A stretch of DNA of 42,472 nt, taken from the NCBI GenBank assembly GCA_027460465.1, contig JAPZAV010000174.1, forward strand, positions 1 through 42,472, given 5' to 3'. Position 1 is the stretch's first letter. The number at the start of each line of letters is the position of its first letter. Shown in pieces: positions 1 through 42,472 of this stretch. Below the pieces are notes generated by a model, which worked only from the letters and a program-made list of their open reading frames with translations, had not been told where the DNA came from and did no database searches. The DNA is from Candidatus Methanoperedens sp. GTDB lineage: Archaea > Halobacteriota > Methanosarcinia > Methanosarcinales > Methanoperedenaceae. The position numbers were made by a program, and so were the translations under genes.

Positions 1-4
1 AAAA

Positions 5-1288
5 ATGACGAAAAAGATTAAACTCTCCGAGCTTGGAAGCCTGCTTGGGGGCCTGGAAATCGAGGCTCTTGAGGGAGTAAAGATAGAAGGTGATGTGGAG
101 CTTGATCTCGGGCAGATGATTAATCCGCAGATGGCATATGCCCTGGGGCATGAGACTGCACAGATAGCCATGCATTTGATCAATATCTCCAGGATTCTAG
201 GTTATCCTGTGAATCAGATGTATGGAGCGGCTCAGGCACCGAAGAAACTCAGCAAGCTTATCGAGTCAAAGTTCAGTGTTTCCAAAAATGAAGATTGGAA
301 GACTCCTATCCAGGAAATCATCCTTGGGGCTACTTCTTCAGACGGAGGCTCACGCAAAAGCACTGTAACGCTCGGAGGTGAGAATGCACTTCCGTATTAC
401 TTTGATAGCCCGATGCTGCACCGCAATCATGTGACCATGGATGTCTTTGACATCCCGATAAACATGGCAAAGGCAGTGAAATCCAATTATGAGGACGTGA
501 TCAACAGCCCGGCAGAGTGGGCAAAGAAGGTTGTGCGAGATTTCGGGGCAGACATGGTCACGATCCATCTCATCAGTACAGATCCGAATATCAAGGATAC
601 TTCACCAGCAGAGGCAGCAAAAACAGTGGAGGATGTTCTCCAGGCAGTGGACGTGCCGGTAGTGATCGGAGGTTCCGGCAATCCAGAGAAAGACCCTGCC
701 GTGCTTGAGAAAGCAGCAGAAGCTGCTGAAGGCGAAAGATGCCTGCTTGCCTCAGCAAGCCTGAACCTTGATTACGCGCGCATAGCAGAGGCAGCAAAGA
801 AATACAATCATGTGGTACTTTCCTGGACCCAGCTTGAGATAAACGCGCAGAAAGAACTCAATCGCAAGCTCATGAAGCAGTGCGGCGTAAAGAGAGAGAA
901 TATCGTGATGGACCCAACGACCGCGGCTCTGGGATACGGGCTTGATTATGCCTACACCAATATGGAAAGAATACGGCTTGCAGGTCTGATCGGAGATACT
1001 GAACTGAATTTCCCGATGTCAAGCGGCACTACCAACGCATGGGGAGCGCGCGAGGCATGGATGACTGCTTCGCCGCTAAAGGAAGACTCTGACTGGGGAC
1101 CAAGAGAATACAGAGGTCCGATATGGGAGATCGTCACTGGATTGACGCTGTCGCTCGCAGGGAATGATCTTTTCATGATGATGCATCCCACGGCTGTCCA
1201 GGTGCTCAAAGAGATCAGCCAGACGCTGTACGGTTCAAGGGAAAGCGAACCTGTAAACATTGACTCCTGGGTATCGGCGGTGATCTGA
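5..1288 (+). CDS. cdhD: Acetyl-CoA decarbonylase/synthase, delta subunit (corrinoid Fe-S protein small subunit)
   Basis: Small subunit of the corrinoid iron-sulfur protein that passes a methyl group between tetrahydro(methano/sarcina)pterin and the acetyl-CoA synthase A-cluster. The 427-residue protein is close to the family length (about 430), with the TIM-barrel character of the family: the run [15 protein letters not shown] near residue 215, then [20 protein letters not shown] near residue 300, typical of CdhD and AcsD. The stop codon overlaps the start of cdhE by one base (TGATG), so the two are translationally coupled. The start is at the window edge and upstream cdh genes are presumably outside. 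Family call is firm; catabolic or anabolic direction cannot be judged here. Confidence 0.96.
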
Positions 1289-2697
1289 TGAAGCTCAACA
1301 GTCCACTTCAGGTCTACAAGTACCTTCCACAGATAAACTGTGCAGAGTGCGGAGACCCCACATGCATGGCATTTGCAGCGCATCTCATCGACAGGTCAAA
1401 GAAGCTTGAGGACTGCCCGCCTCTGCTCAAGGACGAATTCAAGAAAAAATATATGGAGCTTCTTTCTTTACTTGCGCCAGAGATCCGACAGATCATAATA
1501 GGTGTGGGCGAGCGTGCAAAGAAGATAGGTGGAGATGATGTTCAATATCGCCATCAGCTCACATTTTTCAATCCCACGGCTTTCGCCTATGATGTATGGG
1601 ACACGATGCCTGAATCCGAGCTAGTGGAAAGGGTAAAAAGGATCTCGAACTTCAAAAAGTTCTATGTCGGGAAGTTCCTGAAAGTGGATATGGTGGCTGT
1701 GAGGTGCATTTCAGGAGACTCCCTCAGGTTCGCAGGTGCGGTAAAGAAGGTGAGCGAGACGACAGAACTTCCATTGATCCTCTGTTCTTATGACCCCTCT
1801 GTTCTGAAGGCAGGGATCGAAGTGGTCAAAGATAAAAACCCGCTGGTATATGCAGCGACAGAACAGAACTGGGGAGAAGTGGCAGAACTTGCAATGAATT
1901 ATAAAGTCCCTGTTGTTTTATTCTCATCCAATCTGGATAAGCTCAAGTCGCTTGCTCTGACGTTCATGGAGATGGGGATAAAAGACCTCGTGCTTGACCC
2001 GGGCACGTTTCCGCAGGGCAAGCAATTGAAGGAAAGCTTTGAGAGATTTATCAAGCTCCGCCGCGCAGGGATCAAAGAGGGGCAGAAGGATATCGCCCTG
2101 CCAATAATGGCAGTTCCGCTGAACGCATGGCTGGTCTATAAGGACACGGTCACTGCCTCTTACTGGGAGACTGTGCTGGCATCTGTTTTCATAGTAAAGT
2201 ACGGGGATATCATGATCCTTCACAGCCTTGAGCCGTATGCAGTACTGCCTGAAGTACATCTTCGCGACACGATCTATACCGATCCCAGGACGCCTGTCAA
2301 GGTCACACCTGGAGTCAATGAAGTTGGCACTCCTGCAAAGGATTCGCCTGTGATAATCACAACAAACTTCGCCCTCACCTACTATACAGTGGAGAGCGAT
2401 CTTTCCTCTAACAAGATCAACTGCTATCTTGCAGCTGTGGATACAGATGGTATCGGGGTCGAGGCATCGGTTGCAGGCGGACAGCTCACTTCAGCAAAGA
2501 TAAAAGATACGTTCCAGAAAGCGAATTTTGATTTCAAGGAAAAGACCACGCATAATACTCTGATACTGCCAGGTCTTGCTGCACGTCTGCAGGGAGATGT
2601 GGAGGACGCAACAGGACTGCGGGTCCTGATCGGTCCTCCTGACTCGGGACGTATTCCAGGCTGGATGGAGAAAAATTGGCCACCGAAGCAAAAATGA
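1288..2697 (+). CDS. cdhE: Acetyl-CoA decarbonylase/synthase, gamma subunit (corrinoid Fe-S protein large subunit)
   Basis: Large subunit of the corrinoid iron-sulfur protein. The N-terminal domain carries a 4Fe-4S motif with Cys18, Cys21, Cys26 and Cys43 (spacing C-x2-C-x4-C-x16-C), which supplies the reducing electron for the cobalamin. A TIM barrel follows, then a C-terminal domain (about 320-469) of the corrinoid-binding type. At 469 residues it is the usual size. It begins on the last base of the cdhD stop and is the last gene of the operon: ftsZ follows about 75 bases later with its own TATA box. Together CdhD and CdhE form the methyl-carrying module of the ACDS complex. Confidence 0.96.
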   Translation: MKLNSPLQVYKYLPQINCAECGDPTCMAFAAHLIDRSKKLEDCPPLLKDEFKKKYMELLSLLAPEIRQIIIGVGERAKKIGGDDVQYRHQLTFFNPTAFAYDVWDTMPESELVERVKRISNFKKFYVGKFLKVDMVAVRCISGDSLRFAGAVKKVSETTELPLILCSYDPSVLKAGIEVVKDKNPLVYAATEQNWGEVAELAMNYKVPVVLFSSNLDKLKSLALTFMEMGIKDLVLDPGTFPQGKQLKESFERFIKLRRAGIKEGQKDIALPIMAVPLNAWLVYKDTVTASYWETVLASVFIVKYGDIMILHSLEPYAVLPEVHLRDTIYTDPRTPVKVTPGVNEVGTPAKDSPVIITTNFALTYYTVESDLSSNKINCYLAAVDTDGIGVEASVAGGQLTSAKIKDTFQKANFDFKEKTTHNTLILPGLAARLQGDVEDATGLRVLIGPPDSGRIPGWMEKNWPPKQK

Positions 2698-2717
2698 TCC
2701 ATGATCATCAATAATAT

Positions 2718-2765
2718 CTATATACTTAAAGTGTGTAAATATAGTAGCCACAATTTTGAAGGAGG
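2718..2765 (+). promoter_or_regulatory. ftsZ promoter and Shine-Dalgarno site
   Basis: A TATA-like stretch CTATATACT at 2718-2726 predicts a transcript start near 2750. A strong ribosome-binding site AAGGAGG at 2758-2764 lies eight bases before the ATG at 2773. This fixes the ftsZ start at 2773 rather than the in-frame ATG at 2701, which lies upstream of the promoter. It also shows that ftsZ can be expressed apart from the cdh operon. Confidence 0.7.
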
Positions 2766-2772
2766 CTTAAAT

Positions 2773-3753
2773 ATGGTTAACGAAAAGTTAGCAGAGCTTG
2801 TGAAAACATCAAAACCATCTGTGGCCGTGGTCGGGCTGGGTGGTGCAGGATGCAACATTACGACTTGGATAGCAGAAAAAGGTATGGCTGGCGGCAGGAT
2901 AATTGCTGCCAATACTGATGTGAATCACCTCAGTACAATGAGTAAAGCTGATAAGCTTATCTTACTTGGCGAAAAACTGTGCAAGGGGCATGGATGCGGT
3001 GGATACCCGGAAATGGGTGCCCAGGCAACAAAAGAGAACCTTGCAGAGATAAAAGCAGAGTTAGAAGGAGTAAATCTTGTTTTCCTCGTTGCGGGTCTTG
3101 GAGGTGGAACAGGTACAGGTGCTATACCAGTGGTTTCTGAGATAACCAGAGAGCTTGGTGCACTCACAATCGCATGCGTTACGATCCCATTCAAGATTGA
3201 GCAGTTCAGAAGAGAGAAAGCCAGAGAAGCTATTCAGGCACTCTCAGAGAGCTGCGACTCAACAATCGTGATCGACAACTCAAAGCTGAGGGAAGTCGCA
3301 GGAAACCTTCCATTAAAAGAAGCACTTGCGGTAGCAAATGCACTCGTTGGCGCATTTGTAAAGAACATAACTGAAACGATCACTCAACCATCTCTCATCA
3401 ACCTTGACTATGCAGACCTTCGTGCTGTCATGGAGCGCGGTGGAATCTCATCGATCGGCATAGGCGAAGGCGATGGTGAGGACAGAGTTACGAAAGCAGT
3501 GTCTCAGGCACTTGCTGTCCCGCTGCTTGACATCTCTGACATGTCTGCCACATACGGCGTGCTCATACACATCGTGGGTGGAGAGGACATGACGCTCGAA
3601 GAAGTAGCAGTCACAGGTGAGTTGATAATGGACAAGGTCCCGAACACAAAAAGAGTGATCTGGGGCGCAAAGGTCGATGACCAGCTCACAGGCAGAGTAC
3701 GTGTAATGGCTGTCCTGACAGGCGTCAAGAGCCCGTTCATGGAAGGCCAGTAA
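2773..3753 (+). CDS. ftsZ: FtsZ-family cell division GTPase
   Basis: Tubulin-fold GTPase that assembles the archaeal division ring. The 326-residue protein shows the N-terminal nucleotide-binding turn VVGLGGAGCN (19-28), the tubulin signature GGGTGTG (110-116) that contacts the GTP phosphates, and the T7 loop NLDYAD (210-215) with both aspartates needed to activate hydrolysis on the neighbouring subunit. The protein ends just after VLTGVKSPF, so it consists of the GTPase and C-terminal globular domains with almost no tail. The linker and C-terminal peptide that usually bind membrane anchors are missing. Many euryarchaea carry two FtsZ proteins; which paralogue this is cannot be decided without a tree. 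Confidence 0.9.
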   Translation: MVNEKLAELVKTSKPSVAVVGLGGAGCNITTWIAEKGMAGGRIIAANTDVNHLSTMSKADKLILLGEKLCKGHGCGGYPEMGAQATKENLAEIKAELEGVNLVFLVAGLGGGTGTGAIPVVSEITRELGALTIACVTIPFKIEQFRREKAREAIQALSESCDSTIVIDNSKLREVAGNLPLKEALAVANALVGAFVKNITETITQPSLINLDYADLRAVMERGGISSIGIGEGDGEDRVTKAVSQALAVPLLDISDMSATYGVLIHIVGGEDMTLEEVAVTGELIMDKVPNTKRVIWGAKVDDQLTGRVRVMAVLTGVKSPFMEGQ

Positions 3754-3758
3754 GAAGT

Positions 3759-3787
3759 GATGTGAATTTTTCACATCTCTTTTTTTT
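3759..3787 (+). terminator. Hairpin plus T-run between ftsZ and the convergent gene
   Basis: A perfect eight-base stem, GATGTGAA at 3759-3766 with TTCACATC at 3770-3777, has a three-base loop and is followed within two bases by eight T residues (3780-3787). It lies just after the ftsZ stop and overlaps the stop codon of the convergent gene. The T-run is on the ftsZ side, so it should end the ftsZ transcript; the stem could also act on the opposing one. Confidence 0.7.
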
Positions 3788-4196
3788 CATTTTTTTCCAC
3801 AAAATCCTGCAGTATCTTTTCAAGCTGTTTTTTATCAGAGTACGGAGATGCTGTGATGAGTTCATTCCCGAGAACCATTGCTGAAGCTCTGGCACCATTT
3901 TCATAGACGCACAGTACTGGTTTTTGATGAGATACAGCATGGCATATCTCATATCCAACGCCTATTGAGGGGACTGTGATCTCGGCGATCAGATAATCGC
4001 TTTCTTCAATCCAGTGAATATCTTTTTCAAAGATCTCCTGCTCGGTGATTTTTGCTTCCTCTTTTTCAAGAATGAGAGAAACCACATGTTCGCTCATGAT
4101 CGTGCAATTCCTGGATTTCAGGAAACGAATGATATGAACGTATGTAGGAATAAGCTGCCTCCCTCCTCTTATGGAAGCTGCGATGAATATTTTCAT
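3771..4196 (-). CDS. Nucleoside 2-deoxyribosyltransferase-fold protein, DNPH1-like (2'-deoxynucleoside 5'-phosphate N-hydrolase)
   Basis: Probable N-hydrolase that cleaves the glycosidic bond of deoxynucleoside monophosphates, a nucleotide-pool cleaning role. The 141-residue size fits the DNPH1/RCL family. Visible landmarks are the N-terminal strand MKIFIAASIRGGR with the phosphate-binding SIRGG turn, Asp67-Tyr68 in SDYLIAEITVPS, and the motif PSIGVGYEI, whose glutamate is the expected catalytic residue of the superfamily. The gene stands alone, convergent with ftsZ and separated from it by a terminator hairpin. Substrate specificity is inferred from the family; a base exchanger (deoxyribosyltransferase) is the alternative. 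Confidence 0.75.
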   Translation of the reverse strand: MKIFIAASIRGGRQLIPTYVHIIRFLKSRNCTIMSEHVVSLILEKEEAKITEQEIFEKDIHWIEESDYLIAEITVPSIGVGYEICHAVSHQKPVLCVYENGARASAMVLGNELITASPYSDKKQLEKILQDFVEKNEKKEM

Positions 4197-4276
4197 AAAA
4201 CTCCTCTGAAATGATATTATGCAGTTGAATCCTGTGCATCCTTATAGGCGGCGCTGCAATATTGGTTCAGGAAAAG

Positions 4277-4630
4277 TCAAGCAGAAACTGGTTCTTCTTC
4301 TGCATTTAATTCGCTGGTGTTTAATTGAGAATGTTTCCTTTCCTTTGTTTCTTCTTCAACAACGAGGTCTACAATTCTCAACTGGAACTCCTTCAGGGCT
4401 TTTACCGCGGGGCTTTCTGCATTGATTTTATAAAGCCATGTATTGCCTATCCGCCGGGTTTTCTTTACGATATCATAGCGTTCAAGGGTATCCCAGAAAG
4501 TATACAGCGTGGAGCGTCCTATTTCTGCGCATTCTGCGATTTCTTTTTTTGTGTATTCCATGTCGTCCTGAGTTATCAGGAGGTCCAATACTTTTACTTG
4601 TGGACTGCCCCCGAAGATTTCTGTGAACAT
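4277..4630 (-). CDS. Winged helix-turn-helix transcriptional regulator
   Basis: Small DNA-binding protein (117 residues) of an archaeal winged-helix type. The N-terminal 75 residues form the wing-helix unit: helix one around VKVLDLLIT, the recognition helix in AECAEIGRSTLYTFWDTLERYDIV, and a wing ending in IGNTWLYKIN. A charged Glu/Lys-rich tail follows (from about 95). No ligand-binding domain is present. A TATA box on the minus strand (GCATTTATAA read on plus, 4653-4662) predicts a transcript start at about 4631, directly at the ATG, so the message is probably leaderless. A short inverted repeat overlaps this promoter and suggests autoregulation. Confidence 0.75.
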   Translation of the reverse strand: MFTEIFGGSPQVKVLDLLITQDDMEYTKKEIAECAEIGRSTLYTFWDTLERYDIVKKTRRIGNTWLYKINAESPAVKALKEFQLRIVDLVVEEETKERKHSQLNTSELNAEEEPVSA

Positions 4631-4641
4631 GGGTGGTAATT

Positions 4642-4662
4642 ATGCATTGGTTGCATTTATAA
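4642..4662 (-). promoter_or_regulatory. Promoter with overlapping palindrome for the winged-helix gene
   Basis: ATGCA at 4642-4646 and TGCAT at 4652-4656 form a perfect inverted repeat with a five-base spacer, immediately beside and partly inside the minus-strand TATA box (TTATAAATGC, 4653-4662). A bound regulator would block TBP or polymerase, so this is a plausible autorepressor operator. The remaining intergenic sequence to 4899 is AT-rich and holds nothing else I can name. Confidence 0.4.
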
Positions 4663-4899
4663 CTAACTTTGGATGCCCAATATAATAGAAAAATCATTGC
4701 TTTCACTCAGCTCATAAAAAGTTTTCAAGCGCCCCCCGCTCACTCATTCGATTGCTATTGATAATTTTGATTGTCAACATATTATTTTAATACCCTCTTA
4801 GCTCTCTTGCTAACTCTATTATTATACCTGCACATCACATAAAAACAAAAGGTACTTCTATCAAGCAGCAGACTTAAAAGTAAAAGAAAAGGAATAGGA

Positions 4900-5766
4900 T
4901 TAATCTTTTTTTGGATTATATGAGATTACTATTTTGAAGGGTTTACCATGTGGTTTTTCTACAATTTCTTTCAGCATACCAACTAAGAATTTATACTGGT
5001 CTTTATTAAGTGAATTATTAAACCTCAACTTATCGTTTTTATCTGAAACTAAAAACACGTTCGTATTTTTAACTTCAAGGTCATTGAGTATATTAAATGG
5101 TTGTTCGTGTTCGATTCCTTCTTCATGTCTTATACGGTCTTTTTCAATGCATATGATTAGCTTATTCTTTTCCATTTTCGCAATGAGGTTATCGGTTATT
5201 TCATCATCGATTCTTAGACTTACCTCGGTTTTTTCATTGTTAAGTCTTAGCATAAGAGAATTTTTTCCAGCAGATACTTTTATGGTCTTACCGTCATCGA
5301 CCTTTTCAATTTTTGCTGTTTCTACCCAATCTGCGCGGAATTGCTTTTTTAAAAATTTTTTGAGCCTCCCATCATTGTCTCCTGGAATTTTATCCCAGCT
5401 AAACAAATACTCATATCCACTAAAAATGCTAGTTAAAAAATCCCGTGGGTCCGGAGGGTCTGAATCGTTTAATTTCTCATAATCAACCGGAATCTCATTT
5501 ATATTGCTGTTATCGGGTATAGTGACATCTGCACGTTTAAGATACTCTTGCACATCATGCTGTGTTAAATCAAGGGAATAAAATGTCTTAGGTTTTTTGC
5601 CAGTTTTTAAAAGCCAGTTACTATTAATTAAAATCTTCAATTCTCTATTTATTGTATAATCGTGTTTGGTCAATCCTGTTGTAATATCTGTAAAGTGTTT
5701 CGGTTTACCATCTTTTAAAAATAATATTATCTTATCACGAACAGTCCCGTTTTCTGCCATACTCAC
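4900..5766 (-). CDS. Hypothetical protein with N-terminal winged-helix domain
   Basis: I do not recognise the family. The 288-residue protein starts with a likely winged-helix unit (about 8-68): an initial helix VRDKIILFLKDG, then TGLTKHDYTINRELKILINSNWLLKTG and a strand ending in KTFYSLDL. The remainder (about 100-288) is highly charged, Lys/Asp-rich, alternating strands and helices, with no motif I can name. Met3 (5760) is an alternative start. The coding sequence is clearly more AT-rich than its neighbours, with many AAA, ATA and TTA-type codons, which suggests later acquisition. A DNA-binding regulator or a defence-related protein are both possible. Confidence 0.6.
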   Translation of the reverse strand: MSMAENGTVRDKIILFLKDGKPKHFTDITTGLTKHDYTINRELKILINSNWLLKTGKKPKTFYSLDLTQHDVQEYLKRADVTIPDNSNINEIPVDYEKLNDSDPPDPRDFLTSIFSGYEYLFSWDKIPGDNDGRLKKFLKKQFRADWVETAKIEKVDDGKTIKVSAGKNSLMLRLNNEKTEVSLRIDDEITDNLIAKMEKNKLIICIEKDRIRHEEGIEHEQPFNILNDLEVKNTNVFLVSDKNDKLRFNNSLNKDQYKFLVGMLKEIVEKPHGKPFKIVISYNPKKD

Positions 5767-5861
5767 TAATATGTGTGAGATTTAGTATAAATAATTGTAT
5801 GTTAATCTTACATCATCGCATGAAACAAATAACAAACTCAAAAGATGTGTGGTGATTACAG

Positions 5862-6128
5862 ATGGTGATAATAATTAATGAATGTAATAAAACTGAAATA
5901 GCTATCCTCAAGCACCTGTATAAACACGGCTACATAGGAAAACGCCATACACCATTTGAAAATGCACTAAAAGGAATCCCTAAACATCTTAGAGGCGAGG
6001 CAAAAGACAGCCTTGAAAATATGATAAAAACAGGACTTGTACTGACTTATCCAACTGGGCATGGTCTTGACGTGAGACTTAATCCAGACAGGATAATGGA
6101 AGTGAAAAGAACAATCGGTGTGGATTAA
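5862..6128 (+). CDS. Small winged-helix-like hypothetical protein
   Basis: An 88-residue protein that reads as a compact helix-turn-helix: KTEIAILKHLYKHGYIGKRHT is the first helix and turn, GEAKDSLENMIKTGLVLTY the recognition helix, and GHGLDVRLNP the wing. It lies divergently from the AT-rich gene at 4900-5766 and shares its AT bias. A GGTGAT sequence just upstream of the ATG can serve as ribosome-binding site. Small proteins of this build are frequent in Methanosarcinales; function is unknown. Confidence 0.6.
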   Translation: MVIIINECNKTEIAILKHLYKHGYIGKRHTPFENALKGIPKHLRGEAKDSLENMIKTGLVLTYPTGHGLDVRLNPDRIMEVKRTIGVD

Positions 6129-6143
6129 GCTATTCCACATTAC

Positions 6144-8462
6144 TCACACCACTCCCCTGAAATAATACCCCGTAGTATATTTTCCTTTACAACCTCTCCC
6201 CTTCAACTTATCCATAGCCTCCCTGTACGCCCTCGTAATTTCCACAGTCTTATTCTTATCATACATCCTTGCCTCTATCCTCAGGCACTCCACGCCAGCT
6301 TCTAATATCTCAGGTACATGCTCAAGCATGCACAGCTCGCGGGAATTCATGATATAGGTGCGCCCGTGCGCATCTCTTCTGACAGGGAAAACAAAGCCTT
6401 TTTCATCCTTCAGGCACACATCTTTTCTGCCGGGAAAAAGCCCTTTTGCAAGGTCGTGCTCTGAGACGATCAGAGGGAAAAGACCATGCACAATGCATTC
6501 TGCTGCACCGAACTGCGTCAGGTTCCTGATCTCCTCCAGGGTAAGCTCCGGCGAAAGGGTAACCCTCTGGCTGTAATTCAATAGATACTCCATTGTCAGT
6601 CTGTTGAAAACATTGAAAGGGTAATCGATGACCACTTGATTGGTACGGGCTCTCCTCAGAGAATGTAATGTGCCGGGATCTGCAACAAGCAGACCGTCAG
6701 GATCAGGAAGAGCCTCCAGATCGATCTTTCTGGATATTCGAGGTAGGCTGATAAAGACGCTTTTGCCTTTTTTCCTTCCGTATTCGATCGCATAAACATA
6801 ATCCTCGCTTTCAAGCACACTATCAGATGCCTCCTCCCCGAGATATACAATATCAGCACCGCTATCAACAGCCGCTTCAAGACATTCAATGGTGCCCGTG
6901 TTCACAGATAATAATGGCTTTGATCCGATCTCTTTTTTCTCAGAAATTACGGTGGGTCTGCTGCATTTGCGTGTCCATTTTTGCGCTCGTATTCTCTCAA
7001 GCTGTAAGACTGCCTCCCTGCGAAGACGATTGAGCTCTGAAACCGGTATGAAGATGTTCTCGTCTTTCTCGAATGTAATTTCCCTTGCATCGAAAACAGT
7101 GTTTCCAAGCTTTTTCAGATGGTCAGCCATCACTCCTTCGGACAATGGCATGTTGTCTGCCATGCTGACGTTTATTCCATGAACTTTGACCTCATTTTCA
7201 CCATCTGTTAAAGTGAGTTCAGCAGGCTCTCCGATTCTCGCTTTGATCAGCATACTCACATGGATCTTCTTTGTATCCTTTATTTTGAGAGATGCCATGA
7301 GCTGTGCATCATGGGTCTTGAATATCTCATCCCCTCTTGCAACCTCTTCATCTAAAGGGATCCAGACAGTAGAACCCGGAACCGCTTCATCTGTCCTCCG
7401 ATCATTTACATACATGTTCCTGACAGTAATGCCTGTTTCCCGTCCTCTTATACCGATCCCGTCCCCTGTTCTGAGCGGTGCTTTAAGAGAGATCACAGCC
7501 CTTCTTCTCTTTCGCTCATAATCAATCACCTTCCCCAGTTCAGTTCCTATATTATGCGGGTACCTTCGGCTCATCATCTTACCTCCCTGATTCCCGAAGA
7601 AGTACCCTGTGGTGAACTCGCGGTTGAAAAGCTGGCTCAGAGTTTGCCTCTCGCGGTCTGATACCTGGAAATTCCCGGGCGCTTCAAGATACCTGTCAAT
7701 GAGCTTTCGATACACGCTCACAACACCTGCAACGTATTCAGGTCGCTTCATCCGCCCTTCGATCTTGAACGAGTCGATCCCTGCCTCCACAAGAGCAGGG
7801 ATGTGCTCGCTCATATTGAGGTCCTTTGTGCTCAGGAGATAGCCCTCAACTTCATCTATCCTGTATTTCTTCCTGCACGGCTGGGCGCAGTGACCCCGGT
7901 TCCCGCTCCTTCCTCCAATCATGCTGCTCAGGAGACACTGCCCTGAATAGGAAAAACAAAGAGCGCCGTGGATGAATGTTTCGATCTCAATCGAGGTCTG
8001 AGATTTTATCCTGCGGATCTCATCCAGCGATAGTTCTCGCGCAAGCACTGCGCGCTTTGCTCCCATCTCCTGCATGAACCTTACTCCTTCCAGGTTATGT
8101 AATGTCATCTGGGTGCTCGCATGAACAGGGAGCCCGGGAAGCTTTTCACGCAGCAAGCGCATAATCCCCAGATCCTGCACAATGACCGCATCCGTACCTG
8201 CATTGCAGAGGAACTGCAAATATTCAGCAGCATCATCAAGCTCAGAGTCCTTGATCAACGTGTTCACGGTAACGTACGCCGTTGCACCTCTTGCATGCGC
8301 GTAATCTATTGCCCATTCAAGCTCGTCATGCGTGAAATTTGAAGCATAATGCCGCGCGTTGAAAAGCTTTCCTCCAAAGTACACAGCATCAGCTCCATTA
8401 GAGATTGCTGCAATAAGGGCTTCTTTACTGCCGACAGGTGCCAGCAATTCTGGTCTGAGCAT
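6144..8462 (-). CDS. U32 family protein (RlhA/TrhP-type, DUF3656 domain)
   Basis: Large U32 protein (772 residues from this start). Family members act in hydroxylation of tRNA or rRNA bases (TrhP, RlhA) and are historically called peptidases or collagenases. The N-terminal TIM barrel begins RPELLAPVGSKEALIAA. The U32 signature HGALCFSYSGQCLLSS contains Cys172 and Cys179, followed by Cys195 and Cys199 (numbered from an ATG nine bases further upstream), a likely Fe-S ligand set. The C-terminal half repeats the barrel theme and carries the DUF3656-type part. The second ATG (8462) is preferred because the minus-strand TATA-like TTTTTAAG near 8491 predicts a transcript start at about 8464, a leaderless message. 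The true RNA substrate is unknown. Confidence 0.85.
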   Translation of the reverse strand: MLRPELLAPVGSKEALIAAISNGADAVYFGGKLFNARHYASNFTHDELEWAIDYAHARGATAYVTVNTLIKDSELDDAAEYLQFLCNAGTDAVIVQDLGIMRLLREKLPGLPVHASTQMTLHNLEGVRFMQEMGAKRAVLARELSLDEIRRIKSQTSIEIETFIHGALCFSYSGQCLLSSMIGGRSGNRGHCAQPCRKKYRIDEVEGYLLSTKDLNMSEHIPALVEAGIDSFKIEGRMKRPEYVAGVVSVYRKLIDRYLEAPGNFQVSDRERQTLSQLFNREFTTGYFFGNQGGKMMSRRYPHNIGTELGKVIDYERKRRRAVISLKAPLRTGDGIGIRGRETGITVRNMYVNDRRTDEAVPGSTVWIPLDEEVARGDEIFKTHDAQLMASLKIKDTKKIHVSMLIKARIGEPAELTLTDGENEVKVHGINVSMADNMPLSEGVMADHLKKLGNTVFDAREITFEKDENIFIPVSELNRLRREAVLQLERIRAQKWTRKCSRPTVISEKKEIGSKPLLSVNTGTIECLEAAVDSGADIVYLGEEASDSVLESEDYVYAIEYGRKKGKSVFISLPRISRKIDLEALPDPDGLLVADPGTLHSLRRARTNQVVIDYPFNVFNRLTMEYLLNYSQRVTLSPELTLEEIRNLTQFGAAECIVHGLFPLIVSEHDLAKGLFPGRKDVCLKDEKGFVFPVRRDAHGRTYIMNSRELCMLEHVPEILEAGVECLRIEARMYDKNKTVEITRAYREAMDKLKGRGCKGKYTTGYYFRGVV

Positions 8463-8471
8463 GTGGGTCAT

Positions 8472-8808
8472 AATATATGCGAAGCTTAAAAAGGTACGTG
8501 CGATTTAACTGAGTTCTTGAAATCAGGTATCCCGTGTTCAAAGTTCATCCAGTCTGAATCATAATTATATGTAAGTGGGCAGGTTGGGGAGTGGGGGTTA
8601 GTGTATTAAAAAAGATATTTCCTGCCCACAGATCATCACAAGTATTCTAAAGTATATAAATCTAACGGGCTTGGAAACTTCTCTGGCAAGAACGCTATGG
8701 ATAGAATTGAAAATGGATATGCAGTTCTTGTTCATACATCGATCAAAAGTCCTCTTGCCCAACCAGGAAACCTGATCGGCGGCCATATAGATATCCAGAG
8801 TACTGGTA
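8472..8808. other. Intergenic region between fae-hps and the U32 gene
   Basis: A 337-base region between two minus-strand genes. It holds the candidate small RNA and its TATA box (8653-8660), the U32 promoter near 8491, and otherwise no convincing gene. A 52-codon plus-strand reading frame from 8697 runs into the end of fae-hps; it has no ribosome-binding site and I do not call it. Confidence 0.6.
8575..8629 (-). ncRNA. Candidate small RNA with C-rich loop (copy 1)
   Basis: A perfect nine-base stem (8575-8583 with 8621-8629) encloses a 37-base loop. Read on the minus strand the loop ends in a C-rich run containing CCACTCCCCAACC (plus positions 8582-8594; its last two bases form part of the stem). 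A consensus-like minus-strand TATA box TTTATATA at 8653-8660 predicts a transcript start near 8629, exactly the first base of the stem. The locus at 25210-25273 has the same arrangement and the same 13-base core. A C-rich loop could pair with GGGGAG-type ribosome-binding sites. The 3' end is unknown; U32 seems to have its own promoter further on. Inference only; no expression evidence. Confidence 0.45.
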
Positions 8809-9990
8809 TTAAAAGTCTGTCATTATCCTGTATTGATCTATCTCAGGCTGTTTGAGTTCTTCTATGAACTGCTCTGTCATTGAGCGCACATCCTTGGCTT
8901 TGGTGATAGCACGCCCCACCACGATGATGTCTGCACCTGCCCTGAGCGCGTCTTTGACGCTGTCCACACGGATACCGCCAGCGACTGCTACCAGCATCCT
9001 TTCTGAAAGCTTCTTCATTGCTGGTATATCGCCCCAGGCATGTTCTGATTTGTTTTCTGTATCGATTGCCCTGTGAAGCTCAACCACATCAGGTTTGATC
9101 GAGAGCTGGTTCAACACAGACAGCGGTTTTTCCACGTTCAGCATGTCGATCACTGCATAGATGCCTGTCTTTCTGGCTTCTTTTATCGCTTTTTCGATCG
9201 TGGAAACTGGCGCCAGTCCTGAGATTACAACAGCGTCCGCTGTTGCATCTGCCACCATGCGCGCCTCGAGGTTTCCTGTGTCAAGCGTCTTCAGATCAGC
9301 CACCACAAAAGCATTCGGGCGGACTTCTCTTATGGACTGGACGACCTCGACACCGTATCTCTTGATAAGCGGAGTCCCTGCCTCGATGATAAGATGATCG
9401 CTCTCTGGGATCTGCTTCAATATGCCCTGTACTGCTTTTAGGTCAGGAATATCAATGGCAACCTGCAGATACGGCGGATTCCAGAGCCTCACTACCTTGA
9501 ATCCCATTATTGGGTGCATGGTGCGGTCTTTCTCATAGATCAGGGTCTTATAGTCGGGGAACCCTGCCATGGCTCTCTCGATAGCGAGTTTCGTGGCACC
9601 ATAATTGTAGCGGTAGATCTTGTTGTAATCCTTGGCTTCAGGATGAATGAAAACACTGACAACAACGGTCAGGTCTTCGATCTGGTCTTCAGGGATCACT
9701 CCTTCCTGGACAGAATCGGCGACCGCCCTTGCAACCGCAGTCTGAGCAGGTCCAAAGATCTGGGCTGCCTGCGCCATGTTCTTTACCGTTACCTTGGGTA
9801 CGATGAGTGTCGCAGGTTTTGCCAGAAGGTTTGGCCTGATAACAGATAGAAGCGGTGTATGTCCCATGGAGAGCTGTGTGAAGCCATTTGCAAAAGCCTG
9901 ACCAACAGGTCCGGTTTTTTCTCCGATGATCAGATCGATATGTGCCAGTTCTGGTTCTTCGCCTATTAAAGCCTCTCCGACTAAAAACAA
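8809..9990 (-). CDS. fae-hps: Bifunctional formaldehyde-activating enzyme / 3-hexulose-6-phosphate synthase
   Basis: The N-terminal half (about 1-160) is Fae, which condenses formaldehyde with tetrahydromethanopterin; the C-terminal half (about 165-393) is Hps, interconverting hexulose-6-phosphate with ribulose-5-phosphate and formaldehyde. In archaea the fusion supplies ribose phosphate while trapping the formaldehyde. Fae landmarks are [19 protein letters not shown] and [14 protein letters not shown]; Hps shows [17 protein letters not shown] and [10 protein letters not shown]. The reading frame extends 41 codons upstream, but the family starts at the TTG at 9990: the protein then begins M-FLVGEAL, a GAGGT site lies eight bases before it, and the length (393) equals the usual about 392. 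Confidence 0.93.
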
Positions 9991-10111
9991 TGTATTTACC
10001 TCAGGGCTAAAATAGATACTTAAGTATATATATGTATTCTTGAAGATGCTGTTGATACCTTCCATCAGATCAGGGGCAATATTTTTAAATCCCGGCGGCA
10101 TTGTGCATTTC
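9991..10111. promoter_or_regulatory. Divergent promoters of fae-hps and the Cas4-like gene
   Basis: On the minus strand a TATA-rich element centred near 10030 predicts a fae-hps transcript start at about 10003, and GAGGT (read from 10002 down to 9998) is its ribosome-binding site before the TTG at 9990. On the plus strand TTTTTAAAT at 10082-10090 predicts a start near 10112, exactly the ATG of the Cas4-like gene, so that message is probably leaderless. Confidence 0.6.
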
Positions 10112-10870
10112 ATGATACGGGTTTCAGATATTAATGTATATATTAAATGTCCGAGGATGTGCTATTTCCTGCAAAGGGGGCATGAGTTCAAAAGAGATGC
10201 AAGCCCGGGGTATCTGGAGCGCCTGATACTCAAGGAACTGGCTTTGACCTATAACTCTGCTTTCAGTGCAAAAAATAAATTGTCACATCTGAACGACGAG
10301 CTTGACAGGATTTCAGGTGAGATTCCTGTGATCTACAGGACAGAACTTCCGGCCATTGACGATGATTCTCTTGCAAGTGCAGTGTCCAATGTTCGCTCAT
10401 GCCTTGAGAATATATGCTCAAACCTTCCTTCAAATGGTGATTTCTACTCCAATAACTCATTCCATGTCGAACCTCTGCTGAAATCTGAAAAATTCGGATT
10501 GACAGGAAGCCCTGATAAACTCATTGGGATCAATGAAGGACATGTTCCGGCCATCATAAAAACAGGCAGCATGCCTGAGACCGGCGTATGGCAAAGCGAT
10601 AGACTTCAACTGACTGCGTACGTTATACTGGTAGAAGAGAATTTTAAATTACCTGTGGATCGGGGATTTGTGGAATATGCGCGGTGGGGTAAGGTCAGAG
10701 AGATCGCAATAAAGCGCCATGAGCGAAGAAAAATCCTGCAGATAAAGGATAGAATAAGAAAAATTCAGGAAGGAGTGATGCCGGAAAAGCCAGAGAACGC
10801 ACCATGTGATCACTGCAGTTTTGAAAAGATGTGCGATGTCAGATCCACACTCACATCCAGGTTTTTTTAG
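10112..10870 (+). CDS. Solitary Cas4/Dna2-type RecB nuclease-fold protein
   Basis: A 252-residue Cas4-like protein. The iron-sulfur cysteines are Cys13 (YIKCPRMC) and Cys232, Cys235, Cys241 ([11 protein letters not shown]). The PD-(D/E)XK core shows Asp135 in GSPDKL, Lys150 in AIIKTG and the QxxxY motif Gln166/Tyr170. The acidic residue normally two places before the catalytic lysine is Ile148, so nuclease activity may be reduced or altered. There is no CRISPR array or other cas gene in the window; such stand-alone proteins in archaea are thought to act in DNA repair. The start at 10112 is chosen because the family begins with the [15 protein letters not shown] pattern; upstream codons cover the divergent promoter. 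Confidence 0.82.
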
Positions 10871-10879
10871 GCCTTTTGC

Positions 10880-11191
10880 TCATCCACCTTTCCCTGCATC
10901 ACCTGTCAAATAGCCCGCATAAATCACAAAAAAGGAAATGGATATTAAAATCCATCCCCAGAAGAATGTGGCCGCCCAGTTTTTGGCCGGTGCTTCCAGG
11001 CTCAGATTATCAATAATGATGGATAGAGAAATCAAGAATAATACGATGGAAATAACAGCCAGAGCACATGAAATCGATCTCAAAGTTCTATTAATTCTTG
11101 GAAGGGTGTCCTTTACCAGGAACAAGATCCACATCAGACCGGCTATTATTGAGATTATGCCTGGTAATACCAGGAATTCATACTGCACCAT
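10880..11191 (-). CDS. Small integral membrane protein, function unknown
   Basis: A 103-residue protein with three predicted membrane helices: LPGIISIIAGLMWILFLV (about 8-25), a segment CALAVISIVLFLISLSIII (about 42-60) and FFWGWILISISFFVIYAGYL (about 76-95). No cytoplasmic domain and no motif I recognise. It lies downstream of the small ligand-binding protein at 11215-11448 on the same strand with a 23-base gap, so they may be cotranscribed. Confidence 0.6.
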   Translation of the reverse strand: MVQYEFLVLPGIISIIAGLMWILFLVKDTLPRINRTLRSISCALAVISIVLFLISLSIIIDNLSLEAPAKNWAATFFWGWILISISFFVIYAGYLTGDAGKGG

Positions 11192-11214
11192 AGGTTAGGC
11201 TCATTTATTTGATC

Positions 11215-11448
11215 TCAGAATTTCGCCCCTGTCAGTGTTTTCGTCTCGGTAACTCCCTTGATTGTCCTTATTTTATTTACCACTATTTCGCTCAGTGCCT
11301 CATAATCAGGCGCCTGTATCTTTGCTATAAGGTCGTAATCACCGAATAGCGGATGCAGTTCCTGGATCTCATCCCATTTTATCATCGTATCGAAAACTTT
11401 TTTCTCAGAGCCAGGTGCGACATTTATTAACACAAAACCTACTGCCAT
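11215..11448 (-). CDS. Stand-alone Lrp/AsnC ligand-binding (RAM) domain protein
   Basis: A 77-residue protein equal to the C-terminal effector domain of Lrp/AsnC regulators, without a DNA-binding domain. The fold is visible as AVGFVLINVAPGSEKKVFDTM (strand and helix), HPLFGDYDLIAKIQAPDYEAL (the typical G-x-yD-l strand) and IRTIKGVTETKTLTGAKF. Such free-standing domains form octamers that bind amino acids and may partner with full-length Lrp proteins. The second ATG (11448) is taken as start since the family begins directly at the first strand; the upstream ATG (11460) is possible. Confidence 0.8.
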   Translation of the reverse strand: MAVGFVLINVAPGSEKKVFDTMIKWDEIQELHPLFGDYDLIAKIQAPDYEALSEIVVNKIRTIKGVTETKTLTGAKF

Positions 11449-11505
11449 GGTATCACCCATTATCTAAGTATATACTGAAGCAATATAATGTTTTCCTGTG
11501 ATATT

Positions 11506-12243
11506 TTATCTCACGACCACGCTGCCAGCAGCATCCGGGTATTCGCTGGATGAACCATATTCTGCAAGAACAAACGTGAAATTTCCGGATTGATTGAATT
11601 GATATGAGAACCTGTCATTATACCTCATGAGCCTGTTTTCAAATAATCCATCCCTGCTTACCAGTAAAATCCGCGTCCTCTGGCTTTCCCAGTTATTCCA
11701 TGCCACAGTATCATATCTGTCAATGACAATGACCCCGGGATTGAAACCATGCATCACGTCCACTTTTACAGGGTACATCTTTGGTTCATGCGCCAAAGGG
11801 GTTTCAGCAGGGGTCTCTGCCGGTATCAAAGGCTCCTCAGTCAGGTCTGCAACAGGTTCGGACGGGGTCGCTTTTATGGCAGGAGGCGGATGCATGATCA
11901 CGGGCAGTTGAAAGATCAGGATAATACATAACAATATTATGAAACCGAGCCTTATCAGAGTTCTCTGTGTTTCCTTCTGAGAAAGCATCTCCTGCATCTT
12001 CAATGGAAGATGTTTTTTCATTTCAGTGATCCTGTTCTTGATTTTGGGGATCTTGATCTGTACCGTATCCTCTCTGATATCTTCAGCTTTTTTCGATTCT
12101 GTAAAATCCTGATACCAGTTGCATGTGGGATTGATACAGAACTGTGCCACAGGGATATCAACTGTTCCCAGGCCTATGGATTTCCGCAAATTTTTTGTCT
12201 GAACCTTGCCTTTGCATTTCGGGCAGACCTTCACAAACTGCAT
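11506..12243 (-). CDS. Membrane-anchored zinc-ribbon protein with cupredoxin-like domain
   Basis: A 245-residue mosaic. An N-terminal zinc ribbon has Cys7, Cys10, Cys36 and Cys41. A linker leads to one membrane helix (about 97-116), then a Pro/Glu/Ala-rich spacer (120-150), then a C-terminal beta domain (about 155-245) whose GVIVIDRYDTVAWNNWESQRTRI and FSYQFNQSGNFTFVLAEYG strands follow the cupredoxin pattern. The copper ligands are missing: Arg stands where the first His is expected and no Cys/His/Met cluster follows the last strand. I infer a non-copper structural or binding domain outside the cell with a cytoplasmic zinc ribbon. The start is at the ATG at 12243. Confidence 0.65.
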   Translation of the reverse strand: MQFVKVCPKCKGKVQTKNLRKSIGLGTVDIPVAQFCINPTCNWYQDFTESKKAEDIREDTVQIKIPKIKNRITEMKKHLPLKMQEMLSQKETQRTLIRLGFIILLCIILIFQLPVIMHPPPAIKATPSEPVADLTEEPLIPAETPAETPLAHEPKMYPVKVDVMHGFNPGVIVIDRYDTVAWNNWESQRTRILLVSRDGLFENRLMRYNDRFSYQFNQSGNFTFVLAEYGSSSEYPDAAGSVVVR

Positions 12244-12318
12244 AGCTCGATTATATTATTTCCTGCTGTATTAAGATTTACGGAAATCTATATAAAACCC
12301 AATAACTAAGAAAATGCG

Positions 12319-12888
12319 GTGCATATAAAACCCGAAATACGGATTCTTGCGATCGATGATTCCCCTCTGATAGCTGACAGGATCATGATAATAGGAGCTT
12401 TTTTCCGGGGCGGCGAGCAGCTTGACGGCGTCCTTCGTTCAGAGATCGGAAAGGATGGTATGGATGCCACAGAGGCAATAATCCATATGGTAACAGGTTC
12501 AAAATTCTACGGTCAGATAAGGGTCATCATGCTTGACGGCATAACATATGCGGGATTCAACCCTGTTGATATCGAAACCATCTTCACTGAAACAGGTATT
12601 CCTGTCATAGTATTTATGCGATCCTGCCCTGATTTTGAAAAAATCAGGCTTGCTCTGGAACATCTCCCTGAAAAGGAGAAAAGATGGGAGATCATCCAGC
12701 GGGCTGGCAGAATATACAGGATAGAACAGGCAAATCCGGTTTTTATCCAGGTCTGCGGGATGGACAGGAAGAGCGCGGTCGAGATCGTCAGGAGAACTTC
12801 AATCCACAGCAATATCCCTGAACCGCTGCGCGCAGCTCACCTAATATCAACAGGTGTTGTCCTGGGCGAGTCTGCAGGGAAAGCCTAG
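12319..12888 (+). CDS. DUF99 family protein (endonuclease dU-type)
   Basis: A 189-residue archaeal DUF99 protein. Members adopt an RNase H/endonuclease V-like fold and some are reported to cut DNA near deoxyuridine. Family landmarks are the N-terminal AIDDSPL (catalytic acidic pair), the strand VIMLDGITYAGFN, and PEPLRAAHLISTGVVLGES at the C terminus. The start is GTG at 12319: the TATA box CTATATAAAAC (12289-12299) predicts transcription starting near 12320, giving a leaderless message, and the nearby ATG is out of frame. The gene overlaps the convergent tusA-like gene by four bases. Confidence 0.85.
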   Translation: MHIKPEIRILAIDDSPLIADRIMIIGAFFRGGEQLDGVLRSEIGKDGMDATEAIIHMVTGSKFYGQIRVIMLDGITYAGFNPVDIETIFTETGIPVIVFMRSCPDFEKIRLALEHLPEKEKRWEIIQRAGRIYRIEQANPVFIQVCGMDRKSAVEIVRRTSIHSNIPEPLRAAHLISTGVVLGESAGKA

Positions 12889-13121
12889 GATCTCTGCACA
12901 TATATATTGAAGATATTGCCGTCCCGCTCAACAGCAAGCAGCCTGTTCCCGGATTTCTTTGCCCATGAATCTATATTCTGAGGCGCCACGGGATCGTCTG
13001 CAGTTACCTTCAATATCTCACCGCTCTTTAGCGACTCCACCTTTTTTTTCGTCAGGATGAGGGGATATGGACAGCATTCACCCCTCACATCGAGTGATTC
13101 ATCAGGTATGATGTCTGTCAT
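12885..13121 (-). CDS. TusA/SirA family sulfur-carrier protein
   Basis: A 78-residue sulfur carrier. The motif LDVRGECCPYPLILTKKKV contains the conserved C-P-x-P cysteine that holds persulfide; an extra cysteine directly precedes it (CCPYP). It is the last gene of a four-gene minus-strand operon with three DsrE-fold proteins, and its ATG overlaps the stop of the preceding gene (ATGA). In bacteria TusA passes sulfur through TusBCD for tRNA thiolation or in Dsr/sHdr sulfur oxidation; in archaea lacking those systems the acceptor is unclear. The assignment to TusA is firm, the pathway is inference. Confidence 0.9.
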   Translation of the reverse strand: MTDIIPDESLDVRGECCPYPLILTKKKVESLKSGEILKVTADDPVAPQNIDSWAKKSGNRLLAVERDGNIFNIYVQRS

Positions 13122-13495
13122 CAGAATACCAGGTTTACGTCTGCTTCCAGTATCTTATCTGTTAATTCCTCAAGCGAGATCTTCTTTATTCGATCAATGA
13201 TCTCGTTATCGTTTATGCCGCGTTTTGCAATGTCCCGATCAAGAGCAAAGAAGCTCACAAGCTCTATGTTCTTTATTATTTCTCCCTCAACAGTCGGCAC
13301 GTCCTTGAACCACACTGCAAGGTCTCCATAACCTGTCTTCTGTCCACTGACTATGGAATGCACACCTCCGCTCACAAAGATGAGCGAGGCTTCGTTCCCT
13401 GCAGCGACCTGGGAGGCTGCCATGGGGATCGCTGAGTATGCATCCTCCTTCCCGTACGGGGGCTGTGTTATGATGATATTGACCTTCTTTCCCAT
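13121..13495 (-). CDS. DsrE/DsrF-fold protein without cysteine
   Basis: A 124-residue DsrE-superfamily protein with the alternating fold seen in IIITQPPYGKEDAYSAIPMAASQVAAG (strand, loop, helix) and ASLIFVSGGVHSI. It contains no cysteine at all, so it cannot carry persulfide itself and is probably a structural partner, as TusC/DsrF is in the bacterial heterohexamer. A GGGTGAG ribosome-binding site precedes the ATG. It sits between a cysteine-bearing DsrE protein (four-base gap) and tusA (overlapping start/stop). Confidence 0.8.
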   Translation of the reverse strand: MGKKVNIIITQPPYGKEDAYSAIPMAASQVAAGNEASLIFVSGGVHSIVSGQKTGYGDLAVWFKDVPTVEGEIIKNIELVSFFALDRDIAKRGINDNEIIDRIKKISLEELTDKILEADVNLVF

Positions 13496-13499
13496 GTTC

Positions 13500-13868
13500 T
13501 CACCCTATCAGAATGGTCTTATCAGATTCCGCAGTCCATTCTCCGAGGTCATAGAGCCCGCCGATTATCACACCTTCTGTCTGGTATTTCGTTACCCCCC
13601 TCGCATCCGTGCATTTTATGCACGCTATTGCGTCGGCTTTTGGTTTCTTCAGACCTTTTTTCACGATGTTCCCGAATATGGTCTCTATCGGAGGAAACTC
13701 CTTTGGAGCCTGGTCCCTGTGCGCGATCACGGTCGCATCGAGATAATTGAAGAAATTGAGAGTGATGCCTTTTTCCTTTGCAGCATGCGCGAGCCTGACC
13801 ATTGTGAATACGCCCTCGTCCCTGTAAGGACCGTTTATTGATACGATTGTGAGCTGTTTTTCTGTCAT
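13500..13868 (-). CDS. DsrE family protein with candidate persulfide cysteines
   Basis: A 122-residue DsrE-fold protein. It reads LTIVSINGPYRDEGVFTMVRLAHAA at the N terminus and ends in ADAIACIKCTDARGVTKYQ, where the cysteine pair C-x2-C lies near the position of the active-site cysteine of DsrE/TusD. The ATG at 13868 follows GGTGATAAA and is preferred over the one 18 bases upstream, which would overlap the previous gene. As the only cysteine-rich DsrE member of the operon, it is the most likely partner of TusA. Confidence 0.82.
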   Translation of the reverse strand: MTEKQLTIVSINGPYRDEGVFTMVRLAHAAKEKGITLNFFNYLDATVIAHRDQAPKEFPPIETIFGNIVKKGLKKPKADAIACIKCTDARGVTKYQTEGVIIGGLYDLGEWTAESDKTILIG

Positions 13869-13876
13869 TTTATCAC

Positions 13877-14200
13877 CTAAAACCACGCTACTCTGTCGTA
13901 GTCCATAATGAAATCGAGGAGGGTGCCTATTTCTTTGATCTCAACCCAACCGATGAGCTTGTTCTCAAGGGAACGCGAGAGCACTGCTTTATCATCAGCA
14001 TATATCTTTATTCCCTTTTTATGCGCAGCAGCAAGTTTATTCCCGAATTCGGTTTTCCTTGCCGCCGTTACCCCGTCCTCCACAAGATACAGGGTCACGT
14101 CGTTCCCTTTTCCTTTCGCATCCATACCAATATCGAGCACAAGATCCGGGATCTCTGTGGTATAGGGATCTTTGGACAGTACAAGTAGCAAGCCTGACAT
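13877..14200 (-). CDS. DsrE-fold protein (first gene of the TusA/DsrE operon)
   Basis: A 107-residue protein starting at MSGLLLVLSKDPYTTEIP, a DsrE-like first strand and loop, followed by GNDVTLYLVEDGVTAARKTEFG and the strand KIYADDKAVLSRS. The frame is open 54 codons further upstream, but those codons run into the tRNA-Ser gene on the other strand, so the internal ATG at 14200 is the start. It contains no cysteine. It heads the four-gene operon ending in tusA; the three DsrE-fold members resemble the TusB/C/D set in number but not clearly one-to-one in sequence. Confidence 0.78.
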   Translation of the reverse strand: MSGLLLVLSKDPYTTEIPDLVLDIGMDAKGKGNDVTLYLVEDGVTAARKTEFGNKLAAAHKKGIKIYADDKAVLSRSLENKLIGWVEIKEIGTLLDFIMDYDRVAWF

Positions 14201-14305
14201 TTTTTTACCTCTGAGTTTAATACTATGAATACCTGTTACCTTTTTTAAATCTTTTGATGTAGGCAATATTAATAAGGAATGCCAGCCATCTCGAAGAAAA
14301 ATACG

Positions 14306-14390
14306 GCCGAGGTAGCCAAGCGGCCCACGGCGCTGGTCTTGAAAACCAGTTGTGCTACGCACAGCAGGAGTTCAAATCTCCTCCTCGGCG
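14306..14390 (+). tRNA. tRNA-Ser (anticodon TGA)
   Basis: Acceptor stem GCCGAGG (14306-14312) pairs with CCTCGGC (14383-14389), with discriminator G at 14390. The anticodon stem CTGGT/ACCAG encloses CTTGAAA with anticodon TGA at 14340-14342, reading UCA codons. The T arm is AGGAG-TTCAAAT-CTCCT, and a long variable arm marks the serine type. CCA is not encoded. A run of six T follows directly and may end transcription. Confidence 0.95.
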
Positions 14391-14424
14391 CTTTTTTCAA
14401 TCTGGATAACGGCAGGCTGCGATC

Positions 14425-15387
14425 TCAGGCATGTTTGAAATGCTCATATCCTTTAGCTTTCAGCTCCTCCACAGCGCCCCCTCTTTCGATCAATACACCG
14501 CTCTCTATGACCTCGCCGATCACTGTGAAGTCGCAGGCCTTCTTTGCAGCACCGAGCTTTTCCTCCGGGACTGTGAAAAGAAGCTCAAAATCGCCTCCTG
14601 TGAAGACCGCTGCATCAAGAAGATCCCTGCTTTTCAGCCCTTTTATCCCTGGCAGGGCAGGCAGTTTATCCTCATAGATCCTGAAACCCAGGCCGCTTGC
14701 CTTGCTCATATCATGGAGCGAGAGCGCAAGCCCGTCGCTGATATCCATCATGGAAGAGACAGAACCTGACTCCACAAGAGCCATGCCTTCTTTTATTCTT
14801 GGCATGGGTTCGAACAGAGGTTTTAACATTTCCTGACTTACACGCAATTTTCTATCCAGAGCAAGAAGGGCAGCACCCGCCCTTCCAGGAATCCCTGTCA
14901 CGCACACAAGATCTCCCTTCTTTGCTCCTTTCCTGCGTACAAGCTGCTCTTTTTTCACAGTTCCGAGCGCTGTTCCTGCCATGATCAGTTCATCATGTTC
15001 GCCGGTATCCCCTCCGATCATACATGTCCCGAACGCTGTGGCGCAGTCATCCATCCCTTTTGCTACCTCATCGATGAAGAGAAGTTCGGTATCAGACGGT
15101 ATTCCCATTGCCATCAGGACGCCCAGAGGTCTTGCACCTTTGGAAGCCAGATCGCTCAGGTTCACAGCCACAGACATCCACCCGATCTGCCATCCTGTCA
15201 TCCTGAGCGGAAAATCCGTCTCTTCATGAAGCATATCTGTGGTGACGAGAAGGTAATCCTCTCCTCCCATATCAAGCACTGCGCAGTCGTCTTCACCTGC
15301 ACCGATGATGACTGTGTCTTTTCCTTTTGAGAACGATTTTGCGATATGAGAGATAAGCTCCCTTTCTCCGATCTTTGCAAGTTCCAT
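14425..15387 (-). CDS. thiL: Thiamine-monophosphate kinase
   Basis: ATP-dependent kinase that makes thiamine diphosphate from thiamine monophosphate. The 320-residue length is normal. Characteristic segments in order: the start IGERELISHIAKSF, the metal-binding GAGEDDCAVLD (near 31), TTDMLHEETDFP, the helix SVAVNLSDLASKGARPLGVLMA, IGGDTGEHDELIMAGTALG, and SSMMDISDGLALSLHDM near 215, where the aspartates bind magnesium. It stands alone, divergent from the membrane/flavin-domain operon that begins at 15479, and convergent with tRNA-Ser. Confidence 0.93.
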   Translation of the reverse strand: MELAKIGERELISHIAKSFSKGKDTVIIGAGEDDCAVLDMGGEDYLLVTTDMLHEETDFPLRMTGWQIGWMSVAVNLSDLASKGARPLGVLMAMGIPSDTELLFIDEVAKGMDDCATAFGTCMIGGDTGEHDELIMAGTALGTVKKEQLVRRKGAKKGDLVCVTGIPGRAGAALLALDRKLRVSQEMLKPLFEPMPRIKEGMALVESGSVSSMMDISDGLALSLHDMSKASGLGFRIYEDKLPALPGIKGLKSRDLLDAAVFTGGDFELLFTVPEEKLGAAKKACDFTVIGEVIESGVLIERGGAVEELKAKGYEHFKHA

Positions 15388-15478
15388 AATATCAATAACC
15401 TGAAGAACTTTATATCAAAAGAACTTTTCCTTGATAAGAGAGCTTTATTATTAATGCATTACAAATTAAAACCTCGAT

Positions 15479-16705
15479 ATGCATGAGAAAACTCACAAAG
15501 AGATGAAGTGGATCTACGAAGAAATCGTGGCAAGGATACCTCCTTTTTCCCTCGTGTCGTACCAGTACAGCATCATACTGCAATTATTTTTCCTGTTGAT
15601 CATCGGTATTTCCCTCGGCATCATCTTTGATCTCTCGTCTGTTTCTTTATTATACGGCTCGATCTCGATCCTGGTTGCGGTGTTATGGAGCCTGCTGATC
15701 CTGCAGCTCGGTCCAACCCTCAGAAAATTCAGGGCTCCGCTGAGCAGAGATGAGAACGAACTGCTTGAGAGATACAAAGGGATACTCTTCCACAGGAATC
15801 ACTATGAAGCAGTCCCTGGAATTGTGATCTTCATCCCGTTCATGCTGTATCTTTTCTATTATGGTTCGGCTTTATTGAAATTCTGGCTCGGGGAAAATCC
15901 CAGTATCATACTGCTGCTCTTTGTCAGCCTTCTCATCTGGGACATCTGTTACAGGATGGGACTTGGAATCTGGACCTCGATCCTTGCACTCTGGAGATCC
16001 ATCAGGATCAGGAACCTTGCAGAAAAAAGGACAGAACTTGAACATACGCCCTACACAGAACTCAGATATTTGAGAAGGCTTGATATCAATAACGTGCTCT
16101 TTGGAATAATCTCGCTATTTTTACTGCCTGTGCTCCAGCAGGATCAATTCCTTGTTACGATTATACTCGTTTTCATGGTCTTCGTAACATTGATCAACGT
16201 GATCTCGGCATATACCGTTTCAAAAGTCCCCTGGCTCCCGCCTGACATATACAATCTCGTGAACGAGTCAAGCTTCGCTTATGTGGGTACTTCTTCTAAA
16301 GGTGTCACTCATGTCACGCCTCTTGTCTATGTCTTTGACGGGCAGAAGATCTTTTTCAACACCTCGAAAGAAGCGAAAAAATTAAAGATCATGCACCAGA
16401 ACAAAAAGATCGCCTTCCTGATAGATAAGAGGGATATGAGCAACATATACGAGAACAAAGCTGTCCTGTTCACAGGTGAAGTAAAGATCTACGGGCTTAT
16501 GGATATCCCATATCGTTTCCTTCAGATGCTGAAAGCCCGCAACCTCTTTTTGAAAAAATATCCTGAATATACACGAAAATACAGTATCTCTGAACTTCCA
16601 AGAGCCTGGCAGTTGACCCCGATCATCTCAAGGATACTCGTGGAAGTAAAACCCTCCAAGATCATATACTGGAGAGGGGCAAAGCAGATCAGCGTGCCGG
16701 TGTGA
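15479..16705 (+). CDS. Polytopic membrane protein fused to a PNPOx-like split-barrel domain
   Basis: A 408-residue fusion. The first about 240 residues hold several hydrophobic segments (about 30-50, 55-78, 110-130, 136-160, 200-218, 222-242). The C-terminal 150 residues form a pyridoxamine-phosphate-oxidase-like split barrel: ESSFAYVGTSSKGVTHVTPLVYVFDGQKIFFNTSKEAKK, IAFLIDKRD, then VLFTGEVKIYG. This fold usually binds FMN, heme or F420. The next gene repeats the same domain as a separate protein, with overlapping start and stop. A membrane-bound redox or sensor role is an inference; the exact function is unknown. Confidence 0.7.
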   Translation: MHEKTHKEMKWIYEEIVARIPPFSLVSYQYSIILQLFFLLIIGISLGIIFDLSSVSLLYGSISILVAVLWSLLILQLGPTLRKFRAPLSRDENELLERYKGILFHRNHYEAVPGIVIFIPFMLYLFYYGSALLKFWLGENPSIILLLFVSLLIWDICYRMGLGIWTSILALWRSIRIRNLAEKRTELEHTPYTELRYLRRLDINNVLFGIISLFLLPVLQQDQFLVTIILVFMVFVTLINVISAYTVSKVPWLPPDIYNLVNESSFAYVGTSSKGVTHVTPLVYVFDGQKIFFNTSKEAKKLKIMHQNKKIAFLIDKRDMSNIYENKAVLFTGEVKIYGLMDIPYRFLQMLKARNLFLKKYPEYTRKYSISELPRAWQLTPIISRILVEVKPSKIIYWRGAKQISVPV

Positions 16706-16707
16706 AC

Positions 16708-17184
16708 ATGAAAGTGCCAGACGAGATGCTGAATATATTATACGGGAACTATTTTGGCTACGTGTGCACGAGCGACAGGCATGATATGCCCCATCTGACG
16801 CCTGTTTTTTTCGTGTATGACGGACAGTCGCAGAAAATATTCTTTATCACCAACGATAAGTCAAAGAAGGTCAAGAACATAATGGAGAACCCAAACGTGA
16901 GCATAACGGTTGATATTCGAGATCCGGTAAACCCATTCAATAACGAAGGCGTCATGGCACAGGGTACTGCCACGATAACAGAAAAAGGTCCCATCTATTT
17001 TCTTCCGGAAGAGACACTGCAGCTGTATCGTGATATCTATATGGAGTTCAAGAGCAAGTACCAGGCTGTGATAGAGAACAGACCCCTGGGTGAGAACGAC
17101 GTGATCGTCCAGATCAACATAGAGAAAATGGTCTACTGGAGAGGACCTCATTTCAAGTCCGTGAACCTGAACAAAGGCGAATAA
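16708..17184 (+). CDS. Pyridoxamine 5'-phosphate oxidase-like split-barrel protein
   Basis: A 158-residue split-barrel protein with the same landmarks as the C-terminal domain of the preceding gene: NYFGYVCTSDRHDMPHLTP, FVYDGQSQKIFFITNDKSKK, VSITVDIRDP, then EGVMAQGTATITEKG and a terminal VYWRGPHFKSVN. Both proteins end with a Y-W-R-G motif, so they probably arose by duplication. The ATG at 16708 follows the previous stop by two bases; a GTG at 16702 overlapping that stop is the alternative. The expected cofactor is a flavin or F420. Confidence 0.75.
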   Translation: MKVPDEMLNILYGNYFGYVCTSDRHDMPHLTPVFFVYDGQSQKIFFITNDKSKKVKNIMENPNVSITVDIRDPVNPFNNEGVMAQGTATITEKGPIYFLPEETLQLYRDIYMEFKSKYQAVIENRPLGENDVIVQINIEKMVYWRGPHFKSVNLNKGE

Positions 17185-17810
17185 TGTACATAGATACCTA
17201 TACCTCGCGCTGCAGGATATTCAGTGCAGTACCCCTGGGATCAAAAGTGCTGGAAATCGGGTGCGCAGATGGTAAGCTTGCCAATATTCTGTCAATAAAG
17301 AAAAACTGCCATGTATATGGTGTGGAAAAAGATGCTGCGATGGCATGCATAGCAAAGAACAAATGTGTGGAAATGCTCAACATGGATATCGAGACTGCAG
17401 ACCTGCCATATGAGAAAAATTCTTTTGACTGCATAATCCTGGGCAACGTGCTCGAACACATGAGGGAACCTGAGAAAGTACTGAAGCACATCAAAGAACT
17501 CCTTTCTGATGGTGGTTTCCTGATATATTCTGTGCCGAGCATAGTGAACTGGCATTCAAGATTGACCATATTTTTCGGGAAGTTTGAATATGCAGAGAGC
17601 GGGGTCTTTGATAGGACGCATCTTAAATTCTATGATCTTGGCTCTGCAAAAAAGCTTGCCACTGATGCAGGATACAGGATCGTCTGGCTCGATGTCACAC
17701 CGAGCATCTATCTCTTCAAGGAAAAATTGAATTTCCTCTGGTATGAACTTGCAGTGTTCTGGAAAAACCTTTTTGCTGATGAGTTCATCATCCAGGCAGT
17801 GAAGGTCTAG
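17184..17810 (+). CDS. Class I SAM-dependent methyltransferase
   Basis: A 208-residue methyltransferase of the type-11 group. The SAM-binding loop is VLEIGCADG (22-30), the acidic residue after strand two is in GVEKD (near 48), and the post-strand-four motif is CIILGNVLEHMREPEKVL. A C-terminal region with GVFDRTHLKFYDLGSAKKLATDAGY resembles methyltransferases acting on polar lipid or sugar substrates. It starts one base into the previous stop (TAATG), so it forms an operon with the two split-barrel genes. The substrate is unknown. It overlaps the convergent gene by four bases. Confidence 0.82.
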   Translation: MYIDTYTSRCRIFSAVPLGSKVLEIGCADGKLANILSIKKNCHVYGVEKDAAMACIAKNKCVEMLNMDIETADLPYEKNSFDCIILGNVLEHMREPEKVLKHIKELLSDGGFLIYSVPSIVNWHSRLTIFFGKFEYAESGVFDRTHLKFYDLGSAKKLATDAGYRIVWLDVTPSIYLFKEKLNFLWYELAVFWKNLFADEFIIQAVKV

Positions 17811-18478
17811 GAGTACATGGGGTTATAGCTCTGCCGCAGTGCCATGTTTATTAACTCGATGAATATTTCAGCCGGTTGCGCCCCGGCAAAAGAGGTGTCC
17901 TCGTTTATCACGATATGAGGTGTGCTCATGATGCTGTATCTCTGGACGAGATGCGGGAATTCTGTCATTTCGATAACATCGGACTTTATGAATTCATTTT
18001 CGATCGCGAATTGATATGCGGTCTTTGCAGCAGCAGGACAATAAGGGCATGTGGGCGAGACAAAGACCTGTATATGCACAGGTTTTTTTATCTCGGAAAG
18101 CTTTTTCTTGATGTTCTCTTGCAGTGATGATGGACCTTTTGAAACGTCCGTGATGCCGCCGAGAAGGACGGGGAACTCATAACCTGCAGGCACGCCGTAA
18201 TATCTGATCCCGTAGTCTTCGCGTCCCACGATAGCTGTGGCAGGGATTTTTTTGATATCGTATTTTTTTGCCATTTCTTCATCTTTTACAAGATCGTATA
18301 CTGTTGTCTTTATCTTTGGAGATAACGTTCCCAGCTCAAGCATCAGTTCCCTGGTCTCCCTGCAGAACTGGCACTCTTTTTCCTGCGTGAAAACGATGAG
18401 TTCAACTTCGCCTGTCATTGCACTGAGGTGCTTTTTCACAAGCTCTTTCTCATACTCAGGCAGTACCATGGCGCTCAC
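17807..18478 (-). CDS. Protein disulfide oxidoreductase, two glutaredoxin-like domains
   Basis: A 223-residue archaeal PDO-type protein made of two thioredoxin folds, each with a CXXC: CQFC at Cys36/Cys39 and CPYC at Cys144/Cys147. The cis-proline strands are KKIPATAIV (first domain) and MSTPHIVIN (second). Such proteins shuffle disulfides and can accept electrons from thioredoxin reductase, a gene for which lies about 1.4 kb away. The GTG at 18478 overlaps the stop of the small membrane protein (GTGA); the ATG at 18469 is the alternative start. Third gene of an operon with an ArsR-type regulator. Confidence 0.85.
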   Translation of the reverse strand: MSAMVLPEYEKELVKKHLSAMTGEVELIVFTQEKECQFCRETRELMLELGTLSPKIKTTVYDLVKDEEMAKKYDIKKIPATAIVGREDYGIRYYGVPAGYEFPVLLGGITDVSKGPSSLQENIKKKLSEIKKPVHIQVFVSPTCPYCPAAAKTAYQFAIENEFIKSDVIEMTEFPHLVQRYSIMSTPHIVINEDTSFAGAQPAEIFIELINMALRQSYNPMYS

Positions 18479-18654
18479 TCAACTGATTCAAGGAGTTTTT
18501 CCACTCTTTCAAAAACCTTTCTCATTTCTTTTAGTTCGGTCAGAATCATGTAGCTCAAATATATGGATATAAGACCGAGGACTAATATTACGATAATAAG
18601 TGTCCATTCAATACCTGAACTCCCTGTCCAGTCCATCATTGGCATTTGCAGCAT
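18475..18654 (-). CDS. 59-residue single-span membrane protein
   Basis: A small gene with a near-ideal ribosome-binding site (AGGAGG at plus 18661-18666, six bases before the ATG). It encodes about 17 polar residues rich in Met, a membrane helix WTLIIVILVLGLISIYLSYM, then a charged coiled-coil-like tail of about 23 residues (ILTELKEMRKVFERVEKLL). It overlaps the end of the ArsR-type gene and the start of the disulfide oxidoreductase, so all three are coupled. It may tether the oxidoreductase to the membrane; that is inference. Confidence 0.7.
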   Translation of the reverse strand: MLQMPMMDWTGSSGIEWTLIIVILVLGLISIYLSYMILTELKEMRKVFERVEKLLESVE

Positions 18655-18952
18655 TATTTTCCTCCTGATTTACGATCTCTCTGATCCTATTCAATGACAG
18701 TAATAATTCAAAATTCTTTGCTTTGTAAAATTTCTTCGTATAAGGTGGCTCTTCAAAATGCCTGATCTCACTTTCCACAAGACCTGCATTTTCAAGTTTC
18801 TTAAGGTGAAGATAGAGAAGGGGGCGTGATATTCCTACCTCCTTTGCAAGCTCAGAACCGTAGCGTTCGCCATTAGCGAGCACAGACATGATATTGAGGC
18901 TGTTCTCGTTGCCCAGTGCATCAAGGATCCTGGCAAGCTTTTGTCTATCCAC
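18608..18952 (-). CDS. ArsR-like winged-helix transcriptional regulator
   Basis: A 114-residue regulator: ARILDALGNENSLNIMSVLANGERYGSELAKEVGISRPLLYLHLKKLENAGLVES is a textbook ArsR-type winged helix, followed by a wing with EEPPYTKKFYKAKNFELLLSL and a short helical tail. It contains no cysteine for metal or redox sensing. It heads the operon with the 59-residue membrane protein and the disulfide oxidoreductase and is likely autoregulatory; a TTAAATACG-type TATA box lies about 35 bases upstream. Confidence 0.82.
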   Translation of the reverse strand: MDRQKLARILDALGNENSLNIMSVLANGERYGSELAKEVGISRPLLYLHLKKLENAGLVESEIRHFEEPPYTKKFYKAKNFELLLSLNRIREIVNQEENNAANANDGLDREFRY

Positions 18953-19009
18953 CTTTTCACCATTTTTACTAAAAGTATGTTAACGTATTTAAAAGAGCAT
19001 CACCTCTTT

Positions 19010-19729
19010 TCAATCTGCTTTGAGTATTTTTACGAATTCGCCGTGCCAGCTGTGGTACCATACAGCCCCTGTGTAGCTATTGATGCTGAGCATTCCGTAT
19101 ATCTTGTCCTGTTTGAGCACATGCAGGGTATAGTAACCGTAGAATTCATCCGCTTCGCTGGCTTTTGTTCCTGGCAGCGTCCTGTCAAGATATGCCTGTG
19201 CGTTCTTGATCGCCTGTTCTCCGGTCACAGTAGCCTGTCCTTCGTTGCCAGAGTTCATGTGTCCATACCTGGTGTTCCACATCATGTTCGGACCTGGTTC
19301 AGGAGAGACAGCGCCCGTATATTTATTGACCAGAAGTTCAAATGCATGAACGCCTGTGCTCTTTTCTTCCACTTCTGCATAGAAGTGGTTGTTGAACTCC
19401 ATGACTTCAGCCAGTGTGAGGTCAGAATTCCCTGTGGAACCAAGATACTGCTTGACTGCTTCCCCTGCCTGCTCTATGGTTATGGGTGCCCCGTTTACCG
19501 AGTTCCCATTGGCGTATCCGCAGTGCATTCCATTTCCCATCATCCCTCTGCCGTAGTCCATCATGCCGCCAAGCCAGCCCATCATGCCGCCGTGCATGCC
19601 ATCACCAGAGTTCATCATGCTATTGCCTGTGTTCATCATGCTATTCCAGAATGTGCCTGGTACTGCAGCAGCGATACCTGCTCCCAGAACGATAAGGAAC
19701 GCAGCTATTACTATTATTCCTCTATTCAT
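19010..19729 (-). CDS. Secreted Met-rich protein with PepSY-like repeats
   Basis: A 239-residue exported protein. Residues 1-22 form a signal peptide (IIVIAAFLIVLGAGIAAAVPG). Residues about 28-70 are rich in Met, Gly, Asn and His with repeated MM pairs (for example GGMMGWLGGMMDYGRGMMG), the composition of copper- or silver-binding segments. The rest holds two PepSY-like units, each with a helix (ITIEQAGEAVKQYLG and VTGEQAIKNAQAYLD) followed by strands (HFYAEVEEKSTGVHAFELLVNKYTGAV and YGYYTLHVLKQDKIYGMLSINSYTGAV). I infer an extracytoplasmic metal-binding protein. A palindrome precedes the gene. Confidence 0.7.
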   Translation of the reverse strand: MNRGIIVIAAFLIVLGAGIAAAVPGTFWNSMMNTGNSMMNSGDGMHGGMMGWLGGMMDYGRGMMGNGMHCGYANGNSVNGAPITIEQAGEAVKQYLGSTGNSDLTLAEVMEFNNHFYAEVEEKSTGVHAFELLVNKYTGAVSPEPGPNMMWNTRYGHMNSGNEGQATVTGEQAIKNAQAYLDRTLPGTKASEADEFYGYYTLHVLKQDKIYGMLSINSYTGAVWYHSWHGEFVKILKAD

Positions 19730-19743
19730 GTTTATACCTCTTT

Positions 19744-19768
19744 CATATGTAAGTATTTATTACATATG
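19744..19768 (-). promoter_or_regulatory. Perfect 9-base inverted repeat upstream of the Met-rich gene
   Basis: CATATGTAA at 19744-19752 is exactly mirrored by TTACATATG at 19760-19768 around a seven-base spacer, about 15 bases before the start of the Met-rich protein gene. This size and position fit an operator for a dimeric winged-helix repressor such as the ArsR-type protein at 18608-18952. The same intergenic region carries the plus-strand TATA element (ATATATAAAAC near 19786-19797) for thioredoxin reductase. Confidence 0.5.
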
Positions 19769-19858
19769 GTATGTAGTATTACCAACATATATAAAACTTA
19801 CTGACCAAAGATAAAGCTATTAAGTTCATCCAGCATTTCAGATGTCGGATGAAGAACC

Positions 19859-20767
19859 ATGGCATATGATGTGGTAATAATCGGTGGGGGACCGGCAGGT
19901 CTCGCAGCTGGAATATACGTGAAACGCGCGATGCTAAACGCGCTGCTCATAGAAAAAATAGGAATTGGAGGGCAGATATTGATCACTGACCTCGTTGAGA
20001 ACTACCCCGGGTTTCTTGAAACCTCGGGTGCGGATCTTTCACGTAAATTCGAGCAGCATGCCCTCAAATTCGGGCTTGAAATAAAGAGCATTGTGGAGGT
20101 CACGGGGATAGAGGATAGAGGAGAAATGAAAGTCGTGAAAACCTCAGAAGGCGATCTTGATACAAAAGCTGTGATAATTGCAGCCGGGACAACCCCCAGA
20201 AAACTGGGAGCAAAAGGAGAACTGAACTTCATCGGAAGAGGTGTTTCATACTGCGCCACCTGCGATGGTTTTTTTTTCAGGGAAAAGGTGGTTGTCGTGG
20301 TCGGGGGAGGAGATTCAGCTATCACAGAAGCCATTTTCCTGACCAAGATGGCCAAGAAAGTGATCATCGTGCACCGCAGGGATAAGCTTCGAGCTGAAAA
20401 GATAAATCAGGAGCATGCATTTGCAAACCCCAAAATCAGCTTTGCCTGGGACTCTGTGGTAGAGGAAATAGCAGGTAAACAGGTGGTAGAAAAGGTGATG
20501 GTCAGGAACGTGAAGACGAATGAGCTCTCTGAAATAAAAACAGACGGTGTGTTCATTTATGTGGGCCTTATTCCAAACACAGGCTTTGCAGATGTTGAAA
20601 AAGACGAAGGAGGATTCATTATTGCAAATGGAAAAATGGAAACCTCAGTCAGAGGGATCTTTGTCGCAGGTGACTGCAGGGTAACGCCTCTTCGTCAGAT
20701 AGCGACTGCTGTGGGCGATGGAGCGATAGCTGCGGTGTCTGCTGAGAAGTATTTAGAAGGGATATAA
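19859..20767 (+). CDS. trxB: Thioredoxin-disulfide reductase
   Basis: A 302-residue flavoprotein that passes electrons to thioredoxin-like proteins. The FAD-binding GGGPAG is at 9-14, the redox-active CATC at Cys132/Cys135, the second nucleotide-binding site VVGGGDSA at about 147-154, and the C-terminal FAD motif FVAGDCR follows. The NADPH-type basic motif is partly present (VHRRDKLRAEK); some archaeal members use F420H2 or NADH instead, which sequence alone does not settle. Neighbouring disulfide oxidoreductase and Met-rich genes suggest a thiol/metal stress neighbourhood. It converges on uL11 with a five-base gap. Confidence 0.92.
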   Translation: MAYDVVIIGGGPAGLAAGIYVKRAMLNALLIEKIGIGGQILITDLVENYPGFLETSGADLSRKFEQHALKFGLEIKSIVEVTGIEDRGEMKVVKTSEGDLDTKAVIIAAGTTPRKLGAKGELNFIGRGVSYCATCDGFFFREKVVVVVGGGDSAITEAIFLTKMAKKVIIVHRRDKLRAEKINQEHAFANPKISFAWDSVVEEIAGKQVVEKVMVRNVKTNELSEIKTDGVFIYVGLIPNTGFADVEKDEGGFIIANGKMETSVRGIFVAGDCRVTPLRQIATAVGDGAIAAVSAEKYLEGI

Positions 20768-20772
20768 AAAAA

Positions 20773-21255
20773 TTAAATAGGCTCGTTCATTTCAGAATCG
20801 AATTTTCCGCTGTTGATAGCCGCGATTGCTTCTCTGGGCTTCATGCCTTCAAAGGTCACACCCAGAGTAACGCACGAACCCACGATCTCCTTCACAGCGT
20901 TCTTTAAGTTTCTGGCAAGGGTATCGTTCTTCTTCATGCGTGCGATATTTATCGCCTGCTTTACAGTGAGGTTTCCCACAGTTTGTGTGTTGGGAGTGCC
21001 TGAGCCTGTTTCTATTCCCAGTTCTTTCTTTATGAGTGCAGATGTCGGCGGGGTTCCGACCTGAATGGTGAATTGCTTCTTATCATCCACCATTATTTTG
21101 ACGGGAACCTGCATTCCCTTGAATGCAGAGGTCTGTTCGTTGATCCTGTCTATCACTGCCTTCACATTCACACCCAGTGGACCAAGCGATGGACCAAGTG
21201 GCGGACCAGGGGTGGCCTGACCCCCGGGAACTAATGCTTCTAAAGTGCTTACCAT
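20773..21255 (-). CDS. rpl11: 50S ribosomal protein uL11 (L11)
   Basis: A 160-residue L11 that binds the GTPase-associated centre of 23S rRNA. The N terminus TLEALVPGGQATPGPPLGPSLGPLGVNVKAV is diagnostic, followed by the rRNA-binding C-terminal domain with KKNDTLARNLKNAVKEIVGSCVTLGVTFEG. It is the last gene of a secE-spt5-rpl11 operon. In most euryarchaea rpl1, rpl10 and rpl12 follow; here the next gene is the convergent trxB, so that stalk-protein set must lie elsewhere. Confidence 0.96.
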   Translation of the reverse strand: MVSTLEALVPGGQATPGPPLGPSLGPLGVNVKAVIDRINEQTSAFKGMQVPVKIMVDDKKQFTIQVGTPPTSALIKKELGIETGSGTPNTQTVGNLTVKQAINIARMKKNDTLARNLKNAVKEIVGSCVTLGVTFEGMKPREAIAAINSGKFDSEMNEPI

Positions 21256-21280
21256 TTCTTTTTCTCCTGTATAATAAATA

Positions 21281-21745
21281 TTATTTTTCGATCTCTTCTC
21301 GTTTCAATACCCTCACGTTGTCGCCGCGAACTGTCACCGGAATCGGTACCATTGCCTCGAAAAGCTCAACTGTGATCTCTTCATGGGCTTCATCGATCCG
21401 CTTCACACGTGCTTTTTCTCCTTTGAAAGGACCTGAAATAAGCTCAACTATGCTTCCCTCCGTGATTCCTGTAACAGTGAGCTTCGGTGTCAGGAAATGT
21501 TCGATCTCGGCAAAGCTTGATTGACCTTTCACCATCGTGCGCGCATGAGGGAGCGTCTGGATGACCTGCTCCACGATCTCAGGACCTGCTGCCTCGATAA
21601 GAATGTATCCTTTAAGCTCATCAGGCGCAAGTATTGCGCGGATATCGAGATGATCTTTTTTTGCCACCTTCTCGATCAGACTGGAGACAGCCCTCTCCTG
21701 GTTTGCTGTGGTCTTTACGACGTAGATTGCAGAAAATTCGTTCAT
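21281..21745 (-). CDS. spt5: Transcription elongation factor Spt5 (NusG homologue)
   Basis: A 154-residue archaeal Spt5 that clamps RNA polymerase for processive elongation. The NGN domain runs from [24 protein letters not shown] to about 90; the KOW domain follows with [26 protein letters not shown]. Archaeal Spt5 usually pairs with Spt4, which is not in this window. Its start overlaps the end of secE by four bases, the common archaeal secE-spt5-rpl11 order. Confidence 0.95.
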
Positions 21746-21942
21746 TTGAACCAGCTCGGTATCACAGTTATCAACAGATATATTATGAATCCAACCAATC
21801 CGATCAAAAGAATGCCTGCCCCTGCTACTTTTGCTATCACTGTGAATTCCTCACGTGTGGGTTTCCTCGTCAATTTAAGTACCCTGAGGTAATCACCTAA
21901 TCTGAGGGGAATAGCTCCCTGCGTTTCTTTATCTTCTGGCAA
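21742..21942 (-). CDS. secE: Protein translocase subunit SecE (Sec61 gamma)
   Basis: A 66-residue Sec61-gamma type subunit: an amphipathic helix [21 protein letters not shown] lying on the membrane, then one membrane-spanning helix (about 42-62, [21 protein letters not shown]). The length and the K-P-t-r-E-E motif before the span are typical. First gene of the secE-spt5-rpl11 operon; overlapping ATGA junction with spt5. Confidence 0.92.
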
Positions 21943-22061
21943 TATTTTTCACATCCATAAATGAAATCATAAACTGTATAAAAGCTATCTTAAAATAATA
22001 GCAGCCTTCAATTATGTTCAATATAAAAATAGTTTTCGTTCCCTCAATCCTTGCTCAGGAA

Positions 22062-22075
22062 AACTATTAATAGTT
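22062..22075 (+). promoter_or_regulatory. 14-base palindrome upstream of the radical SAM gene
   Basis: AACTATTAATAGTT is perfectly self-complementary and lies 26 bases before the ATG of the radical SAM enzyme, in the region where its promoter should be. It could be an operator or part of an AT-rich promoter; AT-rich palindromes arise easily by chance. Confidence 0.3.
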
Positions 22076-22101
22076 AGAAGAAGGTTTAAAAAAAGTGTAT
22101 T

Positions 22102-23241
22102 ATGCCTTTTCACGTGATGCTGGTCCCTACTTTAGGCTGTCCTTCCAAATGCAGCTATTGCTGGAGTTCAGAGGAAGGATCTCCTGTAATGAGCATCGAG
22201 ACCATCAAAGAAGTGGTAGAATGGCTCAGGGATTTCAGGGATGATCCTGTCACCTTTACCTTTCATGGCGGCGAGCCGCTCCTGGCAGGCGCGGATTTTT
22301 ACAGGAAAGCTCTGCCACTGCTGGCAGAGGGTTTAAGTAATCTGAGTCCCGCATTCGCTCTTCAGACCAATCTCTGGAAGATGACCCCGGAACTTGCCGG
22401 GATCCTTGCGGAGTATGATATTCCCATCGGTTCCAGTCTGGATGGTCCGGAGGAGCTTAATGACATGCAGAGAGGAAAAGGATACTATAAGAAGACTATG
22501 CGGGGATATGAAATTGCCAGGGCAGCAGGTCTCAAGGTGAGCTTCATCTGTACCTTCACCTCCCATTCTGTAAGGTTCAGGGAGGATATTTTCAATTTTT
22601 TTCTGGAGAACGGTCTGACTCTCAAATTACATCCTGCACTGCCGTCGATGCGTTCCGAAAACCCTGGAAAATGGGCTCTTGATCCAGAAGAGTATGGAGA
22701 ATTGCTGGTTTATCTTCTGGACAAATATCTGGAAAACATGGGCAGGATCGAAATAATGAATATCGACCACCTGTGCAAATGTGTGTTCACCAGTCGAGGC
22801 ACTGTGTGCACTTTCGTGGATTGTATGGGTGATACCTTTGCTGTTGGACCGGATGGGAGCATATATCCATGCTATCGTTTTGTAGGCATGCCGGAATATG
22901 TTATGGGCAATGTTCACGACCATCCTGGCAGGGAGGATCTTGCCAGGTCCCGTGCATGGAAGCTCATGTTCCAGTTCAAGGAATACGTGGACAGGGAATG
23001 CGGAGGATGCAACTACATCAAATTTTGCCGGGGTGGATGCCCCTACAATGCCATGGCACCTGCTGAAGGTGAAATAAAGGGCGTAGACCCACACTGTACT
23101 GCTTATAAGAGGATATTCAAAGAAATAACTGACAGGTGGGAGAAGGAGTTCCTTGGAGGCTCAGGTATGTTCGGCTTTCAACCAGAACCCGGGAAGGACG
23201 CTAGGCCGGGAATAATGTCCTTAATGCTCAAACGCCTCTGA
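22102..23241 (+). CDS. Radical SAM/SPASM enzyme, probable peptide or protein modifier
   Basis: A 379-residue radical SAM protein. The 4Fe-4S cluster that cleaves SAM is bound by Cys13, Cys17 and Cys20 (CPSKCSYC); the SAM-contacting FHGGEPLL follows near 54-61. The C-terminal SPASM region shows many cysteines, including CTFVDC, YPCYRF, ECGGCNYIKFCRGGCPYNA and DPHCTAY, expected to bind two auxiliary clusters. This architecture is found in sulfatase maturases and in enzymes that modify ribosomally made peptides. From memory it resembles the methanogen Mhun_1560-type family (TIGR04083). I find no Cys-rich precursor peptide beside it, so the substrate is unknown. Confidence 0.85.
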   Translation: MPFHVMLVPTLGCPSKCSYCWSSEEGSPVMSIETIKEVVEWLRDFRDDPVTFTFHGGEPLLAGADFYRKALPLLAEGLSNLSPAFALQTNLWKMTPELAGILAEYDIPIGSSLDGPEELNDMQRGKGYYKKTMRGYEIARAAGLKVSFICTFTSHSVRFREDIFNFFLENGLTLKLHPALPSMRSENPGKWALDPEEYGELLVYLLDKYLENMGRIEIMNIDHLCKCVFTSRGTVCTFVDCMGDTFAVGPDGSIYPCYRFVGMPEYVMGNVHDHPGREDLARSRAWKLMFQFKEYVDRECGGCNYIKFCRGGCPYNAMAPAEGEIKGVDPHCTAYKRIFKEITDRWEKEFLGGSGMFGFQPEPGKDARPGIMSLMLKRL

Positions 23242-23248
23242 GTCCGGG

Positions 23249-23395
23249 CTATTCATGTTTTTTTATTAAGATCCCTTTATTGCAAAGCGTTTCTTCAATT
23301 TCCACGCTATCTTTAAGATTAAATTTTTCTATTAGATCTTTGGGAATTGTTATTTTACCATCGGAAGTAATTGGTCTGATTATTATTTCTCCCAT
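23249..23395 (-). CDS. AbrB/SpoVT-type swapped-hairpin DNA-binding protein
   Basis: A 48-residue protein starting at MGEIIIRPITSDGKITIPKD, a clear AbrB/MazE-type beta hairpin (the G-K-I-T-I-P-k core), and ending in VEIEETLCNKGILIKK. The frame is open 63 codons further upstream, but that part overlaps the divergent PAS gene and reads as non-coding, so the internal ATG at 23395 is chosen. Such domains bind DNA as dimers, either as chromosomal regulators or as antitoxins. No toxin gene is beside it. Confidence 0.65.
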   Translation of the reverse strand: MGEIIIRPITSDGKITIPKDLIEKFNLKDSVEIEETLCNKGILIKKHE

Positions 23396-23504
23396 GAAGT
23401 CAATATTAAATCCAAAGGTAGATAAGTATTTTTGGTAGACCCGATAGTTATATCTGAAAGTTTCGCAATCAAAAGCGATAAGCCATAAAACCTCTGGTCT
23501 GTAC

Positions 23505-24965
23505 ATGAAAAAAGAAAAAGGCAAGCTTGAGGTACTGCTTAGCAGACCTAAAGAGAAATTATATGAACTTGAGAAATATCTCAAAATGATACTTGAGTCA
23601 TCCCTTGATGGAATAACTGTGGTGGATGAGCTGGGAAGTTTTGAATTCGGGAACGATTCGTTTTATAAGATAATCGGCTGGCCGAGGGAGGAAATAATCG
23701 GCCAGAACTTCATGAAAATGATCCCGGAAGATGCGAAAGAATCCGCGATGCGCCACTGGCAAAATGTTCAAAGTGATCATGGAGGACCCCATGAGATCAA
23801 AATAAAAACACAACATGGTGAAATAAAATATCTCCATGTGTCGAGTTCATTGACAGAAATCGGAGGTGAGATGAAAGTGGTGGCTATTGTTCATGATATC
23901 TCTGAAAAAAAGACGCTTGAAATAAAGCTTAGAGAATCTATGGAAAGATACAGGGATCTCTTTGAGAACGCAATCGTCCCCATGTACGTTCTCGATGCTG
24001 AGGGATACGTTTTGCAGATGAACAAAGCCGGGATTCAGATACTCGGGTGTACTGAAGAAGAAGTCATCGGCACGAACATATTTCAATGGCTCACACCAGA
24101 GAGCCGAAAAATCGGCAGACTGAACCAGAAAAAGAAACTTTCAGGCGAACCCGTGGACCAGCCGGTGACCCTTGAGATAATCAATAAGCATGGAGAGCAG
24201 CGATGGGTTGAGATAGAAACAAGCGACCTCAGAGGCGATGGCAGGATAAAAGAAGTGCATGGCATAGCCAAGGATATAACTGAAAAAAAGAGACTGGAAG
24301 AAGAACTGAGAAGATCCGAGGCACGATACAGGGACCTGTTTGAGAATGCGATCGTCCCCATGTATATACTCGATACCAGAGGTAACATCTTTAAAATAAA
24401 TAAGGTCGGATCCCGGATGCTCGGCTGTGCAGAGGATGAGGCTATTAACACCAACATGTCAAAATGGCTCACACCAGCAAGCCTTGAAATGGTAAGAGAG
24501 CGCCAGGAAAAATTATTCTCAGAAAAAAATGTGAGTCCAGCAGCCGTCATTGAGTTCGTAAGCAAAAATGGTGAACACAGATGGGCAGAAATAACATCAA
24601 GGGTCATCAAAGATGGCGACAGGATGATAGAAATCCACGGCATTGGAAGGGATATTACTGAGAATATAATGCTGAAACAACAGATAAAGAAATCCAATAA
24701 AACGCTGAAACTCCTGTGCTATCTGATCGAGGGAACGCGCGGGGGAAAGACCCGCGCATTGATCTTAAAACATCTTTCTGAACGATCGTATAATGCGCAC
24801 CAATTGGCAGTGATCCTGAATATAGATTATAAGACTTCCAGGCATCATCTTGATGTTTTAGTAAAAAATGGAATAATCAGTATGAAGAGGAATGGAAGAA
24901 GCAGTGCGATATATTTTCTTTCAAAGAATGTTGCAGAAAGTCTGTATTCTTTTCAGGATGTCTGA
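23505..24965 (+). CDS. Triple-PAS sensor with C-terminal winged-helix domain
   Basis: A 486-residue one-component sensor. PAS1 spans about 27-140, PAS2 about 147-262, PAS3 about 273-390; each ends with the PAC-type D-I-[ST]-E motif (HDISEKK, KDITEKK, RDITENI). PAS2 and PAS3 are near copies: both begin RYRDLFENAIVPMY and contain the WLTP motif, so they stem from a recent internal duplication. The C-terminal 90 residues form an ArsR-like winged helix (ALILKHLSERSYNAHQLAVILNIDYKTSRHHLDVLVKNGIIS). No histidine kinase domain is present, so the signal probably acts directly on DNA binding. The ligand is unknown. Confidence 0.85.
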   Translation: MKKEKGKLEVLLSRPKEKLYELEKYLKMILESSLDGITVVDELGSFEFGNDSFYKIIGWPREEIIGQNFMKMIPEDAKESAMRHWQNVQSDHGGPHEIKIKTQHGEIKYLHVSSSLTEIGGEMKVVAIVHDISEKKTLEIKLRESMERYRDLFENAIVPMYVLDAEGYVLQMNKAGIQILGCTEEEVIGTNIFQWLTPESRKIGRLNQKKKLSGEPVDQPVTLEIINKHGEQRWVEIETSDLRGDGRIKEVHGIAKDITEKKRLEEELRRSEARYRDLFENAIVPMYILDTRGNIFKINKVGSRMLGCAEDEAINTNMSKWLTPASLEMVRERQEKLFSEKNVSPAAVIEFVSKNGEHRWAEITSRVIKDGDRMIEIHGIGRDITENIMLKQQIKKSNKTLKLLCYLIEGTRGGKTRALILKHLSERSYNAHQLAVILNIDYKTSRHHLDVLVKNGIISMKRNGRSSAIYFLSKNVAESLYSFQDV

Positions 24966-24975
24966 ACCAGACCAT

Positions 24976-25113
24976 TCACTCTAACAGGCGGCTGAAATCA
25001 AAAGGTTCAACATTCTTTTTCAGGCTGGCTTTATCTATGGGTTTGAAATTGGGATCTCTGCCTTTTCCAAGTGTCTGAAAGATTTTATCTTCTGTGACTT
25101 CGAGAATATTCAA
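24976..25113 (-). CDS. Possible 45-residue protein with TTG start
   Basis: An open frame beginning with TTG at 25113, eight bases after a GGTGG ribosome-binding-like site, and ending at 24976. The product would begin NILEVTEDKIFQTLGKGRD and end with VEPFDFSRLLE; it looks like an ordinary soluble peptide but matches nothing I recognise. An in-frame GTG three codons upstream is another start. It lies tail to tail with the PAS sensor. Its reality is uncertain, as both the start codon and the size are weak evidence. Confidence 0.3.
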   Translation of the reverse strand: MNILEVTEDKIFQTLGKGRDPNFKPIDKASLKKNVEPFDFSRLLE

Positions 25114-25346
25114 AATTGCCACCACCTTTTATAATAACCTTCATGTAGATAAAATTATGTTTTTATTCATCAAAAAGTCTTTATACCATTAATTCAGAGC
25201 AAGGGTTTGGCCTTTGCAGCAAAAGATACCACCACCACTCCCCAACCCACTTTTCTTCCTTTTCTGCAAAGGCTTCTAATTTTCCAATATTTAAATTGTT
25301 TTCCCCGAACTTTACCCAAATACCTGCCTGCAAAAAGATAGGGAAT
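25114..25346. other. Intergenic region holding the second small-RNA candidate
   Basis: About 230 bases of AT-rich sequence without a convincing reading frame. It contains a plus-strand TATA box (TTTATACC, 25180-25187) and the hairpin element at 25210-25273, followed by T-rich sequence that could end transcription. Confidence 0.6.
25210..25273 (+). ncRNA. Candidate small RNA with C-rich loop (copy 2)
   Basis: A perfect ten-base stem, GCCTTTGCAG (25210-25219) with CTGCAAAGGC (25264-25273), encloses a 44-base loop containing a CCACCACCACTCCCCAACCC run. A TATA box TTTATACC at 25180-25187, preceded by an A/G-rich BRE-like AAAAAG, predicts transcription starting at about 25210, the first stem base. 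The T-rich TTCTAATTTTCC after the stem could act as terminator. The locus at 8575-8629 has the same order of TATA box, stem and C-rich loop and shares the core CCACTCCCCAACC (here 25235-25247). The stems differ in sequence, so the pairing rather than the bases is kept. Function and size are inference. Confidence 0.5.
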
Positions 25347-25553
25347 TCACAATTCCCTTACTATGTGGATATTCGAGAACGGTATATAGTGTTTCTTTCC
25401 CGCTTGCTCTCCTTCAAGCGGGTAGAACACAAGATACTGGTCAGCGTGTTTTATCTCAATGACATTCGCGCTTGTGACCCAACTATCGAAAGTTGTTTTA
25501 CCATCTTCGCTAACATATCTTCTGGATTCGATTACATATTTTCTATCTATCAT
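25347..25553 (-). CDS. Small hypothetical protein
   Basis: A 68-residue soluble protein with an all-beta look: DRKYVIESRRYVSEDG, SWVTSANVIEIKHADQYLVFYPLEG and HYIPFSNIHIVREL read as successive strands. I do not recognise the family. The ATG at 25553 is chosen over 25565 because a TATA-like TTTTAAAG near 25588 puts the transcript start at about 25561 and GAGGCAGG precedes the chosen ATG. It follows the ECF transporter operon on the same strand but has its own promoter. Confidence 0.55.
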   Translation of the reverse strand: MIDRKYVIESRRYVSEDGKTTFDSWVTSANVIEIKHADQYLVFYPLEGEQAGKKHYIPFSNIHIVREL

Positions 25554-25603
25554 AACCTGCCTCATTTATTATGATGGATTTCAGACTTTAAAAGCACTTC
25601 TGG

Positions 25604-26419
25604 CTATAAAAAATTTAAGCTAATCTGTGCCAGGATTATGATGCAAAAGGTCAGCACAAGCACGAACACATCGGGAATACTGAATTTTTTCCTGCTCACG
25701 TACACATGCGCATCAGCGCTATAACCCCTGCAGAGCATGCTCTGATACGTTCTTTCGCCCTGCTCGTATGATCGGATGAAGAGCGAACTTATGGTATAGC
25801 CGATCTGTTCCAGTGTCCATCTGCGGGTAACATTCTTGTTCCATATATCAAAGCACCTGGTCTTCTGTGCAGTCCTGATTCTTCCGAGCATGTTCCAGAA
25901 AACAAAGAGGTAGCGTACCATCATCGTGAAAAGGAGAGCGAGTTCTTTTGGCAGACCAAGACGTCTTGCAGAAGCAACGAAATCGCTCAGCGATGTCGTG
26001 GAAGAAAGAAGGATCACCGCTGTTATGCACACCACGAACTTGGCAAAGATGCTGGCACCGAAGAGCATGCCTTCACGTGTCATTTCCAGTCCTAAAGGAA
26101 GGGTATAGAGCACAGTGAAGTCAGAAAAGAAGGGCTGCCTGATGAACGGCTGGAAAACAGCTATTCCGAAGCCGAAAGGAAGAGCTATCATGAACCTGAA
26201 CACGAGGTATGAAAAACCGAGCCTTGCGAACAAAATAAGCACAAGAAGATAGGCTTCTATCAAACCGAGTTTCAGGAAATTGAGAACATCAGCGCGGGGA
26301 AGTGCTACTGCATAGATAATGATCGCAAGGGTTATCAGGATCTTGATCCTTCCATCAATACGATGCACAGGAGACTTCTTGTAGGTCTCGCGCTCTATAT
26401 CACCCAGTGTCAGATGCAT
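25604..26419 (-). CDS. ECF transporter transmembrane (T) component, CbiQ/NikQ type
   Basis: A 271-residue membrane protein that couples the metal-binding subunit to the ATPase. Several membrane helices are visible (about 28-45, 50-70, 75-92, 115-140, 245-268), and the two cytoplasmic coupling motifs contain the typical A-R-[RG] signature: SARRLGLP and MLCRGYSAD. The gene overlaps the ATPase gene by 20 bases. Whether the carried metal is cobalt or nickel cannot be read from this subunit. Confidence 0.9.
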   Translation of the reverse strand: MHLTLGDIERETYKKSPVHRIDGRIKILITLAIIIYAVALPRADVLNFLKLGLIEAYLLVLILFARLGFSYLVFRFMIALPFGFGIAVFQPFIRQPFFSDFTVLYTLPLGLEMTREGMLFGASIFAKFVVCITAVILLSSTTSLSDFVASARRLGLPKELALLFTMMVRYLFVFWNMLGRIRTAQKTRCFDIWNKNVTRRWTLEQIGYTISSLFIRSYEQGERTYQSMLCRGYSADAHVYVSRKKFSIPDVFVLVLTFCIIILAQISLNFL

Positions 26420-27245
26420 TCTGTTTCACCACGCGCAAAAGCTCATCCCTTGCCTCTTCCAGTGTAAATTTGACATCCACTGGCACGCCTTCGTCCTGCA
26501 GCATCTCGAGAAGCTGGGCCACAAGCGGCAGGCGCAGATGGGTTTTTCTAATAAGTTCATCTGTCGCGAATATCTTCTGAGGCGAGCCATCGCCTATGAT
26601 CCTTCCGGAGGACATTATGCATACCCTGTCTGCAAGCAAAGGTACTATGTCCACCTCGTGGGTCGCTGTAATTATCGTTATCCCCAGGTACCTGTTCATC
26701 TCGTTTATCAGCCAGATCAGGCGCATCGCTCCTCCTGGATCAAGTCCGGCTGTTGGTTCATCAAGCACCAGAACCTCTGGTTGCATCGCAAGTATGCCTG
26801 CAATCGCGACCTTCTTTTTCTCGCCTGCGCTGAGATGATGCGGCGCCCTCTCCTCGAAACCAGTGAGCCGCACTGTTTCCAATGCTTCAATCACGCGCTT
26901 TTCCACGACCTCCTGCGGAAGACCCAGGTTCACGGGTCCGAATGCCACATCCTGCTTCACAGTGGGAGCAAAAATCTGGTCATCCGGGTCCTGGAAAACA
27001 ACGCCCACGGTCTTCCTGACTTTCAGTATGTTCCTGTCTGTTACTGGCTCACCTTTGATCAAAACCTCACCGGTTGTCGGTCTCAGTATTCCGTTAAAAT
27101 GTTTGAAAAGCGTTGATTTGCCCGCTCCATTTGCTCCTATGATCGCTATCCTTTCTCCAGGTTTTGCAGCGAAGTTGACATTGTTGAGCGCTTTGATCTT
27201 CCCTCTGTAGACATGGGTGAGGTCACGTGTTTCGATTATATTCAT
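26400..27245 (-). CDS. ECF transporter ATP-binding protein, CbiO/NikO type
   Basis: A 281-residue ABC ATPase. Walker A is GANGAGKST (37-45), the Q-loop FQDPDDQIF (85-93) is typical of metal ECF ATPases, the signature is LSAGE (138-142), Walker B LVLDEP (159-164), and the switch histidine is in TATHEVD. It overlaps both neighbours: the membrane T component by 20 bases and the substrate-binding component by 23. One ATPase gene suggests a homodimer. Confidence 0.92.
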   Translation of the reverse strand: MNIIETRDLTHVYRGKIKALNNVNFAAKPGERIAIIGANGAGKSTLFKHFNGILRPTTGEVLIKGEPVTDRNILKVRKTVGVVFQDPDDQIFAPTVKQDVAFGPVNLGLPQEVVEKRVIEALETVRLTGFEERAPHHLSAGEKKKVAIAGILAMQPEVLVLDEPTAGLDPGGAMRLIWLINEMNRYLGITIITATHEVDIVPLLADRVCIMSSGRIIGDGSPQKIFATDELIRKTHLRLPLVAQLLEMLQDEGVPVDVKFTLEEARDELLRVVKQNASDTG

Positions 27246-28182
27246 CTCGTCCCTTTTTCAGAATTTTAATAATGCCCAGCCATATTATCATTATTGCAGC
27301 CAGTCCAAGAACGATGGCTGCCACTTCACCTGTTTTGCCCATACCAGGTATCGAGTAACCAGTGAAAAGAGGCTGTATCGGTAAAACCACATCGCCTATG
27401 CTTTCTTTTATGACCATGCTCGCTGTCTGTTGAAGACCATCAGGGTTGCTTGAAGCAAGGAAAGGCGCTGCGATCGCAAGTCCCAGAAACGCGAAAAAAC
27501 ATGCTGCTGCAACCTTTACCGTGCTGACCTTCGAGTGAACGTCCTCTGAGACTATGTCAGGGCGGGCTCTGACTATGGCGCCAAAGACTATTACCGTGAT
27601 GAGCCCTTCTCCAATTCCAGCCACGCCCTGGAAAATGCCCATGAGAGCCACGCCCTGCTTTAATGGGAATGTCCCTGCAAGCCAGAGCTCGAATGCGAGT
27701 GCGATTGCAGGTGCGATCATGCTGATCCAGGCACCTGCGAATAAAGCGACTGGCTGCTTTACTGAAAGCTTCCTGAAGCCGATGAAGCTGTAGTATCCCA
27801 GGAACCCGCCTATGATCCCCATGTTCATTATATTTGCTCCCATGGCAGTAATCCCACCGTCGCCAAAAAGTGACTGCACTCCAAGCACAAGCGTTATCAG
27901 CAGAACCGCAGCCCAGGGACTTGCGAATATGATCGCTGCGAGCGCTGCCCCCACAATATGCCAGCTCACACCACCCAGCATGGGTATGGGAATGACCAGA
28001 TTCGCTGCAATATTGATGGTCTGGAGCACGAACATGCCTGCTGCAAGTACTCCGAATAGCGGGATCATGTTCTCTTTCATGTCGCTGCGCGCCCATTTTA
28101 TCGATCGCGCTATGAAAACTATTGCTATTATCCAGTAAATGGCAGTCTGTTCAAGAGGGATATATCCATCCGGGATGTGCAT
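27223..28182 (-). CDS. ECF substrate-binding membrane protein, CbiM/NikM fused to a PDGLE (CbiN/NikN-like) domain
   Basis: A 319-residue metal-binding component. The N terminus MHIPDG is the family hallmark: the amino group and His2 insert into the membrane and hold the metal. About seven helices form the CbiM/NikM core (to about 210); the rest (about 220-319) is an N-component with two helices and the SSNPDGLQ form of the PDGLE motif. Thus M and N are fused. A strong ribosome-binding site (AGGAGG) precedes the ATG. The operator just upstream resembles NikR sites, which argues for nickel, needed for cofactor F430 and CO dehydrogenase, rather than cobalt. Confidence 0.88.
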   Translation of the reverse strand: MHIPDGYIPLEQTAIYWIIAIVFIARSIKWARSDMKENMIPLFGVLAAGMFVLQTINIAANLVIPIPMLGGVSWHIVGAALAAIIFASPWAAVLLITLVLGVQSLFGDGGITAMGANIMNMGIIGGFLGYYSFIGFRKLSVKQPVALFAGAWISMIAPAIALAFELWLAGTFPLKQGVALMGIFQGVAGIGEGLITVIVFGAIVRARPDIVSEDVHSKVSTVKVAAACFFAFLGLAIAAPFLASSNPDGLQQTASMVIKESIGDVVLPIQPLFTGYSIPGMGKTGEVAAIVLGLAAIMIIWLGIIKILKKGRDEYNRNT

Positions 28183-28216
28183 TATTTAAACCTCCTAAAT
28201 TAAGAATTAATATATA

Positions 28217-28244
28217 GTATTACGAAATTATAAATTCGTAACAT
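28217..28244 (-). promoter_or_regulatory. NikR-like operator at the metal transporter promoter
   Basis: GTATTAC (28217-28223) and GTAACAT (28238-28244) are half-sites separated by 14 bases. From memory, archaeal NikR sites follow GTGTTAC-N13/14-GTAACAC, so both halves deviate at one or two positions. The inner bases extend the dyad (TTACGAA and TTCGTAA). The site abuts the minus-strand TATA element (ACTATATATTAA, plus 28208-28219) of the transporter operon, a position suited to repression. No nikR gene is in the window. Confidence 0.5.
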
Positions 28245-28293
28245 TCAGCAATCTCTAATAAATCATTAAGGTATATGTAGTTTTTGATAAAAG

Positions 28294-28367
28294 CGCCCCG
28301 ACTGGGATTTGAACCCAGGTCTAAGACTCCGCAGGCCTCAAGGATATCCGAACTACCCCATCGGGGC
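28294..28367 (-). tRNA. tRNA-Arg (anticodon GCG)
   Basis: Read on the minus strand, acceptor GCCCCGA pairs with TCGGGGC (plus 28361-28367 and 28295-28301), with discriminator G at 28294. The T arm is CTGGG-TTCAAAT-CCCAG. The anticodon stem GAGGC/GTCTT (with two G-T pairs) encloses CTGCGGA, giving anticodon GCG for CGC codons. The D arm is a little irregular but the overall fold is clear. CCA is not encoded. Confidence 0.9.
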
Positions 28368-28399
28368 TCGGCTCAAAATTCATCTCTTACCTATTAAGG

Positions 28400-28858
28400 T
28401 TATGGATGCATTTTCTGTTCGAGTTCCAGCAGCCTGATTTTTATGTCCACTCCTGCTGAAAATCCGCCCATCCCGTTTCTTGCCACCACTCTGTGACATG
28501 GGATAACTATGGGGGCTGGATTGATCGCAAGCGCCCTCCCCACTGCGCGAAAAGCCCTGCTGCCTATCCTTTCTGCAAGCTCTGAGTATGTGACCGTTCT
28601 CCCGTAACTGATATTTCGTGCTTCACTGAGCACCTTCTGCGCAAAAGGCGAGAGTCCTGATAAGTCCACAGCACATGAAAAATCGGTTCTCTTTCCCTTG
28701 AAATACTCATCAAGTTCAAAGCTGGCTGTTCTTGTTTTTTTCTCTTTCAATCTTTCTTTGCTCTTAATGAATCGAACACAACGCAGCTCTGATCCATACC
28801 CGATCTCGATATAGCAGCCAATTGCCTCTGCAAAAATGATATCGTTTGCTTTCATCAT
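28400..28858 (-). CDS. ogt: Methylated-DNA-[protein]-cysteine S-methyltransferase
   Basis: Repairs O6-alkylguanine by moving the alkyl group to its own cysteine, a single-use reaction. The catalytic motif is VIPCHRVV, with the active cysteine near residue 121, followed by the glycine-rich GGFSAGVDIKIRLLELE. The upstream DNA-binding part SYGRTVTYSELAERIGSRAFRAVGRALAINP contains the recognition helix and arginine finger. The ATG at 28858 overlaps the stop of the UspA gene (ATGATGA); the adjacent ATG at 28855 is equally possible. The two genes form an operon. Confidence 0.92.
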   Translation of the reverse strand: MMKANDIIFAEAIGCYIEIGYGSELRCVRFIKSKERLKEKKTRTASFELDEYFKGKRTDFSCAVDLSGLSPFAQKVLSEARNISYGRTVTYSELAERIGSRAFRAVGRALAINPAPIVIPCHRVVARNGMGGFSAGVDIKIRLLELEQKMHP

Positions 28859-29340
28859 CTGACACACAGAACAGGTATAGAGAGGGAGGTTATCAGCTTA
28901 TCGGTCACGCTTCCCAGCTTCAGCTTCTTAAAACCTGACTTTCCGTGGGAGGAAATCACGATGAGATCGATTTTTTCTTTCTCGACCACATCAATAAGGA
29001 TATTTAACACCGAATCACTGGAAATATTCCCTTCCCTGAGGACGCTTTTGACATTTATTTCGTGTCTGTCTACAGCACTTTTTAAAATACCATGGTAATT
29101 CTCCATCAGGTACATCAAAGGGACATTTTTCACATCTTCAAACAGCTGTGGATTCATCTCTTCGATCCGTTTCTTGAAAAGGTTGTCATGATCTTTCAAT
29201 GAAAACACAGAAACAAGGATTATTTCTGCATTGTATTTATCTGCGAGACTGACCCCGTACCTGAGTGCGTTCTCAGAGAGTTTCGAACCATCGAGAGGAA
29301 TTAATATTTTTTTGAACTCATGAAGCTGCTCGTTTTCCAT
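28855..29340 (-). CDS. Universal stress protein (UspA family)
   Basis: A 161-residue single UspA domain. The N-terminal strand FKKILIPLDGSKLSENALRYG and the C-terminal nucleotide-binding segment ISSHGKSGFKKLKLGSVTDKLI, with its G-x2-G and G-S elements, indicate an ATP-binding member, ending with the usual IPVLCVR strand. It is translationally coupled to the DNA-repair methyltransferase downstream, an unusual pairing that suggests a shared stress response. Confidence 0.9.
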   Translation of the reverse strand: MENEQLHEFKKILIPLDGSKLSENALRYGVSLADKYNAEIILVSVFSLKDHDNLFKKRIEEMNPQLFEDVKNVPLMYLMENYHGILKSAVDRHEINVKSVLREGNISSDSVLNILIDVVEKEKIDLIVISSHGKSGFKKLKLGSVTDKLITSLSIPVLCVR

Positions 29341-29401
29341 TGAATGTTAATATTGTGGTTTATATAATAAAAATTAATCGCTCCAACCAAAGCATTTATC
29401 A

Positions 29402-29417
29402 GGTTTGTTACCAAACC
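29402..29417 (+). promoter_or_regulatory. Inverted repeat before the winged-helix regulator
   Basis: GGTTTG (29402-29407) and CAAACC (29412-29417) form a perfect inverted repeat with a four-base spacer, ending eight bases before the ATG at 29426. This placement over the likely transcript start suggests an autoregulatory operator for the DNA-binding protein encoded next to it. Confidence 0.4.
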
Positions 29418-29425
29418 TTATACTG

Positions 29426-29995
29426 ATGTCGCAGTACTATAATATCCTCACAGAAATGCTGAGTCAGAAGCAGATGTCAATAAGCAGCATAGCCAGGGAG
29501 CTAAAAAAAAGTGGCTATGAACAGCACAGGCTGATACTGACAGGATATCTTCGTGCGCTGCATGATCTCGGGTATCTTGAGGAAATAGACATACCGCCTT
29601 CAATAGTATATACCTTCAATGCAAACATGAAGCGTGATATCTACACTGTCCTGAAAGAGCGCCTGAAAGACATGGATGCATCAGAGAGGCTGGAAGTCGC
29701 GGTCTTTCTTCTTTCGACTCTGCTCCACAGACCAGTTTTCAGGTATGAACTTGAACTTCTAGGGATCGAAGCGCATAAAACAAAAAATGTAAAGGAATCA
29801 AGGGACGTTCGCCTCAAAGAGCACAGGGCAGCTGTTACACGCATAAAAATCCCGAATGATGACCCGGCGTATGAGATCAACGGGGATAACGGCGGTGTGC
29901 TCGCAAGAGGGAATGAGATCCTGGCAGATATCATAAATGATCTGATGAACCTTGAAGGATTGAAAGCAAAGTTTCAGCAGACAAAGCTCACCTGA
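29426..29995 (+). CDS. Archaeal winged-helix transcriptional regulator
   Basis: A 189-residue protein with an N-terminal winged-helix domain: YYNILTEMLSQKQMSISSIARELKKSGYEQHRLILTGYLRALHDLGYLEEIDIPPSIVYTF. A helical middle part (about 75-110) and a basic, disordered-looking segment (120-150) follow, then a helical end. No cofactor motif is visible. The ATG at 29426 is preferred to an upstream in-frame codon that would include the palindrome. It is followed 15 bases later by a nitroreductase gene, which it may control. Confidence 0.75.
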   Translation: MSQYYNILTEMLSQKQMSISSIARELKKSGYEQHRLILTGYLRALHDLGYLEEIDIPPSIVYTFNANMKRDIYTVLKERLKDMDASERLEVAVFLLSTLLHRPVFRYELELLGIEAHKTKNVKESRDVRLKEHRAAVTRIKIPNDDPAYEINGDNGGVLARGNEILADIINDLMNLEGLKAKFQQTKLT

Positions 29996-30010
29996 GCAAG
30001 GAGGTTGTTT

Positions 30011-30529
30011 ATGGAGTGCATGGAAGCCATCAAAGAGAGACGCTCTGTCAGAAGATTCAAAGATATCCCGATCGAAAAAAAAGTAATAGAGGAGCTGTTG
30101 AGCGCTGCGCAGATGGCACCATCTGCAGGCAATCTTCAGGCACGGGATTTTATCGTCGTTTCCAATAAGGTCACAAAACAAAAATTGACAGAAGCAGCGC
30201 TTGACCAGTCGTTCATCGCGCAGGCTCCTGCAGTAATCGTTGTAGTGGCGAATATAGAACGTTCATCCAGAATATACAAATCGCGAGGAGAGCTTTATGC
30301 GATCCAGGATGCAACAGCAGGATTGATGAACCTGCTCCTTGCTTCTCATTCCATGGGGCTTGCCGCATGCTGGGTCGGGGCTTTTGATGAATACGCTGTG
30401 AGTGAACTCCTGGGGCTTCCCTATAGAACAAAACCGATCGCTATCGTTCCTGTTGGATACCCTGATGAAAAACCATCTGCACCCCAGAGGATGAAGCTGG
30501 AAAAGGTGGTGCACTGGGAAACATGGTGA
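30011..30529 (+). CDS. Nitroreductase family FMN-dependent oxidoreductase
   Basis: A 172-residue nitroreductase. The N-terminal AIKERRSVRRFKDIPI is the classic FMN phosphate-binding segment; LLSAAQMAPSAGNLQARDFIVVS is the next signature, and LASHSMGLAACWVGAFDE and LPYRTKPIAIVPVGYPDE complete the fold. The ATG at 30011 follows AAGGAGG by six bases, which decides the start. The physiological substrate is unknown; such enzymes reduce nitro compounds, quinones or serve flavin-related dehydrogenation. Confidence 0.9.
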   Translation: MECMEAIKERRSVRRFKDIPIEKKVIEELLSAAQMAPSAGNLQARDFIVVSNKVTKQKLTEAALDQSFIAQAPAVIVVVANIERSSRIYKSRGELYAIQDATAGLMNLLLASHSMGLAACWVGAFDEYAVSELLGLPYRTKPIAIVPVGYPDEKPSAPQRMKLEKVVHWETW

Positions 30530-31096
30530 TCACTGCTCAACCTGTTCTATCCAGCTGATCCTGCCTGGCAGGAACTCTTCAGGAGTTTTCCCTTTTTTCA
30601 GTGATTCGATTATGGAAATAACAGATTTCACAACAGAGAGAAGCGGAGTATCGGTCGTATCGATCTCAAAAACCTTCCTGTTCCTTTCAACAGATTCCAC
30701 AAGGATCACATCCAGCGCCTCAGCGTTTGCATTTTCCTTTATCTTTTCATAGGAATACCTGTGCCTTTTGCCAAGGCGTTTTCTGAGAGCCACAGGAGAT
30801 GCGCGGAGAACGATCACTGCATCCGCTGGAAGAAAATGGGAGAGATGCCCTTCCATGATTATATCCATGCCCGGTCTTGTCTGTACAATTATCTGAACCA
30901 CCAGTTCCCTCAGCCTCTCCATATCAGCATCATAAGAGTCCCGCTTCTCATCCTTTCCAGTGTAGATCCTCTTTTCAAGGATGAGTTTGTTCAGGTTGAT
31001 GATGCTGTATTGCTTCCTGTATTTTGAATGCCCGCTTATGAAATCGCAGACGGTTGTTTTCCCGGTTCCAGGCGTGCCAGTGAGAGCGATTATCAT
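30530..31096 (-). CDS. AK6/Fap7-type adenylate kinase
   Basis: A 188-residue P-loop nucleotide kinase of the archaeal AK6 (hCINAP/Fap7) type. Walker A is GTPGTGKTT (7-15). Other landmarks are DMERLRELVVQ, IIMEGHLSHFLPADAVIVLRASP (with the Walker B-like strand) and LRKRLGKRHRY of the lid. Family members act in small-subunit ribosome maturation with uS11 as well as phosphorylating AMP. It begins four bases before the stop of hisC (overlapping ATGA), placing it at the end of an argD-hisC-AK6 operon. Confidence 0.9.
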   Translation of the reverse strand: MIIALTGTPGTGKTTVCDFISGHSKYRKQYSIINLNKLILEKRIYTGKDEKRDSYDADMERLRELVVQIIVQTRPGMDIIMEGHLSHFLPADAVIVLRASPVALRKRLGKRHRYSYEKIKENANAEALDVILVESVERNRKVFEIDTTDTPLLSVVKSVISIIESLKKGKTPEEFLPGRISWIEQVEQ

Positions 31097-32184
31097 AAGA
31101 TCAAGCCCAGTTCATCAATCACTTTCCTGTTCTGCTCTAAAGTTCCCACCGAAATCCGGATAAGCGATTTTCCGGCACCCCTGAAGGATGTGCAGTCCCT
31201 CACGATTATGCCTTTCTCAAGAAGCGACTCTGTGACATCTTTTGATGTACGCGGAGACACATCAATAAGTATAAAATTCGCCTCTGAAGGAAACACTTTA
31301 CAGAAAGCCTCAAGACCTTTTTTAAGCTGCATGCGTCCTTTTTTCACGGTTTCCATGGATCTCTTCAGGTGTTCTCTGTCTTTTAGGGCTGCAACCCCTG
31401 CAGCCAGAGATAGTACATCAACAGAGAACGGTGTCATCACCTTCATGTATTCGCCTGTGATCCATCCAGGTACCAGGGCATAGCCCAGGCGCAGCCCTGC
31501 AAGACCGAATACTTTTGAGAATGTTCGCCCGATGATGAGATTATCGTATTCTTTCACCAGGTTTGAAAGGTTTTTTTCAGCAAAATCCACATAAGCCTCA
31601 TCTATAAAAACGATCGCATCCGCAGATTCCAGTATTGTTCTGACCTCATCCTCTCCGATCATGTTACCTGATGGATTATTGGGGGAACAGAGAAAGATCA
31701 GCTTCGTATTTCTATTCACTTTACTCAGAATAACTTCAGGATCAATATTGAATTCCATGTCCCTCTCTGCGAACACAGCTTTTCCGCCATTTGCAAGTGT
31801 TGCGATCTCATAGTACGAGAATGTGGGTATCGGTATGACAGATTCCGCTCCCTGGGACATGAAAAGCCTCATGATCGTATCAAGAATGCCGTCCATGCCA
31901 TTCCCTGAGACCACGATGTTATTTACAGGGAAGCCCGTGTATCCTGATATTGCCTGTCTGAGCTCAAGTGCATCAGAAGGAGGATACAGATTGACCCTGC
32001 CTGCTCTTTCCTTGATAGCAGATACTGCAAGAGGCGGAGGTTCGAGCGGATTCTCGTTAGAACCAAGTTTGATGATCTTATCCGGGTCAAGATTGTATTT
32101 CTCTGCGATCTCCTCGATAGATTTCCCTGGCACATACTCTTTTATATGCTTCACAGTGGGGCGGAGAAGCTTTTCAAATCTCAT
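31093..32184 (-). CDS. hisC: Histidinol-phosphate aminotransferase
   Basis: PLP-dependent aminotransferase of histidine synthesis, 363 residues from this start. Landmarks: LGSNENPLEPPPLAV (substrate loop), VVSGNGMDGILDTIMR, LCSPNNPSGN, VFIDEAYVDFAE, and GRTFSKVFGLAGLRLGYALV with the PLP lysine. The reading frame extends 19 codons upstream into argD, but the family begins at MRFEKLLRPTV, so the ATG at 32184 is chosen, overlapping the argD stop by 11 bases. Other class-I aminotransferases of similar sequence exist, but HisC is the best fit. Confidence 0.9.
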   Translation of the reverse strand: MRFEKLLRPTVKHIKEYVPGKSIEEIAEKYNLDPDKIIKLGSNENPLEPPPLAVSAIKERAGRVNLYPPSDALELRQAISGYTGFPVNNIVVSGNGMDGILDTIMRLFMSQGAESVIPIPTFSYYEIATLANGGKAVFAERDMEFNIDPEVILSKVNRNTKLIFLCSPNNPSGNMIGEDEVRTILESADAIVFIDEAYVDFAEKNLSNLVKEYDNLIIGRTFSKVFGLAGLRLGYALVPGWITGEYMKVMTPFSVDVLSLAAGVAALKDREHLKRSMETVKKGRMQLKKGLEAFCKVFPSEANFILIDVSPRTSKDVTESLLEKGIIVRDCTSFRGAGKSLIRISVGTLEQNRKVIDELGLIL

Positions 32185-33337
32185 CCAGCACAGACACCGC
32201 CTTATCAAGCTGCTCTTCCGTGATGGTAAGTGGAGGGACAAAGCGGAGCACTGACTCAGATGTGCAGTTGAGAAGAACCCCGCGCTCCCTTGCTATGTTC
32301 ACAATATCATCGCATTTTATCGAGAGTTCCATGCCAACCATCAATCCTTTGCCCCTGATCTCTTTTACATAATCCTTATTTAACCCTTCAAGCTTTCTGA
32401 TGAGATATGCACCGAGTTCTTCTGACCTCTTTACAAGTCCTTCTTTCTTGATCACATCTATGTTCGCAAGTGCTGCTGCACAGGAAATCGCATTTCCCCC
32501 GAAGGTCGAAGCATGGTCACCCCGCTCGAATTTTACCGCCACGTCCTCACTTCCAAGCATGGCGCCCATGGGGAATCCGCCGCCCATTGCTTTTGCAATG
32601 GTAGTAATATCACCTTTGATGCCTGAATGCTCTTTTGCGAACCACTTCCCTGTCCGGCCAAAGCCTGTCTGTACCTCATCCAGGATCAGCAGGGTCTGGT
32701 TTTCATCGCAGATCTCCCTCACCTCTTTAAGGTACTCGTTTGATGGTATCACCACGCCTCCTTCGCCCTGTATGGGCTCAAGGATCACGCCTGCAGTGTC
32801 CTTATTCAGGGCAGCGCTGATCGCATCTGCGTCATTGTACGGGACAAATACAGCAGGTGCAAGAGGCTCGAAGGGCTTGCGGTATTTTTCCTTGTGGGTA
32901 ACGCTGAGCGCACCCCTTGTCCTTCCGTGAAAAGCATGCTCTGCAGCAATGAACTCTTTTTTGCCTGTGGCTTTGCGTGCGAGTTTGAGTGCGCCTTCCA
33001 CTGCTTCAGCTCCAGAGTTGCAGAAAAACACCCTGTCCATTCCTGTAAGCTTCACCAGTTCCTCAGCAAGAAGTGCCTGCTGTTCTGTATAATACAGGTT
33101 TGATACATGGATCAGCTGCTCAGCCTGTTTCTTGATGGCTTCAACAACAGCAGGATGGCAGTGCCCCACGTTATTTACTGCTATGCCTGCCACGCAGTCT
33201 ATGTACTCTTTTCCATTGACGTCCGTCACCACCGCACCGCGTGCCCTTTTTATGGCAATGGGCTGGCGCGTATAGGTATTGAAAATATATCTCTCGAATT
33301 TCTCGACTATATCGTCATAATTCAATGCCATGTTCAT
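32174..33337 (-). CDS. argD: Acetylornithine aminotransferase (ArgD-type class III)
   Basis: A 387-residue PLP enzyme of arginine synthesis, converting N-acetylglutamate semialdehyde to N-acetylornithine. Signature segments: DVNGKEYIDCVAGIAVNNVGHCHP, FFCNSGAEAVEGALKLARKATG, AAEHAFHGRTRGALSVT, LLILDEVQTGFGRTGKWFA and TTIAKAMGGGFPMGA with the PLP lysine. Length and motifs match ArgD; a dual role in lysine synthesis is possible in archaea. The third codon is also ATG and may be the true start. First gene of the argD-hisC-AK6 group. Confidence 0.9.
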   Translation of the reverse strand: MNMALNYDDIVEKFERYIFNTYTRQPIAIKRARGAVVTDVNGKEYIDCVAGIAVNNVGHCHPAVVEAIKKQAEQLIHVSNLYYTEQQALLAEELVKLTGMDRVFFCNSGAEAVEGALKLARKATGKKEFIAAEHAFHGRTRGALSVTHKEKYRKPFEPLAPAVFVPYNDADAISAALNKDTAGVILEPIQGEGGVVIPSNEYLKEVREICDENQTLLILDEVQTGFGRTGKWFAKEHSGIKGDITTIAKAMGGGFPMGAMLGSEDVAVKFERGDHASTFGGNAISCAAALANIDVIKKEGLVKRSEELGAYLIRKLEGLNKDYVKEIRGKGLMVGMELSIKCDDIVNIARERGVLLNCTSESVLRFVPPLTITEEQLDKAVSVLDEI

Positions 33338-33345
33338 TCCAGATT

Positions 33346-34116
33346 TTATCTTGCGCCCGCGGTTTCAAAGATGCTTATCTCATCGTTCATCACTGTCTCT
33401 GTTGAATGGACGAGGATGCCTTTTTCCTGAATCTCATACGGGTGCAGAGTGTCATCATGCTTGACGCCTCGCATCTTTAATATTTCGATTGCTCTGACAC
33501 GTCCACCTCCCACTCTGAAGACGTGAAGCCTTATCACTCCTGATGAGAGATACTCTTCCACGCTGAATGATTCTCTGCCGTATATTTCGCTCGTCATCAG
33601 TGTGGTGCAGTCAAGGTATTCCAGGTTCTTGATGAACTCGGAAACCACCTGTCTTATTTCCTCAGGGTTGTCAGAGGATAGCTTGAGGGAAGTTATGGAA
33701 TCTACGAACAGCCTTTTTGCTTTTATTGCTTCCACTTCTGCCTGGATCTGTTTGAATATATCACCCGTGTTTTTGTTCGCAGCGATGATGCTGACCGTGC
33801 TGCTTTCCTGGGTCTTTACAAATCTTGTATATTTGAACGGGTTCGCATATATGATCCTGATCTTTTTCTGGACTACGAGTTTCTCGATATCCCATCCAAA
33901 CCTCCAGGAGTCCCTGATCAACCTTGAAGGCGTCTCTTCCATCACCACAAGTACGCCAGGCTCATTGAAATTCACAGCTCCACCAACAAGATACTGAATT
34001 CCGAACGTGGTTTTGCCAGCGCCGGGACCACCTGTAATAAGAATGACATCATTCTCTATGTACCCTCCTTCTATAAGTTCATCCAGTCCAGGAATCGCGC
34101 TCTTTACTCTGCCCAT
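33346..34116 (-). CDS. KaiC-like RecA-superfamily ATPase
   Basis: A 256-residue single-domain KaiC-like ATPase. It starts SAIPGLDELIEGGYIENDVILITGGPGAGKTTFG, with Walker A at 29-37, followed by the family glutamates in VVMEETPSRLIRD and the Walker B strand RLFVDSITSLKL. Such proteins are abundant in archaea, where they act in signalling and regulation of surface structures or transcription; which applies here is unknown. The gene ends eight bases before the argD start but has its own upstream gap. Confidence 0.85.
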   Translation of the reverse strand: MGRVKSAIPGLDELIEGGYIENDVILITGGPGAGKTTFGIQYLVGGAVNFNEPGVLVVMEETPSRLIRDSWRFGWDIEKLVVQKKIRIIYANPFKYTRFVKTQESSTVSIIAANKNTGDIFKQIQAEVEAIKAKRLFVDSITSLKLSSDNPEEIRQVVSEFIKNLEYLDCTTLMTSEIYGRESFSVEEYLSSGVIRLHVFRVGGGRVRAIEILKMRGVKHDDTLHPYEIQEKGILVHSTETVMNDEISIFETAGAR

Positions 34117-34159
34117 CGTTTCTATTTACAGGTATGAATTTATCAATATATATATTTGA

Positions 34160-34363
34160 CTACGGATGGGCGAGGAACCTGTTCTTCTTTAGCTCATCAA
34201 GCACAAGTTCTTTCACAGGTATGTCCTCTTCCCTGCATTTTTCCTCTTTCCATGCCTCTATGGAACGGAAAATGAAGAACATACCGTCCTCTCTTTTTGA
34301 TGCTTTGAGGTCCGGATCATCTGACCTCTCAAAAAACTGCCTGTATCCCTTAAGGACGGTCAT
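34160..34363 (-). CDS. Small hypothetical protein
   Basis: A 67-residue charged protein: MTVLKGYRQFFERSDDPD, then DGMFFIFRSIEAWKEEKCREE and VKELVLDELKKNRFLAHP. It looks like a folded mixed helix/strand domain, but I do not recognise the family. It lies upstream of the KaiC-like gene on the same strand and may be cotranscribed with it. Confidence 0.55.
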   Translation of the reverse strand: MTVLKGYRQFFERSDDPDLKASKREDGMFFIFRSIEAWKEEKCREEDIPVKELVLDELKKNRFLAHP

Positions 34364-34506
34364 TATAGTTTAATTGTTTCAGGGATAAATGAATTTAACC
34401 TGTACCTCCCCCTTATCGTTAGCTTTATGTAATATGAAAGGCATGTGGGGGAGGATTGAATCATCTTTTTATGATTCTATAATACCGTAGCAGGCATGTT
34501 CCTGTG

Positions 34507-34574
34507 GCGCATGGTTCAGAACCGAACGCAGTATTGCGTGAGTCGGACCGTTTCCGGTCTTACGGAGGAACAGA
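34507..34574 (+). promoter_or_regulatory. Structured leader of the eL18 ribosomal operon
   Basis: A TATA-like TCTATAATAC near 34476-34485 predicts transcription from about 34507. The following 67-base leader is almost entirely hairpins: GGTT/AACC (34513-34516 and 34520-34523), ACGCA/TGCGT (34526-34530 and 34535-34539, four-base loop) and GACCG/CGGTC (34546-34550 and 34555-34559, loop TTTC), followed by the GGAGG ribosome-binding site before the ATG at 34575. This could be an autoregulatory ribosomal-protein leader. A further hairpin GAATCAT/ATGATTC (34458-34477) lies just before the promoter. Confidence 0.5.
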
Positions 34575-34937
34575 ATGAAGCACAATTATAAGACAAATCC
34601 ACAGATATTGGACCTGATATCAGGTCTGAAAAAACAGTCCAGGGAGAAAAAAGTACCGCTCTGGAGAGACATTGCATTGAGGCTTGAGCGCCCCACCAGA
34701 CAGTATATGGAAGTAAACCTGAGCAGGATCAACAGATATACAAAGGACAAAGATCTGGTACTTGTTCCAGGAAAAGTCCTTGGAGCAGGAGAACTTGACC
34801 ACCAGCTGACGGTTGCTGCTCTTGGCTTCAGTGAAGGTGCAAAGGGCAAAATCGTTGCGGCAGGCGGTTCGTGCCTGACGATCAAAGAACTTATGGACAG
34901 AAATCCAGAAGGTTCAAGGGTAAGAATTATGGGGTGA
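34575..34937 (+). CDS. rpl18e: 50S ribosomal protein eL18 (L18e)
   Basis: A 120-residue archaeal/eukaryotic-type ribosomal protein. Segments typical of the family are NPQILDLISGLKKQSREKKVPLWRDIALRLERP, VLVPGKVLGAGELDHQLTVAALGFSEGAK and the C-terminal NPEGSRVRIMG. First gene of the operon rpl18e-rpl13-rps9-rpoN-tRNA-rpoK-rps2, the standard archaeal order, with an inserted tRNA. GGAGG precedes the ATG by about eight bases. Confidence 0.96.
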   Translation: MKHNYKTNPQILDLISGLKKQSREKKVPLWRDIALRLERPTRQYMEVNLSRINRYTKDKDLVLVPGKVLGAGELDHQLTVAALGFSEGAKGKIVAAGGSCLTIKELMDRNPEGSRVRIMG

Positions 34938-34941
34938 AAAC

Positions 34942-35361
34942 ATGGCAGTGATCGACGCTAACAATCTCATCCTTGGAAGAATGGCAAGCATAGTGGCAAA
35001 GCGCTTATTGAACGGCGAAGAGATAAAAATAATAAATGCAGAGAAAACCATCATCTCGGGTAGAAAGGATGCGACCTTCGAGCGCTACAGAAAATACGCT
35101 GATCGAGGTTCTCGCGAATTCGGTCCCTATTTTCCAAGGCGTCCTGACCAGCTGGTTGCAAGGACAATACGCGGAATGATCCCGCACAAGAAGATGACAG
35201 GAAGGCAGGCATACGACAGGCTTAAAGTCTATATCGGAGTGCCGCCAGAATTGAGCAAAGAAAAGGCAACCACACTGGAAAATGCGAGCATTATGCGCCT
35301 CAGCACCAGTAATTATGCAGTACTCGGCGACATGAGCAGGAGACTGGGTTCAAAATATTAG
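34942..35361 (+). CDS. rpl13: 50S ribosomal protein uL13 (L13)
   Basis: A 139-residue L13. It begins MAVIDANNLILGRMASIVAKRLLNGEE, followed by INAEKTIISGRKDATFERY, FPRRPDQLVARTIRGMIPHK and KVYIGVPPELSKEKA, all standard for archaeal L13. It starts four bases after the eL18 stop, preceded by a GGGGTGA ribosome-binding site. Confidence 0.96.
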   Translation: MAVIDANNLILGRMASIVAKRLLNGEEIKIINAEKTIISGRKDATFERYRKYADRGSREFGPYFPRRPDQLVARTIRGMIPHKKMTGRQAYDRLKVYIGVPPELSKEKATTLENASIMRLSTSNYAVLGDMSRRLGSKY

Positions 35362-35370
35362 GTGTTATTT

Positions 35371-35769
35371 ATGAAAATCGTAAACTCATCAGGAAAACGA
35401 AAGACCGCAATCGCCCGTGCGACCCTGCGGGAAGGAAAAGGACGCATCAGGGTGAACAAGACACCCATTGAGCTAATTCAACCTGAACTGGTCAGAATGA
35501 AGATGTCAGAGCCGCTTGAATTTGCAGGCAATGTAGTCCCAACCATAGATATTGATGTGAGCGTGCACGGTGGAGGCATCTTTGGACAGGCTGGAGCAGT
35601 TCGAACCGCCATCGCAAGAGGTCTTGTGGAATGGACGAATGATACAGCGCTCAGAGACTCCATGGCACAGTATGATAGAAGTCTACTTGTCAACGACACC
35701 CGGTACAAGCTACCGAAGAAATTCGGAGGCAGGGGTGCCAGAAAGAGAAGGCAGAAATCATACAGGTGA
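35371..35769 (+). CDS. rps9: 30S ribosomal protein uS9 (S9)
   Basis: A 132-residue S9 with the N-terminal [24 protein letters not shown], the middle [26 protein letters not shown] and the basic C terminus [18 protein letters not shown] that reaches the ribosomal P site. The ATG at 35371 follows GGTG and is preferred to the in-frame GTG nine bases upstream. Confidence 0.96.
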
Positions 35770-35772
35770 GCC

Positions 35773-35958
35773 ATGGTTCCAATAAGATGCTTCACATGCG
35801 GAAAAGTCATCTCGAGTGTCTGGGATGTTTACAAGAAAAGGATCCAGACAGAAGAACCTGGTAAAGTACTCGATGACCTGGGAATCGAACGATACTGCTG
35901 CAGGAGAATGCTGCTGGCACATGTCGAGCTGGTGGACCTGCTTGCGCCGTACCAGTGA
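35773..35958 (+). CDS. rpoN: DNA-directed RNA polymerase subunit N (Rpb10 homologue)
   Basis: A 61-residue zinc-bundle subunit that helps assemble the Rpo3/Rpo11 platform of archaeal RNA polymerase. The zinc ligands are Cys6, Cys9 (CFTCGKVIS) and Cys42, Cys43 ([10 protein letters not shown]). It starts three bases after the uS9 stop. Full length. Confidence 0.96.
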
Positions 35959-35961
35959 GGA

Positions 35962-36036
35962 GGGGTTGTAGGGTAGCCTGGTCCATCCTATGGCGTTCGG
36001 GACGCCGTGACCTGAGTTCAAATCTCAGCAACCCCA
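35962..36036 (+). tRNA. tRNA-Pro (anticodon CGG)
   Basis: Acceptor GGGGTTG (35962-35968) pairs with CAACCCC (36029-36035), discriminator A. The anticodon loop TTCGGGA has anticodon CGG at 35998-36000 (codon CCG); the T arm is CTGAG-TTCAAAT-CTCAG. It begins three bases after the rpoN stop, embedded in the ribosomal/RNA polymerase operon in the same direction. Confidence 0.95.
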
Positions 36037-36156
36037 TTTCTCGGGAAACGGCGAAGGCAAAGAACATGAACCACTCTCAGAGGGACTCTGAGAAGAATTG
36101 ATCGAATAAACTAAATCTCATTTGTTGAACTTTCGAACTTGTTTTGAGGTGATGAG
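36037..36156 (+). other. Spacer between tRNA-Pro and rpoK with a hairpin
   Basis: About 120 bases without a reading frame. A perfect eight-base stem TCTCAGAG (36075-36082) with CTCTGAGA (36086-36093) has a three-base loop and no T-run, so it is more likely an RNA-processing or stability element than a terminator. The rest holds the GAGGTGAT ribosome-binding region for rpoK. Confidence 0.5.
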
Positions 36157-36372
36157 GTGAACGGTACTAAGTTCACGCGATATGAGCGTGCAAGGATTAT
36201 CGGTGCAAGAGCGCTTCAGATCTCTATGGGAGCGCCTGTGCTGATAGATGTTGATAAAAAAGAGCCCATAGATATAGCATTAATGGAACTGGAAAAAGGA
36301 GTAATCCCTATTACAGTGAAAAGAACGGTGGAACAAAAAAAGCAAAAAACAGCGCAAATAAAAGGTGACTGA
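36157..36372 (+). CDS. rpoK: DNA-directed RNA polymerase subunit K (Rpb6 homologue)
   Basis: A 71-residue subunit that clamps the largest polymerase subunit. [26 protein letters not shown] is the conserved core, and [20 protein letters not shown] completes the fold. The start is GTG at 36157, preceded by GAGGTGAT. The gene is separated from rpoN by tRNA-Pro and overlaps the upstream region of rps2. Confidence 0.94.
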
Positions 36373-36373
36373 A

Positions 36374-37000
36374 ATGGAAGATGTCATTGATCTAAGACAG
36401 GATGTAAAGCAGGATACAAATTATGAATCGATTATTCCTCAGGATGAATATCTCACTGCAGGAATTCATATAGGAACCCAGCAAAAGACAAAAGAAATGA
36501 TGCGATTTGTGTATCGCGTGAGGACGGACGGTCTGTATGTACTGGATATACAGGCAACAGACCAGCGAATAAGGCTTGCTGCAAAAATGCTCGCAAAATA
36601 CAATCCAGGTGGCGTCCTGGTGGTATCTGCCAGGCAATACGGTCACTATCCCTCCGAGATGTTTGCAAAAGCGATAGGTGCAAGGGCAATAACAGGAAGA
36701 TTTATTCCAGGGACTCTGACCAATCCGAAGCTACACTTATATGTAGAACCTGATATTCTGATCGTCACCGACCCTTCAGGCGATCTGCAGGCAGTGAACG
36801 AAGCTGTCAATGTCGGGATACCTGTTATCGGTCTTTGCGATACCAACAACTCGATCTCAAACGTGGACTTTGTGATCCCCACAAACAATAAAGGCAGAAA
36901 AGCCCTGGCATTGATATACTGGCTGCTTGCAAAGGAGACACTTGAGGAAAGAGGAGATACGATCAGTTATAGTGTGGCTGATTTCGAAGCTGAATTATAA
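36374..37000 (+). CDS. rps2: 30S ribosomal protein uS2 (S2)
   Basis: A 208-residue archaeal S2. The segments [76 protein letters not shown] and [44 protein letters not shown] are characteristic. The ATG at 36374 follows AAAGGTGA by a few bases; an in-frame upstream codon lies inside rpoK. Confidence 0.96.
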
Positions 37001-37006
37001 TCTTTC

Positions 37007-37655
37007 ATGAGAACCCCTGCAGTTTCCGGACAGTTCTACCCGCGCAGTAAGAACGACCTGAACAGGGAGATCAGAAGATGCTTTGAAGATGTCCCTTCAA
37101 CCGAAAGGGCAGTTCTGGGGGGTGTGGTTCCCCATGCAGGCTATATATACTCAGGAAAGACGTCAGCATATGTGTATTCCACTCTGCCCCGGGCAGATAC
37201 CTTTGCATAAATACGAGCACTCGATCGAAGTACAGCTTCCTTTTTTGCAGCACAGGTTCAAGAATTTCAGGATAGTCCCTGTCTGCGTGGGAATGCAGGA
37301 CGAAATGACCGCAGTTGATATTGGGATGGAGATCAGCGAAGCGATACGCCGGGTCAAAAGAAAGGTCGTGATCATCGCTTCAAGCGATTTCTCCCACTAC
37401 AGACCGGACAGAGCTGCAAGAGAAGATGATGCATATTTCATAGATGCGATCCTTGGGCTGGATATCCCGGAGTTCTACCGCAGGCTTGATGAGAGATCTG
37501 CAAGCGTCTGCGGGTATGGACCGATTGCAGCCATGCTTGCTGCTTCGAAAGACCTCGGCGTAAAAAAAGCCACATTGCTCAAATACACTACGAGCGGGGA
37601 TATGACAGGTGATCTATCCTCTGTGGTGGGTTATGCCGGGATTGTTGTGGAGTGA
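37007..37655 (+). pseudogene. MEMO1 family (AmmeMemoRadiSam system protein B) gene with internal deletion and frameshift
   Basis: The first part (37007-37210) reads RTPAVSGQFYP through GGVVPHAGYIYSGKTSAYVYSTLPRADTFA and then stops; the second frame resumes at 37206 with HKYEHSIEVQLPFLQ and runs to the normal C terminus at 37655 (SSDFSHYRPD, TSGDMTGDLSSVVGYAGIVVE). Intact archaeal homologues are about 260-275 residues, so about 50-55 residues are missing, including the VIIGPNH-type segment with a metal-binding His. His43 is kept. The gene follows rps2 by six bases. Either a real decayed gene or an assembly error; both flanking parts are otherwise well preserved. Confidence 0.8.
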
Positions 37656-37732
37656 AGTCGGAGTTGGGAGGGGTTCAGACTCTTATCGATGCTTTTATTT
37701 ACTTTTACACTAATTGACAATCTGGTGGAAGT

Positions 37733-38476
37733 ATGGCATCAGAACCCGCGGAACCATTTGTGAAAATCATAAGCGAACCAATAAAATCAAAAAACCCTTT
37801 AGTTATCGAGGGTTTTCCAGGCATAGGTCTTGTAGGAAATATAGCCTGTCAGCACATCATCGAAGAGCTGCAAATGAAATACCTGGGCTCTATTGATTCA
37901 AGATATTTCCCGCCTCTTGCTGTTCTTTTCAACGGGATCGTCTATATGCCTGTGCGGATCTATGAATCTGCAAAAAAGAATATCATTGTGGTGATTTCTG
38001 ATATCCCCATTCATCCCACAGCATCCTATGATCTGAGTAAATCGCTCGTGGACTGGGTTGAATCCATACATACAAAAAATGTTATTTCCATAGCCGGGAT
38101 AGCCACAACAACAGGTATGAGGAGGGTGTTCGGAGGAGCCACAAACAATGAAATGCTGGAGAAGATCAAGGATAGAACAGAGATATTCCAGGTCGGAACG
38201 ATCTCAGGGATTTCAGGCAGCATAATGACCGAGTGTTATCTGCGCCACATTCCAGCGATGAGTCTCCTGGGCGAGACACCTGGACCCAACCCTGATCCCA
38301 GGGCAGCGGTCGAAGTGATAAACGTCCTCAATAACATATTTGATTTATCCATAGATACCAATAAATTGACAAGTCAGGCCGAACAGATCGAACTTGAGCT
38401 TTCCAAGCTTGCAGAACAGGTAAGAACAACAGAAATACCTCAGGCTGCAAAGAAAGAATTCCCCATGTATGGGTGA
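37733..38476 (+). CDS. PAC2 family protein (proteasome assembly chaperone-like)
   Basis: A 247-residue PAC2-domain protein. The diagnostic N-terminal part is NPLVIEGFPGIGLVGNIACQHIIEEL, then VVISDIPIHPTASYDLSKSLVDWV, SIAGIATTTGMRRVFGGATN and ISGSIMTECYLRHIPAMSLLGET. The last about 40 residues form a charged coiled-coil-like tail (TSQAEQIELELSKLAEQV). The PAC2 fold is a proteasome-assembly chaperone in eukaryotes; archaeal members are only partly characterised. A GGTGGA ribosome-binding site precedes the ATG. Coupled with the DUF473 gene. Confidence 0.88.
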   Translation: MASEPAEPFVKIISEPIKSKNPLVIEGFPGIGLVGNIACQHIIEELQMKYLGSIDSRYFPPLAVLFNGIVYMPVRIYESAKKNIIVVISDIPIHPTASYDLSKSLVDWVESIHTKNVISIAGIATTTGMRRVFGGATNNEMLEKIKDRTEIFQVGTISGISGSIMTECYLRHIPAMSLLGETPGPNPDPRAAVEVINVLNNIFDLSIDTNKLTSQAEQIELELSKLAEQVRTTEIPQAAKKEFPMYG

Positions 38477-38480
38477 GATC

Positions 38481-38870
38481 ATGCAGTATATCGTGTTGAG
38501 CGGGATATCATCTCAGCTCTTAAAGGATATCGAGCAAAATAAAATAAAAACGATCGAGATCAGAAGCCCTCATAACTTCCTTTCTGCCATTGAAACAAAT
38601 GTGGGTGATACGATCTTTCTGACATCCACGAGTCTGGATGATATAAGACCCGGAACTCTTGGGGTCATCGCAAGAATACGCGAGAAACAGGTAGCAATGC
38701 ACAGGCTGATCCAGAAAACCGAGGAATTTTACGAAGAAGCTGAAGTCCAGATGGCTCGGCTTCAATTAGAAATGAAAGGACATGCCAGAGTGCGCCGATC
38801 CACCTGCTGCGAAATCGGAGAGGCTACAATCGTTGATGCAGATGAAGTGCTGTTCTTTGAAGGTAGGTAA
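38481..38870 (+). CDS. DUF473 family protein
   Basis: A 129-residue archaeal DUF473 protein: a strand-rich first part (YIVLSGISSQLLKDIEQNKIKTIEIRSPHNF, then GDTIFLTSTSLDDIRPGTLGVIARI) and a helical part (FYEEAEVQMARLQLEMKGHARVRRSTCCEIGEA). The function of the family is unknown; distribution is mainly methanogens. The ATG at 38481 is preferred, four bases after the PAC2 stop and behind GGGTGAG, to the overlapping ATG at 38469. Confidence 0.8.
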   Translation: MQYIVLSGISSQLLKDIEQNKIKTIEIRSPHNFLSAIETNVGDTIFLTSTSLDDIRPGTLGVIARIREKQVAMHRLIQKTEEFYEEAEVQMARLQLEMKGHARVRRSTCCEIGEATIVDADEVLFFEGR

Positions 38871-38873
38871 AAA

Positions 38874-39230
38874 TCAATATATCTGAGTGGCATCCCCTTC
38901 TTCAATGATGCACGCTATCTCATCCACGAATTCCATCATATACTTATCAAGCTGCATCTTCCGTTTTTCCTGAGTCTTTTCATCTGAAGGATATTTCTCG
39001 ATCAGTTCCAGGAATTCCTCGTATATATCACTGGTCTTTTCCATCATCGCTTCTTTTGTTTCGCCCATCTCTGCCATATGCACAACATAGCGGCGCAAAC
39101 GGATGCATCCTCTGTTCCTTCCGAGACTTCTGTCAAAGAACAAAGGGATCCTCCACAGCCCCTGCTCGACTGAGCCGTTTTTTAAGGACGGGAAAAGCTT
39201 CACGATCTCAGGATCGATATTTTCAGGCAT
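38874..39230 (-). CDS. Hypothetical protein, helical
   Basis: A 118-residue protein with an N-terminal part NIDPEIVKLFPSLKNGSVEQGLWRIPLFFDRSLGRNRGCIRLRRYVVHMAEMGETKEAM and long acidic helices after it (DIYEEFLELIEKYPSDEKTQEKRKMQLDKYMMEFVDEIACIIEEG). I do not recognise the family. It follows the small gene at 39233-39463 with a two-base gap, so they form a pair. Confidence 0.65.
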   Translation of the reverse strand: MPENIDPEIVKLFPSLKNGSVEQGLWRIPLFFDRSLGRNRGCIRLRRYVVHMAEMGETKEAMMEKTSDIYEEFLELIEKYPSDEKTQEKRKMQLDKYMMEFVDEIACIIEEGDATQIY

Positions 39231-39232
39231 GC

Positions 39233-39463
39233 TCAGAACTCTTCCATCAGGTCAAGGTCATGTTCGAAACGCGTCGGGATGCATTTTGGTCTGTTTCTAT
39301 CTCTTTCCCTGATCTTATCCTGAAGCGCCTTGTAGACCACATGGTACTCTTCATCCCTGTCAGGATTGTGCTTTGCCTGTTCCTTCAGTTCGTCCGCGAT
39401 ATCCTGAAGCTGCCGTATGGACATGTACTTATAGCGATCTGCGCCAGTATTAATAACAATCAC
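39233..39463 (-). CDS. Hypothetical small protein, coiled-coil-like
   Basis: A 76-residue charged protein: MSIRQLQDIADELKEQAKHNPDRDEEYHVVYKALQDKIRERDRNRPKCIPTR is mostly helical. The start is GTG at 39463: a minus-strand TATA box TTTTATATACC (plus 39485-39495) predicts transcription starting at about 39463, so a leaderless GTG start is likely; the ATG at 39424 is the alternative. Pairs with the next hypothetical gene; function unknown. Confidence 0.65.
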   Translation of the reverse strand: MIVINTGADRYKYMSIRQLQDIADELKEQAKHNPDRDEEYHVVYKALQDKIRERDRNRPKCIPTRFEHDLDLMEEF

Positions 39464-39523
39464 TCAACAATACTTTTTTCTCAGGGTATATAAAAGGAAC
39501 ACATTTTAAAAAAAATTATTAGA

Positions 39524-41005
39524 TCACTCTGCAATCCTGACCTCTGTGTTCCTGGTAATGAGCAGATTGAAGGAGGAAAATTCCCTGCTCTCCCTGACCA
39601 GAGTGCCGAAGATCTCAACTATATCGCCGTACCCTGCCTCCAGGAGAGCGCTGTTGCTCTCGCTCCTGTGATATGACGGCATCACAGCATAGGACGGAAC
39701 AGAGGTTGTGGCGTCGCAGATCTTGAACACGAAGTGCTTTTCATCTCCCAGGTTCCCTGACATGACAGCTGCCGCAACATTGATCCTTTTTTCGATGTGT
39801 TTTTTCAGGTTTGAAAGCCTGACGAACTTTCCTTTTGCCCGATAGGTATGCCCTGCGGCGCCGTTTTTCCTGAGCACTGCATATGAGAATTTCATGTCAA
39901 TGTTCAGATATCTGTATGCTTCTTCGGTTCTGGCGATCTTTTTCATGAATTCCGGAACCTGGATATTCCCTGCATCCAGAAAACTCCAGCAGTTCTCACC
40001 GCTGCACTTCAGTCCCCAGATATAAGTGCACGGGCTGAAAAGGCTGAAACCTTTTCTGACAAGAGCCTGCTGTGTGATGCGAAGCGCTTTAGAATTAACA
40101 AGGTTAGCGGGCTCTATGATGACGATCGTCGGATTGCTGCTTCGAAGGGTGAGCCTTTCAACTGTATCGGCGCGCCCGGAAGGCGTGGCTTTCATCTCTG
40201 CAAGTACATTTGAGAATACCATGAGATCTGCGCCTTCAGGCGCTTTCGCTCTCTCCACAGGCACATGATAAGGTTTGTTCACTGTGATGATGGCATTCTC
40301 TGGAGCGAATTTCTGGAGATAAGTAGATACAAGCTCGCTGTAGCAGTCAATATTCTCCTGCGCCTGCTCGATAGAGTCTATCCTGATATTCATTTTCACA
40401 TCCATGTTCTTCTTTGAGTAAATATCCAGCAATTTATTGAGAAAATCAATGGTGCTCAGGGTGATCGTCCCGGGACCTGAGCCTGCATCAATGATGCTCA
40501 TCCTGTTCGAAAGCAGCCCGCTTTTGAAGAGGTGGAGCAGCACATACTGGAACTGGCAGAAATAGACAGGGAAATGGTAAAGAAGATAGGATATGATCCT
40601 TATTCCGGGATACTTCGATATCCCTTTCCAGTACTCCTCCTTCTGCTTCACGATATTCTTTCGTATCAGCTCAGCAGTATCACCTTCATACCAGTTCTTG
40701 CCGCAGGATCTCTCGATGTACGAGCTGATCAGGTTCTCCATGCGCAGAGGGAGTCCGGGTGTCTTGAAATGCTTCTCAAGTTCCCTGATCACAGGCTCAT
40801 CGGCAGGGAGCGCAAGCTTTTCGAGCTTTGTGCAATTATAGCCTGTATCGCAGAAGAGATCGAGGTCAAAAAGATAAGGTCGCAATATCTCATAGAGCTC
40901 TTTTTCACCGTATTTCCTGCTGAGATACTGGTTCATCTCAGAAAGAGCAAACTCGGCGCGGGAGGAAGCAAGGAATTTAGCGAGGGAGAGGATTTCGGAG
41001 GTCAT
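39524..41005 (-). CDS. Rsm22-like SAM-dependent methyltransferase with C-terminal OB-like domain
   Basis: A 493-residue protein. Residues about 1-165 are helical; the SAM-binding loop SIIDAGSGPGT lies at 170-180; the post-strand-four motif is DLMVFSNVLAEMK and the next PTIVIIEPANLVNSKALR, as in the Rsm22/METTL17 family that modifies or helps assemble the small ribosomal subunit. Cysteines near CTYIWGLKCSGENCWSF resemble its metal or Fe-S site. The last about 100 residues (HFVFKICDATTSVPSYAVMP through IVEIFGTLVRES) look like an OB-fold nucleic-acid binder. The substrate RNA is unknown. Confidence 0.72.
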   Translation of the reverse strand: MTSEILSLAKFLASSRAEFALSEMNQYLSRKYGEKELYEILRPYLFDLDLFCDTGYNCTKLEKLALPADEPVIRELEKHFKTPGLPLRMENLISSYIERSCGKNWYEGDTAELIRKNIVKQKEEYWKGISKYPGIRIISYLLYHFPVYFCQFQYVLLHLFKSGLLSNRMSIIDAGSGPGTITLSTIDFLNKLLDIYSKKNMDVKMNIRIDSIEQAQENIDCYSELVSTYLQKFAPENAIITVNKPYHVPVERAKAPEGADLMVFSNVLAEMKATPSGRADTVERLTLRSSNPTIVIIEPANLVNSKALRITQQALVRKGFSLFSPCTYIWGLKCSGENCWSFLDAGNIQVPEFMKKIARTEEAYRYLNIDMKFSYAVLRKNGAAGHTYRAKGKFVRLSNLKKHIEKRINVAAAVMSGNLGDEKHFVFKICDATTSVPSYAVMPSYHRSESNSALLEAGYGDIVEIFGTLVRESREFSSFNLLITRNTEVRIAE

Positions 41006-41046
41006 GGATGAGAGTCAATACCAATAACGAGCGAACCGCAGATAAA

Positions 41047-41243
41047 GGCGCCCAGAGTCACGGACCTCCCGAGTTGCGCCTCGGGAGGGCGCACACACGT
41101 ATGGCTCGCGCCATACGTGGATACCAAGTCGAGAAGCGTAGCTTTCGGAGCCGGCGTGTACACGTATTGCTTCGCAATACGTGTTGTGTGGGAGTCGAGA
41201 ACCGTTAGGTTTCGGTGGTAGAACCTGCAGGGTTTCGGCATTG
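41047..41243 (+). repeat. Block of covarying hairpin repeats
   Basis: Hairpin A: nine bases, 41065-41073 with 41080-41088. Hairpin B: ten bases, 41096-41105 with 41110-41119. Hairpin C: eleven bases, 41160-41170 with 41174-41184. B and C head two units of about 65 bases (from 41096 and 41161): each starts CACGTAT, and each later contains AGTCGAGAA followed by a small stem-loop and TTTCGG. The units differ in a base-pair-preserving way: TATGGC/GCCATA against TATTGC/GCAATA, and AAGC/GCTT against AACC/GGTT. A third AGAACC-TTTCGG motif follows at 41220-41238. No reading frame explains this. Confidence 0.7.
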
Positions 41244-41568
41244 ATGAACGCAGATTTGCAGAATTTGTTTGGAAAAACATTATTTTCATTTGTATACTTT
41301 ACGCGAATGTAAATATAACTCTTGTTGATTTCTGAAAATACCTTCGCCACCACTATATCAATGAGATAAGATTAACTCCTGGCAGATCGCATGTTGTTTC
41401 GATTTATCCCGAAGCATTGTCATTGCATTGTCATCGGTTAAGATCACCATTAATCCCTAGATCGCTCTCTATTGACATGAGAATCAAGTGCCTGGCTCTG
41501 ATAAACATTCATTACATTCTCAAAGGTTCTCTCACATCCATTTCCGACCGAGCCGTGATAAGCAGCTT

Positions 41569-41670
41569 GGCGCCCAGAGTTTCACACCTCTCGAACTGCG
41601 CCTCGGCGCGTCCACGTATTGCTTCTTGATAAGTATTGTATGGAAGGCGAGGGAACCCAGAGTCATGCTT
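41569..41670 (+). repeat. Degenerate second copy of the hairpin repeat
   Basis: GGCGCCCAGAGT (41569-41580) is identical to 41047-41058; TGCGCCTCGG (41597-41606) matches 41075-41084; CACGTATTGCTTC (41613-41625) matches 41161-41173. The order is the same but the stems are decayed (CTCTCGA instead of CTCCCGAG, and the 3' arm of hairpin C is mutated and partly lost). A third CCCAGAGTCA lies at 41656-41665. The stretch from 41244 to 41568 between the copies holds no gene I can support. Confidence 0.6.
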
Positions 41671-41685
41671 CAAAACATAGAAAAA

Positions 41686-41693
41686 TTTATTAA
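41686..41693 (+). promoter_or_regulatory. TATA box of the last gene
   Basis: TTTATTAA at 41686-41693 lies about 27 bases before 41716, the GTG codon proposed as start, so the message would be leaderless. Confidence 0.5.
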
Positions 41694-41715
41694 TAATCGA
41701 ATTTTTTAGATAACT

Positions 41716-42472
41716 GTGGGATACGAAGGAATGTTCAAAGACCCGGACGCCAGGGTACCATTCGCAGTCATAGGCATCTTTCTCATCATTATCTCGGTTC
41801 TTGCATCCATCAACCTCACAAGGATGGATATCAACATGGCAAAAACAATGTCCTCAGGGCTTGAGATCTCTTCTGCAGACACGGCGATGCAGTACGCAAG
41901 AGCAGACATTGCACGCGCCATCAACTATGCAGGTATGGAAGCGCTGAAGCAACTTGGAAAAACTCCGCTCATAAGCCCTGACATCAACAGCACCTACCAT
42001 GCAGAAGATCCAGAAGAATCCAGCAGGAAATGGGCAAAAGCGATGATCCAGAACACGCTGAACCAGTACATCGAATCCAATTACATGTACGATACCTTTG
42101 TGAACAACGGAATTGCGGTAAACATAGACGAAGCCGGGGATGAGATCGCAATACAAACGATCAGCATGGATCTGGAAAGGAGTATAGAGCCGCCGCTTTT
42201 CAATCCTGGAAAAAGCAGGGGATACTCCACATACTGGAAGATCTCTGTACCCCTCACCCTGCATCTGAAAGATCTGAGAACAGGCACTGAACTCATGACC
42301 AGGAACGAAACCATACAAACAGTGATCACCTCAAGATACCCGCTCTTAAAAGATCTCACGGACGAATACAGCGAGAGATTGAACGGAACCAATGCTGTCA
42401 TGGCAGAGACCACAGCCTTTTCCATGGCATACACATGGGGACGGGGATACCTTCAGTACTCAAAAACCACGC
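41716..42472 (+). CDS. Membrane-anchored hypothetical protein, partial (runs off the window)
   Basis: An open frame of at least 252 codons that continues past the window end. The N terminus GYEGMFKDPDARVPFAVIGIFLIIISVLASINLTRMD contains one membrane helix (about 15-34) near the start, preceded by a short basic/acidic segment, as in pilin-like or pseudopilin-associated archaeal surface proteins. The rest is an ordinary soluble domain with many Asn/Thr (ADTAMQYARADIARAINYAGMEAL, then strands SMDLERSIEPPLFNPG and STYWKISVPLTLHLKDL), probably outside the cell. I do not recognise the family. The GTG at 41716 fits the TATA box; the ATG at 41731 is the alternative. Confidence 0.7.
   Translation, partial: MGYEGMFKDPDARVPFAVIGIFLIIISVLASINLTRMDINMAKTMSSGLEISSADTAMQYARADIARAINYAGMEALKQLGKTPLISPDINSTYHAEDPEESSRKWAKAMIQNTLNQYIESNYMYDTFVNNGIAVNIDEAGDEIAIQTISMDLERSIEPPLFNPGKSRGYSTYWKISVPLTLHLKDLRTGTELMTRNETIQTVITSRYPLLKDLTDEYSERLNGTNAVMAETTAFSMAYTWGRGYLQYSKTT

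Follow-up and report, generated by a model that had tools for sequence, protein, structure and literature searches.

The window (the whole stretch of 42,472 nucleotides that was analysed) belongs to a MAG of Candidatus Methanoperedens (2.87 Mb, 176 contigs). Among named records, its genes have their nearest relatives in Methanoperedens, and it encodes acetyl-CoA decarbonylase/synthase and further archaeal C1 genes. The window holds a hairpin array of about 200 bp, placed between an Rsm22-like gene (minus strand) and a DUF7286 gene (plus strand). The array lies upstream of the Rsm22-like gene and interrupts a 10-bp tandem repeat (CGCAGATNAA). The features of this region are as follows.

39524..41005, minus strand: Rsm22-like gene (493 aa), starting 28 bp away from the repeat and serving as anchor for the comparison of orthologous sites
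41034..41046, plus strand: AACCGCAGATAAA, left-hand unit of the 10-bp tandem repeat (CGCAGATNAA) that the array interrupts
about 41047..41242, plus strand: hairpin array, an inserted mosaic of palindromic modules (from the filled and empty sites and the dispersed copies)
41065..41088, plus strand: hairpin 1, CCTCCCGAG-TTGCGC-CTCGGGAGG, 9 bp (direct reading; part of the fold)
41096..41119, plus strand: hairpin 2a, CACGTATGGC-TCGC-GCCATACGTG, 10 bp (direct reading; model R1)
41134..41144, plus strand: linker mini-hairpin AAGC-GTA-GCTT (direct reading)
41160..41184, plus strand: hairpin 2b, ACACGTATTGC-TTC-GCAATACGTGT, 11 bp (direct reading)
41200..41238, plus strand: tail mini-hairpins AACC-GTTA-GGTT and AACCTGCAGGGTT, with TCGG after each (direct reading)
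41243..41256, plus strand: GATGAACGCAGATT, what is left of the CGCAGAT repeat on the right of the array
41569..41662, plus strand: second, decayed array copy, its stems broken, 79-82% to the first copy
41716..42472 in the window, plus strand: DUF7286 gene (Pfam PF23957, 4.5e-9), the right-hand neighbour, which runs off the window

Direct reading confirmed the three perfect hairpins of 9, 10 and 11 bp reported in the first-pass annotation, as well as the 65-base spacing of the units and the paired changes between them (TATGGC/GCCATA to TATTGC/GCAATA, and AAGC/GCTT to AACC/GGTT). R1, a covariance model of the hairpin, matched hairpin 2a at G000:C174:41091-41125 (E 4.7e-10; G000 is the window genome), and the fold of the 227-nt region beat all 200 of 200 dinucleotide shuffles (z of -3.6 as RNA and -4.1 as DNA). 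The tail module recurs across many genomes (89-97%). The Rsm22-like gene matched Pfam PF09243 weakly (E 1.2e-4, narrowly below the cut-off) and has relatives of 63-71% identity in 29 other Methanoperedens genomes. The decayed copy, 330 bp from the window array, indicates by its broken stems that not every array copy is maintained. On another contig of the same genome (G000:C123), an array occupies the place corresponding to the decayed copy, and the DUF7286 gene start beside it is 95% identical to that of the window (G000:C123:1-1028, locus L002, and window positions 41673-42472). Since the homology ends near the array edge in both copies, the array marks a duplication breakpoint or a strain variant.

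The site upstream of rsm22 occurs in both filled and empty states. In seven species it carries an uninterrupted AACCGCAGATNAACGCAGAT(NAACGCAGAT) repeat of double or triple units; empty sites are found with point changes in G005, G007 and G016, and with two units in G001. It is filled, after the first unit, in the window genome, G013 and G044, with arrays of differing contents; in most other species the repeat is missing from this site. The filled state requires, in the tree of Rsm22 proteins, three changes when set against all other rows, and two when the filled and empty rows are taken alone; it was therefore acquired or lost on more than one occasion. Arrays are therefore present or absent at orthologous sites, in the manner of organellar palindromic elements, and those occupying the same site in different species vary in the number and kind of their units.

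In its own genome the array gave 31 BLAST matches, falling in about 20 places. Exact hairpins of the form CACGTAT-N5..20-ATACGTG numbered 23 in this genome and were found in 29 of the 31 congeneric species, against zero or one match per genome for the reversed pattern used as a control. The structure-aware search proposed in the first-pass annotation, performed with R1, detected the family in 30 of the 31 congeners and in two of the three sister-genus genomes; for this purpose presence alone was used, because the R1 match numbers are minimum counts covering both strands of a palindrome. Over the rest of the order (186 genomes of the order were searched with R1) there was one weak match, in a single genome, and the family is essentially absent from the order outside Methanoperedens and its sister genus. 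As the modules recur in about 30 separately assembled genomes, the hairpins are not an assembly artefact, an objection that the first-pass annotation had raised against itself. The searched phages and plasmids held no array copies, the 11 pattern matches in IMG/VR being due to chance, as judged from their stems and flanks. Our literature search returned no account of this hairpin-array repeat in Methanoperedens.

The modules obey a definable grammar. In the orientation of the window, the usual order is hairpin 1, hairpin 2, linker and tail units. The loop of hairpin 1 is TTGCGC, TCGCGC or TCACGC across the family; hairpin 2 keeps its outer CACGTAT/ATACGTG constant while its inner stem and loop vary; and the tail units read GAGAACC-GTTA-GGTTTCGG or GAACCCGCAGGGTTTCGG. 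In other species hairpin 2 is joined to different palindromes, such as ATAAAGCGACACCTCGCTTTAT and CGACTGTCACGCCAGTCG. Some arrays consist of tandem 57- or 76-bp repeats that reach contig ends (L254-L256 in G040; L260-L261 in G047), which suggests the existence of longer arrays that break assemblies and may explain assembly breaks in Methanoperedens genomes. By a rough ORF criterion, 72-77% of the hairpins are intergenic, versus about 30-35% of random positions; this share was computed with the longer frames, as short spurious frames cross the GC-rich arrays. The genes beside the arrays are in tandem, convergent and divergent arrangements.

The paired substitutions of the window proved to be a property of the whole family. 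In 20 diverse hairpins, chosen by hand, both partners change in six of the ten stem pairs and a lone partner in none, with a covariation score exceeding 500 of 500 shuffles and every slid control. Among 48 distinct hairpins found by the model (480 cells), we counted 35 both-side changes, three G.T, no A.C and three other non-pairs. At the second inner pair, 26 of them have G-C and 22 have C-G, so that 48 of 48 are paired, where 24 are expected; in the pattern-based sample the paired cases are 58 of 61 (31 expected). Because the CACGTAT pattern used for searching sets seven outer pairs in advance, it exaggerates the conservation of the outer stem, which also changes in matched pairs (CACATAT/ATATGTG in G040; CGCATAT/ATATGCG in L008). 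GN(N)A loops were considered as a sign of strand-specific selection on single-stranded DNA and rejected, their orientation being mixed (23 vs 10) and most loops being of other types.

The hairpins also flip in place. In 18 comparisons, with flanks at least 80% identical and in the same orientation, a whole hairpin is reverse-complemented in place, and the same set, in which comparisons share sequences and hence are not independent, holds three both-side stem changes and no one-sided change. The inverted loops are GAA/TTC, GGA/TCC, CGCA/TGCG and GCA/TGC. At one orthologous site, two species with about 82% identical flanks on either side carry GCCC-CGCA-GGGC and GCCC-TGCG-GGGC, respectively, one of them having an extra unit of about 70 bp. 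Loops are thus inverted between perfect arms in an otherwise unchanged sequence. Template switching between the arms of an inverted repeat is known to homogenise them, to produce compensatory changes and to leave spacers inverted (PMC8794818; PMC8604942); ttc-to-gaa inversions are listed among its products, and spacers are inverted only on arms of more than 9 bp (PMC8604942). The arrays share with these quasipalindrome mutations the homogenised arms, the paired changes and loops that are inverted while the arms beside them, about 10 bp long, are perfect. They differ in that template switching is a mutational process rather than an element, and that the known cases concern isolated inverted repeats, whereas in the present case an entire family of mobile repeats would be affected. 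Arm homogenisation together with loop inversion being the published footprint of template switching, the covariation is by itself no proof that RNA or single-stranded DNA is under selection, and the conservation of structure is owed, at least in part, to a mutation mechanism. Compensatory base changes are routinely taken as proof of a functional RNA structure; in this family the mutational alternative can be measured, because the paired changes coincide with in-place inversion in hundreds of hairpins from about 30 species.

As to where the arrays lie, a CGCAGAT unit was located no more than 200 bp away for 62 of the 132 hairpins whose flanks were long enough (8% for random positions), and 36 of the 132 sit inside an interrupted repeat, with CGCAGAT units in the same direction on both sides. 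These CGCAGAT arrays occur as facing pairs. All ten inspected GxxExxY (PF13366) genes have an array of 10-bp units just upstream, and seven have a facing array within about 200 bp downstream; the units are of three types (CGCAGATNAA, CGCAAAG and ACAGAG). The CGCAGAT arrays are the terminal inverted repeats around GxxExxY (PDDEXK_3) genes, and the loci so bounded (L244-L253, also L224-L234) look like very small nuclease-encoding mobile elements, which would explain the widespread ATCTGCGTTCATCTGCGG-type repeats. In one of them, L253, a hairpin array sits within the left repeat of a GxxExxY element that seems intact. The bounding CGCAGAT sequence is that of another mobile element, and not the hairpin array's own end; in the window, the array would interrupt a relic of the terminal inverted repeat of such an element. 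Flanking direct repeats unique to the locus occur at only 11 of 139 arrays, and, their lengths being scattered (14, 17, 24 and 104 bp), they follow no target-site-duplication rule. Those of L170 (24 bp), L128 (14 bp), L204 (17 bp) and L090 (104 bp) are possible target duplications of variable length.

A second kind of receiving place is the HEARO omega-RNA (RF02033) that adjoins RRXRR/HNH (IscB) genes. At two loci, namely L032 in G022 and a place in G004 represented by both L105 and L029, such HEAROs (L105:1313-1614, also in L029 and L032) score above the Rfam threshold and hold an 88-nt variable region. In an alignment of 12 HEARO copies, those of G022 and G004 carry, in one stem, a 78-nt insert exactly between TTAAACAG and AGAGGAAACTCT, composed of a mini-hairpin, hairpin 2 and a hairpin 1-like module; eight other copies are empty, and two, from G040, carry a longer array of the same kind. 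Some arrays thus lie inside this RNA, inserted at the hairpin of a long stem, and the omega-RNA of an RNA-guided nuclease is shown to accept a 78-nt hairpin insert. The array is nonetheless distinct from HEARO, as an insert of 78 nt or more that most HEARO copies lack, most arrays being unrelated to HEARO.

From these lines of evidence, we propose that the window hairpins represent a single copy of a family of palindromic DNA modules that is mobile, mosaic and specific to Methanoperedenaceae, and probably shaped by template switching. Template switching at the replication fork would mainly keep the stems perfect and invert the loops, so that perfect pairing need not be selected, and the arrays, being non-autonomous DNA, would spread to sites where inverted repeats are tolerated or already exist, such as terminal inverted repeats and hairpin tips. 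Several points weigh against this proposal. First, no candidate mobilising enzyme tracks the hairpin counts. Second, clean target-site duplications are absent at most sites. Third, recombination between modules could likewise swap both arms at once. Fourth, the pairwise comparisons depend on one another, and seven outer pairs are imposed by the pattern used in the search. Fifth, selection or protein binding could lie behind the strong retention of CACGTAT/ATACGTG throughout the genus. A bolder reading, which we put forward only tentatively, is that the arrays form an undescribed class of non-autonomous archaeal elements, whose structure- or repeat-directed insertion into GxxExxY terminal inverted repeats and IscB omega-RNA stems would be carried out by an enzyme acting on folded single strands, while template switching would perfect the palindromes.

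The first-pass annotation had taken the paired substitutions as the sign of a structure under selection, possibly a structured non-coding RNA whose helices are held by selection on base pairing. The covariation on which it relied is strong, and the fold is more stable than the shuffles, as such an RNA would predict. However, we consider this explanation unlikely. The one-sided, G.U-type intermediates are nearly absent; the sense strand is not fixed, loops and whole hairpins standing in both orientations within the same flanks; the number and order of modules differ between species at the same site; and Rfam, even at a permissive threshold, gave no family matching the array itself. The flips, the missing intermediates and the decayed copy in the window are what template-switch homogenisation would leave without any function, which weakens the inference of selection.

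The same annotation had also suggested a repeat family like REP/BIME elements. REP/BIMEs are short-loop palindromes gathered in mosaic, mostly intergenic clusters, with tens of copies per genome and variable stems bearing complementary changes (PMC3733652). The Methanoperedens arrays share all these traits and have the BIME-like architecture, being dispersed, largely extragenic mosaics of palindromic modules of variable order and number; copies and relatives are abundant, so this part of the suggestion holds. They differ from REP/BIMEs by their archaeal host, by the several unrelated hairpin classes within a single array, by the in-place flips and by the ordered insertion into the repeats of other elements. 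As for the REP signature, the GTAG or GTGG foot (GT[AG]G within 2 nt of the hairpin foot) was seen at only one of 278 feet, and RAYT subclasses are not observed in Archaea, where only typical IS200 transposases occur (PMC6006769).

It is therefore improbable, in our judgement, that the family is moved in trans by a RAYT or an IS200-type Y1 (HUH) transposase acting on single-stranded hairpins. The transposase search suggested earlier did find Y1_Tnp matches, counted without assignment to a subclass, in 29 of the 31 congeners, and a single fragmentary one near an array (G000:C82, where only short frames occur). Yet the hairpin counts showed no correlation with those of Y1_Tnp (rho 0.03), and G016 is rich in hairpins with no Y1 match at 96% completeness. 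GxxExxY (0.12) and reverse transcriptase (-0.35) were likewise uncorrelated; these rank correlations are rough, being based on the minimum, both-strand R1 match numbers, and none of the three candidate mobilisers fits by copy number.

The nearest known systems in behaviour are the palindromic elements of organelles, i.e., the repetitive hairpin-forming elements of sponge mtDNA, the Volvox palindromes, the double-hairpin elements of Allomyces and the yeast GC clusters (PMC2800124, PMC2670323). Similarly to the arrays, these are non-coding hairpins that spread between genes, in tandem or nested, with complementary stem differences. The arrays differ from them in residing in cellular archaeal genomes, in their longer composite structure and module grammar, and in that filled and empty orthologous sites were found. 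They provide an archaeal counterpart to both BIMEs and the palindromes of organelles, found in a methane oxidiser of environmental importance.

We assign a low probability to a host function, in which CACGTAT/ATACGTG would be a binding or structural site (for a regulator, a nucleoid protein or a terminator) and the arrays amplified binding sites. The almost invariant outer 7 bp, next to a variable inner stem and loop, and the 28 bp separating the window array from a gene start are in keeping with it. Against it, the outer stem does change in matched pairs, its conservation is inflated by the search pattern, array presence differs among orthologous upstream regions, and the neighbouring genes have no common arrangement. 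Finally, the idea that the hairpins are the remains of one mobile element with terminal hairpins, e.g., an IscB/IS200-type element or its omega-RNA, is highly improbable, for although some arrays lie inside the omega-RNAs of IscB loci and several G040 arrays abut IscB copies, most HEARO RNAs of the genus have no insert, 40 further array loci gave no HEARO match at the curated threshold, the window array did not match RF02033, and the window genome has no HEARO match despite its roughly 20 array places.

Two other observations were made in passing. Group II intron ends (RF02012) were found in two array loci (L014:122-272 and L202:740-890), that of L202 lying about 100 bp from a hairpin. Elsewhere in the window, positions 22102-24962 encode a peptide-modifying radical SAM enzyme of the TIGR04083 family and, after it, a multi-PAS protein that carries an ArsR-type helix-turn-helix.
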